Positions 1-64,000 of a stretch of 64,000 bases of DNA are shown piece after piece. This DNA is from Sinorhizobium alkalisoli (lineage in GTDB: Bacteria; Pseudomonadota; Alphaproteobacteria; Rhizobiales; Rhizobiaceae), in contig NZ_CP034909.1 of assembly GCF_008932245.1 (NCBI RefSeq), forward strand, positions 992,001 to 1,056,000, written 5' to 3'. The notes under the pieces are model-generated. The model saw nothing but the letters and a program-made list of their open reading frames with translations, did no database searches and was not told the origin of the DNA. A program made the translations under genes and the position numbers. Positions within the stretch are counted from its first letter, which is position 1. Each line of letters begins with the position of its first letter.

Positions 1-2
1 CG

Positions 3-2573
3 AATGCGCCCGATGGCACGATCGAGCGCTTCGCCACCGCGCTGGCCGCGCCGTTCAGTCCGAGCGAACGCCGTTCGATGGGCGTGCAGTTCCAGATGGG
101 ACGCAACGGGAATGGCGAGTGGGTGCCGAGCGGCATCGGCGCAGTCACCGAATGGAGCACCAGCCGCTACCAGTTCTGGCCGATGGTCACTTGGGATCCG
201 GACGGCGGCGGGCTGACGGGCGGCAGCGTCTTCGGCGGCACCGGCTGGACGCTCGGCCAGTTCGGTCTCCATCATGATCCGAGCCGGCCCACTACGCGGC
301 TTGACCTGCTGGGCGTTGGCAGCGCCGGGGGCTCCGCCAGCGTGACGTATTCAGACCCCTCGGTCTTCGGCGTGGATCTCGGCGGCATGCACGGGAAAGC
401 GGGGCGTGCGGCCGGGCTGGGTTTCACGCACGGCGACGGCAGCAATGTCGCCGTTTCGGTCGATGTCGTCGATGGCGATGTCGACGCCGCCGAGCGCCAG
501 GCGAAATCCTATCACGACCGAATTGCGCGCGGCGAGATAACGCCCCTCGACCTGCCCGCGGGCGTGCGTGTGACCTCGACCGCACAGGAAGCAACGTCGT
601 TCCGGGCGATGGGTTTTGCCTGGCTGGTCAACGTCGGCGGGGGCAAGGGCGGTGGCCTCAATGTCACGACCGAAGTCGGCCGCACTGGCGAGAAAAGCTG
701 GACGGTCTCGCGCTATGACGAGCCGATCCGCGACTGGTCGTGGAACGTGGGCATCTACGGTGTCGGCCCGGGCGGTCACCATTGGGATGCGCACATGCGC
801 GGCGAGACGCTCGAGATCACAGCGCCGGCCGGCGCTGACGGCAAGCCCGCGCTGCAGGGAGAGGCGCGTCAGGCGCTCGACCGCTATCTCACCGAAGGCC
901 TGCTGCCCGGTGCCTTGACCACCGAAGGCCGGTTCCAGGGCGACACTGCCGAGACCTACCGCAGTGTGCGCGACAATTTTCTGGCGTCCGGAGGCGCCCT
1001 GTCCGAAGCGCAAACCACCTATGACAAGGACCGCACCGAGGAAGCCCGCAACGCCCTCGACCGGGCCAAGACCGAGTACAGCGATCGCCGGGCGGATCTG
1101 AACGACTTCCTTCGCCGCCAGCTCAAGCCCGGCGACGAGCTGATGCCGGGGATCAGGATCGCTTCGACGAGCCGGCGCGACACCGAGGGCAATCGTCCAT
1201 CCTTCGTCATCCCGATGGAGGCCAAGACGATCACCCGCGGTGAGACCCGGACCGAGGACAATACCTATTTCAGCTATGAGCTTTCCCGCCGTCCGCTCTT
1301 CGGGGACGACTACTCGAACCAGCACGCCGGACGCACAGGCGCGGATGCAGATCTGTTCCAGCTTTCCAGTACCGGCACGGTCCGTTCGGGAGGCGGCTAT
1401 CTGAGCCACTGGTTGCCGCGCGAGACGATCGAGCAGCTCGACAACCGGTCGGCCTATCGCCCGCTCTGGGAAGCCTCGGGCCGTGGCGAGACGGAGATCG
1501 CTGGCACAATATCGGTCAATTTCACCGACGCCCAGATCGTCCAGCTCGGGCGCTCGCTGGGCGAAGGGCCGCAGGGTGGCGCGCTTTGGCAATCGATGGC
1601 GAACCGCGCATCCGGGGTGTTCGCCGACGATTTCCTGGCGCGCAATCCCGAATATATCAACAACAACACCGATCTGCTGGGCCTCAGCCGCGCCGCCGAC
1701 AGCGCCGCCGAGGCGCGCGGCCTCAAGGACACCGACAGCTTCTATGACCGGCTGACCAGCAACGAGGACCAGGGATCACGTGAACGCCTTGCGGAGAAGT
1801 TTGCCGGCGTGACCTCGCCCGAGGCCTTCGTCGCGCTCAGCAAGGAGGAGCAGGAGGTCTTCATCGAGGTGGTCGCGAAATCCGCATCCGCCGACCATTC
1901 CGCCTATGAGACGACGGCGCTGATCGCGGCTATCCCCTCCGAAGACCGTCGATCGGACCTGTTTCGCCATCTCGTCGAGGGAATCGCGGAAACGAACCAG
2001 CCGCTCGCCGGCAATGTGAACGGCGGACGACGGCTCGACGATAATCGCGACTTGGGCCCGAATGATCGGGGTGCAGACCGCGTCAGCTATTTCGACGACC
2101 CGACGATGGAGTTCGTGCGCTTCCTGCAGCAGGACGTGAGCGACCGGGGTATCCGGGAGATGTTCCTGCAGCAAACCGGATTCCGCGCAGCCCTGCCCTC
2201 CGAGATCGAGAGCAGGCGCGGCAAATCCGTCCACGATCTCACTCGGGAAGTGTCGCAGAAATATACGATCGAGAAGACCATCTATTTCCCCGGCGGGCCG
2301 TCGCCGAGCGACTATGTCGCGCTCACCCATGACGAGGCAAGGGACGTGGTTGGCATCATCGCAGCGGTCGGCGAACAGCAGGGCAGCGATGGCGCCTGGC
2401 AGTTCATGAAGGACAATGGCGTCGACCCAGCTGAGGTCTTCCTGAAGCTCGACCAGGATGACGGCCACGACCAGATCCTGCGTCAGGCGTTGATCGACGT
2501 GCTGCGGCCGGGAAGTCTGGGCGAAGGCAAGGCTGCGGTGGAGCTGCTCGACCATCAGCAGGGGCTGATCTAG
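3..2573 (+). CDS. Large protein of unknown function, 5' end outside window
   Basis: The frame is open from base 3 through the internal ATG at 78, so the true start lies upstream and at least 856 residues are encoded. I recognise no family. The N-terminal third is rich in Gly, Ser and Thr and looks beta-rich (GGSVFGGTGW, GVGPGGHHWDAH). The rest is charged and mainly helical, with no signal peptide or membrane segment in the visible part. It converges on the LysM gene at 2825-6196 across 251 bp with no gene. Size, lack of a recognisable enzyme motif and position beside another giant orphan suggest a secreted effector, toxin or surface protein, but that is inference only. The minus-strand ORFs over it are read as shadows. 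Confidence 0.75.
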   Translation, partial: NAPDGTIERFATALAAPFSPSERRSMGVQFQMGRNGNGEWVPSGIGAVTEWSTSRYQFWPMVTWDPDGGGLTGGSVFGGTGWTLGQFGLHHDPSRPTTRLDLLGVGSAGGSASVTYSDPSVFGVDLGGMHGKAGRAAGLGFTHGDGSNVAVSVDVVDGDVDAAERQAKSYHDRIARGEITPLDLPAGVRVTSTAQEATSFRAMGFAWLVNVGGGKGGGLNVTTEVGRTGEKSWTVSRYDEPIRDWSWNVGIYGVGPGGHHWDAHMRGETLEITAPAGADGKPALQGEARQALDRYLTEGLLPGALTTEGRFQGDTAETYRSVRDNFLASGGALSEAQTTYDKDRTEEARNALDRAKTEYSDRRADLNDFLRRQLKPGDELMPGIRIASTSRRDTEGNRPSFVIPMEAKTITRGETRTEDNTYFSYELSRRPLFGDDYSNQHAGRTGADADLFQLSSTGTVRSGGGYLSHWLPRETIEQLDNRSAYRPLWEASGRGETEIAGTISVNFTDAQIVQLGRSLGEGPQGGALWQSMANRASGVFADDFLARNPEYINNNTDLLGLSRAADSAAEARGLKDTDSFYDRLTSNEDQGSRERLAEKFAGVTSPEAFVALSKEEQEVFIEVVAKSASADHSAYETTALIAAIPSEDRRSDLFRHLVEGIAETNQPLAGNVNGGRRLDDNRDLGPNDRGADRVSYFDDPTMEFVRFLQQDVSDRGIREMFLQQTGFRAALPSEIESRRGKSVHDLTREVSQKYTIEKTIYFPGGPSPSDYVALTHDEARDVVGIIAAVGEQQGSDGAWQFMKDNGVDPAEVFLKLDQDDGHDQILRQALIDVLRPGSLGEGKAAVELLDHQQGLI

Positions 2574-2587
2574 GGTCAGGACCCTAG
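2570..2587. repeat. Perfect 8-bp inverted repeat over a stop codon
   Basis: CTAGGGTC and GACCCTAG are separated by AG, and the TAG stop of the large protein lies inside the left arm. A second, imperfect hairpin (AGGAACGGC/GCCGCTCCT, 2681-2701) lies in the same 251-bp convergent gap. Neither has a T-run, so these may be weak bidirectional terminators or protein-binding palindromes. Otherwise I see nothing in 2588-2824. Confidence 0.4.
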
Positions 2588-2824
2588 TCCAGATGCGAAA
2601 GCGTACCGGCGCTGCGGACACAAACGTTCGAACGAGCGCTACGACAGCGGCCAGGTCCACACACACTTGCCGACAAGATCAGGAACGGCGATGCCGCTCC
2701 TGCGTCGGTAAAACAGATCGACGTGGTCCTCGCAGGATCGGCAATTGGCCCGGCCTCAAAGCGCGTCGTGTTTGATCGAATTCGTACAACGCGTTTCAGT
2801 TCCTCCTGCTACGCATCGACCGGA

Positions 2825-5800
2825 TCAACCGGTGGGCAGCGTATAGTCATATTCGCGGGCCCAGCGTTGGAAATCTTCGACCGTATCGATCTGGTGGCGT
2901 TGAATTCGGGTATCGCCCGCCGCCGGGTACTGGCTGCCTGGGGGAATATAAACGCCGCGTCCCTGCGGCATCCATGGGGTGGCTTGCCCGCCGGTTATTT
3001 CATCCGGATCGTTCTTCAGTGGAAACTCTCCTTTATCGTTCGGCTTTACCTGCAGGGCGTAATCGATCATCCTGTCGCGCTCATCCACATCGAGCTCATA
3101 GAGATAGTCGATCATCTGGCTCGGCGAGACGCCCTGCGCTTTGGCGAGCGTTGGGTTTAGCGCTAGGTAGGGAACGCCATTTTCATCGCAATTGGCGAGG
3201 CTTTCCGGCTTTTCGACACTTGGCGCGGCACCTCTGAGATAGGCGCCGAGCGGGCCTTCCAGGCGATTTGCGTCCTGGACATGCCGATACTGGCTAATGC
3301 CGGTGACGAGCCCGGCCGTCAGCAGGAACCCGATGGTCACGACGGGTCCGGCCGCAACGGCACCAGGCATTGCCGCATAGATGCTGGCCGCCGTGCCGGG
3401 GAGCCAGGCAGCGGCCATCGGCAGGTCGCCCTTGCTCAGTTCATGACCAACCTGCAGCACCGAGAGGGCAACGCCAGTGCCATTATAGATGCGTGGCAGC
3501 CACTCCCAGCCGCGTAATCCCGCAATCTGCGAGAAACCGGCCCGGCCGGTTTTCCACGCGCGCGCACCATCGACGGCAAGGGCCAGATCCTTGGCTGTGC
3601 CGCCCGCGAAATACCACCCCCAGGCCTGATCCATAGGCACATCGGACTGGGTGAGAGTCGCGGTTCCCCACAGGTTGAGCAGGGCAGAGCCGGTGTTGAC
3701 GAAAGGTATGGAAGGGGTATGGGCATTGAGCCCGGTGCGGGCCTCGATCGTCTGGATAGGATAGGTCTTGAGCCAGAGGTCCCGGGCAATGCCCGTCAGT
3801 CCGGAAAGGCGCCCGGCTGTGCCGCTCTGCGCGCTGAGGCGATTTTGCAGCGCATCGAGGCGCCGGTCCATCGCGTCGAAACGCGTATCGGCCGAGGGCT
3901 GTATGGGAGAAATGCCCGGGATCAGTCCGCCGCCACCCTGCGTCTGGAATTTGAAAACTTCCAGCAGGACGTCGCGTCCGGTACGGGAGAGGAAGCCGGC
4001 GTTCGGAGCCGGACGCACATCCGGCTGGGCTTGATCCGCGCTGCTGAAGCGATCTAGCAGTGCAAGCGTCAAAGCCGGGTTCTCGTAGAGAACGGTCTTG
4101 GGGTCCTCCAGCGAATGGAGTTGCGTCGCCATCTCGGCATAGGGATCGTCTGCCGGCAATTTGCCGAGTTCCTCAACGAGCCGGTTGAGATCTTCCGCAG
4201 GCACATCCTTCATCCTGTCGAGCGCAGCATCCTGCGCCACACGCTGCGATGCCAGCGCCGCGCTCGGGCTCGACTGGGTCAGCAGCGGGATCGAATTGAT
4301 CTCCGCATCTTTCCCTTCGCCGGTGACGATTTCCTGATCGACCTCATCCTTCAGAGAATTACGCGCATCCTGCAGATACCGAGCGCCTTCCAGCCCCTGT
4401 AATTCGGGAGGCATCTCCTGCGTCGATGCCAGCGTCAGGACGATCGCTTCACCATAGTGGTCGGTCTTTTCCACCAGGGATTTTTCCGATTCCAGTAGCG
4501 AGTTCACGCCATCCGCATGGGAAAACGTGCTGGATTCTCCGATATTCTGCCGCCCGATCTCGGAGACGTAGACGATCTTTTCGTAAAAATCCTTTCCAGT
4601 GGACTCCGCAGTCTCCTGAAGCTTTTCGACCCCCATTCCTGCCTGCCGGAGAATACTGGAGGCTTCCGTCTCGTATTTGTTGCCTGCACCAACGACGCTC
4701 GGGTCCATCAACTGGCGCGAAACCTCCTGCGCAAGTGCCGGGCTGTGGCCACTGGCGATCGCTTCTCTCAGGCCACGTCCGATCTGGATCGCCAGGCTTT
4801 CGGACGACTGGCGGGATTTTTCTCCGGTTGAATGGATCGCCCGCACGATCGACGAGGCGAGTTCCTGGATCGCTTCTTCGCCCTTCGACGTGTGCATCCG
4901 GTCCGCGAGGATCGTCAGCTTGGTCATGGCATCCTGAACCCGGAGGTCATCGGCCATGATCGCGCCCATGCCGTGGTCGACCTGGTTGCGGAAAAGATCG
5001 AATACCGCGGAATCGACGGTGGACTGCGACCCCTCGACGCGCTGGACGGCAAGATCGATATCGATGCCCTCGGTCTGGGCAACGAGCTCCGCCAGTTCCG
5101 GGATGGAATTCGGTGAATCGAGAGCGGCATCCAGGTCATTTGCGACGTCGTTGACTGCCCTGACGGACCGCCTAACAAGGATCTCGTCGGCTGCGACGTT
5201 GACGGTCGATATATAGGGATCATTTTCCAGGGGCGTTTCCCGGTTCGGTGTTGCCGCCGCCAGGATCTGGGCGACATTCTGCACCGCCTGGGTCTGGATC
5301 AGCTTTTCATTTGCTCCCTTGCCGCCATTTGTCTTGACGGCTTCCTGGGACAGGGCGTCCATCAGCCCCACCATGGCATGCTGCACGTTCTGCCACTCAG
5401 CAGATGCGTCCCGCTGTCTCGATGCGGTCGGAGTGCCTTCCGCCTCGGCCATCAGCTCGCGCAGATTTGCGGTTCTCTTCCTACCCGTGGTCTGATCGGT
5501 GAACTCGACCTTCCGTCCGAAGATGTCATTGATCTGCTCACGCGCCCCGGTTTTTGCCTCGTTGATGATCGCTTCGAAACCCGGATGCCCATCTCCGACC
5601 GGCGCGATCGCGGCCGCATGGGCGTCGAGCGCTTCGTTCATGGCGGTCTCGTCGAGCGCGTTTGCGAGCCCTTCTTCCAGCAGGCCCGGTGTTAGAAATT
5701 CCGCAGCCTCGCGCCGTTTTTCCGCGGCGGTCTGCCGGACTGAAGGCGCCTCGATGGCCATGAGCTTGCGCACATGGGGAGGGACATCGGCCTGGTTTGT

Positions 5801-6196
5801 GGTCATCTCTTCATAGGAGGCCTGCGCCGAGACGGCTTCGTCCGTCGTTTTGATGGCGGCTTTCACGTTGTTGAAGAGCCTCTGGTCCAGAACTGTGAGT
5901 GTGTCGCCTTCTACGATCAGATCTGGGTTGTCCCGCAAATCCGGATTCATCAGTTGCAGCTGATCGAGACTGTAGCCATGACCCTCACCGATCTCGATGA
6001 CGGTATCACCGCACTTGATCTTGTGGATGACAACGCCGCCTGGCGTCTGCGTGTCCCGCGGCCTGTTGTCGTCCCGGGTTGGTCGAGAATTTTGTGCTCT
6101 GCCGAGTGCAGCCTGGAAGTTGTCTTCTGCGGATTGGCTTGACGAACGCGAAAACTGCTGGCGAGCCAGACGTTGAAGGTTGATCGGGTGGGTCAA
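2825..6196 (-). CDS. Giant LysM-domain protein with hydrophobic C-terminal segment
   Basis: The start is placed at TTG 6196 because AGGAGG lies six bases upstream (plus-strand 6203-6208). The open frame continues to 6295, but that extension has no ribosome site. The product is 1123 residues. A LysM domain spans roughly residues 56-104 (HKIKCGDTVIEIGEGHGYSL, then MNPDLRDNPDLIVEGDTLTV), suggesting peptidoglycan or chitin-like glycan binding. Residues about 110-830 are charged and helical. Around 927-963 there is a hydrophobic, Ala/Gly-rich stretch that could form one or two membrane helices, followed by a 160-residue soluble tail. No Sec signal is visible, so a leaderless export route or phage-like delivery is conceivable. 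I do not recognise a catalytic domain. The gene converges on the large protein at 3-2573 and diverges from the small ORF at 6276. Confidence 0.75.
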   Translation of the reverse strand: MTHPINLQRLARQQFSRSSSQSAEDNFQAALGRAQNSRPTRDDNRPRDTQTPGGVVIHKIKCGDTVIEIGEGHGYSLDQLQLMNPDLRDNPDLIVEGDTLTVLDQRLFNNVKAAIKTTDEAVSAQASYEEMTTNQADVPPHVRKLMAIEAPSVRQTAAEKRREAAEFLTPGLLEEGLANALDETAMNEALDAHAAAIAPVGDGHPGFEAIINEAKTGAREQINDIFGRKVEFTDQTTGRKRTANLRELMAEAEGTPTASRQRDASAEWQNVQHAMVGLMDALSQEAVKTNGGKGANEKLIQTQAVQNVAQILAAATPNRETPLENDPYISTVNVAADEILVRRSVRAVNDVANDLDAALDSPNSIPELAELVAQTEGIDIDLAVQRVEGSQSTVDSAVFDLFRNQVDHGMGAIMADDLRVQDAMTKLTILADRMHTSKGEEAIQELASSIVRAIHSTGEKSRQSSESLAIQIGRGLREAIASGHSPALAQEVSRQLMDPSVVGAGNKYETEASSILRQAGMGVEKLQETAESTGKDFYEKIVYVSEIGRQNIGESSTFSHADGVNSLLESEKSLVEKTDHYGEAIVLTLASTQEMPPELQGLEGARYLQDARNSLKDEVDQEIVTGEGKDAEINSIPLLTQSSPSAALASQRVAQDAALDRMKDVPAEDLNRLVEELGKLPADDPYAEMATQLHSLEDPKTVLYENPALTLALLDRFSSADQAQPDVRPAPNAGFLSRTGRDVLLEVFKFQTQGGGGLIPGISPIQPSADTRFDAMDRRLDALQNRLSAQSGTAGRLSGLTGIARDLWLKTYPIQTIEARTGLNAHTPSIPFVNTGSALLNLWGTATLTQSDVPMDQAWGWYFAGGTAKDLALAVDGARAWKTGRAGFSQIAGLRGWEWLPRIYNGTGVALSVLQVGHELSKGDLPMAAAWLPGTAASIYAAMPGAVAAGPVVTIGFLLTAGLVTGISQYRHVQDANRLEGPLGAYLRGAAPSVEKPESLANCDENGVPYLALNPTLAKAQGVSPSQMIDYLYELDVDERDRMIDYALQVKPNDKGEFPLKNDPDEITGGQATPWMPQGRGVYIPPGSQYPAAGDTRIQRHQIDTVEDFQRWAREYDYTLPTG

Positions 6197-6275
6197 AGGG
6201 GACCTCCTGTCCTTGGGCGGGCGGGAATTTCCATGCTGTCCTGATCGGGGAGCCGGTAAGCATTGTGACACCGAG

Positions 6276-6566
6276 ATGACGACTTTAGGGCACAACCCAC
6301 AGTATCAGCAACCCCCATATCTTGCGGGTAAGTCTGGTGAACAATCTATAATCATCGAAGCGATAGACCCGCGTATTGCCAGCAAGCTCCGCCTGCCGGA
6401 CAATGCACCTTCTGCCAACCAGAACGGGAAGTCTGCTCCAGAGAACATTGCGGCACCGGGGTTCGTCTCCAAGGCGTCTTCGCTGATGGCGGAACTCCTG
6501 GGCGGAAGGATTCCGAGGGAAGGCAGGTTGTCGAAGAAGCAGGATGCCCGGTATAACGGATCCTGA
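6276..6566 (+). CDS. Small hypothetical protein divergent from the LysM gene
   Basis: A 96-residue product starts at ATG 6276, 79 bp from the TTG of the divergent LysM gene; the frame is open upstream to 6180 but that part overlaps the LysM start. The sequence is polar, rich in Asn, Gln, Pro and Lys, with no membrane segment or known motif. Ribosome-site support is weak. Its placement would fit a small chaperone or regulator of the large neighbour, but this is speculative and it may not be a gene. Confidence 0.35.
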   Translation: MTTLGHNPQYQQPPYLAGKSGEQSIIIEAIDPRIASKLRLPDNAPSANQNGKSAPENIAAPGFVSKASSLMAELLGGRIPREGRLSKKQDARYNGS

Positions 6567-6915
6567 GCCGAGAGGAGGCGTCGGGGGGTCCCTGAATTTG
6601 ATCGGCGCCTGGAGGATTGGAACCGATCGGGCGTCTTGCGCAGTCGGAGGAGGTTCTTCTGCCCTTTTGACGATGGTAAGGGTCGTGCATTCCCGTCGTT
6701 GAATAGTTCCCTAGAAGCGAAATGGAGAACGGTTCTGGACGCAAAACGCTACACGTTTGCCCGACACATAGGACGTGGCTTTGTTGATCAGAAGCTAATA
6801 CCGAACGCCGAAAAGTACCCGAATGCTACTGGCTGCTACCGTGCCTGCAGTGCATTTTTGCGTGCCGTCACAGAGCCAACGAAAGCATGAAGATACTGCG
6901 GTCGAAAATGGGGAA
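6567..6915. other. 349 bp with no supported gene
   Basis: Only short unconvincing frames are present, including an 84-codon plus-strand ORF at 6636-6890 with no ribosome site or recognisable similarity. The stretch around 6720-6765 (AACGGTTCTGG, AAAACGCTACACG) resembles a degenerate rhizobial intergenic repeat. No integrase or clear att duplication is visible here. Confidence 0.4.
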
Positions 6916-6991
6916 TGGTGGGCGATGAGAGACTCGAACTCCCGACATCCTCGGTGTAAACGAGGCGCTCTACCAACTGAGCTAATCGCCC
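6916..6991 (-). tRNA. tRNA-Val (anticodon TAC)
   Basis: On the minus strand the acceptor arm GGGCGAT pairs with ATCGCCC, followed by ACCA encoded in the DNA. The D-loop TAGCTCAGTTGG and the T-arm GGGAGTTCGAGTCTC are canonical. The anticodon stem CCTCG/CGAGG encloses loop TTTACAC, giving anticodon TAC for valine. The gene is 76 nt. Its 3' end faces the accessory block at 1-6.6 kb. Confidence 0.97.
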
Positions 6992-7528
6992 TCGCGTTCT
7001 CGGATCCGTGTCCGCCGCGTCGGTGGGCGTGATCTATGCGCAACCGGGAAAAACCGCAAGAGGATTTCGGCTCTTTTTTCTTTTTTTTTGGTGGGACGTT
7101 CCGAATCTGGGCGGCGGTCCCTTCCTCCTCCGTCATCCTCGGCCTTGAGCTGCCTTGAACCGAGGATCCAGTTACAAGCCCTTGAACGCGGAATGCACCG
7201 CCGAGCGGCTGGTCTGTAGAGCCGCGGTCACGCACGCTGTACTGTGCGGCAGAGGCTGGGCCTGGCAAGATGAAACTTGGAGAGGGGCTGACGTAAGACC
7301 GAGCATGACGCACGGGGAGGGGGACGAGCGGCCGAAGATGACGTGGGGAAGGGGCTTCCGCATGTTTGCGGTCGCTGCAGAGCGTGCCGAGGTCGGCGAA
7401 GCCCTGGACCCGGACTAGCGGCACCTCAACAGGTGCTCCAGCGGACCGCCTGCGGCTCGCTTCTGGGAGCGAATTACGACCCCTGTGGATCAAAATTCGG
7501 CCCGTCACGGATTTGTCTTCAAACACGC
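6992..7528. other. Intergenic region between divergent tRNA genes
   Basis: I find no supported gene. At 7058-7090 a short stem AAGAG/CTCTT is followed on the plus strand by an almost pure T tract of 18-19 bases; it could be a weak plus-strand terminator or, read the other way, an A-rich upstream element for tRNA-Val. The 87-codon frame at 7155-7418 has no ribosome site and unusual composition and is not called. Confidence 0.4.
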
Positions 7529-7557
7529 TTGACACCCCAATGCGAACCGCTTAGTTA
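7529..7557 (+). promoter_or_regulatory. Sigma-70 promoter of the tRNA-Asp pair
   Basis: TTGACA (7529-7534), a 17-bp spacer, then TAGTTA (7552-7557). The predicted start near 7564 gives a leader of about 60 nt before the first tRNA. The consensus -35 and optimal spacing fit a stable-RNA promoter. Confidence 0.75.
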
Positions 7558-7625
7558 GCCGCTCATCAAGACGGCCGGGCCGCCTTGAGCGGGGTGCGCA
7601 AGCGCTCCGGTGAGTACAAGAGGAT

Positions 7626-7702
7626 GCGGGTGTAGCTCAGTCGGTTAGAGTGCCGGCCTGTCACGCCGGAGGTCGCGGGTTCGAGCCCCGTCACTCGCGC
7701 CA
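7626..7702 (+). tRNA. tRNA-Asp (anticodon GTC), copy 1
   Basis: Acceptor GCGGGTG pairs with CACTCGC (one G-U), followed by G and encoded CCA. The anticodon stem CCGGC/GCCGG encloses loop CTGTCAC, anticodon GTC. T-arm GCGGGTTCGAGCCCCGT is canonical. It is 77 nt and identical to the copy 70 bp downstream. Confidence 0.98.
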
Positions 7703-7772
7703 CTCCTGAAACTGGTTCTCGGCATTCTCAAAATGTGCCGATGATGAGATAATGGCCATCAGGCCACGATGC

Positions 7773-7849
7773 GCGGGTGTAGCTCAGTCGGTTAGAGTGC
7801 CGGCCTGTCACGCCGGAGGTCGCGGGTTCGAGCCCCGTCACTCGCGCCA
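7773..7849 (+). tRNA. tRNA-Asp (anticodon GTC), copy 2
   Basis: This 77-nt gene is identical to copy 1. The 70-bp spacer holds two possible small hairpins (CGGCA/TGCCG and TGGCC/GGCCA) that could be processing sites in a shared precursor. No separate promoter is evident, so co-transcription from the promoter at 7529 is likely. Confidence 0.98.
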
Positions 7850-8148
7850 TTTCTCCATCATTCCCACTTCGGCCCCCCCCCCCCTCATCTGTTGCGCTGC
7901 GGCAATCTGTCCCGGCCTGCGGACTGTGATGCTTCGGCCCGTCACCGTGCCTCGGGGCTCGCCTGCGTCAACGGTGAGACAAAGCGCTGCAAAGCTGTGC
8001 CGCGAACCGGTTTAAATCCCCGTTCGAGGCTTGCGCCCAGGCGCATGCTGCGCTAACCACTCTGGCGTTGCAACATGATTTTCGGCCTGCGGCTATATGT
8101 GTTCAAAGTGCGTCTCCCAGCGCGCTCCGCAGGCAGGGACGGATAAAA
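7850..8148. other. nuo upstream region with a 12-C tract
   Basis: This 299-bp gap should contain the nuo operon promoter. A run of twelve C lies at 7873-7884. Possible elements near 8069-8105 (TTGCAA, later TATATG) are spaced about 20 bp, too far for confidence. I find no gene. Confidence 0.45.
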
Positions 8149-8514
8149 ATGACTGAACTTCTCGGTTCCTATGTTCCGATCGCGATTTTCCTTGGAATCG
8201 CGCTTGTGATCGGCCTCGCTCTCCTTGTCGCTCCCTTTGCCGTCGCCTTCAAAGCGCCGGATTCGGAAAAGCTGTCGGCCTATGAGTGCGGCTTCAATGC
8301 GTTCGACGACGCCCGCATGAAGTTCGACATCCGCTTCTATCTCGTGTCGATCCTCTTCATCATCTTCGATCTCGAGGTCGCGTTCCTCTTTCCCTGGGCG
8401 GTCTCTTTCAAGGAGGTGGGCTGGTTCGGCTTCTGGTCGATGATGGCCTTCCTCCTGGTCCTGACGGTCGGCTTTATCTATGAATGGAAGAAGGGAGCGC
8501 TGGAATGGAACTAG
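8149..8514 (+). CDS. nuoA: NADH-quinone oxidoreductase subunit A
   Basis: NuoA is a small membrane subunit of complex I at the junction between the hydrophilic arm and the proton-pumping arm. The 121-residue product has the family's usual length and three hydrophobic segments. The conserved motif [20 protein letters not shown] is followed by [20 protein letters not shown]. The ATG at 8149 begins the recognised N-terminus; the frame stays open upstream to 8068 but without homology or a ribosome site. It is the first gene of the operon and overlaps nuoB by 10 bp. Confidence 0.97.
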
Positions 8515-9083
8515 CATCCGGCACCACGCTCGTTGCGCCGCAGCCGAAGGGAATTCTCGACCCCGCGACCGGCAAGCCGATCGGCAGCAATGACGCGTTC
8601 TTTGGTGAGATCAACAACGAGCTGGCCGATAAGGGTTTCCTCGTAACCTCGACCGACGAACTGATCAACTGGGCGCGCACCGGTTCGCTGATGTGGATGA
8701 CCTTCGGTCTCGCCTGTTGCGCCGTTGAGATGATGCAGATGTCGATGCCGCGTTACGACGCCGAGCGCTTCGGCTTTGCGCCGCGCGCGTCGCCGCGTCA
8801 GTCGGACGTCATGATCGTCGCCGGCACGCTCACCAACAAGATGGCGCCGGCTCTGCGCAAGGTCTACGACCAGATGCCCGAGCCGCGTTACGTCATCTCC
8901 ATGGGCTCCTGTGCCAATGGCGGCGGTTACTATCATTATTCCTATTCGGTCGTGCGCGGCTGTGATCGCGTCGTGCCCGTCGACATCTACGTGCCAGGCT
9001 GTCCTCCCACGGCAGAAGCGCTGCTCTACGGCGTGCTTCTGCTGCAGAAGAAGATCCGCCGCACCGGTACGATCGAGCGCTAA
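8505..9083 (+). CDS. nuoB: NADH-quinone oxidoreductase subunit B
   Basis: NuoB carries the [4Fe-4S] cluster N2, the last iron-sulfur centre before ubiquinone, and sits at the membrane interface. The 192-residue product shows the tandem cysteines C71-C72 in [11 protein letters not shown], plus MGSCANGG and [14 protein letters not shown], which together supply the four ligands. ATG 8505 overlaps the end of nuoA and has AAGGGAG upstream; seven extra codons upstream are not supported. Confidence 0.97.
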
Positions 9084-9103
9084 GGGCAGGGGGTCTAGCA
9101 ATC

Positions 9104-9709
9104 ATGAGTGAAGCCCTTAACGAGCTTGCGTCCTATCTTCGCGAGACGCGTGGCGCGCTGATCGCCGATTCGGTGATCGAATACGGCGAGCTGACGCTGA
9201 CGGCCGAGGCCGAGAACCTGATCGCGCTGCTGACCTTCCTGCGCGACGACGTGCAGTGCGGTTTCGTCAGTTTTATCGACATCTGCGGCGTCGACTATCC
9301 GCAGCGACCGGAGCGCTTCGACGTCGTCTACCATCTTCTGTCGCCGCGTCAGAACCTTCGCGTTCGCGTCAAGGTAGCGACGGCCGAGGACGAGCCGGTT
9401 CCCTCCGCGACGGCCGTCTATCCAGGCGCCGACTGGTTCGAGCGCGAAGCCTATGACATGTACGGCATCCTCTTCACCGGCCATCCGGATCTCAGGCGCA
9501 TCCTGACCGATTATGGTTTCGAGGGCTATCCGTTGCGCAAGGACTTCCCGCTGACGGGTTTTGTCCAGGTGCGTTATGACGACGAGGTCAAGCGGGTGGT
9601 CTACGAGCCCGTCGAGCTGAGGCAGGAATTCCGCAATTTCGATTTTCTTTCGCCCTGGGAAGGCACGGATTATGTCTTGCCCGGCGACGAGAAGGCGAAG
9701 GCACGGTGA
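9104..9709 (+). CDS. nuoC: NADH-quinone oxidoreductase subunit C
   Basis: NuoC is the 30-kDa-type hydrophilic subunit that packs against NuoD near the quinone site. The 201-residue product contains the family signature in [20 protein letters not shown] followed by [20 protein letters not shown]. It starts at ATG 9104 with AGGGGGT upstream and is separate from nuoD, unlike the nuoCD fusion of enteric bacteria. Confidence 0.96.
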
Positions 9710-9764
9710 AATAAGTCGGCCCGGGGCGATCCCGATGGGGCGCCTTCGGCCTGGAGCAATCGGT

Positions 9765-10955
9765 ATGACCGAACATAACGTCCGCAACTTCAACATCAAC
9801 TTCGGTCCGCAGCATCCGGCCGCCCACGGCGTCCTTCGCCTGGTGCTGGAGCTCGACGGCGAAATCGTCGAGCGTGTCGACCCGCATATCGGCCTCCTGC
9901 ACCGCGGCACCGAAAAGCTGATCGAGGCCAAGACCTACCTGCAGGCCGTGCCCTATTTCGATCGGCTCGACTACGTCGCGCCGATGAACCAGGAACACGC
10001 CTTCGCGCTGGCCGTCGAAAGGCTGACCGGTACGGAAGTGCCGATCCGCGGGCAGCTCATCCGCGTGCTCTATTCGGAAATCGGCCGCATCCTGTCGCAC
10101 CTCCTCAACGTCACGACCCAGGCGATGGACGTCGGAGCGCTGACGCCGCCGCTCTGGGGCTTCGAGGAGCGCGAGAAGCTGATGGTCTTCTACGAGCGGG
10201 CGAGCGGCGCGCGCATGCACTCCGCCTATTTCCGGCCCGGTGGCGTTCACCAGGACCTTCCGCACCAGCTCGTCGAGGATATCGGCAACTGGATCGATCC
10301 ATTCCTAAAGACCGTCGACGACATCGATGAGCTCCTGACCGGCAACCGTATTTTCAAGCAGCGCAACGTCGATATCGGCGTCGTGAAGCTGGAGGATGCC
10401 TGGGCCTGGGGCTTCTCCGGCGTGATGGTGCGCGGCTCGGGCGCCGCCTGGGATCTGCGGCGCGCGCAGCCCTACGAATGCTATTCGGATCTCGAATTCG
10501 ACATTCCGATCGGCAAGAACGGCGACTGCTTCGACCGCTATCTCATCCGCATGATCGAGATGCGCCAGTCGGCCCGCATCATGCGTCAGTGCGTGGACCG
10601 TCTGCTCGGCGATGCGAAAATCGGCCCGGTTTCTTCGTTCGACGGCAAGATCGTGCCCCCGAAGCGCGGCGAGATGAAGCGTTCGATGGAAGCGCTGATT
10701 CACCACTTCAAGCTCTACACCGAAGGCTACCACGTGCCGGCCGGCGACGTTTACGCTGCGGTCGAGGCGCCGAAGGGCGAATTCGGCGTCTATCTGGTCT
10801 CGGACGGCACCAACAAGCCCTACCGCTGCAAGATCCGCGCGCCGGGCTATGCGCATCTCCAGGCCATGGATTTCCTCTGTCGCGGGCACCAGCTCGCGGA
10901 CGTCTCGGCCGTGCTGGGCTCCATCGATATCGTGTTCGGCGAGGTGGACCGCTGA
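9765..10955 (+). CDS. nuoD: NADH-quinone oxidoreductase subunit D
   Basis: NuoD (49-kDa type) lines the ubiquinone-binding cavity together with NuoB. The 396-residue product starts [20 protein letters not shown], carries the conserved [10 protein letters not shown] and [13 protein letters not shown] segments, and ends with the typical [14 protein letters not shown] 9765 has a GGAG ten bases upstream; the open frame to 9672 overlaps nuoC and lacks similarity. The TGA stop overlaps the ATG of the next gene by one base. Confidence 0.97.
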
Positions 10956-11206
10956 TGCGCCTGGCGCTCTTTGCCGCACTCGGATGTCTCGCGCTCGCGA
11001 CGACCGCCTTCGCTGAGGAGGTCGGCAGCGCGAGCGGTTCGGGACTGCGCGGCGGTTCCATGGCCGTGCTTCTCGAAAAGGGTTACGAGATCAGGGCCGC
11101 CGTCGCCAACGGCACACGCTATATCGTGTTTCTGCAGAAAGACCAGTCAGCCTATGCCTGCGAATTCGTCTCGCTGACGAGATCGCGGTGCGGTTCGATC
11201 AACTGA
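10955..11206 (+). CDS. Small exported protein between nuoD and nuoE
   Basis: The 83-residue product begins with a clear Sec signal ([20 protein letters not shown], predicted cut after AFA), leaving about 63 mature residues. Two cysteines lie near the C-terminus (YACEF and SRCGS) and could form a disulfide. Its ATG overlaps the nuoD stop, so it is translationally coupled within the complex I operon. No function is known to me. A periplasmic role linked to complex I assembly is possible but unsupported beyond position. Confidence 0.8.
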
Positions 11207-11222
11207 TAAGGTGTCCACTAGA

Positions 11223-12044
11223 ATGTCCGTTCGTCGACTAGCCGAAGACACAGTCCAGCCAGCGACCTTTGCATTCAGCAAGGAAAACGCCGCCTGGGCC
11301 AAGGCAACGATCAAAAAATATCCGAAGGGCCGCGAACAGTCGGCAGTCATCCCCTTGCTGATGCGCGCCCAGGAGCAGGACGGCTGGGTGACCAGGGCCG
11401 CCATCGAGTCGATCGCCGACATGCTCGGCATGGCCTATATCCGCGTCCTCGAAGTGGCGACCTTCTATACCCAGTTCCAGTTGAAGCCCGTCGGAACGCG
11501 CGCGCATGTGCAGGTCTGCGGCACGACGCCCTGCATGCTGCGCGGCGCGGAAGATCTGATCAAAATCTGCAAGAAGAAGATTGCCTCCGAGCCGTTTACC
11601 CTCAACGAGGGCGGTACGCTCTCCTGGGAGGAGGTCGAATGCCAGGGCGCCTGCGTCAACGCGCCGATGGTGATGATCTTCAAGGATAGCTACGAAGACC
11701 TGACGCCCGAGCGGCTCGAGGAAATCATCGATTCCTTCGACGCGGGCAGGGGCGCCGAGGTCCAGCCCGGACCTCAGATCGACCGGATCTTTTCTGCGCC
11801 GATCGGCGGTCCGACGACCTTGCAGCCGCTTCCGGAAGAGAAGAAGGCCGGCCGTGTACGCAAGGCCCCGGACGAAGAGGCAATCAGCGTACCGCCGGCG
11901 AATGCAGCCAAGCCGAAGCCTGCCTCCGAGATTACCAATCCGGCGCTGAAGACCCCGGCGACCGCCAAAAAGGCGGCGGCGAAGATCGCGAAGACCGAGG
12001 GCGAGTCCACGGTCGACAAATCCAAGCCTCAGAAGAAGCGGTAA
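11223..12044 (+). CDS. nuoE: NADH-quinone oxidoreductase subunit E
   Basis: NuoE (24-kDa type) binds the [2Fe-2S] cluster N1a next to the FMN site. The 273-residue product has a thioredoxin-like ferredoxin fold with ligands in VCGTTPC and ECQGAC. After about residue 185 comes a low-complexity Ala/Lys/Pro-rich tail with no known function; such extensions occur in alphaproteobacterial NuoE. The ATG at 11223 has AAGGTG upstream. An alternative GTG at 11211 is too close to that site. Confidence 0.95.
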
Positions 12045-12056
12045 AGAGGTCTACCC

Positions 12057-13361
12057 ATGCTCAGAGATGAAGATCGCATCTTTACCAATATCTACGGCCT
12101 CAAGGACAAGTCGCTGAAGGGCGCGATGGCCCGCGGTCATTGGGACGGGACCAAGGAGCTCCTGGAGAAGGGGCGTGACTGGATCATCAACGAGGTGAAG
12201 GCCTCCGGTCTGCGTGGCCGCGGCGGCGCGGGCTTCCCGACGGGTCTCAAGTGGTCCTTCATGCCGAAGGAAAGCGACGGCCGTCCGCACTATCTCGTCG
12301 TCAATGCCGACGAGTCCGAACCCGGCACCTGCAAGGACCGCGACATCATGCGCCACGATCCGCACACGCTGATCGAGGGTTGCGTGGTTGCGAGCTTCGC
12401 CATGGGTGCACACGCAGCCTATATCTACGTGCGCGGCGAGTTCATCCGCGAGCGCGAAGCACTGCAGGCGGCAATCGACGAGTGCTATGAATACGGCCTC
12501 ATCGGCAAGAACAACAAACTCGGCTACGACATTGACATCTTTGTCCATCACGGTGCCGGCGCCTATATCTGTGGCGAGGAGACGGCACTGCTCGAAAGCC
12601 TTGAGGGCAAGAAGGGCCAGCCGCGCCTGAAGCCGCCGTTCCCGGCGAACATGGGTCTCTATGGCTGCCCGACGACGGTCAACAACGTCGAGTCGATCGC
12701 CGTCACGCCCACCATCCTGCGCCGTGGCGCCGGCTGGTATACGAGCTTCGGACGCCCGAACAACCACGGCACCAAGCTCTACTCGGTTTCGGGTCACGTG
12801 AACCGCCCCTGCACGGTCGAGGACGCGATGTCGATCCCGTTCCACGAACTGATCGACAAGCATTGCGGCGGCATCCGCGGCGGCTGGGATAACCTGCTGG
12901 CCGTCATCCCCGGCGGCTCGTCCGTTCCCTGCGTGCCCGGCGCGCAGATGAAGGACGCAATCATGGACTATGACGGCCTGCGCGAACTCGGCTCCGGCCT
13001 CGGCACCGCGGCCGTCATCGTCATGGACAAGTCGACCGACATCATCAAGGCGATCTGGCGGCTCTCCGCCTTCTACAAGCATGAGAGCTGCGGCCAATGC
13101 ACGCCGTGCCGCGAGGGCACGGGCTGGATGATGCGCGTCATGGAACGAATGGTTCAGGGCCGCGCGCAGAAGCGTGAAATCGACATGCTCTTCGACGTCA
13201 CGAAGCAGGTCGAGGGCCACACGATCTGTGCGCTTGGCGATGCGGCCGCCTGGCCGATCCAGGGCCTCATCAAACATTTCCGTCCGGAGATGGAAAAGCG
13301 GATCGACGAATACACGCGCAATGCGACGTCGCACGGCGCGGTTTTGGAAGCGGCGGAGTAA
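12057..13361 (+). CDS. nuoF: NADH-quinone oxidoreductase subunit F
   Basis: NuoF (51-kDa type) oxidises NADH, holds FMN and carries the [4Fe-4S] cluster N3. The 434-residue product shows the nucleotide-binding glycine motif [15 protein letters not shown], the FMN region [19 protein letters not shown], and cluster ligands in [12 protein letters not shown] plus a fourth Cys in [13 protein letters not shown]. It starts at ATG 12057 with GAGGT upstream, 12 bp after nuoE. Confidence 0.97.
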
Positions 13362-13366
13362 GAGCG

Positions 13367-14077
13367 ATGGCCGGGGAACGCAAGGAAGCACAGGGCAGGG
13401 ATACGGCAACGGTTATTCCATTCGCGCGGTCCATGGGTGCCGACCCGGCTGATCCGTTCGGCATGTCCGAATGGATGAAGAGCATGACGCAGATGCCGCT
13501 GAATCCGCTGATGACGCATCCGGCGGCAGCGGTTGCCGCCGCCACGGCTCTGGGGTTCGGCCTTTCCAGCCATATTGCCGGAATGATGTTCGGCGCGATG
13601 CAGGGCGCTGCGAGCGCGTTTCAAGGCGGCGCCCGCGGGCGTGAGCCCATGCACGCCGCAGAGCCGGGTGCCGCGGCGCCGGCCGAGCCCACACAAGAGC
13701 GGACGACCACATCTGTAATTACCTCGCCCGAGCCTGCCAAGGCGCCGCCGGTGCCCGCTACGGCGCCGAAATTGCCCGCCGAAGCAAAAGCGTCGCCAGC
13801 CGCAGCGGTTCCCGCTGCCGCGCGAAAGCCGAAGGCGCCCAAGAAGCAGGCCACACCGGCGCCGAAAAGCAGAGCCGGAGACGATCTCAAGCGCATTTCG
13901 GGGCTCGGCCCGAAGCTGGAGCAGGTGCTGAACGGCAAGGGTATTCGCCGGCTAGCCGACATCGCGGCCCTGAGCGCGGAAGATGCGGCGCGACTCGACG
14001 CCGAAATCGGCCTGGATGGCCGCATCGCGCGCGACGACTGGGTCGGCCAGGCGAAGGCACTGATGCAGGGAAAATGA
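13367..14077 (+). CDS. Helix-hairpin-helix accessory protein of the nuo operon
   Basis: The 236-residue product begins five bases after nuoF and is followed by nuoG, so it belongs to the operon. Residues about 45-85 form a hydrophobic Ala/Gly/Met stretch, about 90-170 a Pro/Ala/Lys-rich linker, and about 172-236 a helix-hairpin-helix-like domain (DDLKRISGLGPKLEQVLNGK). Related rhizobial proteins are often named 'NADH-ubiquinone dehydrogenase' by location, but nothing here shows a redox function. The C-terminal fold usually binds nucleic acid or protein. Its role in complex I is unknown. Confidence 0.85.
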   Translation: MAGERKEAQGRDTATVIPFARSMGADPADPFGMSEWMKSMTQMPLNPLMTHPAAAVAAATALGFGLSSHIAGMMFGAMQGAASAFQGGARGREPMHAAEPGAAAPAEPTQERTTTSVITSPEPAKAPPVPATAPKLPAEAKASPAAAVPAAARKPKAPKKQATPAPKSRAGDDLKRISGLGPKLEQVLNGKGIRRLADIAALSAEDAARLDAEIGLDGRIARDDWVGQAKALMQGK

Positions 14078-14192
14078 GGCGTTGGCCGCTCGGTTTTCGC
14101 CGTAAGCGGCAGGGTCGTGACGGACAGGCCGTCAAGAAATTGTCCGCCGCCATGGAAGGGCAGGCGGACGGAAGACAGGATTGAGTACGAAG

Positions 14193-16274
14193 ATGGCAAA
14201 GCTGAAAGTCGACGGAAAAGAGATCGAGGTCCCGGATCATTTCACGCTGCTTCAGGCGTGCGAAGAGGCCGGCGCCGAGGTTCCGCGCTTCTGTTTCCAT
14301 GAGCGGCTTTCGGTTGCCGGCAACTGCCGCATGTGTCTCATCGAGGTAAAGGGCGGACCGCCGAAACCGGCGGCATCCTGCGCGATGGGCGTGCGCGACC
14401 TGCGCCCCGGTCCGAACGGCGAGGTGCCGGAGGTCTTCACGACGACGCCGATGGTCAAGAAGGCACGCGAAGGCGTGATGGAGTTCCTGCTGATCAACCA
14501 TCCGCTCGATTGTCCGATCTGCGACCAGGGCGGCGAGTGCGACCTGCAGGACCAGGCGATGGCCTTCGGCATCGACAATTCGCGCTACCACGAGAACAAG
14601 CGCGCCGTTGAGGACAAATATATCGGTCCGCTCGTCAAGACGGTGATGAACCGCTGCATTCACTGCACCCGCTGCGTCCGTTTCACGACGGAGGTTGCTG
14701 GTATCGCGGAACTCGGCCTCATCGGCCGCGGCGAAGATGCGGAGATCACCACCTATCTCGAGCAGGCGATGACCTCCGAGCTGCAGGGCAACGTCGTCGA
14801 TCTTTGTCCGGTCGGCGCGCTGACCTCGAAGCCCTTTGCCTTCACCGCGCGTCCGTGGGAGCTCAACAAGACCGAATCGATCGACGTCATGGACGCGCTC
14901 GGCTCGGCAATCCGCGTGGATACGCGCGGTCGGGAAGTCATGCGCATCATGCCGCGCGTAAACGAGGACATCAACGAGGAGTGGATCTCCGACAAGACCC
15001 GCTTCATCTGGGATGGCTTGCGGACGCAACGCCTCGACCGGCCCTATGTCAAAATTGACGGTCGCCTGCAGCCGGCAAGCTGGGGCGAGGCCTTCGACGC
15101 CATCAAGGCCGCGGTTGCCAGGACGTCGGGCGAGAAGATCGGTGCCATTGCCGGCGATCTCGCCGCCGTCGAAGAAATGTACGCGCTGAAGGAGCTTATC
15201 GCCTCGCTCGGCTCGGAGAACCTTGACTGCCGTCAGGACGGCGCGGCGCTCGATCCGTCGCTCGGCCGCGCAAGCTATCTCTTCAATCCGACGATCCAGG
15301 GCATCGAAAGCGCCGACGCGCTTCTCATCATCGGCTCCAATCCGCGCTTCGAAGCTTCGGTTCTCAATGTCCGCATTCGCAAGCGCCATCGCATGGGCAA
15401 TTTCCCGATCGCCGTCATTGGCGAACCGGGTGAACTGCGCTACGAATACGACTATCTCGGCGCCGGCACCGACACGCTTGCCGATCTCCTCTCGGGCAAG
15501 GCGAAGTTCTTCACGGCGCTGAAGAGGGCCGAGCGGCCGCTGATCATTGTGGGCCAGGGGGCACTTGCTGGAGAGGGCGGAGCCGCCGTTCTTGCCAATG
15601 CCGCCAAGCTTGCCGTCGCGGTTGGCGCGGTCAGCGATGCGTGGAACGGTTTCGCGGTCCTCCATACGGCAGCCTCGCGCGTCGGTGGCTTGGACCTCGG
15701 TTTCGTGCCAGGCCGGGGCGGCATGTCGGCAGCCGAAATGATAACGGGCGCCGAAGTCTTGTTCCTGCTTGGTGCGGACGAGATAGATCTCTCCACGCGC
15801 AAAGGCGGCTTCACCGTCTATATCGGTTCCCACGGCGACAATGGCGCGCACGCCGCCGACGTCATCCTTCCGGGCGCGGCCTACACGGAAAAGTCGGGGA
15901 TCTGGGTCAACACCGAAGGCCGGGTGCAGATGGGCAATCGCGCCGGTTTCGCGCCGGGCGATGCTCGCGAAGACTGGGCGATCATCCGCGCGCTCTCGGA
16001 TGTGCTAGGCCGCAAGCTGCCCTTCGATTCGCTTGGCGCACTGCGCGCAGCGCTCTATGTGGCCTATCCGCATTTCGCGGAGATCGACGGCATTGCCGTC
16101 GCCGGCAGCGACGAAATTGCCGCACTCGCGCAAAAAGCCGGTGAGATGGCGAAATCCGCGTTTGCGTCTCCAGTCAAAGACTTCTATTTGACGAACCCGA
16201 TAGCGCGCGCATCCGCCGTCATGGCCGAATGCTCGGCTTTGGCGCGCAACAATTTCAAAGCTGCCGCGGAATGA
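14193..16274 (+). CDS. nuoG: NADH-quinone oxidoreductase subunit G
   Basis: NuoG (75-kDa type) relays electrons through several iron-sulfur clusters. The 693-residue product opens with a ferredoxin-like [2Fe-2S] domain ([18 protein letters not shown]), then [15 protein letters not shown], then the [4Fe-4S] ligands [10 protein letters not shown] and [13 protein letters not shown], followed by a molybdopterin-oxidoreductase-like domain without an evident active site. ATG 14193 is preferred over TTG 14181 because the protein family begins [10 protein letters not shown]. Confidence 0.97.
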
Positions 16275-16294
16275 GCGCGAGGGAATAGAGCATC

Positions 16295-17338
16295 ATGGAC
16301 GCTTTCATTTCGACCTATGTCTGGCCCGCGGCCATCATCATCGGCCAGTCGCTCCTGCTCCTGGTCGCGCTGCTGGTCTTCATCGCCTACGTCCTGCTCG
16401 CGGACCGCAAGATCTGGGCCGCCGTGCAGCTTCGCCGCGGCCCGAACGTCGTCGGTCCCTGGGGACTGTTCCAATCCTTCGCCGATCTTCTGAAGTTCGT
16501 CTTCAAGGAGCCGATCATTCCGGCCGGCGCCAACAAGGCGATCTTCCTGCTGGCGCCGCTCGTCTCGGTGACGTTGGCGCTTGCCGCCTGGGCCGTCATT
16601 CCGCTCAATGCGGGCTGGGTAATCGCGGACATCAATGTCGGCATCCTCTTCGTCTTCGCCATATCTTCTCTCGAGGTTTATGGCATCATCATGGGCGGCT
16701 GGGCCTCGAACTCGAAATATCCCTTCCTGGGCGCGCTGCGCTCGGCCGCGCAGATGGTGTCCTATGAGGTCTCGATCGGCTTCGTCATCATCACCGTTCT
16801 GCTCACCGTCGGCTCGCTCAACCTGACGGACATCGTCATCTCGCAGACCGACGGCCTTGGAACGATGATCGGCCTGCCGGCCTCCTTCCTCGATTGGAAC
16901 TGGCTGTCGCTGTTCCCGATGTTCGTCGTGTTCTTCATTTCGGCGCTCGCCGAGACGAACCGTCCGCCCTTCGACCTGCCCGAAGCCGAGTCCGAGCTCG
17001 TCGCCGGCTTCATGGTCGAATACGGCTCGACCCCGTACATGATGTTCATGCTCGGCGAATACGCGGCCATCTGCCTGATGTGCGCGCTGACGACGATCCT
17101 GTTCCTCGGTGGCTGGCTGCCCCCGGTTGACATCTGGCTTCTGAACTGGGTTCCGGGCATCGTCTGGTTCGTGCTGAAGGCCTCGTTCGTCTTCTTCATG
17201 TTCGCGATGGTGAAGGCCTTCGTGCCGCGCTACCGCTACGACCAGCTGATGCGCCTCGGCTGGAAAGTCTTCCTGCCGCTGTCGCTCGCCATGGTGGTCA
17301 TCGTCGCATTCGTTCTGAAGCTGACGGGGTGGGCGTAA
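16295..17338 (+). CDS. nuoH: NADH-quinone oxidoreductase subunit H
   Basis: NuoH anchors the hydrophilic arm and forms the membrane side of the quinone tunnel. The 347-residue product has eight or more hydrophobic helices, the motif [20 protein letters not shown] and the acidic loop [20 protein letters not shown], which is highly conserved and linked to quinone chemistry and proton coupling. It begins 20 bp after nuoG. Confidence 0.97.
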
Positions 17339-17401
17339 TGGCCGACCGAGCTTCGCTGCATACCGCCGGCGCCTCCCGGGCCGGCAAGTTTGGAGGTTAA
17401 G

Positions 17402-17893
17402 ATGGCCGGTCTCTCCCAAGCGGTCAATTCGCTATTCCTCAAGGAATTCGTCGCGGCGTTCATGCTGTCCATGCGCTATTTCTTCCGGCCGAAGGCGACG
17501 GTGAACTACCCTTTCGAAAAGGGTCCGGTCAGTCCGCGCTTCCGCGGCGAACATGCATTGCGCCGCTATCCGAACGGCGAGGAACGCTGCATCGCCTGCA
17601 AGCTGTGCGAGGCGATCTGTCCCGCCCAGGCCATCACCATCGAGGCGGGTCCGCGCCGTAACGACGGGACGCGCCGCACGGTGCGTTACGACATTGACAT
17701 GGTGAAGTGCATCTATTGCGGCTTCTGCCAGGAGGCTTGCCCGGTCGATGCGATCGTCGAAGGACCGAACTTCGAATTCGCCACCGAGACGCGCGAGGAA
17801 CTCTACTACGACAAGGAAAAGCTCCTCGCCAATGGCGACCGGTGGGAGCGGGAAATCGCGCACAACATCGCAATGGACTCGCCCTATCGCTGA
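17402..17893 (+). CDS. nuoI: NADH-quinone oxidoreductase subunit I
   Basis: NuoI (TYKY type) carries the two [4Fe-4S] clusters N6a and N6b that pass electrons to N2. The 163-residue product contains the paired ferredoxin motifs [12 protein letters not shown] and [15 protein letters not shown] 17402 is chosen because GGAGG lies five bases upstream; four earlier codons from TTG 17390 overlap this site. Confidence 0.97.
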
Positions 17894-17916
17894 GGCCGTC
17901 CGCATAACGAAGTATA

Positions 17917-17936
17917 CGTCGCTCCTTGAAGCGACG
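17917..17936 (+). other. Hairpin in the nuoI-nuoJ spacer, flanked by direct repeats
   Basis: CGTCGCT and AGCGACG form a perfect 7-bp stem with loop CCTTGA. Eight-base direct repeats GCATAACG flank it at 17902-17909 and 17940-17947. There is no T-run, so it is more likely an mRNA processing or stabilising element than a terminator. The spacer (145 bp) is the longest within the nuo operon. Confidence 0.5.
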
Positions 17937-18038
17937 CGTGCATAACGGGTTTGGGCAATGGCCGGACGCAGGTCCGGCTTTGCCTCATGGAGTGAGGGCG
18001 GAGCCTTCACGCCGAGCAAGACGAAAAAGGCACCGATC

Positions 18039-18653
18039 ATGGGTCTGCAGGTTCTTTTTTTCTATCTCTTCGCCTTCATCGCAGTGGCGTCGGCATTCAT
18101 GGTCATTGCGGCCAAGAATCCGGTCTATTCGGTTCTGTTCCTGATCCTGACCTTCTTCAACGCGGCAGGTCTCTTCCTGCTGACCGGCGCCGAGTTCCTG
18201 GCGATGATCCTGCTGGTGGTCTATGTTGGCGCGGTCGCGGTGCTCTTCCTCTTCGTGGTGATGATGCTCGATATCGACTTTGCCGAATTGCGCGCCGGCG
18301 TGCTCGAATACGCGCCGATCGGCGCGCTGATCGGGTTGATCCTCGCGGCGGAACTGATCATCGTCGTCGGCGGTTCGACCTTCTCGCCCGAGATCGCCAA
18401 GGCGGTCTCCATGCCGATCCCGCCGGTCGGCGAGCGCAGCAATACGGCGGCGCTCGGTGACGTTCTCTACACCCACTACGTCTATTTCTTCCAGATCGCG
18501 GGGCTCGTCCTGCTCGTCGCCATGATCGGCGCCATCGTGCTGACCCTGCGACATCGTCAGAACATCAAGCGCCAAAGCATTCCGCGCCAGGTTGCCCGCA
18601 CGCCCGAGACCGCTGTCGAAGTGGTCACGGTCAAGCCGGGGCAGGGCATCTAA
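18039..18653 (+). CDS. nuoJ: NADH-quinone oxidoreductase subunit J
   Basis: NuoJ is a membrane subunit with five predicted helices that takes part in coupling quinone reduction to proton pumping. The 204-residue product starts MGLQVLFFYLFAFIAVASAF and contains the conserved GAEFLAMILLVVYVGAVAVL helix. ATG 18039 follows an AAGG; the 27-codon upstream extension from 17958 is hydrophilic and unlike the family. Confidence 0.96.
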   Translation: MGLQVLFFYLFAFIAVASAFMVIAAKNPVYSVLFLILTFFNAAGLFLLTGAEFLAMILLVVYVGAVAVLFLFVVMMLDIDFAELRAGVLEYAPIGALIGLILAAELIIVVGGSTFSPEIAKAVSMPIPPVGERSNTAALGDVLYTHYVYFFQIAGLVLLVAMIGAIVLTLRHRQNIKRQSIPRQVARTPETAVEVVTVKPGQGI

Positions 18654-18680
18654 TTCGGACGCGAGGTCGAGGACTACATC

Positions 18681-18989
18681 ATGGAAATCGGAATTTCCCA
18701 TTATCTGACCGTCAGCGCCATTCTGTTCACGCTCGGCGTATTCGGCATCTTCCTCAACCGGAAGAACGTCATCGTCATCTTGATGTCGGTGGAACTCATT
18801 CTGCTCGCGGTCAACCTCAACATGGTGGCTTTCTCGTCGTTCCTGAACGACATCACCGGCCAGGTCTTCGCGCTGTTCATTCTGACCGTCGCGGCCGCCG
18901 AAGCCGCCATCGGACTTGCAATTCTCGTCGTCTTCTATCGTAACCGCGGCTCCATCGCCGTCGAAGACGTCAACATGATGAAGGGCTGA
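18681..18989 (+). CDS. nuoK: NADH-quinone oxidoreductase subunit K
   Basis: NuoK is a three-helix membrane subunit homologous to MrpC of antiporters. The 102-residue length is typical. It has conserved membrane glutamates in [11 protein letters not shown] and [14 protein letters not shown], which are essential for proton translocation in the family. It ends seven bases before nuoL. Confidence 0.96.
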
Positions 18990-18996
18990 CAGGGCC

Positions 18997-20991
18997 ATGG
19001 ACACCATAATCAAGGCTATCGTCTTTCTGCCTCTGATCGGCTTTCTGATCGCCGGACTGCTCGGCACGCAGATCGGCGCCAAGGCATCCGAATATGTAAC
19101 CACCGGCCTGATGCTCGTTGCATTGGCGCTCTCCTGGCTCGTCTTCTTCAATGTCGCGCTCGGCGAAGAGGAAATGATCCGGGTTTCGGTGCTGCGCTGG
19201 ATCCAATCCGGCAGCTTCGATGTCGACTGGGCTTTCCGCGTCGACACGCTGACCGCGGTCATGTTCGTGGTCGTCAATACGGTCTCGACGCTGGTGCATA
19301 TCTATTCGATCGGTTACATGCACCATGATCCGCATCGTCCGCGCTTCTTCGGCTATCTGTCGCTCTTCACCTTCGCGATGCTGATGCTGGTGACGGCCGA
19401 CAACCTTCTGCAGATGTTCTTCGGTTGGGAAGGCGTTGGCCTGGCGTCCTACCTTTTGATCGGCTTCTGGTACAAGAAGCCTTCGGCCAATGCCGCCGCG
19501 ATGAAGGCCTTCATCGTCAACCGCGTCGGGGACTTCGGCTTCGCGCTGGGCATTTTCGCCGTCTTCGTTCTCTTCGGCTCGGTTAATCTCGAAACGATCT
19601 TTGCGGCCGCTCAGAGCTACCTGCCGGCCGAGGGCGCCGGGGCAGGAGATGCGGTCATCAACCTCTTCGGCATGCAGCTTGACAAGGCGGACGCTCTGAC
19701 CGCCGCCTGCGTCCTGCTTTTCATGGGCGCAATGGGCAAGTCGGCGCAGTTCCTGCTGCACACCTGGCTGCCGGACGCCATGGAGGGCCCGACGCCGGTG
19801 TCGGCGCTCATCCACGCCGCCACCATGGTGACCGCCGGCGTCTTCCTCGTCGCCCGCATGTCGCCGCTCTTCGAGCTGTCGCCGGCTGCGCTGACGGTCG
19901 TCACCGTCATCGGCGCCATCACCGCTTTCTTCGCGGCGACCGTCGGCCTCGTCCAGAACGATATCAAGCGCGTCATCGCCTATTCTACCTGTTCGCAGCT
20001 CGGCTACATGTTCGTGGCCCTCGGCGTTGGCGCCTATGGCGCTGCCATCTTCCACCTGTTCACGCACGCGTTCTTCAAGGCGCTCCTGTTCCTCGGGGCC
20101 GGCTCCGTTATCCACGCTGTCGATGGCGAGCAGGACATGCGTCATATGGGCGGCTTGCGCCCGCACATCCCGATCACCTATTGGATGATGTTTGTTGGCA
20201 CGATCGCGCTGACCGGCGTCGGCATTCCCGGTACGCTATTCGGGACGGCCGGTTTCTTCTCGAAGGACGCGATCATCGAATCGACCTTTGCCTCGCACAG
20301 CGCCGTTTCCGGCTTCGCCTTCGTGCTTCTGGTCGTCGCGGCGCTCTTCACCAGCTTCTACTCCTGGCGCCTGACCTTCATGACGTTCCATGGCAGGCCG
20401 CGCGCGTCGGCCGACGTCATGCATCACGTGCATGAATCGCCGCAGGTCATGCTGGTGCCGCTCTATGTCCTGGCCGTCGGTGCCCTCGTTGCCGGCTTTC
20501 TCTTCCACGATTATTTCTTCGGCCATCACTATGCCGAGTTCTGGCAGGGCGCGCTTTTCACGCTGCCGGAAAACGAGATCCTCGAGGAATACCACCACGT
20601 GCCGCTGTGGGTGAAGTGGAGCCCGTTCGTCGCCATGGCCCTCGGCCTCGTGACCGCCTGGTACATGTATATCCGCTCGCCGGAGACGCCAAAGTACCTC
20701 GCTGCCCAGCATCGTGGTCTCTATCAGTTCCTCCTGAACAAGTGGTACTTCGACGAGCTCTACGACTTCCTCTTCGTCCGCACCGCCAAGCGGCTCGGCA
20801 CTTTCCTCTGGAAGCAGGGTGATGGTCGCGTGATCGACGGCTTCGGCCCGAACGGCGTGGCGGCGCGCGTTCTCGACGTGACGGATCGCGTCGTCCGGCT
20901 GCAGACCGGCTACCTTTATCACTACGCGTTCGCGATGCTGATCGGCATTGCAGCGCTCGTCACATGGATGATGCTCGGGAGTTCCTTCTGA
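18997..20991 (+). CDS. nuoL: NADH-quinone oxidoreductase subunit L
   Basis: NuoL is the distal antiporter-like proton-pumping subunit of complex I. The 664-residue product has about 15 hydrophobic helices, the motif [20 protein letters not shown] with its conserved residues, and a long C-terminal region containing the lateral helix. The start is ATG 18997. Its TGA overlaps the nuoM ATG by one base. Confidence 0.97.
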
Positions 20992-22502
20992 TGACCGATT
21001 GGCCCGTACTTTCCGCGGTCACCTTTCTGCCGCTCGTCGGCGTGCTGCTTCTCCTGTTGATGCGGGAAGACAGCGCCTACGGCCGCCGCAACATCCTGAA
21101 TGTATCGCTGCTGACGACGATCTTCACGTTCCTCCTGTCGCTCTACGTCTGGTACCAGTTCGACAGTGCGAATCCCGGCTTCCAGATGATCGAAAAACAG
21201 GAGTGGCTCGGAACCGGCATCTCCTATCACCTCGGGATCGACGGTATCTCGGTGCTGTTCGTGCCGCTGACGGCCTTCCTGATGCCGTTCTGCGTGCTCG
21301 CAAGCTGGGTGACGATCGAGAAGCGGCTGAAGGAGTACATGATTGCGTTCCTGATCCTGGAAACGCTGATGCTCGGCGTCTTCGTGTCGCTCGACATAGT
21401 GCTCTTCTACGTGTTCTTCGAGGCCGGACTGATCCCGATGTTCATCATCATCGGCGTCTGGGGGGGCAGGGACCGCGTCTACGCGAGCTACAAGTTCTTC
21501 CTCTACACGCTGCTCGGCTCGGTCCTGATGCTGCTTGCCATCATGGCCATGTACTGGCAGGCCGGCACCACCGACATCACCGAGCTGCTGCGGTATGATT
21601 TCCCACGGCAGATGCAGACCTGGCTGTGGCTCGCCTTCTTTGCATCCTTCGCCGTGAAGATGCCGATGTGGCCGGTCCACACCTGGCTTCCGGACGCGCA
21701 CGTCCAGGCGCCGACGGCGGGATCGGTCATCCTGGCGGGCATCCTGCTGAAGCTCGGCGGCTATGGCTTCCTGCGCTTCTCGCTGCCGATGTTCCCGCTG
21801 GCGTCCGATTTCTTCGCGCCGCTCGTCTACACGCTTTCGGTCATCGCGATCATCTACACTTCGCTGGTGGCGATGATGCAGGCCGACATCAAGAAGCTGA
21901 TCGCCTATTCGTCGGTCGCGCATATGGGCTATGTGACCATGGGCACCTTCGCGGCCAACGTCCAAGGGGTCCAGGGCGCCATCTTCCAGATGCTGTCGCA
22001 CGGCATCGTCTCCGGCGCGCTCTTCCTTTGCATCGGGGTCGTCTATGACCGACTGCACACGCGCGAGATCGCCGCCTATGGCGGCCTCGTCAACAACATG
22101 CCGAAATATGCCGTGGCCTTCATGGTCTTTACCATGGCCAATGTGGGCCTCCCGGGCACCTCGGGCTTCGTCGGCGAAGTTCTGACGCTGGTCGGCGTCT
22201 TCCGCGCCAACACGTGGGTCGCGCTCTTTGCGACCAGCGGCGTCATCCTGTCGGCGGCCTATGCGCTCTGGCTCTATCGCCGCGTGATCTTCGGTGCGCT
22301 GGAAAAGGAAAGCCTCAAGGCGCTGCTCGACCTGTCCGGGCGCGAGAAGCTGATCCTCTATCCGCTGGTAATCCTGACGATCTTCTTCGGGGTCTATCCG
22401 GCACCGGTCTTCGATGCGACCGCGGCTTCGGTGGACCTGCTCGTCAACAACTACGCCGCGGCCCTGCAGGCAGCGCAAGACGTCGCGCTTTCGGCGCAAT
22501 GA
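20991..22502 (+). CDS. nuoM: NADH-quinone oxidoreductase subunit M
   Basis: NuoM is the middle antiporter-like proton-pumping subunit. The 503-residue product carries [20 protein letters not shown] and a membrane Glu in [23 protein letters not shown] 20991 overlaps the nuoL stop (TGATG); the nine-codon extension inside nuoL is not credible. Confidence 0.97.
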
Positions 22503-22521
22503 CCACAGGACGTGATTGGAC

Positions 22522-23964
22522 ATGACTGCTGAAACCCTTATTGCAAGCCTGCAACTCTCGATGCCCGAGCTGATCCTTGCGATCGGCGCGATGGTGCTGT
22601 TGATGGTCGGCGTCTTCTCGAGCGAAAGGTCGACGGCGACCGTGACTGGGCTCGCGGTTGCGGTGCTGATCTTCGCCGGGCTGTGGCTGGTTCTGAAGAC
22701 GGGCCAAGGCGCGGCCTACGGCGGTGCCTTCCTCTCCGATCCGTTCTCCAAGTTCATGAAGGTCCTGGCGCTGATCGGCTCGATCACTGTCATGGTCATG
22801 ACCGTCGGCCATGCCCGCTCGGCCCAGATCGACCGGTTCGAGTTCCCGGTGCTTCTGCTGCTTGCCACGCTCGGTATGCTGTTGATGATTTCTGCCAACG
22901 ACCTGATCTCGCTTTATCTGTCGCTGGAACTGCAGTCGCTCGCGCTCTACGTGGTCGCAGCGATCAATCGCGACAGCATCCGTTCGACGGAAGCGGGCCT
23001 CAAATATTTCGTTCTCGGTGCTCTGTCGTCAGGCATGCTGCTCTACGGCATGTCGCTCGTCTACGGCTTCACCGGCCATACCGGCTTCGACCAGATCGCC
23101 ACTGCGCTGACATCCGAGGGCCGCTCGCTCGGCCTCGTCTTCGGTCTCGTCTTCATTCTTGCCGGGATCGCCTTCAAGATCTCCGCCGTGCCGTTCCATA
23201 TGTGGACGCCGGACGTTTACGAGGGTGCACCGACGCCGGTCACGGCCTTCTTCGCCGCAGCGCCGAAGGTCGCGGCCATGGCCATGCTCGTCCGCATCGT
23301 CATCCACGCCTTCGAACCGGTCGTCGCCGACTGGCAGCAGATCGTCGTTTTCATCTCGATCGCTTCGATGCTGCTCGGGTCCTTCGCTGCGATCGGCCAG
23401 CGCAACATCAAGCGGCTGATGGCCTATTCGTCGATCGGCCACATGGGCTACGCCCTGGTCGGCCTCGCCGCCGGCTCGATGACCGGCGTACGCGGTGTGA
23501 TCCTCTATATGCTCATCTATATGGTGATGACGCTCGGCACCTTCGCCTGCATCCTCGCCATGCGCCGCCGGGAAGGCGAGAATGTGGAAGGCATCGATGA
23601 TCTGGCGGGCCTGTCGCAGACGAACCCCTTCATGGCGACGGTTCTGACGCTCCTGATGTTCTCGCTTGCGGGCATCCCGCCGCTTGCCGGCTTCTTCGGG
23701 AAGTATTTCGTATTCGTGGCTGCGATCGAGGCGCATCTCTATGCGCTTGCGATTATCGGTGTGCTCGCCTCCGTCGTGGGCGCCTACTATTACCTGCGCA
23801 TCGTCAAGGTCATGTGGTTCGATGAGGCGAAGGGCGAGTTTGCACGCACCGCCGGTGAATTGCGTCTGGTCTTCGGGCTGTCCGGGCTGTTCGTGCTCGG
23901 CTATGTGCTGATCGGCGGCCCGCTCGGCAATGCTGCGGAAGTCGCGGCGCGGACCTTCTTTTGA
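22522..23964 (+). CDS. nuoN: NADH-quinone oxidoreductase subunit N
   Basis: NuoN is the third antiporter-like subunit, next to NuoK. The 480-residue product has about 14 helices and the motif [23 protein letters not shown] 22522 is preferred to TTG 22516 on family alignment. It completes a full 14-subunit set in one operon, and its stop overlaps the TTG start of birA. Confidence 0.97.
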
Positions 23965-24728
23965 CGCGCGGGCAGGGCAGCGGCCGGATTTCAGCTGAGG
24001 ATTTCCGGCATGTTGCGCTCGACGAAGCGGTCTCGACCAATAGCGAGTGCCTGGCGCGGGCCCGCGAAGGCGATCCAGGTCTGCTCTGGATCACGGCGGA
24101 GCGCCAGACCGGCGGCCGCGGCCGGCGGGGCCGTACCTGGTTTTCGGAACCCGGAAACCTCTATGCATCGCTGCTGCTCGTCGATGCCGCTCCCGTCGAA
24201 CGCCTGCACGCGCTGCCGCTCGCGGCTGCGGTGGCGGTTCACCGCGCCATTCGCCGGGTCATGCCTCCGGGCGGGCCGGAGGTTTCGATCAAATGGCCGA
24301 ACGACATTCTGATCGATGGCCGGAAGACCTGCGGCATTCTTCTTGAGGGCGAGGGGCTGCCGGACGGCCGCCATGCCTTGGTGATCGGCTGCGGTGTCAA
24401 TGTGGCGGCGACGCCGAAGGAGGCCCTCTATCCGGTCACGTCGCTGCGGCAGGTGGGCGCCACGGTATCGCCCGTGGAACTTTTCGCCCACCTCTTCGTA
24501 ACGATGGCCGAGACGCTGTCGCTGTGGGACCGGGGCGCCGGGATCGGCGCCATTATCGATCAGTGGAGGGCGTCGGCAAAAGGCATAGGTGAACCCATCA
24601 CCGTCAACCTGCCGGATCGGTCGCTTTCCGGACGTTTTGTCGGAATTGACGAGGACGGCCGGCTGCTACTCGATACCGGCGCCGCGGCGCCGGTCGCGAT
24701 AGCAGCGGGTGACGTATTTTTCGGATGA
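23961..24728 (+). CDS. birA: Biotin--[acetyl-CoA-carboxylase] ligase
   Basis: This enzyme activates biotin with ATP and attaches it to a lysine of biotin carboxyl carrier proteins. The 255-residue product shows the biotinyl-AMP loop [10 protein letters not shown] and the [17 protein letters not shown] motif. There is no N-terminal winged helix, so it is a monofunctional ligase rather than an E. coli-type repressor. The start is probably TTG 23961, overlapping the nuoN stop by four bases, which couples it to the nuo operon. Confidence 0.93.
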
Positions 24729-24754
24729 ACGAGGAACAGAGGCGCATAGAATAA

Positions 24755-26422
24755 ATGGCGCAAGAAGAAGAACTGGTATTCTTGCCGCTCGGCGGCGTCG
24801 GCGAGATCGGCATGAATCTCGGCCTCTACGGCTATGGCAGGCCGGGCAACCGCCAATGGATCATGGTCGATTGCGGCGTGACCTTCCCCGGCCCGGACCT
24901 GCCGGGGGTCGATTTGGTTCTGCCGGATATCTCCTTCCTGGCTGAAGAGCGGCGCAACTTGAAGGCCATCATCATCACGCATGCGCATGAAGACCATTAT
25001 GGCGCCTTGAACGATCTTTGGCCGGGGCTGAACGTCCCGGTCTATGCCTCGCCGTTCACCGCCGGCATGCTCGAGGCGAAGCGAGACTACGAGAAGGCGC
25101 GGGCCGAAATTCCCGTCACGGTTTTCAAGTCGGGAGACCGCATCAATGTGGGTCCCTTCAGTATAGAGGCGGTCGGCGTCAACCACTCCATTCCCGAGCC
25201 GATGTCGCTCATTATCCGCACGCCTCTCGGCACCGTGGTGCACACGGGCGACTGGAAGATCGATCTTGAACCGTCGCTCGGGCCGCTGACCGACGAGGCG
25301 CGGTTCCTCCAGGTTGGCGAGGAGGGCGTGCTGGCACTCGTCTGCGATTCGACGAATGCGCTACGCGACGGCGTTTCGCCATCGGAGCGACAGGTCTCCG
25401 AGAGCCTGGCAAAGATCATTGCCGATGCGGAGGGCCGTGTCGGCATCACGACCTTCTCCTCCAATGTCGGCCGCATTCGCTCGGTCGCCGAAGCGGCGGA
25501 AGCCGCCGGCCGGGAAGTGCTCCTGCTGGGCAGTTCGATGAAGCGCGTGGTCGCCGTTGCAAGGGATCTCGGTCTGATGGAAGGGCTGAAGCCGTTCCTC
25601 GCCGAGGACGAGTTCGGCTATATCCCGCGCGACAAGGTCGTCGTCATTCTGACGGGAAGTCAGGGAGAGCCGCGGGCCGCGCTTGCCAAGATCGCCCGGG
25701 ACGAGATGCGCAATGTCGCGTTCTCGGCCGGCGACACGATCGTGTTTTCGTCGCGCACCATTCCCGGCAATGAAAAGGCGATCAACGACATCAAGAACGG
25801 CTTGATTGAGCAGGGCATCCATATCGTCACCGATGGCGAGGCGCTGGTGCATGTCTCCGGCCACCCGCGCCGCAACGAGCTGCAGCAGATGTATCAATGG
25901 CTGAAGCCCCGGACCGTCGTGCCGGTGCACGGCGAGGCGGCGCATCTCACGGCCCATGCCGAGCTCGCGCGGCATTCCGGCATTGCGGACGTGCCGCGCC
26001 TGCGCAACGGCCAGATCCTGCGCCTGGCGCCAGGTCCGGCGGAGGTGGTCGACGAGGCGCCGCACGGCCGCATCTTCAAGGACGGCATGCTGATCGGCGA
26101 CTTCGACGAGATGGGCATAGGCGAACGGCGCAAGCTCTCCTTCGCCGGCCATGTCTCCGTCAACGTCGTGCTCGACAATCGTTATGATTTCCTGAACGAT
26201 CCGGTGGTCGTGCCGATCGGACTTCCCGAGTTCGATGACGAAGGCGACGATATGGCCGACGTGCTCTATGATTCGGTGCTCGGTGCGGTGGAGAGTATTC
26301 CCCGTCCCAAGCGCAAGGACCTCGCAACCCTGCAGGAAGCGGTACGGCGCGCCGTTCGCAGCACGGCCAACCAGGTCTGGGGCAAGAAGCCAATGGTCAC
26401 GGTTTTCGTCACCAAGGTCTGA
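24755..26422 (+). CDS. rnj: Ribonuclease J
   Basis: RNase J is a metallo-beta-lactamase/beta-CASP exo- and endoribonuclease for mRNA decay and rRNA maturation in the cytoplasm. The 555-residue product has the zinc motif THAHEDHYGAL, VVHTGDWKIDLEP, the beta-CASP segment with VHVSGHPRRNELQQMYQWLK, and VPVHGEAAHL. It starts at ATG 24755, 26 bp after birA, suggesting read-through from the operon. Confidence 0.95.
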   Translation: MAQEEELVFLPLGGVGEIGMNLGLYGYGRPGNRQWIMVDCGVTFPGPDLPGVDLVLPDISFLAEERRNLKAIIITHAHEDHYGALNDLWPGLNVPVYASPFTAGMLEAKRDYEKARAEIPVTVFKSGDRINVGPFSIEAVGVNHSIPEPMSLIIRTPLGTVVHTGDWKIDLEPSLGPLTDEARFLQVGEEGVLALVCDSTNALRDGVSPSERQVSESLAKIIADAEGRVGITTFSSNVGRIRSVAEAAEAAGREVLLLGSSMKRVVAVARDLGLMEGLKPFLAEDEFGYIPRDKVVVILTGSQGEPRAALAKIARDEMRNVAFSAGDTIVFSSRTIPGNEKAINDIKNGLIEQGIHIVTDGEALVHVSGHPRRNELQQMYQWLKPRTVVPVHGEAAHLTAHAELARHSGIADVPRLRNGQILRLAPGPAEVVDEAPHGRIFKDGMLIGDFDEMGIGERRKLSFAGHVSVNVVLDNRYDFLNDPVVVPIGLPEFDDEGDDMADVLYDSVLGAVESIPRPKRKDLATLQEAVRRAVRSTANQVWGKKPMVTVFVTKV

Positions 26423-26486
26423 TTGTCGGGGCGTGGCGGTCGCAGCACCACTTTGTCTGGCGAGGCACGCAGCGGGAGGACGTTCG

Positions 26487-26891
26487 ATGCTGGGAAGAGT
26501 GAACCACGTGGCGATCGCAGTGCCGGATCTGGAGGCAGCAGTCGCGAGCTACCGTGCGACGCTCGGAGCGTCCGTCAGCGAAAGGCAGGCCCTGCCGGAA
26601 CACGGCGTGACCGTCGTCTTTGTCACGCTTGCCAACACCAAGGTGGAGCTCTTGGAGCCGCTCGGCGATGCATCGCCGATTGCGGCATTTCTCGAAAAGA
26701 ACCCGTCCGGCGGCATGCACCACATCTGCTACGAGGTGGAGGACATAATCGCGGCGCGCGATCGCCTGCAGCGGGCCGGTGCGCGTGTCCTCGGCGACGG
26801 GAACCCGAAGATCGGTGCCCATGGCAAGCCGGTCCTCTTCCTGCACCCGAAAGATTTCCAGGGCACACTGATCGAGCTTGAAGAGGTGTGA
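26487..26891 (+). CDS. mce: Methylmalonyl-CoA epimerase
   Basis: The enzyme interconverts the 2R and 2S forms of methylmalonyl-CoA in propionyl-CoA breakdown. The 134-residue product is a vicinal-oxygen-chelate protein with metal ligands His7 (RVNHVAIAVPDLEAA), a His in GGMHHICYEVED, and the Glu near the C-terminus in GTLIELEEV. ATG 26487 is preceded by GGGAGGA; an overlapping frame open from 26235 is a shadow of rnj. Confidence 0.93.
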   Translation: MLGRVNHVAIAVPDLEAAVASYRATLGASVSERQALPEHGVTVVFVTLANTKVELLEPLGDASPIAAFLEKNPSGGMHHICYEVEDIIAARDRLQRAGARVLGDGNPKIGAHGKPVLFLHPKDFQGTLIELEEV

Positions 26892-26969
26892 CAGTCGGGC
26901 GCGGCGGAAATGTTTGCCCATTGCGCCGCATTGGCGCTATAAGGCGCCCAGTGCGTGACGGCGCCCTAC

Positions 26970-27067
26970 TGCTTGTCTCCTTTAGTCGAGCTCGATTAAA
27001 GGACGAAGACAAGCAGCAAAACATTGCAGCGGCCTTTGCGCGTCTAAAATGACGCGCAGCGCTGTAG
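26970..27067. repeat. RIME-like palindromic repeat, copy 1
   Basis: Two adjacent palindromes: TGCTTGTC...GACAAGCA enclosing CCTTTA/TTAAAGG (26970-27015), then CAGCG...CGCTG enclosing GCGCGTC/GACGCGC (to 27067). The same composite occurs at 45547-45650, and the second half alone at 27443 and 31650. This matches what I know of rhizobial intergenic mosaic elements. Confidence 0.8.
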
Positions 27068-27150
27068 CTGCTGTCATGGTGCGGAAGACAAAGCCACCGC
27101 GAGAAGCTGCCGCAGCGCGGCTCGACCGCGACTCCTTTCAGGGATGCTGC

Positions 27151-27420
27151 ATGTCCGCCTTTTCGACCTTCGCCGTTTATTTCATTATCTGGTGGATCAC
27201 GCTCTTCGCGGTGCTGCCCTTCGGCGTGCGGACGCAGGCAGAGGAGAACGATGTCGTGCTCGGCACGGTCGAAAGCGCGCCTGCCAGGTTTCGTGGTCCA
27301 CGCGTGGTATTGCTGACGACGGTCGTCGCCGCCGTCATCCATCTCGGCTGGTATGTCCTGTCGGTCAAGCTCGGCTATGACCTGGATACGATATTCGGTT
27401 TCATCGCTCCTCAGGGGTAG
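27151..27420 (+). CDS. DUF1467 family small membrane protein
   Basis: The 89-residue product has two membrane helices (residues about 6-24 and 51-70) separated by a polar loop RTQAEENDVVLGTVESAP. The VYFIIWWITLFAVLPFGVRT start is typical of DUF1467, a short alphaproteobacterial family of unknown function. ATG 27151 follows AGGGATG. It lies between two copies of the palindromic repeat downstream of mce. Confidence 0.88.
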   Translation: MSAFSTFAVYFIIWWITLFAVLPFGVRTQAEENDVVLGTVESAPARFRGPRVVLLTTVVAAVIHLGWYVLSVKLGYDLDTIFGFIAPQG

Positions 27421-27442
27421 TCGCCTCCGCCACAGCGCGTCC

Positions 27443-27486
27443 GCTACAGCGCCGCGCGTCTTATCAGACGCGCAATAAGCAGTAGG
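27443..27486. repeat. RIME-like palindromic repeat, copy 2 (half element)
   Basis: CTACAGCGCC then GCGCGTC/GACGCGC separated by TTATCA; it is the GC-rich half of the composite repeat, inverted relative to copy 1. It lies 22 bp after the DUF1467 stop and could serve as a weak terminator. Confidence 0.7.
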
Positions 27487-27650
27487 ACGAACAACGGACG
27501 CTGCAGAATTGGCAAAAAGCAAAAAGCGTGCCGCTTTCGGGTTGCTTGTGATGATGCACGCCCGCACGCATCGGCGCTGATGTGCAGTCTTGACAGCCGG
27601 CTAAATGCCGTATTCGGCGTCGCTGCTTCGGTGGGGCTGGAGCTAAAAGC

Positions 27651-27682
27651 CAAAAAAAAACAAGGCCAAAGCCTTGTTTTTA
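27651..27682. terminator. Intrinsic terminator with no adjacent gene
   Basis: The stem ACAAGGC/GCCTTGT with loop CAAA is preceded by nine A and followed by five T, so it could work in both directions. The nearest upstream plus-strand gene ends 230 bp before. A possible TTGACA at 27591 with a poor -10 15 bp later could drive a short RNA ending here. Apart from this and the repeat at 27443, I see no gene in 27421-27879. Confidence 0.7.
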
Positions 27683-27879
27683 AGTTTCGCGTGATCTCTA
27701 ATCCGTTTCCGGCGGCAGCGAACGAGCGCGCCTAAGATCTTATCCTCCCAAGACTTGACCGCGAATATCGGCAGAAATTTGGCCTTCCTGCCTGTTTTGT
27801 GGGCCGAAATTAGCTCAAACATTGGGCGCTGTCACTCGATTTTTTTGCATTTTTGCTACACTCCGGCAAATTTTTCCGG

Positions 27880-27909
27880 TTGACAGGGGCGGCTCGCCTC
27901 CTGTTACTA
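27880..27909 (+). promoter_or_regulatory. Probable proS promoter
   Basis: TTGACA (27880-27885), 18-bp spacer, TTACTA (27904-27909), lying after an AT-rich tract. The predicted start near 27916 would give a leader of about 370 nt before proS. Confidence 0.55.
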
Positions 27910-27915
27910 GCGTGC

Positions 27916-28284
27916 TCTTTTGACGCAGGGTGAGGTCCGCAGTTCCGCGCAGGCCGACCAGAGCTGGATACGAGGCTGGTTCAGGCTGTCCCGACCCGTA
28001 TTCCTGTGGCGAGCATGGAAGCCGGTCATTCTCGGTAACATTTCATAGAAGGTTCGGCGGCGCGAAAATCGCCGTGCTGGAGCCGTTGCGGCAGGGTTTC
28101 CTTCCGCGCGCGAAGCGGTTATGAACGCTGGACTTAAGGCTCCCGCCGGCGCCGACGGGAGACCAAGGAGCCGAATTCAATGCAGCTCCTCCATTGCCCG
28201 GAACGGGCAATGGAGGGGTGAAGCCTAACGTCATTTCGCCCGAATCGCTCGATAGTGCGAGATTCGCCAGTTCTGGAACCCGTC
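27916..28284 (+). promoter_or_regulatory. Long structured proS leader with a possible leader peptide
   Basis: Three strong hairpins are visible: CTCCCG/CGGGAG (28140-28161), a 15-bp stem with loop GAA whose core is CTCCATTGCCCG/CGGGCAATGGAG (28186-28218), and CGAATCGCTCG/CGAGATTCG (28241-28266). Between the first two, AAGGAG (28165) precedes ATG 28180, opening a 13-codon frame that runs through the big stem and stops at 28221; its seventh codon is proline CCG. This could be a leader peptide whose translation controls folding. No T-run follows the stems, so any control would be translational rather than classical attenuation. Confidence 0.4.
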
Positions 28285-29613
28285 ATGCGCCTTTCCCGTT
28301 ATTTCATGCCCATTCTGAAGGAAAATCCGAAGGAAGCCGAGATCGTTTCCCATCGTCTGATGCTGAGGACGGGCATGATCCGCCAGCAGTCGGCGGGCAT
28401 CTACAGCTGGCTGCCGCTCGGCAAGCGCGTGCTCGATAAAGTGAACGCGATCATTCGCGAGGAGCAGAACCGTTCCGGCGCGATCGAGCTTCTGATGCCG
28501 ACCCTGCAATCTGCGGAACTCTGGCAGGAAAGCGGACGTTATGACGCCTACGGCAAGGAGATGCTGCGCATCAAGGACCGGCAGGATCGGCCGATGCTCT
28601 ACGGCCCGACGAATGAGGAGATGATCACGGACATCTTCCGTTCCTATGTGAAGTCCTATCGAAACCTGCCGCTCAACCTCTATCACATCCAGCTGAAGTT
28701 CCGTGACGAGATCCGTCCGCGCTTCGGCACCATGCGCTCGCGCGAGTTCCTGATGAAGGACGCCTACTCCTTCGATCTCGACCGGGAAGGGGCGGAACAT
28801 GCCTATAACAAGATGTTTGCCGCCTATCTGCGCACCTTCGACCGCATGGGTCTGCGCGCCATTCCGATGCGCGCCGATACGGGCCCGATCGGAGGAAACC
28901 TGAGCCATGAATTCATCATTCTTGCCGATACCGGCGAGTCGGAAGTCTTCTGCCACAAGGACTTCCTCGATTTCGGGATTCCGGGCGAGGGCACCGATTT
29001 CGATGACGCCGTCGGCCTGAAGGCGATTTTCGAGAAATGGACATCGCGCTACGCCGCCACCTCGGAAATGCACGACGAGGCCGCCTTCGACGCCATTCCG
29101 GAAGCAGAGCGCCTGTCGGCGCGCGGCATCGAAGTTGGTCACATCTTCTATTTCGGTACCAAATATTCTGAGACCATGGGCGCCAAGGTGCTCGGCCCCG
29201 ACGGCAAGGAGCACTTGGTGCACATGGGCTCCTATGGCATCGGTCCCACCCGTCTGGTGCCGGCGATCATCGAAGCCTCGCATGATGACAACGGCATCAT
29301 CTGGCCGAAGTCGGTCGCACCGTTCGACGTCGTCGTCATCAACATGAAAACGGGCGATGATGCTTGCGATGCCGCCTGCGCCACGCTCTACTCGGACCTC
29401 GGCAATGCCGGGCTCGATGTGCTTCTGGACGATACCGACGATCGTGCCGGGGCAAAATTCGCCACCGCCGATCTCATCGGCGTTCCCGTGCAGATCGTCG
29501 TCGGGCCGCGTTCGATCGCCAATGGCGAGGTCGAGGTCAAGGACCGAAAGACCGGCGCGCGCGAGACGATGACGGTCGGGGCCGCGATCAACAAGCTGAT
29601 CGCGTTGAAATAA
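28285..29613 (+). CDS. proS: Proline--tRNA ligase
   Basis: A class II aminoacyl-tRNA synthetase that charges tRNA-Pro. The 442-residue product has motif 2 in [20 protein letters not shown] and motif 3 in [14 protein letters not shown], followed by a C-terminal anticodon-binding domain. It is much shorter than the E. coli type because the editing insertion is largely absent, as known for alphaproteobacterial enzymes. ATG 28285 (MRLSRYFMP) is the family start; ten upstream codons are ignored. Confidence 0.96.
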
Positions 29614-29631
29614 GAGGCAAAGGGATCGAAT

Positions 29632-30942
29632 ATGACCGCGGCGACGGAAGAGCAAGCAAAGGCAGCCGCCCCGGCGGGCGTGTCTTCCAGCCGTCCCTTC
29701 TCCGCCTTCGAGCGCATGGTGGCCTGGCGCTACCTGCGCTCGCGGCGGAAGGAAGCCTTCATCTCGGTCATCGCCGGCTTTTCCTTCGTCGGCATCATGC
29801 TTGGCGTGGCGACGCTGATCATCGTGATGGCGGTGATGAACGGTTTCCGCACCGAACTCATCTCGCGCATTCTCGGCATGAACGGCCATGTCATCGTGCA
29901 GCCGCTCGATGGTCCGCTCACCAATTATGCCGATCTTGCGGCGCGGTTCTCCGCCATTCCGGGCGTGACCATGGCGATCCCGACGGTTGAAGGCCAGGTG
30001 CTTGCCCAGGGCGTCGGCGACGCTTCGACGGGTGCGCTGGTTCGCGGCGTGAGGGCGGACGATCTTTCGAAGTTGAAGTCGATATCGAACCATATTGTTT
30101 CCGGCGATCTCGTCGGTTTCGCGTCGGGCAGCGGCATCGCCATCGGATCGCGCATGGCTGACCAGTTGGGCGTTAGCGTCGGTGGCACGGTCACGCTGAC
30201 CTCGCCGAACGGCGACGTGACTCCGCTCGGGATGAACCCGCGCATCAAAGCCTATACCGTTTCGGCGATATTCGAGATCGGCATGTCAGAATATGATGCG
30301 ACGATCATCTTCATGCCGCTCGAGGAAGCGCAGCTCTATTTCAATGCGGAAGGGCTCGTTCAATCGATCGAGCTCTTCGTCGAGCATCCCGATGCCGTCG
30401 ACGACCTGCGCCAGCCGATCGAGGAGGCCGCCGGCCGGCAGGTCTTCATCACCGATTGGCGGGATCGCAACAAGACCTTCTTCTCCGCGCTCGCCGTCGA
30501 GCGCAACGTGATGTTCATGATCCTGACGCTGATCGTTCTGGTTGCGGCGTTGAACATCGTCTCGGGTCTGATCATGCTGGTCAAGGACAAGGGCAGCGAC
30601 ATCGCCATCCTGCGCACCATGGGCGCGACTTCGGGCTCGGTCATGCGGATTTTCTTCATGACCGGCGCCGCGATCGGCGTAGCCGGGACGGTGGCCGGCG
30701 TCGCGCTTGGCGTGGTCGTCTGCCTGAACATCGAATCGATCCGCCAGTTCTTCTCCTGGCTGTCCGGCGCCACACTCTTCGATCCGGAGCTCTATTTCCT
30801 GAGCCAATTGCCGGCAGACATGAATGCCGACGAAACCATCGCCGTCGTCGTCATGGCGCTGGCGCTCTCCTTCCTTGCGACGATCTTTCCGGCCTGGCGC
30901 GCCTCGCGCCTCGATCCGGTGCAGGCCCTGCGGTACGAATAA
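29632..30942 (+). CDS. lolC: Lipoprotein-releasing ABC transporter permease (LolC/LolE family)
   Basis: This inner-membrane permease works with LolD to release lipoproteins for transfer to the outer membrane. The 436-residue product has one N-terminal helix (residues about 42-65), a large periplasmic domain, and three C-terminal helices in an FtsX-like domain ([20 protein letters not shown]). Alphaproteobacteria generally have one permease in place of LolC plus LolE, so the C/E assignment is nominal. It starts at ATG 29632, 18 bp after proS, with AAGGGA upstream. Confidence 0.92.
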
Positions 30943-30959
30943 CAAGGACAACAACCGGA

Positions 30960-31646
30960 ATGAATGCGCGCGTGGCACTGCATCTCTCGGCCGTCGAGCG
31001 GCACTATGGCGAGGGCGATACCTTCCTGCCGATCCTCAAGGGCGTCGACCTGATCTTGCGGCGCGGTGAGACCGTGGCACTGGTTGCGCCATCCGGCACA
31101 GGGAAGTCGACGCTCCTGCACATTGCGGGGCTTCTCGAACATCCGGACGGCGGCGATGTCATCGTGAATGGCAAGGCTTGCAATGGCCTTAGCGACGATC
31201 GGCGCACCGCGATCCGCCGCAACGAGATCGGCTTCGTCTACCAGTTCCACCATCTCCTGCCGGAATTCTCGGCGCTGGAGAACATCATGATGCCGCAGCT
31301 GATCGCCGGCCTTCCGAAGGCGGAGGCGGCGGAGCGGGCAAGTGCGCTACTCGACTATATGCGCATCGGGCATCGCGCTTCCCACCGCCCGGCGGAGCTT
31401 TCCGGCGGCGAGCAGCAGCGCGTCGCGATCGCGCGCGCGGTCGCCAATGCGCCGCTCATTCTGCTGGCCGACGAGCCGACCGGCAATCTCGATCCCGAGA
31501 CGGCCGGCTATGTGTTCGAGGCGTTGGAGGCGCTGGCCCGCCAATCCGGTCTTGCGGCGCTGATCGCCACGCACAATCATGAACTTGCCTCGCTCATGGA
31601 TCGCCGCGTCACGATCGAGGACGGCAAGATCGTCGAACTGGAATAG
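30960..31646 (+). CDS. lolD: Lipoprotein-releasing ABC transporter ATPase
   Basis: LolD is the cytoplasmic ATPase that powers lipoprotein release. The 228-residue product has Walker [10 protein letters not shown] (an Ala replaces the usual first Gly), the signature [15 protein letters not shown] and Walker [17 protein letters not shown] 30960 follows AAGGA, 17 bp after the permease gene; the frame open upstream inside the permease is a shadow. Confidence 0.95.
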
Positions 31647-31649
31647 CGG

Positions 31650-31692
31650 CTACAGCGCCGCGCGTCCTTTCAGACGCGCAAAGCTCGCTGTA
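31650..31692. repeat. RIME-like palindromic repeat, copy 3 (half element)
   Basis: CTACAGCGCC, GCGCGTC/GACGCGC with a CTTTCA centre, then GCTGTA. It begins three bases after the lolD stop and may end that transcript. Confidence 0.75.
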
Positions 31693-31983
31693 ACTCTTGG
31701 ATCTGCGCATCGAGCTTTCCGAAAGTCGGGTGCGACGCCGCGCGCCAGCCGGGCAAACATTCCGCTTCGCTTGAGCCAACAGAATTGTTTCCATTTAACC
31801 CGGAAAGGCTCTAGGCGCATGCGGTGCCGCCGAAACGTTTCCGGATATGGTTGTCTTTGGTGTGATCGAGCGGCTTCGCTCTGGAGAGATTGCCTCCGGA
31901 CCTGGAATGACTTGCACGCCGTCCGGTTGCGTTAACCATAGCCGATGAATAGCGGGCGTTTCATTCGTCCTTGCTTGACTATC
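31693..31983. other. Intergenic region upstream of the SOS box
   Basis: About 290 bp without a supported gene. A short hairpin GAGCGGCTTCGCTC lies near 31868-31881. TTGACT at 31975-31980 may be the -35 of the SOS-controlled promoter, although no convincing -10 follows at standard spacing. Confidence 0.4.
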
Positions 31984-32009
31984 GAACGAAAAAAGAACAA
32001 AAAGGGAAC
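31984..32009 (+). promoter_or_regulatory. Tandem LexA operator (overlapping SOS boxes)
   Basis: GAAC occurs three times at exact 11-bp intervals (31984, 31995, 32006), giving two overlapping perfect copies of GAAC-N7-GAAC, the LexA operator established for Rhizobiales and Rhodobacter. The array ends 22 bp before the ATG of a 28-residue protein and 239 bp before dnaE. SOS control of the first, and perhaps of dnaE, is inferred. Confidence 0.8.
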
Positions 32010-32031
32010 AATAGCGAAAAGGAGCCATGTT

Positions 32032-32118
32032 ATGACAGATTTCGTTCGTGATCTTGCTGCCTTTGCATCGATGACGCTCTTCATCGCGAGCGTTTCGATG
32101 ATCGCGCTGGGCATGTGA
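32032..32118 (+). CDS. 28-residue SOS-controlled membrane protein (SidA-like candidate)
   Basis: The frame encodes 28 residues: a short polar start (MTDFVRDLAAF) then a single hydrophobic helix to the C-terminus (ASMTLFIASVSMIALGM). AAAAGGAG ends seven bases before ATG 32032, an excellent ribosome site. The tandem LexA operator lies immediately upstream. In Caulobacter, SidA is a LexA-controlled inner-membrane peptide of about the same size that blocks division through FtsW/FtsN. No sequence identity is claimed; the proposal rests on size, topology and promoter. It is 130 bp upstream of dnaE. Confidence 0.75.
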   Translation: MTDFVRDLAAFASMTLFIASVSMIALGM

Positions 32119-32248
32119 ATCCCTCTTCCCTGGATCGCACATCAGCGGAATGGCCGGTTTAAAAAAGTCCCCGGCCCCGCTGCAAGGCTGGACAGCCGGG
32201 ACCGGAAACGGGATATGCTCCGCACCGGACAGGAATCGGAGTGCGACA

Positions 32249-35200
32249 ATGGTAAATGGCGAAGGCACTGGGCAGGACATCACGGGCGCAAAGAACCCCC
32301 AATTCGTCCATCTGCGTGTGCACTCCGCTTATTCGCTGCTCGAGGGGGCGCTGCCGCTCAAGAAGATTATCGGCAAGGCGGTTGGCGATGACCAGCCGGC
32401 AATCGGAATAGCCGACACCAACAACCTGTTTGCGGCGCTGGAATTCTCGCAGAAGGCGGCAGACGACGGATTACAGCCGATCATCGGCTGCCAGCTCTCC
32501 ATCGATATGGAGGACGAGGATGGCGAGCGGCGGGGGCATCCACATCAACTCGCGAAGCTGCCTACAATCGTCCTTATCGCCGCAACCGACGCCGGCTACG
32601 CGCGGCTCGTCGATCTCGTCAGCCGCGCCTATCTCGAAGGCGAAGGGCATCAGGCGGCGCGGATCACGCGTTCATGGCTTGCGGAGGGTGGAACGGAAGG
32701 GCTGATCGCCTTGACGGGTGCTGCCGGTGGTCCCGTCGATCTGGCGCTCAAGGCCGGCTCGCAGCCGCTTGCGGAGGCACGGCTGAAAGTGCTTCTCGCG
32801 CTTTTCGGCGATCGCCTCTATGTCGAGGTGCAACGGCAGGGCAATTACGATCGGCGTCACGAGAGCCGCATGGTGGAGCTTGCCTATTGCCACGACGTTC
32901 CGCTTGTCGCGACCAATGAGGCCTTCTTTCCTTCACCCGCCGACTACGACGCCCATGATGCCCTGATGGCGGTCGCCCATAATGCCGTCGTCTCGGATGA
33001 CAGCCGTTTCCGGCTGACGCCGGATCATTATCTGAAAAGCCGCAAGGAAATGGCGACGCTCTTCGCCGATCTACCGGAGGCGCTGGAACATACGGTCGAG
33101 ATCGCGCGACGCTGTTCATTCATGCTCAATACACGCAAACCGATTCTGCCGCGCTTTACCGGCGGCTCGGACGATCCGGAGGAAGCCGAACGCGCGGAAG
33201 CGGCGGAGTTGCGCCGGCAGGCGGAGGAGGGGCTGGATTTCCGTTTGGCCAAGCTCGGTATGGCGCCCGGCTATAGGGAAGAGGATTACCGCGAGCGGCT
33301 GGCCTTCGAGCTCAGCGTCATCGAGCGCATGAAGTTTCCGGGCTACTTCCTGATCGTTGCGGACTTCATCAAATGGGCCAAGGAGCATGACATTCCGGTT
33401 GGCCCCGGCCGTGGCTCCGGCGCCGGCTCGCTGGTCGCCTATGCGCTGACGATTACCGATGTCGATCCGATGCGCTTTTCGTTGCTGTTCGAACGCTTCC
33501 TCAATCCCGAGCGCGTGTCGATGCCGGACTTCGACATCGACTTTTGCCAGGACCGGCGCGAAGAGGTCATCCGCTACGTCCAGCGCAAATATGGACGCGA
33601 GCAGGTGGCACAGATCATCACATTCGGTTCGCTGCAGGCGCGAGCGGCGCTGCGTGACGTCGGGCGGGTGCTGGAAATGCCTTACGGGCAGGTCGACAAG
33701 ATCTGCAAGCTCGTACCGAACAACCCCGCCAATCCGACGCCGCTTTCGAAGGCGATCGAGGAGGAGCCGCGCCTGCAGGAGGAGGCGGAGAAGGAGCCGG
33801 TCGTCGCCCGCCTTCTCGACATCGCGCAAAAGATCGAGGGTCTCTATCGTCACGCCTCGACCCATGCGGCCGGTATCGTTATCGGCGATCGGCCGCTGTC
33901 GCAGCTCGTGCCGATGTACCGCGATCCGCGTTCGGACATGCCGGTCACTCAGTTCAACATGAAATGGGTTGAGCAGGCCGGTCTCGTAAAATTCGACTTT
34001 CTCGGGCTCAAGACGCTGACGGTGCTGAAGACAGCCGTCGACTTCGTCGCCAAGCGCGGCATCGAGGTTGATCTTGCGAGCATCCCGATCGACGATCCGA
34101 AGACTTACGAAATTCTCTCCCGCGGCGAAACGGTCGGCGTCTTTCAGGTGGAAAGCGCCGGCATGCGCAAGGCGCTGATCGGCATGCGCCCGGACTGCAT
34201 CGAGGACATCATTGCACTCGTCGCGCTCTACCGCCCCGGGCCGATGGAGAACATCCCGGTCTACAATGCCCGCAAGCATGGCGAGGAGGAGATCGAATCG
34301 ATTCATCCGAAGATCGATTACCTGCTCAAGGAAACCCAGGGCGTTATCGTCTATCAGGAGCAGGTGATGCAGATCGCCCAGGTGCTTTCGGGCTATTCGC
34401 TCGGCGAGGCGGACCTGCTGCGCCGCGCCATGGGCAAGAAGATCAAGGAGGAGATGGACAAGCAGCGCGCCCGCTTCGTCGAAGGCGCCGTTCAGAACGG
34501 CGTCTCCAAACCGCAGGCGGATCTGATCTTCGACCTGCTTGCGAAGTTCGCCAATTACGGCTTCAACAAGTCGCATGCGGCCGCCTATGCCATCGTCTCC
34601 TACCAGACCGCCTATATGAAGGCGCATTATCCGGTCGAATTCCTGGCAGCGTCCATGACGCTCGACATGTCGAACACGGAGAAGATCAACGATTTCCGCC
34701 AGGACGCAAAACGCCTCGGTATCGAGGTGATCTCGCCCTCGGTGCAGACGTCGTTCCGCCATTTCGAGACCGGCGACAACCGCATCTATTATGCGCTGGC
34801 GGCGATCAAGGGTGTCGGCGAGTCGGCGGTCGACCATATCGTGGAGGTTCGTGGCGACCGGCCCTTCGCAAGCCTCGAGGACTTCTGCCTCAGGATCGAT
34901 CCGAAGCTTTTGAACCGGCGCGTCTTCGAGAGCCTGATCGCCGCCGGTGCCTTTGACTGCTTCGGTCATGATCGGGCCGAGCTCATCGGCGGGCTCGACC
35001 GCATCCTCGGCTTTGCGCAGCGCGCCCAGGAAAACAAGGTGAGCGGGCAGAGCGACATGTTCGGCGCAGGCGCTGCGACGGGCCCCGAAAAGATCGTGCT
35101 GCCGCCCTACACGCCCTGGCTCGCCTCGGAGAAGCTGCACCGCGAATTCCAGGTGCTCGGCTTCTATCTCTCGGCGCACCCGCTCGATACCTACGCAAAG

Positions 35201-35743
35201 CTGCTCCAGAAGATGCGGGTGCAGGCATTCGGCGATTTCGCCGCGGCGGTAAAAAAGGGCGCCACCGCCGGCCGGCTCGCCGGGACGGTCACATCGAAAC
35301 AGGAACGCAAGACGCGCACCGGCAACAAGATGGGCATTGTTGCCTTTTCCGACGCCTCCGGCCAGTTCGAGGCGGTTCTCTTTTCGGAGACGCTGCACCA
35401 GAACCGCGATTTGCTGGAACCGGGCAAATCGATGGTGATGACGGTGGATGCCGACGAGCGCCCGGAAGGCATCGGTCTTCGCATAAGAACGCTCCGTTCG
35501 CTAGAGGAGGAATCGCTGCAGATGCAAAAGGCGCTGCGCGTCTATGTGCGCGATTCCGGCCCCTTGCGCTCGATTGCACCCCACCTCAACACGAAGGGCG
35601 ACGGCCTGGTTTCCTTCATCCTCATCAAGGACGACGGCCAGCGGGAAATCGAGGTCGAACTTGGCGAGAAATACCGGATATCGCCGGAAATCGCCGCGGC
35701 GCTGCGCTCGGCACCCGGCGTTGTTGACGTCGAACTGGTTTGA
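32249..35743 (+). CDS. dnaE: DNA polymerase III subunit alpha
   Basis: This is the replicative polymerase catalytic subunit. The 1164-residue product begins with a PHP domain (FVHLRVHSAYSLLEGALPLK), then the C-family polymerase core with catalytic aspartates in SMPDFDIDFCQDRREEVIRY and the GPGRGSGAGSLVAYAL loop, a helix-hairpin-helix region, and a C-terminal OB fold (residues about 1000-1080). The length fits replicative DnaE rather than the shorter error-prone DnaE2. ATG 32249 has GGAG upstream; the 33-codon extension to 32150 has a Pro/Gly-rich composition and no ribosome site. Confidence 0.96.
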   Translation: MVNGEGTGQDITGAKNPQFVHLRVHSAYSLLEGALPLKKIIGKAVGDDQPAIGIADTNNLFAALEFSQKAADDGLQPIIGCQLSIDMEDEDGERRGHPHQLAKLPTIVLIAATDAGYARLVDLVSRAYLEGEGHQAARITRSWLAEGGTEGLIALTGAAGGPVDLALKAGSQPLAEARLKVLLALFGDRLYVEVQRQGNYDRRHESRMVELAYCHDVPLVATNEAFFPSPADYDAHDALMAVAHNAVVSDDSRFRLTPDHYLKSRKEMATLFADLPEALEHTVEIARRCSFMLNTRKPILPRFTGGSDDPEEAERAEAAELRRQAEEGLDFRLAKLGMAPGYREEDYRERLAFELSVIERMKFPGYFLIVADFIKWAKEHDIPVGPGRGSGAGSLVAYALTITDVDPMRFSLLFERFLNPERVSMPDFDIDFCQDRREEVIRYVQRKYGREQVAQIITFGSLQARAALRDVGRVLEMPYGQVDKICKLVPNNPANPTPLSKAIEEEPRLQEEAEKEPVVARLLDIAQKIEGLYRHASTHAAGIVIGDRPLSQLVPMYRDPRSDMPVTQFNMKWVEQAGLVKFDFLGLKTLTVLKTAVDFVAKRGIEVDLASIPIDDPKTYEILSRGETVGVFQVESAGMRKALIGMRPDCIEDIIALVALYRPGPMENIPVYNARKHGEEEIESIHPKIDYLLKETQGVIVYQEQVMQIAQVLSGYSLGEADLLRRAMGKKIKEEMDKQRARFVEGAVQNGVSKPQADLIFDLLAKFANYGFNKSHAAAYAIVSYQTAYMKAHYPVEFLAASMTLDMSNTEKINDFRQDAKRLGIEVISPSVQTSFRHFETGDNRIYYALAAIKGVGESAVDHIVEVRGDRPFASLEDFCLRIDPKLLNRRVFESLIAAGAFDCFGHDRAELIGGLDRILGFAQRAQENKVSGQSDMFGAGAATGPEKIVLPPYTPWLASEKLHREFQVLGFYLSAHPLDTYAKLLQKMRVQAFGDFAAAVKKGATAGRLAGTVTSKQERKTRTGNKMGIVAFSDASGQFEAVLFSETLHQNRDLLEPGKSMVMTVDADERPEGIGLRIRTLRSLEEESLQMQKALRVYVRDSGPLRSIAPHLNTKGDGLVSFILIKDDGQREIEVELGEKYRISPEIAAALRSAPGVVDVELV

Positions 35744-35768
35744 AGCGGCCCGGACCGTGAGCCGTCGC

Positions 35769-36980
35769 TTACGGTTGCGTGATGATGATGAAATCGGTTC
35801 CTACACCGGTCTCCATGCCGCTCTCGGTATCGGAGATCGAAAGCGATGAGCCATCGGCAAGAAGGGATGCAATGCGCCGTTGCGTATCCTCCGGCACCGA
35901 GATGCGGTTGAGCGTGTGCTTCAGGGCGTTGAAATCGCTGGTGTCCGCATCGGTCGTGATCCCAAGGCGCTTTTTCGTGGCATTCGTCAGCGCATTATCC
36001 AGAGAAAGACCGAACCATTTGCCTTCTCCCGAATAGGGGTCGAGTTCCTGAAACTGCAGAAAATGCGTGCCGAGCGCCACTCCGGGCTCGGCGATGTCGA
36101 TATCGACTTCGAAGAGCGGCTGGAACGCCCGGCGTACGCGCAGGATCCCGTTCGGCGGCGTCCCGCGGCCGGCCTTGCGGAAGACCGCCTGGAGTAGCTC
36201 GGGGGTGATTTCGCCATCGGCCGGCATGCCCTCGGCCACTTGGAAGGCACGGATGGCGGCGCGTGTCGCGGGGCCGCTGTAACCGTCCGGCTCGCCGGCT
36301 TCGTGGCCGAGCGCGTTCAGGAGCATCTGCAGGTCGCGCACGCTCTCTCGCATGCCGCGCCGGGTAATCAGAATGCGAATGGGCGCCCCGTCCCGTTCGA
36401 ACGAGGGCGGTAGCGGAGATCGCTCGGCTGTCGCGACCTCAATGCTGCCGGTCGCGAGATCACCAAGAGCGGGGCGCAGGGGCACGTCGGCAAGCGGCGC
36501 CGCTGGCCTTGCCTGGTTCGGCTGGAAGAGCACGTCGCTCGAAACCCGTATGGGGGCGACCTCCCGCTCGGCTATGACCACGTGCATGCCGCGCTCGGTG
36601 ATCTGGAAGAGATCGGCGGCGAAGCGGTCCGGAAGCCGTACGCATCCGTGCGAGGCTGGATAGTGCGGCACGTGGTTCGAGCCGTGCAGGGCGATGCCCG
36701 ACCAGGTCAGCCGCTGCATGAACGGCATAGGCGCATTGGAATAGATGTTCGATTCGTGGTGCCGGCGCTTCTCCAGGATCGAAAAGATGCCTGTCGGAGT
36801 CCTGTGGTTCGCTCTGCCGGTCGACACGTTCGAGGTGGCGATCACTCGATCGCCGTCATAGACGGCGAGTGACTGCCGCTGGCGCGATATCACGATCTGC
36901 AATGGCGACTTGCCGGCTGCTGCGGCGGATGACAAAGACACGGCGAGGACGACGAGCCCTATCCCGAGAGTGGAACGCAA
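35769..36980 (-). CDS. L,D-transpeptidase (YkuD domain) with peptidoglycan-binding domain
   Basis: It probably forms 3-3 peptidoglycan crosslinks or attaches proteins to the wall in the periplasm. The 403-residue product starts with a signal peptide (STLGIGLVVLAVSLSSAAAA). The YkuD domain spans residues about 26-135 and has the catalytic motif HGSNHVPHYPASHGCVRLP. A PG_binding_1-like domain follows at about 205-255 (VRDLQMLLNALGHEAGEPDG). The start is TTG 36980 with GAGGG upstream. It is convergent with dnaE, 25 bp apart. Confidence 0.92.
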   Translation of the reverse strand: MRSTLGIGLVVLAVSLSSAAAAGKSPLQIVISRQRQSLAVYDGDRVIATSNVSTGRANHRTPTGIFSILEKRRHHESNIYSNAPMPFMQRLTWSGIALHGSNHVPHYPASHGCVRLPDRFAADLFQITERGMHVVIAEREVAPIRVSSDVLFQPNQARPAAPLADVPLRPALGDLATGSIEVATAERSPLPPSFERDGAPIRILITRRGMRESVRDLQMLLNALGHEAGEPDGYSGPATRAAIRAFQVAEGMPADGEITPELLQAVFRKAGRGTPPNGILRVRRAFQPLFEVDIDIAEPGVALGTHFLQFQELDPYSGEGKWFGLSLDNALTNATKKRLGITTDADTSDFNALKHTLNRISVPEDTQRRIASLLADGSSLSISDTESGMETGVGTDFIIITQP

Positions 36981-37102
36981 GATAAACCCTCATTTGCGAC
37001 GGTGGCGCCTGCAAACGGCATGCAAGCCGTAACACGCCAGACTTGTCGAGCGAGGCTATCCTCCAATATTTAAGGAATTGAATCGGCGCCTTCCATCACG
37101 GG

Positions 37103-38395
37103 CTATTGATCGCGGCGCCGTTGACCGAAGGTGTAGCCCGTTTCGACGCTGGTCTTGCCGAACTTGTCGCGCAGCTTGTTGATCGCCTCCTCGGCGGCCG
37201 CCCGCCGCGTTGCCAAGGGGTCCACGAGATCCGGCGGATCGGCGTGAACGGGATCGCAAAGATCGCTGACGCCGATGCCGATCAGCCTGTATCTCGTCCC
37301 GTCGAGTTCCCGCTCGAGCAGTTGCAGGCCGATGCGGAAAATGCGGTCGGCAAGGCGGGTTGGGCTCTCCAGCCGCCGGTTGCGCGTACGGCTCTTGAAG
37401 TCCGCCGTCTTCAATTTCAGGACGACGGTCTGACCGGCGAGTTCGGATTTGCGCAGCCTGAGGGCTACCTGCTCGCTGAGGCGCCTGAGATGCGAGACGA
37501 GTTCCTCCGGGCGAGACAGGTCCTCGTTGAAGGTCGTTTCGGATGAAACGCTCTTGGCCTCCCCATCCGTCTCGACAATGCGTTCGTCCTGGCCGCGCGA
37601 CAGCCGGTAAAGCCTCCGGCCCATCGTGCCGTAGCGGCGCATCAGTTCTGCTTCTTCCATCGTCTGCAACTGCCCGATCGTGCGGATGCCGTCCCGCTCG
37701 AGAGTCGCGGCAAAGGCCTTGCCGACGCCCCAGATCAAGGTGACCGGACGGTCCTTCAGGAAATCCACGGCCTCGGCCTGTCCTATCACGGAGAAGCCGC
37801 GCGGCTTTTGCAGGTCGGAGGCGACCTTGGCGAGGAACTTGCAGTAGGAGAGGCCGACGGAGACGGTGATGCCGACTTCCTGCTCGATGCGCCGGGCGAA
37901 GTGGGCGAGCGTCCGGGCTGGCGCGGCGTGGTGCAGCCGCTCGGTGCCGCTCAGGTCGAGGAAAGCCTCGTCGATCGACAGCGGCTGCACGAGCGGAGTC
38001 AGGTCCAGCATCATGCTTCTGATTTCGCGCCCGACACGGGAATATTTCTCCATGTTCGGCGTGATCACCACCGCTTCGGGGCAGGCCTCGAGCGCCTTGA
38101 ACATCGGCATGGCCGAACGCACGCCATGAATGCGGGCGATGTAGCAGGCGGTCGAGACGACGCCACGTTTGCCGCCGCCGATGATGACCGGCTTGTCGGC
38201 GAGCTCTGGATTGTCGCGTTTCTCGATCGAGGCGTAGAAGGCATCGCAGTCGATATGCGCCAGAGTGAGCCGATCGAGTTCGGCGTGGTGCAGGAGACGC
38301 GGACTGCCGCAGGCGCGACACCGCCGGGCGAGGGCTGCCTGGTCTTTCAGGCAGTCTCGGCAGAGGCCGGAAATCGGTACAGCGCTGTCTCGCAT
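37103..38395 (-). CDS. dinB: DNA polymerase IV with N-terminal zinc ribbon
   Basis: A Y-family translesion polymerase. The 430-residue product has a CxxC...CxxC zinc ribbon (CRDC, CRAC; residues about 12-30) before the palm. Catalytic acidics are in [20 protein letters not shown] and [14 protein letters not shown], followed by the little-finger domain. The ATG at 38395 is preferred: the TTG at 38407 that would lengthen it by four codons overlaps the LexA operator at 38402-38416. SOS induction is therefore very likely. No beta-clamp motif was checked. Confidence 0.94.
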
Positions 38396-38401
38396 GTCTG
38401 G

Positions 38402-38416
38402 GAACAAATGTTGAAC
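38402..38416 (-). promoter_or_regulatory. LexA operator of dinB
   Basis: GAAC (38402-38405), seven bases, GAAC (38413-38416) is a perfect SOS box, six bases upstream of the dinB ATG. Its position implies that it overlaps the transcription start and that the transcript has a very short leader. Confidence 0.85.
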
Positions 38417-38440
38417 GGGGCGACTTTACGCTCTACGCTA

Positions 38441-38488
38441 CTGCATGATTCCTTAAATCGGAACCGATTTAAGGGCGGAATCATGCAG
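38441..38488. repeat. AT-rich palindromic intergenic repeat
   Basis: CTGCATGATTCC...GGAATCATGCAG forms the outer arms, with CTTAAATCGG/CCGATTTAAG inside and a three-base offset. It is nearly perfect over 48 bp and lies between the divergent dinB and GNAT genes. The form is typical of rhizobial palindromic repeats and differs from the GC-rich family at 27443. Confidence 0.8.
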
Positions 38489-38549
38489 CGAGCTTGCGTG
38501 TCTGACAGACGTGCGGCGCTGTGGTGGTGAGCGGGCGTTGGAGGCTTCA

Positions 38550-39137
38550 TTGGATGTCGCCCTGCAATTTGCGCCGGCAACAGCGGATCGCTGGCCGGAC
38601 TTCGAGAGGCTTTTCGGCCCGCAAGGCGCGTTCTGCGGCTGCTGGTGCGTAGCGTTGCGCCTGCCGCACGCCGTTCGAATGAGGATGAGCGCCGGAGAAC
38701 GCAAGGACGCCATGAGGCGCAGGATCGAGGCGAGACCACCGCCCGGCCTCCTCGGCTATCATGTGGGCGAGCCGGTCGCCTGGGTCCAGGTCGGCCCCCG
38801 CTCCGACGTGCCGCAATTCAATTCGCCACGCACCGTTTCGCGTCCGCTGCAAGCAAGCGAGGCGCAGGATGAGAGCGTCTGGGCGCTGAGTTGCTTTTTT
38901 CTTTCCTCGCCCTTGCGCGGCAAGGGGTTGAGCCATCGCATGCTCACGGCTGCAATCGCGCATGCCCGGGCTGCCGGCGCCCGGTATCTCGACGCCTGTC
39001 CGATCGACCATGCCAAGCAGTCGAAATCCGTCGCGCTCTGTATCGGCTCGACGACGATCTTCGATGCCGCCGGCTTCGAGATCGTGGCACGGCGCAAGGA
39101 CGGCAGGCCCCTGATGCGATTGGAATTGAGGCAATGA
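38550..39137 (+). CDS. GNAT family N-acetyltransferase
   Basis: The product of about 195 residues has an acetyl-CoA-binding signature (SSPLRGKGLSHRMLTAAIAH) and a C-terminal YLDACPIDH region typical of small-molecule acetyltransferases. The substrate is unknown. No ATG is available. TTG 38550 has GGAGG five bases upstream and is preferred to GTG 38511, but the start is uncertain. It is divergent from dinB and convergent with the HAD-like gene. Confidence 0.8.
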   Translation: MDVALQFAPATADRWPDFERLFGPQGAFCGCWCVALRLPHAVRMRMSAGERKDAMRRRIEARPPPGLLGYHVGEPVAWVQVGPRSDVPQFNSPRTVSRPLQASEAQDESVWALSCFFLSSPLRGKGLSHRMLTAAIAHARAAGARYLDACPIDHAKQSKSVALCIGSTTIFDAAGFEIVARRKDGRPLMRLELRQ

Positions 39138-39187
39138 CGGTTCGCGCCGTAATGACTTGCCCCGGCCGGGCGGCGCTGAAGGGCGGT

Positions 39188-39838
39188 TCAGCAGGCGTCG
39201 GGACGGGCGCGACAATGGACGCGGATCAGCTCCGCCGCCTCCGGCCAGTCCGCGGCGACGCGGATGTCGACGCCGGGTGCGGGTGCAAGGGCGCGAAATT
39301 CCGCGTTCGCCATCAGGTTGATGAGGAGGCAGCCTGGAGCGTGTTCCCGCACGGAGTGGAGGTTGCGCAAAATATCGTCGACGAAGGCGAGCGGCAGATC
39401 GCGCGCTTGATGCAGGCGCTTGACCAGCGGTCCCTTCGGCTCTTCGGAGGCGAGCAGCGGATACGGAAGATCGAGGGCGTCGAGCAGCCGGCGGCGGGCC
39501 GCCGCGTGACGCGGCGGCATCGCCGTCAGAAAGACGATGTCGGCCTCTCCGGAAAATCCTTTCAGCGTCTCGACCACCTGCATCGCGGGCGTCTGCCACC
39601 GGTCCTGCGCCGCATAAAAGGCGTCGAGCAGCGCTTCCGCCGCCGCGTCGCTCACCGCTTCGCCGCTTACCCGATCGACTATGTTGCCGGAAAGGCGGAA
39701 GGAGCGGGGAAGGAGTGCATGGTCCCGAGCCTCCAAAAAAGCCATGAAGGGCGTCAGGAATTCGAGCACGACCTCATCGACATCGCTGACGATCAGCGGC
39801 CGGTCGGAAAGACGGATGCCGGTTCCTGGTTGCCACAT
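39188..39838 (-). CDS. HAD-like hydrolase family protein
   Basis: The 216-residue product has the haloacid dehalogenase-type motif [14 protein letters not shown] (DxD), a helical cap region, motif II-like IVFLTAMP, and a motif III/IV region near LPLAFVDDI. The fold suggests a phosphatase or nucleotidase, but the substrate is unknown. ATG 39838 begins eight bases after the DUF3572 stop, so the two form an operon. The longer frame to 39931 overlaps that gene. Confidence 0.8.
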
Positions 39839-39846
39839 GGCTACGC

Positions 39847-40119
39847 TCAGCCGTCCGCAAAATCCGCCGGACCGGACAAGGCCTGGTGTGCCCTGACCAC
39901 GTCTTCCGGCGGCGTTCCGGTCCCGGCGCAAAACGCCATCAGCGTCGGCTCGTGCTCCATCAGAAAGGCGACGAGACCGCCCAGGAAGCCGGGATCGCCA
40001 GCCGCCTGGCGCAGCGAGCCGATATCGGTACCGGAGAGCGCCAGAAAGCGCGACATGAGTTCCGGCTCGCTCGTGAGCCAGGACAGAATGGCGATGGCTG
40101 TTTCGTCAGCGCTCTTCAT
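39847..40119 (-). CDS. DUF3572 family protein
   Basis: A 90-residue, mainly helical, acidic protein with no membrane segment. The pattern [20 protein letters not shown] followed by [20 protein letters not shown] matches DUF3572, a short rhizobial family of unknown function. It is divergent from divK across 156 bp, an arrangement I remember from Sinorhizobium. Confidence 0.85.
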
Positions 40120-40275
40120 CGTGTTGAATCTCTTTTCATTTGGCGGCCGGGTTTACCTCTTTTTCAACCAAATAGCGCTAGCCTCGCGAATGACGGAATG
40201 GGTCGAGTCGCCAACTGCGAAGCTTATATCTCTAAAAGGGACTTGCAAGGCGGCGACAGACAGCAAGGGATCGAC

Positions 40276-40647
40276 ATGCCCAAACAGGTGATGATTGTTG
40301 AGGACAACGAGCTGAACATGAAGCTCTTCCGAGACCTGATTGAGGCTTCGGGTTACGCGACGATCCAGACGCGCAACGGCATGGAAGCGCTAGAACTTGC
40401 GCGCAAGCACCGGCCAGACCTCATCCTGATGGACATCCAGCTGCCCGAGGTTTCCGGTCTCGAGGTGACCAAATGGCTGAAGGAAGATGACGAGCTGCAC
40501 GTCATTCCCGTTATTGCCGTAACCGCCTTCGCCATGAAGGGCGACGAGGAACGGATTCGCCAAGGTGGGTGTGAAGCATATGTCTCTAAACCGATTTCCG
40601 TTCCCAAGTTCATTGAAACAATCAAGACCTACCTGGGCGACGCCTGA
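40276..40647 (+). CDS. divK: Response regulator DivK
   Basis: A single-domain receiver that controls the alphaproteobacterial cell cycle by acting on DivL and the CckA-CtrA pathway. The 123-residue product has the acidic pair in MIVEDNE, phospho-acceptor Asp53 ([13 protein letters not shown]), and Lys in [14 protein letters not shown] 40276 follows AAGGGA. It is followed 17 bp later by pleD, matching the Caulobacter and rhizobial divK-pleD operon. Confidence 0.95.
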
Positions 40648-40664
40648 AGTGCAGGGAAACTGAT

Positions 40665-42032
40665 ATGACTGCGCGTATCCTCGTCGTCGATGACGTACCA
40701 GCCAATGTGAAGCTCCTCGAGGCGCGGCTCGTGGCTGAGTATTTTGACGTGCTGACCGCCGAAAACGGACATTCAGCCCTCGCGATTTGCGAGACGACGC
40801 CGGTGGATCTCGTGCTGCTCGATATCATGATGCCGGGCATGGACGGGTTCGAGGTTTGCGAGAGGCTGAAAGCGAATAGCCGAACGGCGCATATTCCCGT
40901 GGTCATGGTGACGGCACTCGACCAGCCTTCCGATCGCGTGCGCGGGCTGAAGGCCGGCGCGGATGATTTTCTCACGAAACCCGTCAATGACCTGCAACTG
41001 ATGTCGCGGGTGAAAAGCCTCGTACGCTTGAAGAACGTCAGCGACGAGCTGCGCCTCAGGGCGCAGACGACGCACACGATCGGGCTGCAGGAACTGCTGC
41101 GGCAGGACCGACCGGACGAGCCCGGTTCCGTGCTCCTTGTCGATGGCCGCGCCTCGTCGCAGGAGCGGCTGTTGAGGGCCCTGAAGCCGATTGCCGCAGT
41201 CTCGGTCATGGCCGAGCCGCAGGCCGCTCTCTTCGAAGCCGCCGAGAGCGATTTCGATCTCGTCATCGTCAACGCGAATTTCGACGACTACGACCCGTTG
41301 CGTCTCTGCTCGCAATTGCGCTCTCTCGAGCGGACGCGTTTCATCCCGATTCTGCTCGTTGCGGACCAGGGCAATGACGAGTTGATCGTGCGCGCGCTCG
41401 AACTCGGGGTAACGGACTATATCATGCGTCCAGTCGATCCCAACGAACTGCTCGCCCGTTGCCTCACGCAGATCCGTCGGAAGCAGTGCAACGATCGGCT
41501 GCGCGCCAGCGTGCAGCAGACAATCGAACTGGCGATCACCGACGATCTGACCGGCCTCCACAATCGCCGTTATCTGGACAGTCATCTGAAGCTGCTCGTC
41601 GATCGGGCGATGGCACGCGGACGGCCGTTGTCGATCTGCATCACCGATATCGACCGCTTCAAGCAGGTTAACGACACCTATGGTCACGACTCCGGCGACG
41701 AAGTCCTGCGCGAATTTGCCAGCCGGGTGCGGGCGACTGTCCGCGGCGCCGATCTCGCATGCCGCTTCGGCGGCGAGGAATTCGTAATCGTCATGCCCGA
41801 TACCCCGGCGGAGATGGCCGCGGTCGTCGCCGAGCGGCTTCGGCTGATGGTTGCAAGCCGCGGTTTCGAAATTGCCCGCGCCGACGCGGTGTTGAGCGTG
41901 ACGGCATCCCTCGGGCTTGCCAGCCTGCGGCCGGAGGGCGATACGCCCGAAGCCTTGCTCAAGCGGGCCGACGTGGCGCTCTACGACGCGAAAAACAATG
42001 GGCGAAACAGGGTCGTCGCCGCCGCAGCTTGA
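40665..42032 (+). CDS. pleD: Diguanylate cyclase response regulator PleD
   Basis: PleD makes cyclic di-GMP when phosphorylated and controls polar development and motility. The 455-residue product has receiver 1 with Asp53 (LVLLDIMMPGMDGFE), receiver 2 (about 150-270) in which the usual acceptor position reads IVNANFDD and is probably not phosphorylated, then a GGDEF domain with active site RFGGEEF. An RGAD five residues before it is the product-inhibition I-site. Confidence 0.95.
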   Translation: MTARILVVDDVPANVKLLEARLVAEYFDVLTAENGHSALAICETTPVDLVLLDIMMPGMDGFEVCERLKANSRTAHIPVVMVTALDQPSDRVRGLKAGADDFLTKPVNDLQLMSRVKSLVRLKNVSDELRLRAQTTHTIGLQELLRQDRPDEPGSVLLVDGRASSQERLLRALKPIAAVSVMAEPQAALFEAAESDFDLVIVNANFDDYDPLRLCSQLRSLERTRFIPILLVADQGNDELIVRALELGVTDYIMRPVDPNELLARCLTQIRRKQCNDRLRASVQQTIELAITDDLTGLHNRRYLDSHLKLLVDRAMARGRPLSICITDIDRFKQVNDTYGHDSGDEVLREFASRVRATVRGADLACRFGGEEFVIVMPDTPAEMAAVVAERLRLMVASRGFEIARADAVLSVTASLGLASLRPEGDTPEALLKRADVALYDAKNNGRNRVVAAAA

Positions 42033-42375
42033 GCAGGTCTGCTCTCATCGCTTTTGTCCGCAGCACCGCGCGCAGCAGTCTGCGGTCGGTAAGCGGCGCA
42101 TCAGACCGCCTTTGTCTGCTCTTGCCAACTTCCTTAAAGGTTGTATCGTTGCGCCGTCGCTGGTGCTGGGGCAAAGCATCTTCCATGGGCGCCCCGTTCG
42201 GATTCGTCCGAATACGGGACAGAAATTAACCAAACACCGAGCAAGCCTGTTTCGGTGATTAAGAATTCGTTGATTTTTTTTTAGTTTCAGGCAATGCTCA
42301 TAGGCATGGAAGTGCGACTTCCATTACCAATTCGTTACCCCATGATGCTCAGGTCCGCCGCATCTCCTGGGTCGT
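42033..42375. other. Intergenic region after pleD
   Basis: I see no gene in this 343-bp stretch. A hairpin at 42193-42218 pairs CCCGTTCGGA with TCCGA-AT-ACGGG around loop TTCG. An AT-rich tract at 42258-42290 includes TTAA-N7-TTGA (42260-42274), a poor match to a CtrA half-site pair, and could contain the promoter of the RNA candidate below. Confidence 0.4.
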
Positions 42376-42479
42376 GGGGTCGGTCGGCTGGCTTCCGGCG
42401 TCTGCGGATTCCTCGTGCCGCTGCTGGGACCAGCCGACCCCCTTTGAAAACGCCGCTTCGGAAAGAAGGTGGCGTTTTT
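42376..42479 (+). ncRNA. Candidate small RNA ending in an intrinsic terminator
   Basis: GGTCGGCTGG (42382-42391) pairs perfectly with CCAGCCGACC (42430-42439), enclosing an inner GCGG/CCGC stem. A terminator follows directly: AAAACGCC...GGCGTTTTT (42447-42479), with GCTTC/GAAGG extending the stem. No open reading frame precedes this terminator; pleD ends about 400 bp upstream. Together this suggests a structured RNA of about 100-150 nt whose 5' end is undefined. I could not match it to 6S, SRP, tmRNA or RNase P RNA. Confidence 0.45.
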
Positions 42480-42651
42480 CCTTGGATACGAATGGCGCGA
42501 GTTTACCGCCTGCCGTCCCGGATCGAAACTGTTTGAAGCGCCCACGCGGCGCTTCGAGACCTCTTGGCTGCGCTTGTGTGTCCGAAAAGTCGCAGGCGCC
42601 TATACTGAGCCGTGAGTTCTGCGGGCGCGCGCAACGTGGCGTAGCTTCGGC

Positions 42652-42688
42652 TTGCAGCGCCGCGCGTCATTTTAAAGGATCGCTGTGG
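42652..42688. repeat. Degenerate RIME-like repeat, copy 4
   Basis: TTGCAGCGCCGCGCGTC followed by TTTAAAGGATCGCTGTGG keeps the ends of the GC-rich repeat seen at 27443 and 31650, but the right GACGCGC arm is lost. Confidence 0.5.
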
Positions 42689-42729
42689 CTCGCTTGGGTT
42701 AAATTGCACAACTCGCGAGAGCCGTCTTC

Positions 42730-42764
42730 AAAAGAAAAGGCGCCGGACCCTGCGGTCGGCGCCT
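42730..42764 (-). terminator. rpmG terminator
   Basis: On the minus strand GGCGCCGACC pairs with GGGTCCGGCGCC around a short loop and is followed by TTTTCTTTT. It lies 23 bp after the rpmG stop. Confidence 0.75.
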
Positions 42765-42786
42765 GCGAAATAAGGAAACGATGATC

Positions 42787-42954
42787 TTACTTGATCTTCG
42801 TTTCCTTGAATTCGACGTGCTTCTTGACGACTGGGTCGTATTTCGTCTTCGTCATCTTTTCCGTCATGGTACGGCTGTTCTTGGTCGTGACGTAGAAGAA
42901 ACCCGTGTCGGCCGTCGACAGCAGCTTGATCTTGATGGTGGTAGCTTTCGCCAT
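42787..42954 (-). CDS. rpmG: 50S ribosomal protein L33
   Basis: A 55-residue component of the large ribosomal subunit ([20 protein letters not shown], ending [14 protein letters not shown]). The zinc-binding cysteines of some L33 paralogues are absent, so it is the Cys-less type. ATG 42954 has AGGA upstream; a 20-codon extension is not supported. Confidence 0.97.
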
Positions 42955-43047
42955 GGTCGTCCTGCCTTTATAGAAAATGAAAGCCGTGAACAACCGGATG
43001 CGGGCCACGGTCAAGTTGGCGCGAAACTACAAATCGCGCCCGAAAAG

Positions 43048-44232
43048 TCAAGGCCGTTTTGGCTTCAAAACGATCCGGGCGATGGAAAGCACAACATAAA
43101 GCCCGAAGAAGGCGGCGATGGTCCAGGCGAAACCGTTATTGCCGGTGACGTCCATGGCTGCTCCGATGGCCTGCGGCCCTGCGACGGTGCCGACGGCATA
43201 GGAGAAGACGAAGGCGGCATTGGCCGCGGCAAGATCCGAACCCTGCAACCGCGAGCCGAGATGGCTAAGGCCGACCGTATAGAGCCCGGAGACGCATCCG
43301 CCCCAGAAGAGCAGCACCAGCGCCATCAGGAACCAGCTTTCGACGAGCAGGGGCAGGAAAAGCGCGCCGACGAGGCCGATCAGCGTCAGCGCGGAGAGGA
43401 GCGTGCGTCGGTCCTTAACCGTATCGGAGAGCATCCCGAGCGGGATCTGAAAGATGAAATTGCCGACACCCATGACAGTGAGCAGGAGCGCGGCCTGCGA
43501 CTCGCCGAAGCCCGCGCGTGTCGCGAAAATCGGAAAAAGTGAGAGGCCGCCCGATTCGACCGCACCGAATATGAAGACTGCCGCGGTCGCCGTCGGCACC
43601 AGGAAGACATAGCGCATAAAATGCCGCCCCGGCTTTTCGTCTATGACGGGGCTTTCGTTACGCGCGAGATAAATCGGGATCGCGGCGAGCAGGATGACGC
43701 CGGCACCGACGGCGAATGGCAGGATGCCGTCACTGCCGAGGATGGAGAAGAGCAGCGGCCCGCTGGCAAAGCCGAGGGAAAGCACGGTGCCGTAGATGCC
43801 GAGAACGAAGCCGCGCTTGTTTGGCGGCGCCGTCGCGTTGATCCAGAATTCCGAGAGAATAAAAAGCACGGTGATGGCGCCGTGGAAGATGATCCGGAGC
43901 GGAAACCAGAGCCAGAAATCGGTGATGTAGAAGAAACCGAGCGCGCTGGCGGCAGCAAGAACGATTGCCAGCAGCATGGTCGGCGCGACGCCATGGCGAT
44001 GCGCGAGTTTGGTCGTGAGCGGGGCGGCCGCCATCGAGGCGAGCCCGGCCATTGCCGAATTCAACCCGATCAGCGTCGAGGCAATGCCGCGCTTCTCCAT
44101 GATGATGCTGAGCAGCGGCAGCCCCAGGCCGATGGCAATGCCGACGGAGGTGATGGAGGCGACAGCCGCGATCAGCGAGGGCCAGTGGATTTCGTCAACC
44201 GGCGCAGGCTTTCCGGATAGCGGCTTCGACAT
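43048..44232 (-). CDS. MFS transporter
   Basis: The 394-residue product has about 12 hydrophobic helices and an SIIMEKRGIASTLIGLNSAM loop typical of sugar-phosphate or drug-type major facilitator permeases. A loop RNESPVIDEKPGRHF separates the two halves. The substrate cannot be read from sequence. ATG 44232 has AGGAA upstream. It lies between rpmG and the Nudix gene on the same strand. Confidence 0.88.
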   Translation of the reverse strand: MSKPLSGKPAPVDEIHWPSLIAAVASITSVGIAIGLGLPLLSIIMEKRGIASTLIGLNSAMAGLASMAAAPLTTKLAHRHGVAPTMLLAIVLAAASALGFFYITDFWLWFPLRIIFHGAITVLFILSEFWINATAPPNKRGFVLGIYGTVLSLGFASGPLLFSILGSDGILPFAVGAGVILLAAIPIYLARNESPVIDEKPGRHFMRYVFLVPTATAAVFIFGAVESGGLSLFPIFATRAGFGESQAALLLTVMGVGNFIFQIPLGMLSDTVKDRRTLLSALTLIGLVGALFLPLLVESWFLMALVLLFWGGCVSGLYTVGLSHLGSRLQGSDLAAANAAFVFSYAVGTVAGPQAIGAAMDVTGNNGFAWTIAAFFGLYVVLSIARIVLKPKRP

Positions 44233-44346
44233 TTCGTCAGGTTCCTAGAACATTTTGCCGCCAGGTGGGTTCACCTGACGTCGCTGAAATGCGGCAATGA
44301 CATACGAATAGGGCAAGAGCGCAAACATGGGTGAACGTATACGGCT

Positions 44347-45054
44347 CTAGAGAAGCGTGCGGACGAAGCGCCGATGGCGCATGGAATAGAACGGTATCGG
44401 TATTTCCCGGGGAAGCAGGGGATCGGATTCGAGGGCATGCCTCAGATCCGCGAGAATGATTGCGGTGATCTCGGGTATTCTAAGAGCACAGTCGTTCACG
44501 TCGATCCACTGCAAATCCTGAAGCTCCCGGCTTTCCAGAACGTCGGACGGATCGAGTTCGGCCTCGTCCGCGAATATCGCGAAGAAGCGGGTGTCGAAAC
44601 GCCTCGGCTGTCCCGGAGGAGTGATGGCCCGAGCCATATAGCGCAAGTTTGTGAGGTCGGGAAGAAAGGGAAGCGGGGCGTGCGCCCCCTCGTGCCTGCT
44701 TCCGAGGCTTACGCCAGCCTCTTCATAGAGCTCCCGCACGGCCGCAAGTGCCAGTGCCCTGGCGCGCGCCTCGGTGAGCGGTCGGCCAACGGTCGCTTTC
44801 AGCGCGTGCAGAACCGCCGGGTGAAGGTCGCCGGAGAATGGGAGCCGATAATCGGTAGGGTCGCAGCGGCCGCCGGGAAACACATAGAGATCCGGCATGA
44901 AGGCATGGGCGCTGTGGCGTTTGCCCATCAGCACGCGCACGGTACCACCGGACCGGTCGAGCAGCATGATCGATGCCGCGTCCCGCGGCCGGATCGCAGG
45001 ATGTTTGCTCACCGGCGATCGTGGCAGGGAAGCGCGACCGCGCTCACGCATCAT
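44347..45054 (-). CDS. Nudix hydrolase, NUDT19-like
   Basis: The 235-residue product opens with a Nudix-type sheet (AASIMLLDRSGGTVRVLMGK) and has FPGGRCDP, then an insertion before the catalytic part AALAAVRELYEEAGV-like helix (residues seen: LALAAVRELYEEAGVSLG). A widened box of this kind is known from NUDT8/NUDT19-type CoA or nucleotide hydrolases. ATG 45054 overlaps the stop of the DUF983 gene by four bases, so it is translationally coupled. The 50-codon extension upstream is a shadow. Confidence 0.82.
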   Translation of the reverse strand: MMRERGRASLPRSPVSKHPAIRPRDAASIMLLDRSGGTVRVLMGKRHSAHAFMPDLYVFPGGRCDPTDYRLPFSGDLHPAVLHALKATVGRPLTEARARALALAAVRELYEEAGVSLGSRHEGAHAPLPFLPDLTNLRYMARAITPPGQPRRFDTRFFAIFADEAELDPSDVLESRELQDLQWIDVNDCALRIPEITAIILADLRHALESDPLLPREIPIPFYSMRHRRFVRTLL

Positions 45055-45506
45055 GCGGAGGGGTCTCGCGGCGGCAAACCATCTTCCGGCTCGTCCGCGT
45101 GGCCGCCGAAGCCGTGCATTTTCAAGGCCCATTGCAGACCGATGACCGCGCCCTTCACCGGCTGCATCAGCGCGATCGCGCTTGCGAGCGTCACCGGCCC
45201 CCAAAACGCCAGATGTTGCCAGGTCGTAAGCGGCAGTATCAGATCGGTCATCATGTAGCCGCCCAGCACCAGATGACCGACGATCGTCACGACGATATAG
45301 GGTGGGAAGTCGTCAGCGCGGTGATGATCCATGCGCTCGCCGCAAGCCGCGCAGGCATCGACCGATTTGACGAAGCTGCGAAACAGCCGGCCATTGCCGC
45401 AGGCCGGGCACCGGCCGAAAAGCCCGCGTTTGATGGAGCGGCCGACCGGCCGTTCGTCCTTTTCCGCACCACCGAACTGAAGCATATCCGTCGCCGTTGC
45501 CTTCAT
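45051..45506 (-). CDS. DUF983 family membrane protein with zinc-ribbon motif
   Basis: The 151-residue product has two CxxC pairs (RCPACGNGRLF and CAACGERM) followed by two membrane helices (YIVVTIVGHLVLGGYMM and WGPVTLASAIALMQPV). This is the usual layout of DUF983, whose function is unknown. ATG 45506 has AAGGA upstream. The gene follows rnr after a long palindromic repeat. Confidence 0.88.
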   Translation of the reverse strand: MKATATDMLQFGGAEKDERPVGRSIKRGLFGRCPACGNGRLFRSFVKSVDACAACGERMDHHRADDFPPYIVVTIVGHLVLGGYMMTDLILPLTTWQHLAFWGPVTLASAIALMQPVKGAVIGLQWALKMHGFGGHADEPEDGLPPRDPSA

Positions 45507-45546
45507 GTCCAAAATCCTTCGTGCCGAACGGGGGCCACGTCCCTCA

Positions 45547-45650
45547 TGCATGTCTCCTTTGATCGACCTCGGTTAAAGGACAAAGACATGCAGCAATTCA
45601 AAGTGCTACAGCGACCTTTGCGCGTCTAACAAGACGCGCGGCGCTGTAGG
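45547..45650. repeat. RIME-like composite palindromic repeat, copy 5
   Basis: TGCATGTC...GACATGCA enclosing CCTTT...AAAGG (45547-45592), then CTACAGCG...CGCTGTAG enclosing GCGCGTC/GACGCGC (45606-45650). It has the same two-part architecture and orientation as 26970-27067 and lies six bases after the rnr stop. Confidence 0.82.
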
Positions 45651-45655
45651 ACGGA

Positions 45656-48022
45656 TCAGCGTCTGCCGCGCGGCGGTCGCGTGCCCGGCCGCTTGCCCGC
45701 ATTTACACGATTGCGCCGGCCGGCCTTGTGGAAGGAGCGCATCGCAGTTGGCATTTTGCGCCCTTCACTCACCATCTCGAAGCGAAGCGCGCCGGCAAGG
45801 GGCACCGCTTCGGCGAGCTTGACGCGCACGGGGTCGCCAAGGCGGTAGCCGAGGCCGGTTTTCTCACCGGACATCGCCTGGTGGGCTTCGTCATAGATGA
45901 AGTAGTCGCGTCCCAGCGTCGATACAGGTATGAAGCCGTCGGCGCCATAGGAAGGCAGCGTGACAAAAAGTCCCGCCCTGGTCACGCCGGACACGCGTCC
46001 GTCGAATTCCTCGCCGACGCGGCCGCTCAGGTGATGGGCGATCAGCCGGTCGACGGTATCGCGTTCGGCTGCCATCGCGCGCCGTTCGAAAGTGGAGATT
46101 TCGGCGGCGATATCATCGAGCGCGCCTTCCTCCTGCGGTGTCAAGCCGCCTTCGCCGAGACCGAGCGAGGCGACCAGAGCCCTGTGCACCACCAGATCCG
46201 CATAGCGCCGGATGGGTGAGGTGAAATGGGCATAGCGCATCAGATTGAGGCCGAAATGACCGATGTTTTCCGGGCTGTAGATTGCCTGGCTCTGGGAGCG
46301 CAGCACCATTTCGTTGACCATGGTCTCGTAGGGTTTGCCGTCGGCCTTGGCCAGGATGCCGTTGAAACTGTTCGCCCGCATGCTGCCGCCCTTGGCGAGC
46401 GGGATGTCGAGCGTAGCCAAGAATTCCCGCAGGCTCTCCTGTTTGGCAAGCGAGGGCTGGTCGTGCACGCGGTAGATCAACGCCTGCCGCTTCTGCTCCA
46501 GCGTCTCGGCGGCCGCGACGTTGGCCTGGATCATCATTTCCTCGATCAGCTTGTGCGCATCGAGTCGTTCCGGCACGAAGACCCGATCGACCGTGCCGTC
46601 CGGCTTCAGGATGATCTTGCGCTCCGGCACATCGAGCTCGAGCGGCTGGCGCCGCTCCCGGCCGCGCGTAAGGGTGCGATAGGCTTCCCAGAGCGGCTTC
46701 AGGATCGGTTCGAGGAGCGGACCCGTCTTGTCGTCCGGGTTCCCGTCGATCGCCGCCTGGGCTTGGTTGTAGGAAAGCTTGGCGGCGCTGCGCATCATGA
46801 TGCGATGGAAGCTATGCCCGGCTTTCCGGCCTTCCTTCGAGAACCGCATGCGCACCGCGAGCGCCGGACGGTCGACGCCCTCCCTGAGTGAGCAAAGGTC
46901 GTTGGAGATGCGCTCGGGGAGCATGGGCACGACGCGATCCGGGAAGTAGACGGAATTGCCGCGCTTCAGGGCCTCGAGGTCGAGCGCGGACTTCGGCCTC
47001 ACATACCAGGAGACGTCGGCGATCGCGACGGTGACGATGACGCCGCCGGGATTGTCGGGCGAGGGATCCGGCTCGGCATGGACGGCATCGTCATGGTCCT
47101 TGGCGTCCGCCGGGTCGATGGTGACGAGCGGCAGCGGGCGCCAGTCCTCACGGTGCGCCATCGACGCCGGTTCGGCCGCGTCGGCCTCTTTCAGCACGCG
47201 CTCGGGGAAGAGGTGGGGAATCCCGTGCGCGTAGATAGCGATCATCGAAATCGCCTTCTCGGAAGCGACCGAGCCGATCACGTTCTGCACCTGGGCCCGC
47301 GGCAGCCCGTAGCGCCCGAGGCGGGTCAGATGCACTTCGACAAGATCGCCGTCCGCGGCATCTCCGGTGAAATCCGGATCGACCAGCAATTCTTCGCCAC
47401 GCTTGTCGATCGGCAACAGCCGCCCGCCGCCCCCGGGCGTCGAGCGGAAGACTCCGAGAACCGCATCCTTGCGCTTATCGAGAACCTTTATGACGCGCCC
47501 GGTATAGGCCGGGCCGCCACGGTCCTTTGCGGGGAAGATCTTGGCGAGCACCCGGTCGCCGAGACCGGCGACGGGTGTCTTGGATTTCCCTTTCGCGACG
47601 CTCGGCTGTTTGATGAGCACCGCCGGCGCGACGCCGTCGTCGTCCAGCCATTCGGCCGGACGGCCGATCAGTTCGCCGTCGATGTCACGGATGGTGATGT
47701 CGAGCACCGTAACCGGGGGCAGGGCGCCGGGACGAAGGAGCGATTTGCGCTTCTTCTCGACGAGCCCATCCTCCTCAAGCGAGCGCAAAACCGCCTTGAG
47801 CTCAACTCGCGCCTCGCCCTTGAGACCGAAGGCCTTGGCGATCTCGCGTTTCGACGCCTGCTGCGGATTCTCGGAGATGAAGCGCAACAGGACGTCGCGC
47901 GGCGGCACCGCGCCGTGGATGATCGTCTCGCCTGCAGCGTGCGCCGGCTTGGCCGCGCGTGACTGTTTCCTGCCGGCGTCTCTGGCAGGTCGTTCCGTCG
48001 GATCGCGCGGGATTCTGGTCAA
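45656..48022 (-). CDS. rnr: Ribonuclease R
   Basis: A processive 3'-5' exoribonuclease that degrades structured RNA. The 788-residue product has an N-terminal helix-turn-helix region, a cold-shock domain, the RNB catalytic domain with TIDPADAKDHDDAVHAEPDP, an S1 domain (residues about 660-745) and a basic Lys/Arg-rich tail. The start is TTG 48022, two bases after the topA stop, with AAGGA six bases upstream, so topA-rnr is an operon. Confidence 0.95.
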   Translation of the reverse strand: MTRIPRDPTERPARDAGRKQSRAAKPAHAAGETIIHGAVPPRDVLLRFISENPQQASKREIAKAFGLKGEARVELKAVLRSLEEDGLVEKKRKSLLRPGALPPVTVLDITIRDIDGELIGRPAEWLDDDGVAPAVLIKQPSVAKGKSKTPVAGLGDRVLAKIFPAKDRGGPAYTGRVIKVLDKRKDAVLGVFRSTPGGGGRLLPIDKRGEELLVDPDFTGDAADGDLVEVHLTRLGRYGLPRAQVQNVIGSVASEKAISMIAIYAHGIPHLFPERVLKEADAAEPASMAHREDWRPLPLVTIDPADAKDHDDAVHAEPDPSPDNPGGVIVTVAIADVSWYVRPKSALDLEALKRGNSVYFPDRVVPMLPERISNDLCSLREGVDRPALAVRMRFSKEGRKAGHSFHRIMMRSAAKLSYNQAQAAIDGNPDDKTGPLLEPILKPLWEAYRTLTRGRERRQPLELDVPERKIILKPDGTVDRVFVPERLDAHKLIEEMMIQANVAAAETLEQKRQALIYRVHDQPSLAKQESLREFLATLDIPLAKGGSMRANSFNGILAKADGKPYETMVNEMVLRSQSQAIYSPENIGHFGLNLMRYAHFTSPIRRYADLVVHRALVASLGLGEGGLTPQEEGALDDIAAEISTFERRAMAAERDTVDRLIAHHLSGRVGEEFDGRVSGVTRAGLFVTLPSYGADGFIPVSTLGRDYFIYDEAHQAMSGEKTGLGYRLGDPVRVKLAEAVPLAGALRFEMVSEGRKMPTAMRSFHKAGRRNRVNAGKRPGTRPPRGRR

Positions 48023-48024
48023 GT

Positions 48025-50682
48025 TCAGTCCTTCTTGGCCGTGGCGGCCGTCCTGGTTTTCGCCTTGGCGCCGGACTTGGGCTTTGCCGCCTTCGAGCCG
48101 GCGCTCTTCGCCCCTGCGGCCGATGCCTTGCTCCTGGACGTCTTGCCCTTCGTTCCGCCACCCTTGGCGGCGCGCTCGGCAATCAGGGCAAGTGCCTCTT
48201 CTGCGGTGACCGACTGCGGATCCTTGCCCCTCGGCAGGGTGGCGTTCACCTTGCCCCAGTTGACGTAGGGACCAAAGCGTCCGTCGCGCACCGTAATCGC
48301 GCCGCCCTCGGGATGTTCCCCAAGGTCCTTGAGAGCCGCTGCGGTGCGCCCGCGCGCTCCTGCGCCCTTCGACTGCTTGTCCGCCAGTACCGAGACGGCG
48401 CGGTTGAGGCCGATCGAGAAGACGTCCTCGACAGATTCCAAGTTGGCGTAGGTGCCGTCATGGAGCACGAAGGGTCCGTAGCGGCCGATCCCGGTGGAGA
48501 TCATCTTTCCCGATTCCGGGTGCGCGCCGATATCGCGGGGCAGCGAGAGGAGGGCGAGCGCCTTTTCGTGATCGATCGTGGCTGGCGTCCAGCCCTTCGG
48601 TAGGCTGGCACGTTTCGCATCCTTGCCGTCGCCTCGCTGCACGTAGGGACCGAAGCGGCCGCTGCGCAGCGTTATTTCCTCGCCGGTATGCGGATCCTTT
48701 CCAAGGCTCTGCGGCTCGTTCGATACAGCCGCTTCCGCCTCGCCGTTGCTTTCGGACGAGAGCTGGCGGGTGTAGTTGCACTCCGGATAGTTGGAGCAAC
48801 CGACGAAGGCACCGTATTTGCCGAGCTTCAGCGACAGCTTGCCGGTGCCGCAGACCTGGCAGATACGCGGATCGCCGCCGTCTTCGCGCTTCGGGAAGAC
48901 GAGCGGTGCCAGTTCCTCGTTGAGCGCATCGAGCACATTGGTGACGCGCAGTTCCTTGGTGTCCTCGACCTGCGAGAAGAAATCATTCCAGAATTCGCGC
49001 AGGACGTCCTTCCAGTTGAGTTCGCCGGCGGAAATCTGGTCGAGCTTTTCTTCGAGCGACGCGGTGAAATCATATTCCACGTAGCGGGTGAAGAAGCTCT
49101 CGAGGAAGGCCGTGACCAACCGGCCTTTCGCCTGCGGCACCAGTTTGCGCTTGTCGATCGCCACATAGTCGCGGTCGACGATCGTCGTGACCGTCGCGGC
49201 ATAGGTCGAGGGGCGCCCGATGCCGAGCTCCTCCATCTTCTTGATCAGCGTTGCTTCCGAATAGCGCGGCGGCGGCTCGGTGAAGTGCTGGCTGGCATCG
49301 ATCTTCTGCTTGGCGAGGCTCTCGCGGGCGTTGATCTCCGGCAGGCGGCCACCGTCTTCACCATCCTCCGCCTGCTCGCCGTCTTCCTTCATGTCCGTAT
49401 AGGCGGCGATGAAGCCGTCGAAGCGGATGACCGAGCCGGTCGCCCTGAGGCCGGCCCTCTTGCCGCCATTGTCAGCCGTGATCTCGGCGGTCGTCCGCTC
49501 GATCTCGGCCGAGGCCATCTGGCTGGCGATGCCGCGCTTCCAGACGAGGTCGTAGAGCTTCAGCATGTCGCCGTCGAGAAAACGGCGAACCTGCTCGGGC
49601 GTGCGGTAGAAATCCGTCGGGCGAATCGCCTCGTGTGCTTCCTGAGCGTTCTTGGCCTTTGTCGAATAGAAGCGGGGCTTTTCCGGCAGGTAGCGGTCGC
49701 CGAACTGGCTGCCGATCGCCCGGCGCGCCGCATCGATCGCCTCCGGCGCCATTTGCACGCCGTCGGTACGCATATAGGTGATGAGACCGACGGTCTCGCC
49801 GCCGATGTCGACGCCCTCATAGAGCTTCTGCGCCACCTGCATGGTGCGCGACGCCGAGAAGCCGAGCTTGGAGGAGGCGGCCTGTTGCAGCGTCGATGTG
49901 GTGAAGGGCGGGGCCGGATTGCGCTTGACCGGCTTCGCCTCGACGCTTTCAACCACATAGCTGGCGCGGTCGAGCAGCGCCTTCAGCCGGTTGGCCTCTT
50001 CCGCATTGCCGATCGCCTTCGGCTGGAACCGCTTGCCGTCGGCCGACACCAGCCGCGCCTCGAATTCGTCGCCGCGCGGCGTCTTCAGGAGGGCGGAGAT
50101 ATTCCAGTACTCCTCCGTCACAAAGCGCTCGATCTCCGCCTCGCGATCGCAGACGAGGCGCAGCGCCACCGACTGCACGCGGCCGGCCGAACGGGCGCCC
50201 GGAAGCTTGCGCCAGAGAACCGGCGAAAGGTTGAAGCCGACGAGATAATCGAGGGCGCGGCGGGCGAGATAGGCGTCGACCAGCGAGATGTCGATGTCGC
50301 GCGGATCCGCCATCGCGTCGAGCACCGCTTTCTTGGTGATCGCATTGAAGACGACGCGCTTGACCGGCTTGTCGCCGATGACCTTCTTCTTCTTGAGAAG
50401 GTCGAGCACGTGCCAGGAAATCGCTTCACCCTCGCGATCCGGGTCGGTCGCCAGGATCAGGCCGTCGGACGACTTCACGGCGTCGGCAATGTCTTTCATC
50501 CGCTTGGCCGAGGCGCCATCGACTTCCCACGACATCTCGAAGTCCTCGTCCGGTCGCACCGAACCGTCCTTGGCCGGCAGGTCCCGCACATGGCCGAACG
50601 AAGCAAGCACCTTATAGCCGGGGCCCAGGTACTTGTTGATCGTCTTGGCCTTGGAAGGCGATTCCACCACTACAACATTCAT
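48025..50682 (-). CDS. topA: DNA topoisomerase I
   Basis: A type IA topoisomerase that relaxes negative supercoils. The 885-residue product starts with a TOPRIM domain (MNVVVVESPSKAKTINKYLG), has the active-site Tyr in VGLITYMRTDGVQM, a four-cysteine zinc finger beginning CQVCGTGKL and ending CSNYPEC, then repeat-like C-terminal domains (RFGPYV, RYGPFV, RFGPYVNWGK) and a Lys/Ala-rich tail. ATG 50682 is the family start; ATG 50688 is an alternative. Confidence 0.96.
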   Translation of the reverse strand: MNVVVVESPSKAKTINKYLGPGYKVLASFGHVRDLPAKDGSVRPDEDFEMSWEVDGASAKRMKDIADAVKSSDGLILATDPDREGEAISWHVLDLLKKKKVIGDKPVKRVVFNAITKKAVLDAMADPRDIDISLVDAYLARRALDYLVGFNLSPVLWRKLPGARSAGRVQSVALRLVCDREAEIERFVTEEYWNISALLKTPRGDEFEARLVSADGKRFQPKAIGNAEEANRLKALLDRASYVVESVEAKPVKRNPAPPFTTSTLQQAASSKLGFSASRTMQVAQKLYEGVDIGGETVGLITYMRTDGVQMAPEAIDAARRAIGSQFGDRYLPEKPRFYSTKAKNAQEAHEAIRPTDFYRTPEQVRRFLDGDMLKLYDLVWKRGIASQMASAEIERTTAEITADNGGKRAGLRATGSVIRFDGFIAAYTDMKEDGEQAEDGEDGGRLPEINARESLAKQKIDASQHFTEPPPRYSEATLIKKMEELGIGRPSTYAATVTTIVDRDYVAIDKRKLVPQAKGRLVTAFLESFFTRYVEYDFTASLEEKLDQISAGELNWKDVLREFWNDFFSQVEDTKELRVTNVLDALNEELAPLVFPKREDGGDPRICQVCGTGKLSLKLGKYGAFVGCSNYPECNYTRQLSSESNGEAEAAVSNEPQSLGKDPHTGEEITLRSGRFGPYVQRGDGKDAKRASLPKGWTPATIDHEKALALLSLPRDIGAHPESGKMISTGIGRYGPFVLHDGTYANLESVEDVFSIGLNRAVSVLADKQSKGAGARGRTAAALKDLGEHPEGGAITVRDGRFGPYVNWGKVNATLPRGKDPQSVTAEEALALIAERAAKGGGTKGKTSRSKASAAGAKSAGSKAAKPKSGAKAKTRTAATAKKD

Positions 50683-50907
50683 CGTCATTCTCTGACACAA
50701 CTCTTATGGCAAGGCGCAAGCCCTTATGCGCCGAACTTCGACGCCACGAAATGGACAGGGATTCAGGCGCGGTCAAGGGGTTATATCAAAATAGCGGTAT
50801 CCCGGTCGCTCGCAATCAAGTGGCAAGTGCCGAAATCTATCAACTAAACGTTGTCCAACTCATAGGTCTGATCGGTGCGTCGGCCTTGCCAGGCGGATGC
50901 CTCGACC

Positions 50908-52077
50908 CTATTCGACAGAGACGAGCGAGACCAGATTGGCACCATGGCGGCAGAGCTGGCCGGCAAGGTCCAACTCCAGAAGCACGAGATAGACTTCGGA
51001 GGCGGAAAGCCCCGTATGCCGGATGACGTCGTCGATCTCGACCGGCGTTGGCCCGAGTGCCTCGACGATCCGGGCGCGGTCGCTGTCGCCCGGTGCGCTC
51101 TTCGCCGTCGATGCCGCCGGAGCGATCGGCCTCTCCTCGATCGAGGGCTCCTTCATGTCCAGGCGCGAAAAAAGGTCGTCGCGGCTGAGCGGGGCCAAGC
51201 CCTCGAGGACGTCGGCAGGAGAAGTGGTCACGGTCGCCCCCTGCTTCAGGAGGTCGTTCGTGCCGTGGCAGCGCGGATCGAGCGGAGAGCCCGGCACCGC
51301 AAAGACGAGTCGGCCAAAATCGGCGGCGTAGCGGGCGGTGATCAGCGAGCCGGAACGGTTGGCGGCTTCGATGATGGCGATGCCGAGGCTGACGCCGGCG
51401 ATGAGGCGGTTGCGCCGCGGGAAGTCGCGGGCGCGCGGCTCCCAGCCGAAGGGCATTTCGCTGATCGCGAGACCCGCCCCGGAGGTGATTTCCTGCAACA
51501 GCCCGATATTCTCCGGCGGGTAGGGCCGGTCGAGACCGCCTGCAAGCGCCGCAATCGTGCCGGTCTCGACGCTCGCACGATGGGCGGCGGTGTCGATGCC
51601 GCGGGCGAGGCCGGAGGTTACGATGTAACCGGCAGCCCCGGCCTCGCGGGCGATCATCGCCGCGAATTTGACGCCGCTGACGGAGGCATTGCGGGAGCCG
51701 ACGATGCCGAGCGAGGGGCGGGTCGCCACCATTGGATTGCCCTTGACGGCCAAGAGCGGGGGAGCTCCATCGATCTCCTTGAGAGCCTGCGGATAGTGGG
51801 GCTCGCCGATGCCGATGAAGACGGCACCGAAACGATGCGCCGCTTCGAGTTCGCGTTCCGCATCGGCGAGCGAGGCCACGCGGATCGGCCGGCCAGCGCC
51901 GCCACGGCGGGAAAGCTCCGGCAGCGCCTCGAGAGCGGCCTCGGCGGAGCCGAAATGATTGATCAGGTCCCGAAACGTCGCAGGGCCGACATTGTCACTG
52001 CGGATCAGCCGTAGCCAGGCGATCTTCTGCCGTTCCGTCAGCGCGATTCCGGGTGGTCGAGCGCTGCCGTTCCGCAT
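50908..52077 (-). CDS. dprA: DNA-processing protein DprA
   Basis: DprA loads RecA on incoming single-stranded DNA during transformation. The 389-residue product has a Rossmann-like domain with [45 protein letters not shown] and [11 protein letters not shown], and a C-terminal winged helix (residues about 325-385). ATG 52077 overlaps the plsY stop by one base. A 24-codon extension within plsY is ignored. Confidence 0.93.
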
Positions 52078-52688
52078 TATCCCTTTTCTCCGATCCGGCT
52101 TTCCGTGCCGCTCAGGAGCCGCTGGATGTTGGCCCGATGCTTGATCCAACTGATGACGGTCATTGCGGCAAAGAGCAGTGCGACCTTTTCAGATCCCGTT
52201 GCGTAGAGCACCACCGGAATGATGGCGGTCGCGACGAGCGCCGAGAGCGAGGAGTAACGCGTGATCCTTGCCACCGCGAGCCAGATCACAGCGAAAGCAA
52301 GCATCATGATGGGCGCGAGACCGAGCAGCACGCCGATATAGGTGGCGACCCCCTTGCCGCCCTTGAAGGAAAGCCACACCGGGAAGAGGTGCCCGAGAAA
52401 GGCGGCAAATCCGGCAGCGATCCCCGCTTCGGCTCCCCAATAGGAGGCGATCGCCGCTGCCGCGGTACCCTTCAGCGCATCGAGCAGAAGCGTTGCAGCG
52501 GCAAGTTTCCTGTTGCCTGTTCTCAGCACATTCGTTGCGCCGATATTGCCGGAGCCGATCTTGCGGACATCGCCGAGCCCCGCAATGCGGGTCAGGATGA
52601 GGCCGAACGGGATCGATCCCAGGAGATAGCCGAAAGCCAGGCACAGGAGTGTTGCAGGCAGCCCCAACTGCCAGGAAAGAATGTCCAC
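52077..52688 (-). CDS. plsY: Acyl-phosphate:glycerol-3-phosphate acyltransferase
   Basis: PlsY makes lysophosphatidic acid, the first step of phospholipid synthesis, at the inner membrane. The 203-residue product has five hydrophobic helices and signature loops [14 protein letters not shown] and [13 protein letters not shown]. The start is GTG 52688 ([15 protein letters not shown]) with GGGGGA nine bases upstream. The 31-codon extension to 52781 runs into the pyrC' gene. Confidence 0.94.
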
Positions 52689-52716
52689 CGGTTGTCCCCC
52701 GCTTAACCGCTTGCTC

Positions 52717-54009
52717 TCACACCGCGTGTACGAGCTTGCCCGCAACATAGGTCTGCACGACCCGCCCGGTAAAGCGCGCATTTTCGAAAGGCGTGTTCTT
52801 GGAGCGGGAGACCAGCGCTTCCTTGTAGAGAACCCAGGGCTCGTCGAGGTCGAGTATGGCGAAGTCGGCCTTCGCCCCGGGCTTCAGCGTGCCCGCTTCG
52901 AGGCCGAAGATCGCCGCCGGTCGGGTGGACAGCGCATCGATCAGCCGCATCAGCGGCACCTGACCGCTGTGGTAGAGGCGGAGTGCCGCGGCCGCGAGCG
53001 TCTCGAGGCCGACCGCACCATCGGCGGCATCCGCAAAGGGAAGCCGCTTGGTGTCGACGTCCTGCGGGTCGTGGGACGAGACGATGATGTCGACCGTGCC
53101 GTCCGCCAGCGCCTCGACCATCGCCATGCGGTCGTCTTCGCCGCGCAAGGGCGGCGATAGCTTGAAGAATGTCCGGTACTCGCCGATGTCGTTCTCGTTC
53201 AGCGTCAGGTGGTTGATGGAGATGCCGCAGGTGACGTTTGCCCCGCGCTGCCGCGCCATCCGGATGGCCTCTGCCGATTCCGGAACGGAAATCTTGGCGG
53301 CGTGGTAGGCGGCCCGCGTCAGTCCGGCAATGCGCAGGTCGCGCTCGAGCGGAATGATCTCGGCCTCGCGCGGAATGCCCGGAAGGCCGAGCCAGCTCGC
53401 GAGCAGCCCTTCGTTCATGACGCCGTTGGCGCCGAGATATTTGTCGCGGGCCTCGAGCGCGATCACGGTCCCGATCTCGCGCGCGTAGGTCATGGCGCGG
53501 CGAAGCACGAGCGTATCGTGGACCGGCTTCCGGCCGTTGGTGAAGCAGACCGCGCCCGCATGCTTGAGCAGTCCGAGTTCGGTCATCTCTTCGCCGAGCA
53601 GGCCCTTCGTAAGCGCGGCGGACGGATGGACGTTGACGAGCGCCTTGTCGCGGGCGGCCTTCTGCACGAATTCGACAAGCGCGATGTCATCGATGACCGG
53701 ATCGGTGTCGGGCATGGCGATGAAGGACGTGACCCCGCCGCTCGCCGCCGCGCGCGCGGCCGATTCGATCGTCTCGCGGTGTTCGCTGCCCGGTTCGCCG
53801 ACGAAGACGCGTGCATCGACGAGGCCGGGCACGGCGACGAGGCCGGCGCAGTCCTTGACGAAGGCACCGGCCGGGGCGCCCTGGTTCTGTGCATCCTTCC
53901 CGGCCGCGAGGATGCGGCCGTCGCCACCGACGATGAGGGTGCCGGTTTCATCAAGATTTCGCGAGGGATCGATGATCCGCAGATTCTGCAGAACGAGTGG
54001 TCTGGTCAT
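52717..54009 (-). CDS. Dihydroorotase-like protein, probably inactive (PyrC')
   Basis: The 430-residue product aligns throughout with class I dihydroorotases but lacks catalytic residues. The DxHxH metal motif reads [15 protein letters not shown], with both His replaced, and the usual DHAPH segment reads IVSSHDPQD. In Pseudomonas and relatives an inactive PyrC' assembles with PyrB to form active aspartate carbamoyltransferase. The four-base overlap with pyrB supports that structural role here. A genuine dihydroorotase must then be encoded elsewhere. Confidence 0.9.
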
Positions 54010-54959
54010 GGGCGCGGCCCCTGGTTCTGGGAAAGCCCCTGGGAAAGAAGGAGCGTCTCCATCACGGCCATGCGCACGGCGACGCCCATTTCCACCTGCT
54101 GCTCGATGACGCTCTGGGGCCCGTCGGCGATGTCCGAGGCGATCTCGACGCCGCGGTTCATCGGGCCGGGGTGCATGACGAGCGCATCCTCCTTGGCGGC
54201 TTTCAGCTTCTCCGCATCGAGACCGTAATAATGGAAGTACTCCCGCACCGAAGGCACGAAGGAACCGGCCATGCGCTCGCGCTGCAGTCTCAACATCATG
54301 ACCACGTCGGCATCCTTCAGGCCCTCGGCCATGGAGTGGTAGACCTCCACGCCCATCTGCTCGATCCCTGCGGGAAGCAATGTCGCCGGCGCCACCACGC
54401 GCACGCGCGCCCCCATCTGGTTCAACAGCAGGATGTTCGAGCGGGCGACGCGTGAATGCAGAACGTCGCCGCAGATCGCCACGATGATCCTGGCGAGCGT
54501 ACCCCTGGCGCGGCGGATCGTCAGTGCATCGAGCAGCGCCTGCGTCGGGTGCTCGTGCTGGCCGTCGCCGGCGTTGACGACGGAGCAGGAGACCTTCTGC
54601 GCCAGCAGGGCCGCAGCGCCCGCCGATGAATGGCGCACCACGAGCACGTCGGGATGCATGGCATTCAAGGTCATCGCCGTGTCGATCAGCGTCTCGCCCT
54701 TCTTCACGGAGGAGTTGCCGACGGACATGTTCATGACGTCGGCGCCGAGCCGCTTACCCGCGAGTTCGAAGGAGGATTGCGTTCGGGTCGAAGCCTCGAA
54801 GAAAAGATTGATCTGCGTCAGTCCGCGGAGGGTGGAAGTCTTCTTCTCCCTCTGGCGGGAGATTTTCACGGCTTCGTCGGCGCGATCGAGCAGGAGCGTG
54901 ATGTCCTGTTCCGTCAGCCCCTTGATGCCGAGCAGGTGGCGATGCGGGAAAGTGATCAT
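54006..54959 (-). CDS. pyrB: Aspartate carbamoyltransferase catalytic subunit
   Basis: PyrB makes N-carbamoyl-aspartate, the committed step of pyrimidine synthesis. The 317-residue product has the carbamoyl-phosphate motif [20 protein letters not shown], the [12 protein letters not shown] segment, and [11 protein letters not shown] near the end. ATG 54959 has AAGGG upstream. It overlaps pyrC' by four bases and starts the minus-strand run that continues through plsY, dprA, topA and rnr. Confidence 0.96.
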
Positions 54960-55116
54960 GGGCCGCCCTTGCATGCTGGGATTTGGCCCGCTCTATAGAA
55001 CGTGGTCCGGGATGCGGCAAGCGGCGCGCCAGCTCTTCTCGAGAAAACTTGTCGGGGCCACGCCTTCTTTCTGCAGGCCTGTTTCGCACCCGCGAAACTT
55101 GCGCTAGAACCGGCTC

Positions 55117-56769
55117 ATGAATCAGATGAGCCGGACCGAACAGAAACTTGCGGAACTGAACCAGCCGAAGCCCTGGTCCGGCGTCAATGCCTATCGATCC
55201 GATCCCTTGATGGTCGATCTCACCTCCGGCATGCCTAAGACGCTGCGCGACGAATTCGACGCGCTCGGCCGCCATGTGACTTCGCCCGAGGCGCAGGAGC
55301 TGGCGCGCATGGCGAATGAGGGCGCGCCGAAGCTGAAGACCCATGGGCCGCGCGGCGAACGCCTCGACGTGGTCGAGTTCCACCCGGCCTGGCACGCGCT
55401 GATGCGCCGGTCGATGGCGACGGGCTTGCATTCCTCCGCCTGGGAGAGCCTGCCCGACGAGCGCGGCCGCTCGCACAAGGTGAGGGCGATCCGCTTCTAT
55501 CTGACGGCGCAGCTCGAATGCGGCCATCTCTGTCCGCTGACGATGACCAGCGCGTCCGTTGCCGCGATCACCGCCTCGCCCGCCGTCCAGAAGGAATGGG
55601 CGCCGAAGATCCTGTCGCGCAAATACGACTCGTCCAATCGGCCATGGATGCAGAAATCCGCCGTTACCATCGGCATGGGCATGACGGAGAAGCAGGGCGG
55701 TACGGATGTGCGCGCTAACACGTCCACTGCGGAACGGGTCGGCGAGGGAATCTATCGGCTCAATGGCCACAAGTGGTTCATGTCCGCGCCGATGAGCGAT
55801 GCCTTCGTGATGCTGGCGCAATCCCGCGACGGCCTTGGCTGCTTCCTGGTACCGAGGCTGCTCGAGGATGGTTCGGCCAACGGCTTGCGCTTCCAGCGCC
55901 TCAAGGACAAGCTCGGCAACCGCTCCAACGCCTCCTCCGAGGTCGAGTTCTCGGACACGTTCGGCTTCCTGCTCGGAGCGCCGGATGCCGGCATCCGCAC
56001 GATCCTCGATATGGTGACGCTGACGCGGCTCGACTGTGCGCTCGCTTCCGCCGGCATGATGCGCGCCTCGCTTGCCGAAGCGGTGCATCACACCCGCGGC
56101 CGCAAGGTGTTCGGCAAGGCGCTCGTCAGCCAACCGATCATGACCCGGGTGCTCGCCGATATGGCGCTCGATGTCGCGGCCGCGAGCGCGCTGTCGTTCC
56201 GCCTCGCCGACGCCTTCGACAAGGCGCATGGCAGCGCCGAGGACGCCGCCTATGCACGGATCATGACGCCGGTCGCAAAATACTGGTCATGCAAGATCGC
56301 TCCCGCACTGATCTACGAGGCGATGGAGTGCCTGGGCGGCAACGGCTATGTGGAGGAGCGTTCGCTCGCCCGCCACTATCGCGAAGCGCCGGTCAACGCG
56401 ATTTGGGAAGGCTCCGGCAACGTGATGGCGCTCGACGTGCTTCGGGTGCTCGGGCGCCGCAAGGAGCTGTTCGAGCAGCTTTTCGGCGTCTTCAGCCGCG
56501 ATCTCGGCCCTGCCGGCCGCAAGACGATCGAGGTGCTGCGCGCCGCCATGTCGCTCTGCGAGCGCGACGAGGGGGCTGCCCGCATGCTGGTCGAGCAGCT
56601 GGCGCTCGCCGCGGCGGCGGCGGAACTCTACCGGCTCGGCGCCGGGCGGATCGCCGACGCGTTTCTCGAGTCGCGGCTCGCTGCCGGCTGGCGCTCGACC
56701 TACGGCATGCTCGATTCGCGCTTCGACTCCTCTTACATCCTCGATCTGCTCTACCCGGCCGCGACATAG
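55117..56769 (+). CDS. aidB: AidB-like acyl-CoA dehydrogenase
   Basis: A flavoprotein of the acyl-CoA dehydrogenase family. The 550-residue length, the N-terminal extension and the signature MTEKQGGTDVRANTSTAER match the alkylation-response protein AidB, which binds DNA and is thought to protect it. The FAD-domain C-terminal segment YEAMECLGGNGYVEE is present. Normal beta-oxidation enzymes are about 380 residues. No Ada or LexA box is visible upstream. The 3' end overlaps the opposing AEC gene by 19 bp. Confidence 0.88.
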   Translation: MNQMSRTEQKLAELNQPKPWSGVNAYRSDPLMVDLTSGMPKTLRDEFDALGRHVTSPEAQELARMANEGAPKLKTHGPRGERLDVVEFHPAWHALMRRSMATGLHSSAWESLPDERGRSHKVRAIRFYLTAQLECGHLCPLTMTSASVAAITASPAVQKEWAPKILSRKYDSSNRPWMQKSAVTIGMGMTEKQGGTDVRANTSTAERVGEGIYRLNGHKWFMSAPMSDAFVMLAQSRDGLGCFLVPRLLEDGSANGLRFQRLKDKLGNRSNASSEVEFSDTFGFLLGAPDAGIRTILDMVTLTRLDCALASAGMMRASLAEAVHHTRGRKVFGKALVSQPIMTRVLADMALDVAAASALSFRLADAFDKAHGSAEDAAYARIMTPVAKYWSCKIAPALIYEAMECLGGNGYVEERSLARHYREAPVNAIWEGSGNVMALDVLRVLGRRKELFEQLFGVFSRDLGPAGRKTIEVLRAAMSLCERDEGAARMLVEQLALAAAAAELYRLGAGRIADAFLESRLAAGWRSTYGMLDSRFDSSYILDLLYPAAT

Positions 56770-57686
56770 CCGGTGATCGCGAGCACCAGCGGTATCGTGA
56801 AGAAGGACGCGGCCGTCTGGACCGTGGCGACGGCCGCGTAAAGCTCCGCGTCTCCCCCCATCTGCTTTGCCAGGAGATAGCCATTCATCGCCGTCGGCAC
56901 GGCTGCACCGATCGCGATGACGAGCAAGGCGTCGCCCCGGATGCCGAGCAGGACGCCGGCACCCACCATGAACGCCGGCATGACGATGAGCTTGAGCGTG
57001 ACCGCAAGGAGAGCAGGGGCGCTCGGCTTCATCGCGTCGGCGATCTTCAGTCCGGCGCCTACCATGATCAGGCCGAGGCTGAGCGAAGCGGTGGCCAGCA
57101 TGTCGATCGCCGTCATCGCCGGCGCATAGATCGGGATATCGGCGAGGTTCACCAGGATGCCGGCCGCCGACGACAGGATCAGCGGATTGGTGAGGATCTT
57201 GAAGAAGAAGAACCCGAGCCCGCGGCTGCGGCCGTTGAACCAGACGAGCACGGCGACATTGTAGAAGTTGATCGGGATGATGACCAGCGTCATGACCAGT
57301 GCCGTCAGGCTTAGGCCGATCGCGCCGTAAAGCTTCTGGGCGATGGCGAGCGCCATGAAACCGTTCCAGCGGGTGGCCGTCTGGAAGATCGAGGTGAAGG
57401 TGGCGCCGGAGATTTCGCGCGCCCTCAGAAACGGCCAGGTGAAAAGAAGCGCCAAGGACATCAGCGTGACGCTGCCGATGGTGGCGACGGCCGTCGCATC
57501 GGCCTTCATCCCGGTAAAATCCGCCTTCGCCAATGTCGAGAAGAGCAGGGCGGGGAAGAGAAAGTAGTAGCCGAACTGCTCGAGTCCGGCCCACATGCCC
57601 TGATCGACAAGGTTCGAGCGCCGCAGCCAGACGCCGAGGAGCACGAGCAGGAAGATGGGCAGGATGCTTTCGAAGATGATGGTCAT
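56751..57686 (-). CDS. AEC family transporter (auxin efflux carrier-like)
   Basis: The 311-residue product has about ten helices in two repeats, as in the AEC/BASS-type permeases (start FESILPIFLLVLLGVWLRRS; conserved LGLIMVGAGLKIADAM region). Bacterial members export or import organic acids such as malonate and malate; the name does not imply auxin. The substrate is unknown. It overlaps aidB by 19 bp tail to tail. Confidence 0.88.
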   Translation of the reverse strand: MTIIFESILPIFLLVLLGVWLRRSNLVDQGMWAGLEQFGYYFLFPALLFSTLAKADFTGMKADATAVATIGSVTLMSLALLFTWPFLRAREISGATFTSIFQTATRWNGFMALAIAQKLYGAIGLSLTALVMTLVIIPINFYNVAVLVWFNGRSRGLGFFFFKILTNPLILSSAAGILVNLADIPIYAPAMTAIDMLATASLSLGLIMVGAGLKIADAMKPSAPALLAVTLKLIVMPAFMVGAGVLLGIRGDALLVIAIGAAVPTAMNGYLLAKQMGGDAELYAAVATVQTAASFFTIPLVLAITGYVAAG

Positions 57687-57769
57687 GGCCGGCCTGTCAA
57701 GGGGTAGGTGCTACCCATAAAGCGCCGGATGGTGCCTCGCAAGGCGCGGATTGCCTGTGAATATTAACC

Positions 57770-57785
57770 TTAACAAATGGTTTAC
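57770..57785 (+). promoter_or_regulatory. Possible CtrA binding site
   Basis: TTAA-N7-TTTAC, one mismatch from the CtrA consensus TTAA-N7-TTAAC, 45 bp upstream of the small membrane gene at 57830. Alone it is weak evidence. Confidence 0.3.
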
Positions 57786-57829
57786 GTTGCGCCGAGCGGC
57801 CGGACGCTGGGATAGTGGCCTGGAGTTCA

Positions 57830-58006
57830 ATGCATTCGGAACGGAGCGGTTCGGTGAGAACTGGCCTGTTGATCATCATGATGATGTTTTTTGCCGGGCT
57901 GGCGCTCGATATAGCCTCGTTGGCGGCCGCTCTCGTCGCCGTCGTTCTGGCCGACCGGGCGATCTATCCGCTCCTCAGCGGATTGGCCGAAGGGAGGGGC
58001 GCATGA
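57830..58006 (+). CDS. Small membrane protein, partner of DUF6105 gene
   Basis: The product has 58 residues from ATG 57830, or 50 from GTG 57854, which has a better-spaced GGAG. Its hydrophobic core (LLIIMMMFFAGLALDIASLA and following) should cross the membrane once or twice. No family is recognised. Its TGA overlaps the ATG of the next gene (ATGA), so the two are translationally coupled. Confidence 0.65.
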   Translation: MHSERSGSVRTGLLIIMMMFFAGLALDIASLAAALVAVVLADRAIYPLLSGLAEGRGA

Positions 58007-58353
58007 AGTGGCTTCTGATGTTCTGGGGCGGTCCGGTGGTGCTTCTGACCGGCTGGTACGGGCTTTCCTATTACGATATGAGCTTCGGTATCTTCATGCT
58101 GACGCGCGACGCGCACGACCTGGTGTTCCGGGTCTATGGCCATGTTCTCGGGATTCCGCCCGAGACGATCCCGCCGCTCGTCGCGCGGGCGATGATCGTC
58201 GACACAATCGTCCTGTTCGCCCTCGTGGCTCTCCGCAAGCGCCGGCAGATCATGGCCTGGTACCGGCGCCGCTACGGCACGCCGGCGGCGCATCATCAGC
58301 CGGCGGACGCTCCGTCTTTCGGGAGCAAGGCCAATCTGTCGAGCGCACCCTGA
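58003..58353 (+). CDS. DUF6105 family membrane protein
   Basis: The 116-residue product starts [20 protein letters not shown], with membrane helices at about 3-22 and 68-86, and a basic C-terminal tail ([15 protein letters not shown]). I recall this as the rhizobial family DUF6105; its function is unknown. AGGGAGG precedes ATG 58003. The 3' 58 bp overlap the opposing ruvX gene. Confidence 0.8.
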
Positions 58354-58784
58354 AGGATGAAGGAGGCGGCAGCCGAGTCGATCCGCTCGGCACGCTTCTT
58401 CCGCGATACATCCATCTCGATCAGGGCCCGTTCGGCCGCGACCGTCGAAAGCCGCTCGTCCCAGAGCACGAAAGGAATATCCGTCCTTTCGCCCATATTG
58501 CGCACGAAGGCGCGCGTTGCCTGGCAGCGCGGCCCTTCGCTGCCGTCCATGTTGACCGGCAGGCCGATGACGAAGGCGGCGATCTTTTCTTTCGCCGCCA
58601 GCGCCAGCAGCGCCTGCGCATCGATGCCGAACTTGACGCGCCGGATCACCTCGCGCGGGCTCGCGAGGCGTCGCCCGAGATCGGAAACGGAAACGCCGAT
58701 AGTCTTGGTGCCGAGATCGAGCCCGGCGATGGCCTGATACGGCGGCAGCCGGGTCGCCAACTCTTCGATGGTGAGAATAGCCAT
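58296..58784 (-). CDS. ruvX: Putative pre-16S rRNA nuclease / Holliday junction resolvase-like YqgF
   Basis: The 162-residue product has an RNase H-like fold with acidic residues in [17 protein letters not shown] and [12 protein letters not shown] and the C-terminal [16 protein letters not shown]. YqgF matures the 5' end of 16S rRNA in E. coli; the resolvase name is historical. ATG 58784 is preferred; the frame open to 59339 is a shadow of the divergent UPF0173 gene. It overlaps the DUF6105 gene tail to tail. Confidence 0.92.
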
Positions 58785-58907
58785 GGGATTCGTCGATTCG
58801 ATCTTTTCACTGGGTCGGGTTGATCCATATGCTTGTCTGACAGAGAAAGCGATCACGTTTATGGTTTGGCTCGGATTCGCGAGCCGTCGTGACCGGAGGA
58901 GAGCGTC

Positions 58908-59612
58908 ATGAAGATCAAATGGCTGGGTCACTCCGCCTTCCACATCGAGACCGCGAAGGCGAAAATCCTGATGGATCCGTTCTTTACGGGCAATCCGGCG
59001 TTCCGCGACAGCGAGCGCAAGGCGGCAACCGCGGGACTGACGCATATCCTGCTCACTCACGGCCATGGCGATCACGTCGGCGATACGGTGGCGATCGCCC
59101 AGGAGACCGGCGCCACCGTCGTCGCGAACTACGATCTCTGCATGTGGCTCGGCCGTCAGGGCCTCGAGAAGCTGGAGCCGGGCAACACCGGCGGCACGAT
59201 TCATCTCGGCGGCTTTTCCGCAACCTTCGTCAACGCGCTGCATTCGTCGGCGCAGATCACCGAGGACGGAGTGTCCCACTCGCTCGGCAACGCCAACGGC
59301 CTCGTACTTCATTTCGAGGAAGAGCCGACGCTTTATCACATGGGCGACACGGATATTTTCTCCGACATGGAACTCGTCCAGGAATTACATGAGCCGGTTA
59401 TCGGCATCGTGCCGATCGGCGACCGCTTCACCATGGGCGGTGCGGTGGCGGCACTTGCCTGCCAGCGCTATTTCAAGTTCCACACCGCCATTCCCTGTCA
59501 CTACGGCTCTTTTCCGATCATCGACCAGACGCCGGAAACCTTCGTCACCGGCATGGACGGCGCTTCGACGCTCGTCGCAACGCCTGAGGTCGGCGGCGTC
59601 GTCTCGGTCTGA
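58908..59612 (+). CDS. UPF0173 metal-dependent hydrolase
   Basis: A metallo-beta-lactamase-fold protein of 234 residues. Metal ligands are visible in [32 protein letters not shown] and the late His in IPCHYGSFP. The length and start [14 protein letters not shown] fit UPF0173, a conserved family without assigned substrate. ATG 58908 has GGAGGAG upstream. Confidence 0.92.
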
Positions 59613-59644
59613 CGGAAGCGAACCGGTTCGGCGACATTCCCCCG

Positions 59645-59673
59645 TTGCGCAGCATTGAACTCGTCTTTATAGC
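59645..59673 (+). promoter_or_regulatory. Possible gatCA promoter
   Basis: TTGCGC (59645-59650), 17-bp spacer, TATAGC (59668-59673), about 25 bp before the predicted ribosome site of gatC. Confidence 0.4.
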
Positions 59674-59703
59674 GGGGGAAATATTGAGAGACCGGAGACG
59701 ATC

Positions 59704-59991
59704 ATGTCCGTAGACCTTGCCACCGTGAAGCGCGTCGCGCGCCTCGCCCGCATCGCCGTCAGCGAAGAGGAAGCCGAACGGATGACGGGCGAACTCAACG
59801 GTATCCTCGGCTTCGTCGAGCAGCTTTCCGAGGTGAATGTCGACGGCGTCGAGCCGATGACGTCGGTCACGCCGATGCAGATGAAGAAGCGGGAAGACAT
59901 CGTCATGGATGGCGACAAGGCGGCCGACGTCGTTGCCAACGCGCCGAATTCGGACCGCGATTTCTTCCTCGTCCCGAAGGTAGTCGAATAA
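59704..59991 (+). CDS. gatC: Asp-tRNA(Asn)/Glu-tRNA(Gln) amidotransferase subunit C
   Basis: GatC holds GatA and GatB together in the complex that converts mischarged Glu-tRNA(Gln) and Asp-tRNA(Asn). The 95-residue product has the typical start [20 protein letters not shown] and the segment [25 protein letters not shown] precedes ATG 59704. It is followed by gatA after 49 bp. Confidence 0.96.
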
Positions 59992-60040
59992 CGCGCCCCT
60001 CCCGCCCCGACGTCCTGAATTGCGAAAGTCCGATTGCACC

Positions 60041-61522
60041 ATGACCGATCTCACGAGCCTCACGATCGCCGAAGCCCGCGCGAAACTCTCCGCCAGGGAA
60101 ATTACTGCGGTTGAACTGACGGATGCCTATATCGCCGCGATCGAGGCGGCCAACGAAACCATCAATGCCTATGTCGACGTGACGCCGGAAAAGGCGCGAG
60201 AGATGGCCAGGGCTTCCGACGCCCGTATCGCTGCCGGCCAGGCCGGGGCGCTTGAGGGTATCCCGCTTGGCATCAAGGATCTCTTCGCGACCGAAGGCGT
60301 CCACACCCAGGCCTGCAGCCACATTCTCGACGGCTTCAAGCCGCGCTATGAATCGACCGTCACCCAGAACCTTTGGAACGATGGCGCCGTCATGCTTGGC
60401 AAGCTCAACATGGACGAGTTCGCCATGGGTTCGTCGAACGAGAGTTCCTATTACGGTCCGGTCAAGAATCCCTGGCGCGCCAAAGGTTCCAACCTCGATC
60501 TCGTGCCCGGCGGCTCCTCCGGCGGCTCGGCGGCCGCGGTCGCCGCGCATCTCTGTGCCGGGGCGACGGCTACCGACACGGGCGGCTCCATCCGCCAGCC
60601 GGCAGCCTTCACGGGCACCGTCGGCATCAAGCCGACCTATGGTCGGTGCTCGCGCTTCGGCATCGTCGCCTTCGCGTCGTCGCTGGACCAAGCCGGCCCG
60701 ATCGCGCGCGACGTGCGCGACGCTGCGATCCTCCTGAAGTCGATGGCAAGCGTCGATCCCAAGGACACGACCTCCGTCGACCTGCCGGTTCCCGATTACG
60801 AAGCGTCGGTCGGCCAATCGATCAAAGGCATGAAGATCGGCATTCCGAAGGAGTACCGCGTCGAGGGCATGCCGGAGGAGATCGAAGCGCTCTGGCAGCA
60901 GGGTATCGCCTGGCTGAAGGACGCCGGCGCCGAGATCGTCGACATCTCGCTGCCGCACACGCAGTACGCGCTGCCGGCCTATTATATCGTCGCGCCGGCG
61001 GAGGCTTCCTCGAACCTCGCGCGCTACGACGGCGTGCGCTATGGGCTGCGCGTCGACGGCAAGGACATCGTCGACATGTATGAGAAGACGCGCGCCGCGG
61101 GCTTCGGTCGGGAAGTCAAGCGCCGCATCATGATCGGCACCTATGTGCTGTCGGCCGGCTATTACGACGCCTATTACCTGCGCGCACAGAAGGTCCGCAC
61201 CCTGATCAAGCGCGACTTCGAACTCGCCTTCCAGGCGGGCGTCGACGCCATCCTGACCCCTGCGACGCCGTCCTCCGCCTTTGGTATCGCCGACGAGGAT
61301 CTCGCCGCCGATCCGGTCAAGATGTATCTGAACGATATCTTCACGGTGACGGTCAACATGGCCGGGCTGCCGGGCATCGCGGTGCCGGGCGGGCTCGACC
61401 ACAAGGGACTGCCGCTTGGTCTGCAAGTGATCGGCAAACCATTTGAAGAAGAAACGCTCTTCAAGACCGCCCACGTCATCGAGCAGGCCGCGGGTCGTTT
61501 CACCCCGGCCAAGTGGTGGTAA
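60041..61522 (+). CDS. gatA: Asp-tRNA(Asn)/Glu-tRNA(Gln) amidotransferase subunit A
   Basis: GatA is the amidase that releases ammonia from glutamine for transfer to the tRNA-bound amino acid. The 493-residue product shows the amidase triad: Lys79 ([10 protein letters not shown]), cis-Ser159 ([12 protein letters not shown]) and Ser183 ([12 protein letters not shown]). ATG 60041 ([13 protein letters not shown]) is the family start; seven upstream codons are ignored. Confidence 0.97.
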
Positions 61523-61592
61523 CCGGCTCCTGGCCGCCGATCTTCAAGCCGCGGGAGACATGATGTAATGAAGCGGAAAAGGGTTCCGCATC

Positions 61593-62099
61593 ATGGTTGT
61601 GATTCGCCACGCGCGCCAGAATGAAATTGGCCTTCTCTGCGAAGTCGGGTTAAGCGCCTGGGAGAAGGCGACTGCCGGCATCGGCGACGTCGCAGCCATG
61701 CGCGCCCCGGCAAAACGCGCCTTCGACGATTTCCTGGCGAGCCACTGGCTGACCGTCCTCCTCGTCGAGGACGAGAACCGCATCTGCGGTTGGGCCGCGC
61801 GCGAGGAATTGGACGGCGTCATCTCCGATCTGTGGATCGATCCGCGCGCCCAGGGCAGGGGTCTCGGCTCTGCCCTGCTCGCCGACGTCGAGCGGCGGAT
61901 TGCCGCCGACGGCTTCGAAGTGGCGAGCGTGAAAACCCATTCGCAGAATGCGGCCGCGGTCGGCTTCTTTCAGCACGCAGGCTATCGGGTGAAATGGCTT
62001 TCGACTGCCTATTCGCAAAGGCTCGACCGCGACGTCGAATTCATCGGTCTGGAAAAGCCGCTCTTGCGTGAGGCGGAGGAGCGCCCCTGGCACGGTTGA
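61593..62099 (+). CDS. GNAT family N-acetyltransferase
   Basis: The 168-residue product has the acetyl-CoA-binding motif DPRAQGRGLGSALLADVERR (with R-x-x-G-x-G/A) preceded by ISDLWIDP, and a C-terminal HSQNAAAVGFFQHAGYRV signature of RimI-like enzymes. The substrate is unknown. It sits between gatA and gatB on the same strand. Confidence 0.9.
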   Translation: MVVIRHARQNEIGLLCEVGLSAWEKATAGIGDVAAMRAPAKRAFDDFLASHWLTVLLVEDENRICGWAAREELDGVISDLWIDPRAQGRGLGSALLADVERRIAADGFEVASVKTHSQNAAAVGFFQHAGYRVKWLSTAYSQRLDRDVEFIGLEKPLLREAEERPWHG

Positions 62100-62229
62100 A
62101 TCGTCTGCGGTTCGAAGTCATATAAGGACCTGCCGCGCTGCCGCGGCCGTGCGCCTCTGAAGCCTTGCACGCCGGGATCAATTGCTCTACCGAGAAACCT
62201 CGAATTCAGGCTTCAGAGAAGAGCATGAG

Positions 62230-63732
62230 ATGAGCATCGTCGACGTCCGCACTCCCGATCCGAAACGCTTCATTCCCGGCGCCACCGGCGACTGGGAGGT
62301 GATCATCGGCATGGAGGTCCATGCCCAGGTGCTGAGCAATTCGAAGCTGTTCTCGGCGGCCTCGACCGAGTTCGGCAATGCGCCGAACGCCAATGTCTCG
62401 CTTGTCGACGCCGCCATGCCCGGCATGCTGCCGGTCATCAACGAGGAATGCGTAAGGCAGGCGGTACGCACCGGCCTCGGCCTCAAGGCCAAGATCAATC
62501 ACCGTTCGATCTTCGACCGGAAGAACTATTTTTATCCCGACCTGCCTCAGGGCTACCAGATATCGCAATACAAGGATCCGATCGTCGGCGAGGGCAAGAT
62601 CATCATCTCCGTCGGGCCGGATCGCCAGGGTCAGTTCGAGGACGTGGAAATCGGCATCGAGCGCCTGCACCTGGAGCAGGATGCCGGCAAGTCCATGCAT
62701 GACCAGCACCCCTCGATGTCCTATGTGGACCTCAATCGTTCCGGCGTGGCCCTGATGGAGATCGTCTCGAAGCCCGATCTGCGCTCGTCGGACGAGGCCA
62801 AGGCCTATCTGACCAAGCTGCGGTCGATCCTGCGCTATCTCGGTACCTGCGACGGCAACATGGACGAGGGTTCGATGCGCGCCGACGTCAACGTGTCCGT
62901 GCGTCGTCCGGGCGAGCCCTTTGGTACGCGCTGCGAAATCAAGAACGTCAATTCGATTCGCTTCGTCGGCCAGGCGATCGAATACGAGGCGCGCCGCCAG
63001 ATCGCGATTCTCGAGGATGGCGGCGTCATCGATCAGGAGACCCGGCTCTTCGACCCGAACAGGGGCGAGACGCGCTCCATGCGCTCGAAGGAAGATGCGC
63101 ACGACTATCGCTACTTCCCCGACCCGGACCTGCTGCCGCTGGAATTCGACGATGATTTCGTCGAGGCGCTGAAGGCCGATCTTCCGGAACTCCCGGATGA
63201 CAAGAAGGAGCGCTTCGTCCGCGATCTTGGGCTCTCGGTCTATGACGCCTCGGTGCTCGTTTCGGAAAAGGCGATCGCCGATTATTTCGAGGCCGTGGCC
63301 GAGGACAGGGACGGCAAGATGGCGGCAAACTGGGTTATCAACGACCTTTTGGGTGCCTTGAACAAAGCCGGCAAAACCATTGAAGAGACTCCGGTTTCCC
63401 CCGCCCAGCTCGGCGGCGTCATCGACCTCATCAAGGACGGAACGATTTCGGGCAAGATCGCCAAGGACCTCTTCGAGATCCTATGGAACGAAGGCGGCGA
63501 CCCGGCGGAACTCGTCGAGAGCCGCGGGATGAAGCAGGTCACCGACACCGGCGCCATCGAGAAGGCGGTTGACGAGATCATTGCGGCCAATCCCGACCAG
63601 GTGGAGAAGGCCAAGGCAAAGCCGTCGCTTGCCGGCTGGTTCGTCGGCCAGGTTATGAAGGCGACCGGCGGCAAGGCCAATCCGCAGGCGGTGCAGGCGC
63701 TCGTCAAGTCCAAGCTCGGCATCGAGGAGTGA
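62230..63732 (+). CDS. gatB: Asp-tRNA(Asn)/Glu-tRNA(Gln) amidotransferase subunit B
   Basis: GatB binds the mischarged tRNA and performs the ATP-dependent activation and amidation. The 500-residue product has the signature [30 protein letters not shown], and a C-terminal YqeY-like helical tail domain (residues about 400-500). ATG 62230 is the family start ([14 protein letters not shown]); 16 earlier codons are ignored. Confidence 0.97.
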
Positions 63733-63734
63733 CG

Positions 63735-64000
63735 GTGTTCTTTGTCCGCACGGCAAGCGAGCGCGACCTCGATCAGGTCCGAGCCCTGCTTGTCGAGACC
63801 TGGCACGCCACCTACGACAGCTTCTATGGCGGCGATAAGGTCGACGAGCTGACCGCCAAATGGCATTCGATCGACGCCTTGAAGGCGCGCTTGCAACGCA
63901 AGAACGCGGAATTCGTCGTCGCGGACAATGGCCGCGAGATCGCGGGCATGGGATTTGCGGCCATGTCGGATACGCTCGGGAAAACCGTCATCCTCCACCA
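63735..64000 (+). CDS. GNAT-like acetyltransferase, 3' end outside window
   Basis: The frame opens at GTG 63735, three bases after the gatB stop, with GAGGAG five bases upstream (inside the gatB end). The 88 visible residues (FFVRTASERDLDQVRALLVE, later VVADNGREIAGMGFAAMSDT) have the N-terminal half of a GNAT fold. The acetyl-CoA motif would lie beyond the window. Confidence 0.75.
   Translation, partial: MFFVRTASERDLDQVRALLVETWHATYDSFYGGDKVDELTAKWHSIDALKARLQRKNAEFVVADNGREIAGMGFAAMSDTLGKTVILH

Follow-up and report, generated by a model that had tools for sequence, protein, structure and literature searches.

A 28-residue membrane peptide encoded behind a predicted LexA operator before dnaE in Sinorhizobium alkalisoli: a probable rhizobial relative of the division inhibitor SidA

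Does the very short open frame that precedes dnaE in S. alkalisoli encode an SOS-controlled inhibitor of cell division comparable to SidA of Caulobacter? The original paper on SidA reportedly dates from 2011. SidA is described as an SOS inhibitor of 29 aa that resides in the inner membrane and acts on FtsW, within an FtsW/I/N model (retrieved sections of PMC4211646), and has the locus tag CCNA_02004 (retrieved section of PMC10769358). Our open-access-weighted literature search found no SOS division inhibitor of rhizobia and no SidA homologue in rhizobia. Here, we analyse the frame in its surroundings, “the window” being the whole 64,000-nt stretch of DNA taken from the genome (6.13 Mb, 3 contigs). 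Judged from sequence comparisons, the frame is probably the rhizobial counterpart of sidA, the gene of a LexA-controlled FtsW/FtsI/FtsN inhibitor, and, as part of the same reading, one branch of an old family in the Alphaproteobacteria that is located 5' of dnaE.

The peptide frame, its operator and its neighbours

The features of the locus are collected in Table 1. The original prediction of a strong ribosome site followed by a 28-codon hydrophobic, single-pass frame agrees with what was found: the frame opens with ATG and ends with a stop codon at 32116-32118, and the mean Kyte–Doolittle hydropathy over residues 8–28 is 1.97, which corresponds to a single hydrophobic helix in a peptide of the 28–29-aa class. 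The frame is open in the 5' direction as far as 31942, and a 57-codon version is possible. This extension was rejected, the open frames of the relatives being mostly of ~28–60 aa and conservation beginning at MTD; the 28-codon start is preferred because conservation and the ribosome site indicate that ATG. Pfam gave nothing over the cut-off for 4 peptides, and PHROGs gave no family for 9.

Table 1. Features at the dnaE locus of the window (positions in the window)
Feature	Position	Strand	Basis
lolD-like ABC ATPase, upstream neighbour	30960..31646	+	best NCBIfam TIGR02211 LolD, 255.5 bits, below cut-off 307.75
-35-like element TTGACT	31975..31980	+	sequence; 9 nt 5' of first half-site
LexA operator, three GAAC half-sites (two overlapping GAACN7GAAC)	31984..32009	+	predicted from sequence
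Presumed -10 CAAAAA, weak	31998..32003	+	sequence
Ribosome site AAAAGGAG	32017..32024	+	sequence; SD-like site in 97/104 boxed relatives
28-aa single-helix membrane peptide MTDFVRDLAAFASMTLFIASVSMIALGM, SidA-superfamily homologue (probable)	32032..32118	+	ORF, profiles, selection
dnaE, replicative DNA polymerase III alpha subunit	~32249..35743	+	NCBIfam NF004226, 1502 bits, cut-off 1002
dinB (DNA polymerase IV) ORF	37103..38407	-	over NCBIfam cut-off
Second LexA box of the window, touching dinB start	38402..38416	-	motif search

The half-sites start at 31984, 31995 and 32006, with an 11-bp period, and both perfect sites read GTTCN7GTTC on the minus strand. The triple-GAAC pattern occurs twice in the genome, one occurrence being at this locus, while the reversed control pattern has none and 0/200 Markov-1 simulated windows contain it; the tandem perfect LexA operator of the original prediction is thereby upheld. 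The second genomic occurrence (contig C1:465251-465276) falls within a long open frame and probably arose by chance. Single GAACN7GAAC sites are not rare (174 genome-wide vs 144 for the reversed control), and this count was dropped as evidence because it does not stand above its control. The TTGACT element is absent from the output of a generic promoter scan.

In the same genome, GAACN7GAAC also lies 5' of lexA, the divergent ssb/uvrA pair, imuA of the dnaE2 region and dinB. The lexA gene exceeds the TIGR00498 cut-off and has its box 63 nt 5' of the ATG; ssb and dinB likewise exceed their NCBIfam cut-offs, and the family matches of uvrA (a 302-aa fragment) and imuA fall short of the cut-offs. 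Among the listed genomic sites, 14 were fetched for context; several others have no recognised SOS gene next to them, in keeping with the chance rate. Going by its sequence, the operator before the peptide frame is the organism's own LexA site. As dinB has a GAACN7GAAC site to itself, an SOS-type gene stands on each side of dnaE within 7 kb.

The position next to dnaE, also part of the original prediction, was confirmed by a match well over the family cut-off. The likely dnaE start lies 131 nt past the peptide stop, and the gene has 85% DNA identity to that of S. meliloti; another DnaE is encoded elsewhere in the genome. The peptide frame therefore occupies the place after a lolD-like gene and before dnaE, as in sidA loci.

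Conservation and coding in the rhizobial family

With the single peptide as a query, matches were obtained in 65/151 family genomes at E up to 1. The profile A1, built from an alignment of 36 rhizobial relatives, raised this to 124/151 at E up to 0.05 (118 of the 142 good-quality genomes) and had no match in 27/151. We read 127 places, comprising all 67 from the single-peptide search and 60 more from the profile search; 15 low-ranking profile matches (E 0.0026 to 0.048) were left out. A perfect box stands at most 120 nt upstream in 104/127 places, dnaE follows in 71 and both are present in 62, so that the expected joint conservation of frame and box is borne out. A lolD-like gene lies upstream in 73 places, and 100 have dnaE or lolD. 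The promoter layout recurs as well: in 70 of the 104 boxed places, the start of a TTGAC-type -35 is exactly 9 nt 5' of the box; the box-to-start-codon distance is 36–56 nt in 91 of the 104, and a third half-site (AAAC or GAAC) is present in 60. Some family genomes carry two or three copies of the peptide, and the extra copies examined mostly have no LexA box.

The coding character of the frame is indicated by its substitutions. Among the first 67 places, 51 ORFs of 28 aa linked to dnaE give 1275 pairs, and pN is lower than pS in 99.6% of them; across 847 less saturated pairs the values are 0.29 vs 0.61, and between the window ORF and one of its relatives pN is 0.09 and pS 0.66. Since pN is below pS, the amino-acid sequence is under purifying selection. 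Very short ORFs often arise by chance, and the interval 28000-37000 is overlapped by 108 ORFs of 24 aa or more; nevertheless, the idea that there is no gene here, only a chance ORF behind a LexA site, is hardly credible in view of the breadth of conservation, this selection and the boxed promoter layout, as well as of the control, in which off-target profile hits had a box in 0/84 locus-strands.

The S. meliloti Ak57 orthologue, MADFVRDLAAFASMSLFIVSISVIALGL, lies behind three half-sites and precedes dnaE; it is missing from the PLSDB gene table, a table that is incomplete. In the retrieved sections, a Ribo-seq study of S. meliloti counts sORF25, located in the 5'-UTR of dnaE1, among the novel sORFs that are translated (Hadjeras et al. 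2023, PMC10117765). Judged by position, sORF25 is probably the orthologue of the window ORF, since it lies at the very place of the Ak57 orthologue. These sections give sORF25 no function or SidA link, and they raise a uORF role for novel 5'-UTR sORFs, naming sORF25 before dnaE1 (PMC10117765).

Such a role would make our peptide a uORF or leader peptide that tunes dnaE expression, with the LexA site serving dnaE induction, and the location of the ORF directly 5' of dnaE agrees with this. We consider it quite improbable, however, because it is amino acids and not just codons that are conserved, and because the distance to dnaE ranges from 169 to 1500 nt. Moreover, dnaE is missing downstream in 42 boxed loci (the sequence extends for 1.5 kb or more in 41), and lolD lies upstream in 28 of these 42; when five such stretches were extended, no dnaE appeared over ~11.5–12 kb downstream in any of them, and lolD was upstream in four.

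Relation to SidA and spread across Alphaproteobacteria

The curated SidA equivalog model NF033228 (cut-off 35 bits) gave no hit for the window peptide, and among the 36 rhizobial relatives it found only 2 at E up to 10, the best with 14.3 bits (E 0.031), i.e. below the cut-off. The relation emerges when families are compared as profiles. Aligned by hhalign with A2, an alignment of 20 members that all match NF033228, the rhizobial profile pairs residues 1–22 with 1–22 without gaps (Prob 86, E 4.7e-6). This score was reached by none of 300 column shuffles and by none of 300 more that kept head and helix apart, and it is good in the unshifted register only. M1, S13 and F17 are invariant in both alignments.

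The two families differ in detail. The SidA helix core FVWM(M/V)C is absent from the window peptide, whose residues 17–22 are FIASVS, and at positions 3, 6 and 7 it has D3, R6 and D7 vs mostly R3, R6 and E/D7 in SidA. The differing charged head means that the membrane topology may differ from that of SidA. The C-terminal half of the helix is unlike SidA, and beyond residue 22 the profiles no longer match; together with the unipolar growth of Rhizobiales (retrieved section of PMC9022086), this would suit a SidA-derived peptide that blocks a target other than septation, e.g. the polar elongation machinery of rhizobia. We regard such a shift of target as highly improbable, since the residues conserved in both families sit in the matching half and there is no pointer to another target.

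The resemblance extends to the gene neighbourhood. NF033228 was over its cut-off in 1/14 control genomes, recognises Caulobacter vibrioides as well, and in a search of the Caulobacter family was over the cut-off in 61/99 genomes. In 28 of 30 sidA loci taken from this family dnaE lies 3' of the peptide, and 21 of the 28 have a perfect box; in the other two, at contig ends, dnaE is present within the stretch. A scan of named genomes with A2 (Caulobacter, Phenylobacterium, Brevundimonas and unclassified relatives) gave 80 sidA loci, three C. vibrioides loci included. Here, dnaE is downstream in 79/80 and a lolD-like gene upstream in 56/80, with a perfect box in 54/80 and a perfect box or one of a set of one-change variants in 79/80.

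Taken together, profile homology, a shared location 5' of dnaE, equally placed LexA operators in the promoter and purifying selection turn what was an analogy into homology. The original prediction of a SidA-type peptide stands in so far as homology and a common locus are concerned; membership of the curated family does not. As the NCBIfam cut-off is not reached, we file the peptide as a SidA-superfamily homologue and not as an equivalog.

How far does this family reach? Direct searches of the class were mostly noise: the rhizobial profile matched in 14/289 genomes (E up to 0.1), one of them that of the window itself, and NF033228 in 148/289 (E up to 10), without a hit over its cut-off. The best and fifth-best NF033228 hits were adjacent to dnaE and preceded by LexA boxes, and this prompted the search of the Caulobacter family. 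The class was also approached through dnaE itself, found at E up to 1e-60 in 117/162 genomes; setting aside the genome of the window, the upstream region was read in 69 of the remaining 116. A perfect box lies within 1 kb upstream of dnaE in 15/69 of these genomes, from 11 families, against a background rate of ~0.008 per kb-strand (rough binomial P 2e-17); 54/69 have no perfect box, and allowing one mismatch adds 1. All 15 boxed regions contain a hydrophobic ORF of 26–47 codons with an SD-like site, starting 44–60 nt past the box. Counted by fixed criteria, micropeptide ORFs were found in 15/15 boxed cases vs 55 of 10800 positions drawn at random from the 54 upstream regions without a box and 13 of 8400 from control loci.

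An alignment of 13 of these 15 peptides (A4; a near-duplicate and a peptide without the K-D motif were omitted) matches both A1 (E 2.4e-7) and A2 (E 5.7e-6) as a profile, with 0/200 shuffles as good in each comparison. NCBIfam recognises 0/13 of them as SidA. By eye, the A3 alignment displays the signature hydrophobic-K/R-D/E-x-x-A-L/F-x-S. These data suggest that the SidA-type brake is old and common to bacteria well beyond Caulobacter, and the wider family is missed by annotation because of its small size and divergence. Recognised until now in the Caulobacter family only, SidA would accordingly be a wider and older gene.

Proposed action, phage relatives and known systems

Division inhibition is the likely function of the peptide on this analysis, and the following scheme can be proposed. 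LexA would be bound to the overlapping GAACN7GAAC operators, visible in the sequence, which cover the promoter spacer. Upon DNA damage, RecA would trigger LexA cleavage, and the peptide gene would be expressed, as its operator implies. The 28-aa product would be translated, as Ribo-seq has probably captured in S. meliloti, and its hydropathy predicts insertion as one helix in the inner membrane. By homology with SidA, it may keep the FtsW/FtsI/FtsN septal wall-synthesis complex inactive, so that division is delayed until repair.

A TisB/DinQ-like toxic membrane peptide under LexA control, causing membrane depolarisation and dormancy and not inhibition of the divisome, would have the same size, single helix and LexA control, and DinQ of E. 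coli is in fact an SOS-regulated toxic single-transmembrane peptide (retrieved section of PMC3567139). We consider this unlikely, since the peptide is homologous to SidA and shares its locus. No Rfam family matches over its gathering score in 31400-32500, though an antisense RNA outside the known families may be encoded there. With a defined 28-aa candidate for division inhibition and its operator, the damage checkpoint of rhizobial symbionts becomes directly testable.

Relatives of the peptide are also found in phages. Thirteen of the 127 places have no box, dnaE or lolD, and at least two of these look like chance hits. Exonuclease VIII genes are close to loci L151 and L184, and an exonuclease gene to L059. 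When the aligned L151 and L184 peptides served as a query, 12 IMG/VR contigs were found, of which one (L377) seems to be identical with the L151 contig. Downstream, each of the 12 shows an exonuclease VIII-like match, weak in some (24–30% identity), and a LexA box within 300 nt is present in 0/12. The SidA-like peptides of these phage or prophage contigs (L377-L388, L151, L184) have 32–33 aa and are of the MRDL[LI]xDIASFVAVSTFIATFAVW type.

A second type of relative occurs in Rhizobium phages B1VFA and V1VFA-S and in plasmid pRlX6, with 46–50% identity over all 28 residues (E 0.3 and 10, weak on their own), and in 2 IMG/VR contigs. All five share a 42-aa annotated ORF containing the SidA-like stretch. 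As pRlX6 (119 kb) and the phages match closely around this ORF, the plasmid may be a phage-plasmid. Viral contigs yielded no example of the window's own peptide subtype, and in the phage collection two of three tblastn searches were without any match.

It is known that Kil of phage lambda blocks host division. These relatives suggest phages using the same brake, and we infer that its use there is phage-timed. On balance, we lean towards a scenario in which a SidA-type SOS brake stood before dnaE in an early alphaproteobacterial ancestor and was kept, nearly unannotated, in several lineages, while rhizobial phages acquired it, lost the LexA box and came to carry it next to their exonuclease genes; there, it may stop the host from dividing, as Kil does.

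Among known systems, Caulobacter SidA (NF033228) shares with the window peptide a length of 28–29 aa, one hydrophobic helix, a LexA operator, dnaE on the 3' side and residues 1–22 aligned without gaps; the window peptide differs by its score below the curated cut-off, the missing helix core, an acidic and not basic residue 3, and an operator with three half-sites. Caulobacter DidA is also a small inner-membrane division inhibitor induced by DNA damage, but it has 71 aa, is SOS-independent and binds FtsN (retrieved sections of PMC4211646), whereas the window peptide has 28 aa and a LexA operator; identity with DidA was rejected on size and mode of induction. By description in partial sources, YneA of Bacillus and SosA of Staphylococcus are SOS-induced small division inhibitors with a membrane segment, YneA acting on FtsW, but they are larger and Gram-positive. 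TisB is a LexA-controlled single-helix peptide of E. coli. The same holds, by description, for E. coli DinQ (retrieved section of PMC3567139). DinQ and TisB differ from the window peptide, the probable rhizobial counterpart of SidA, in being membrane-active toxins with RNA regulators.
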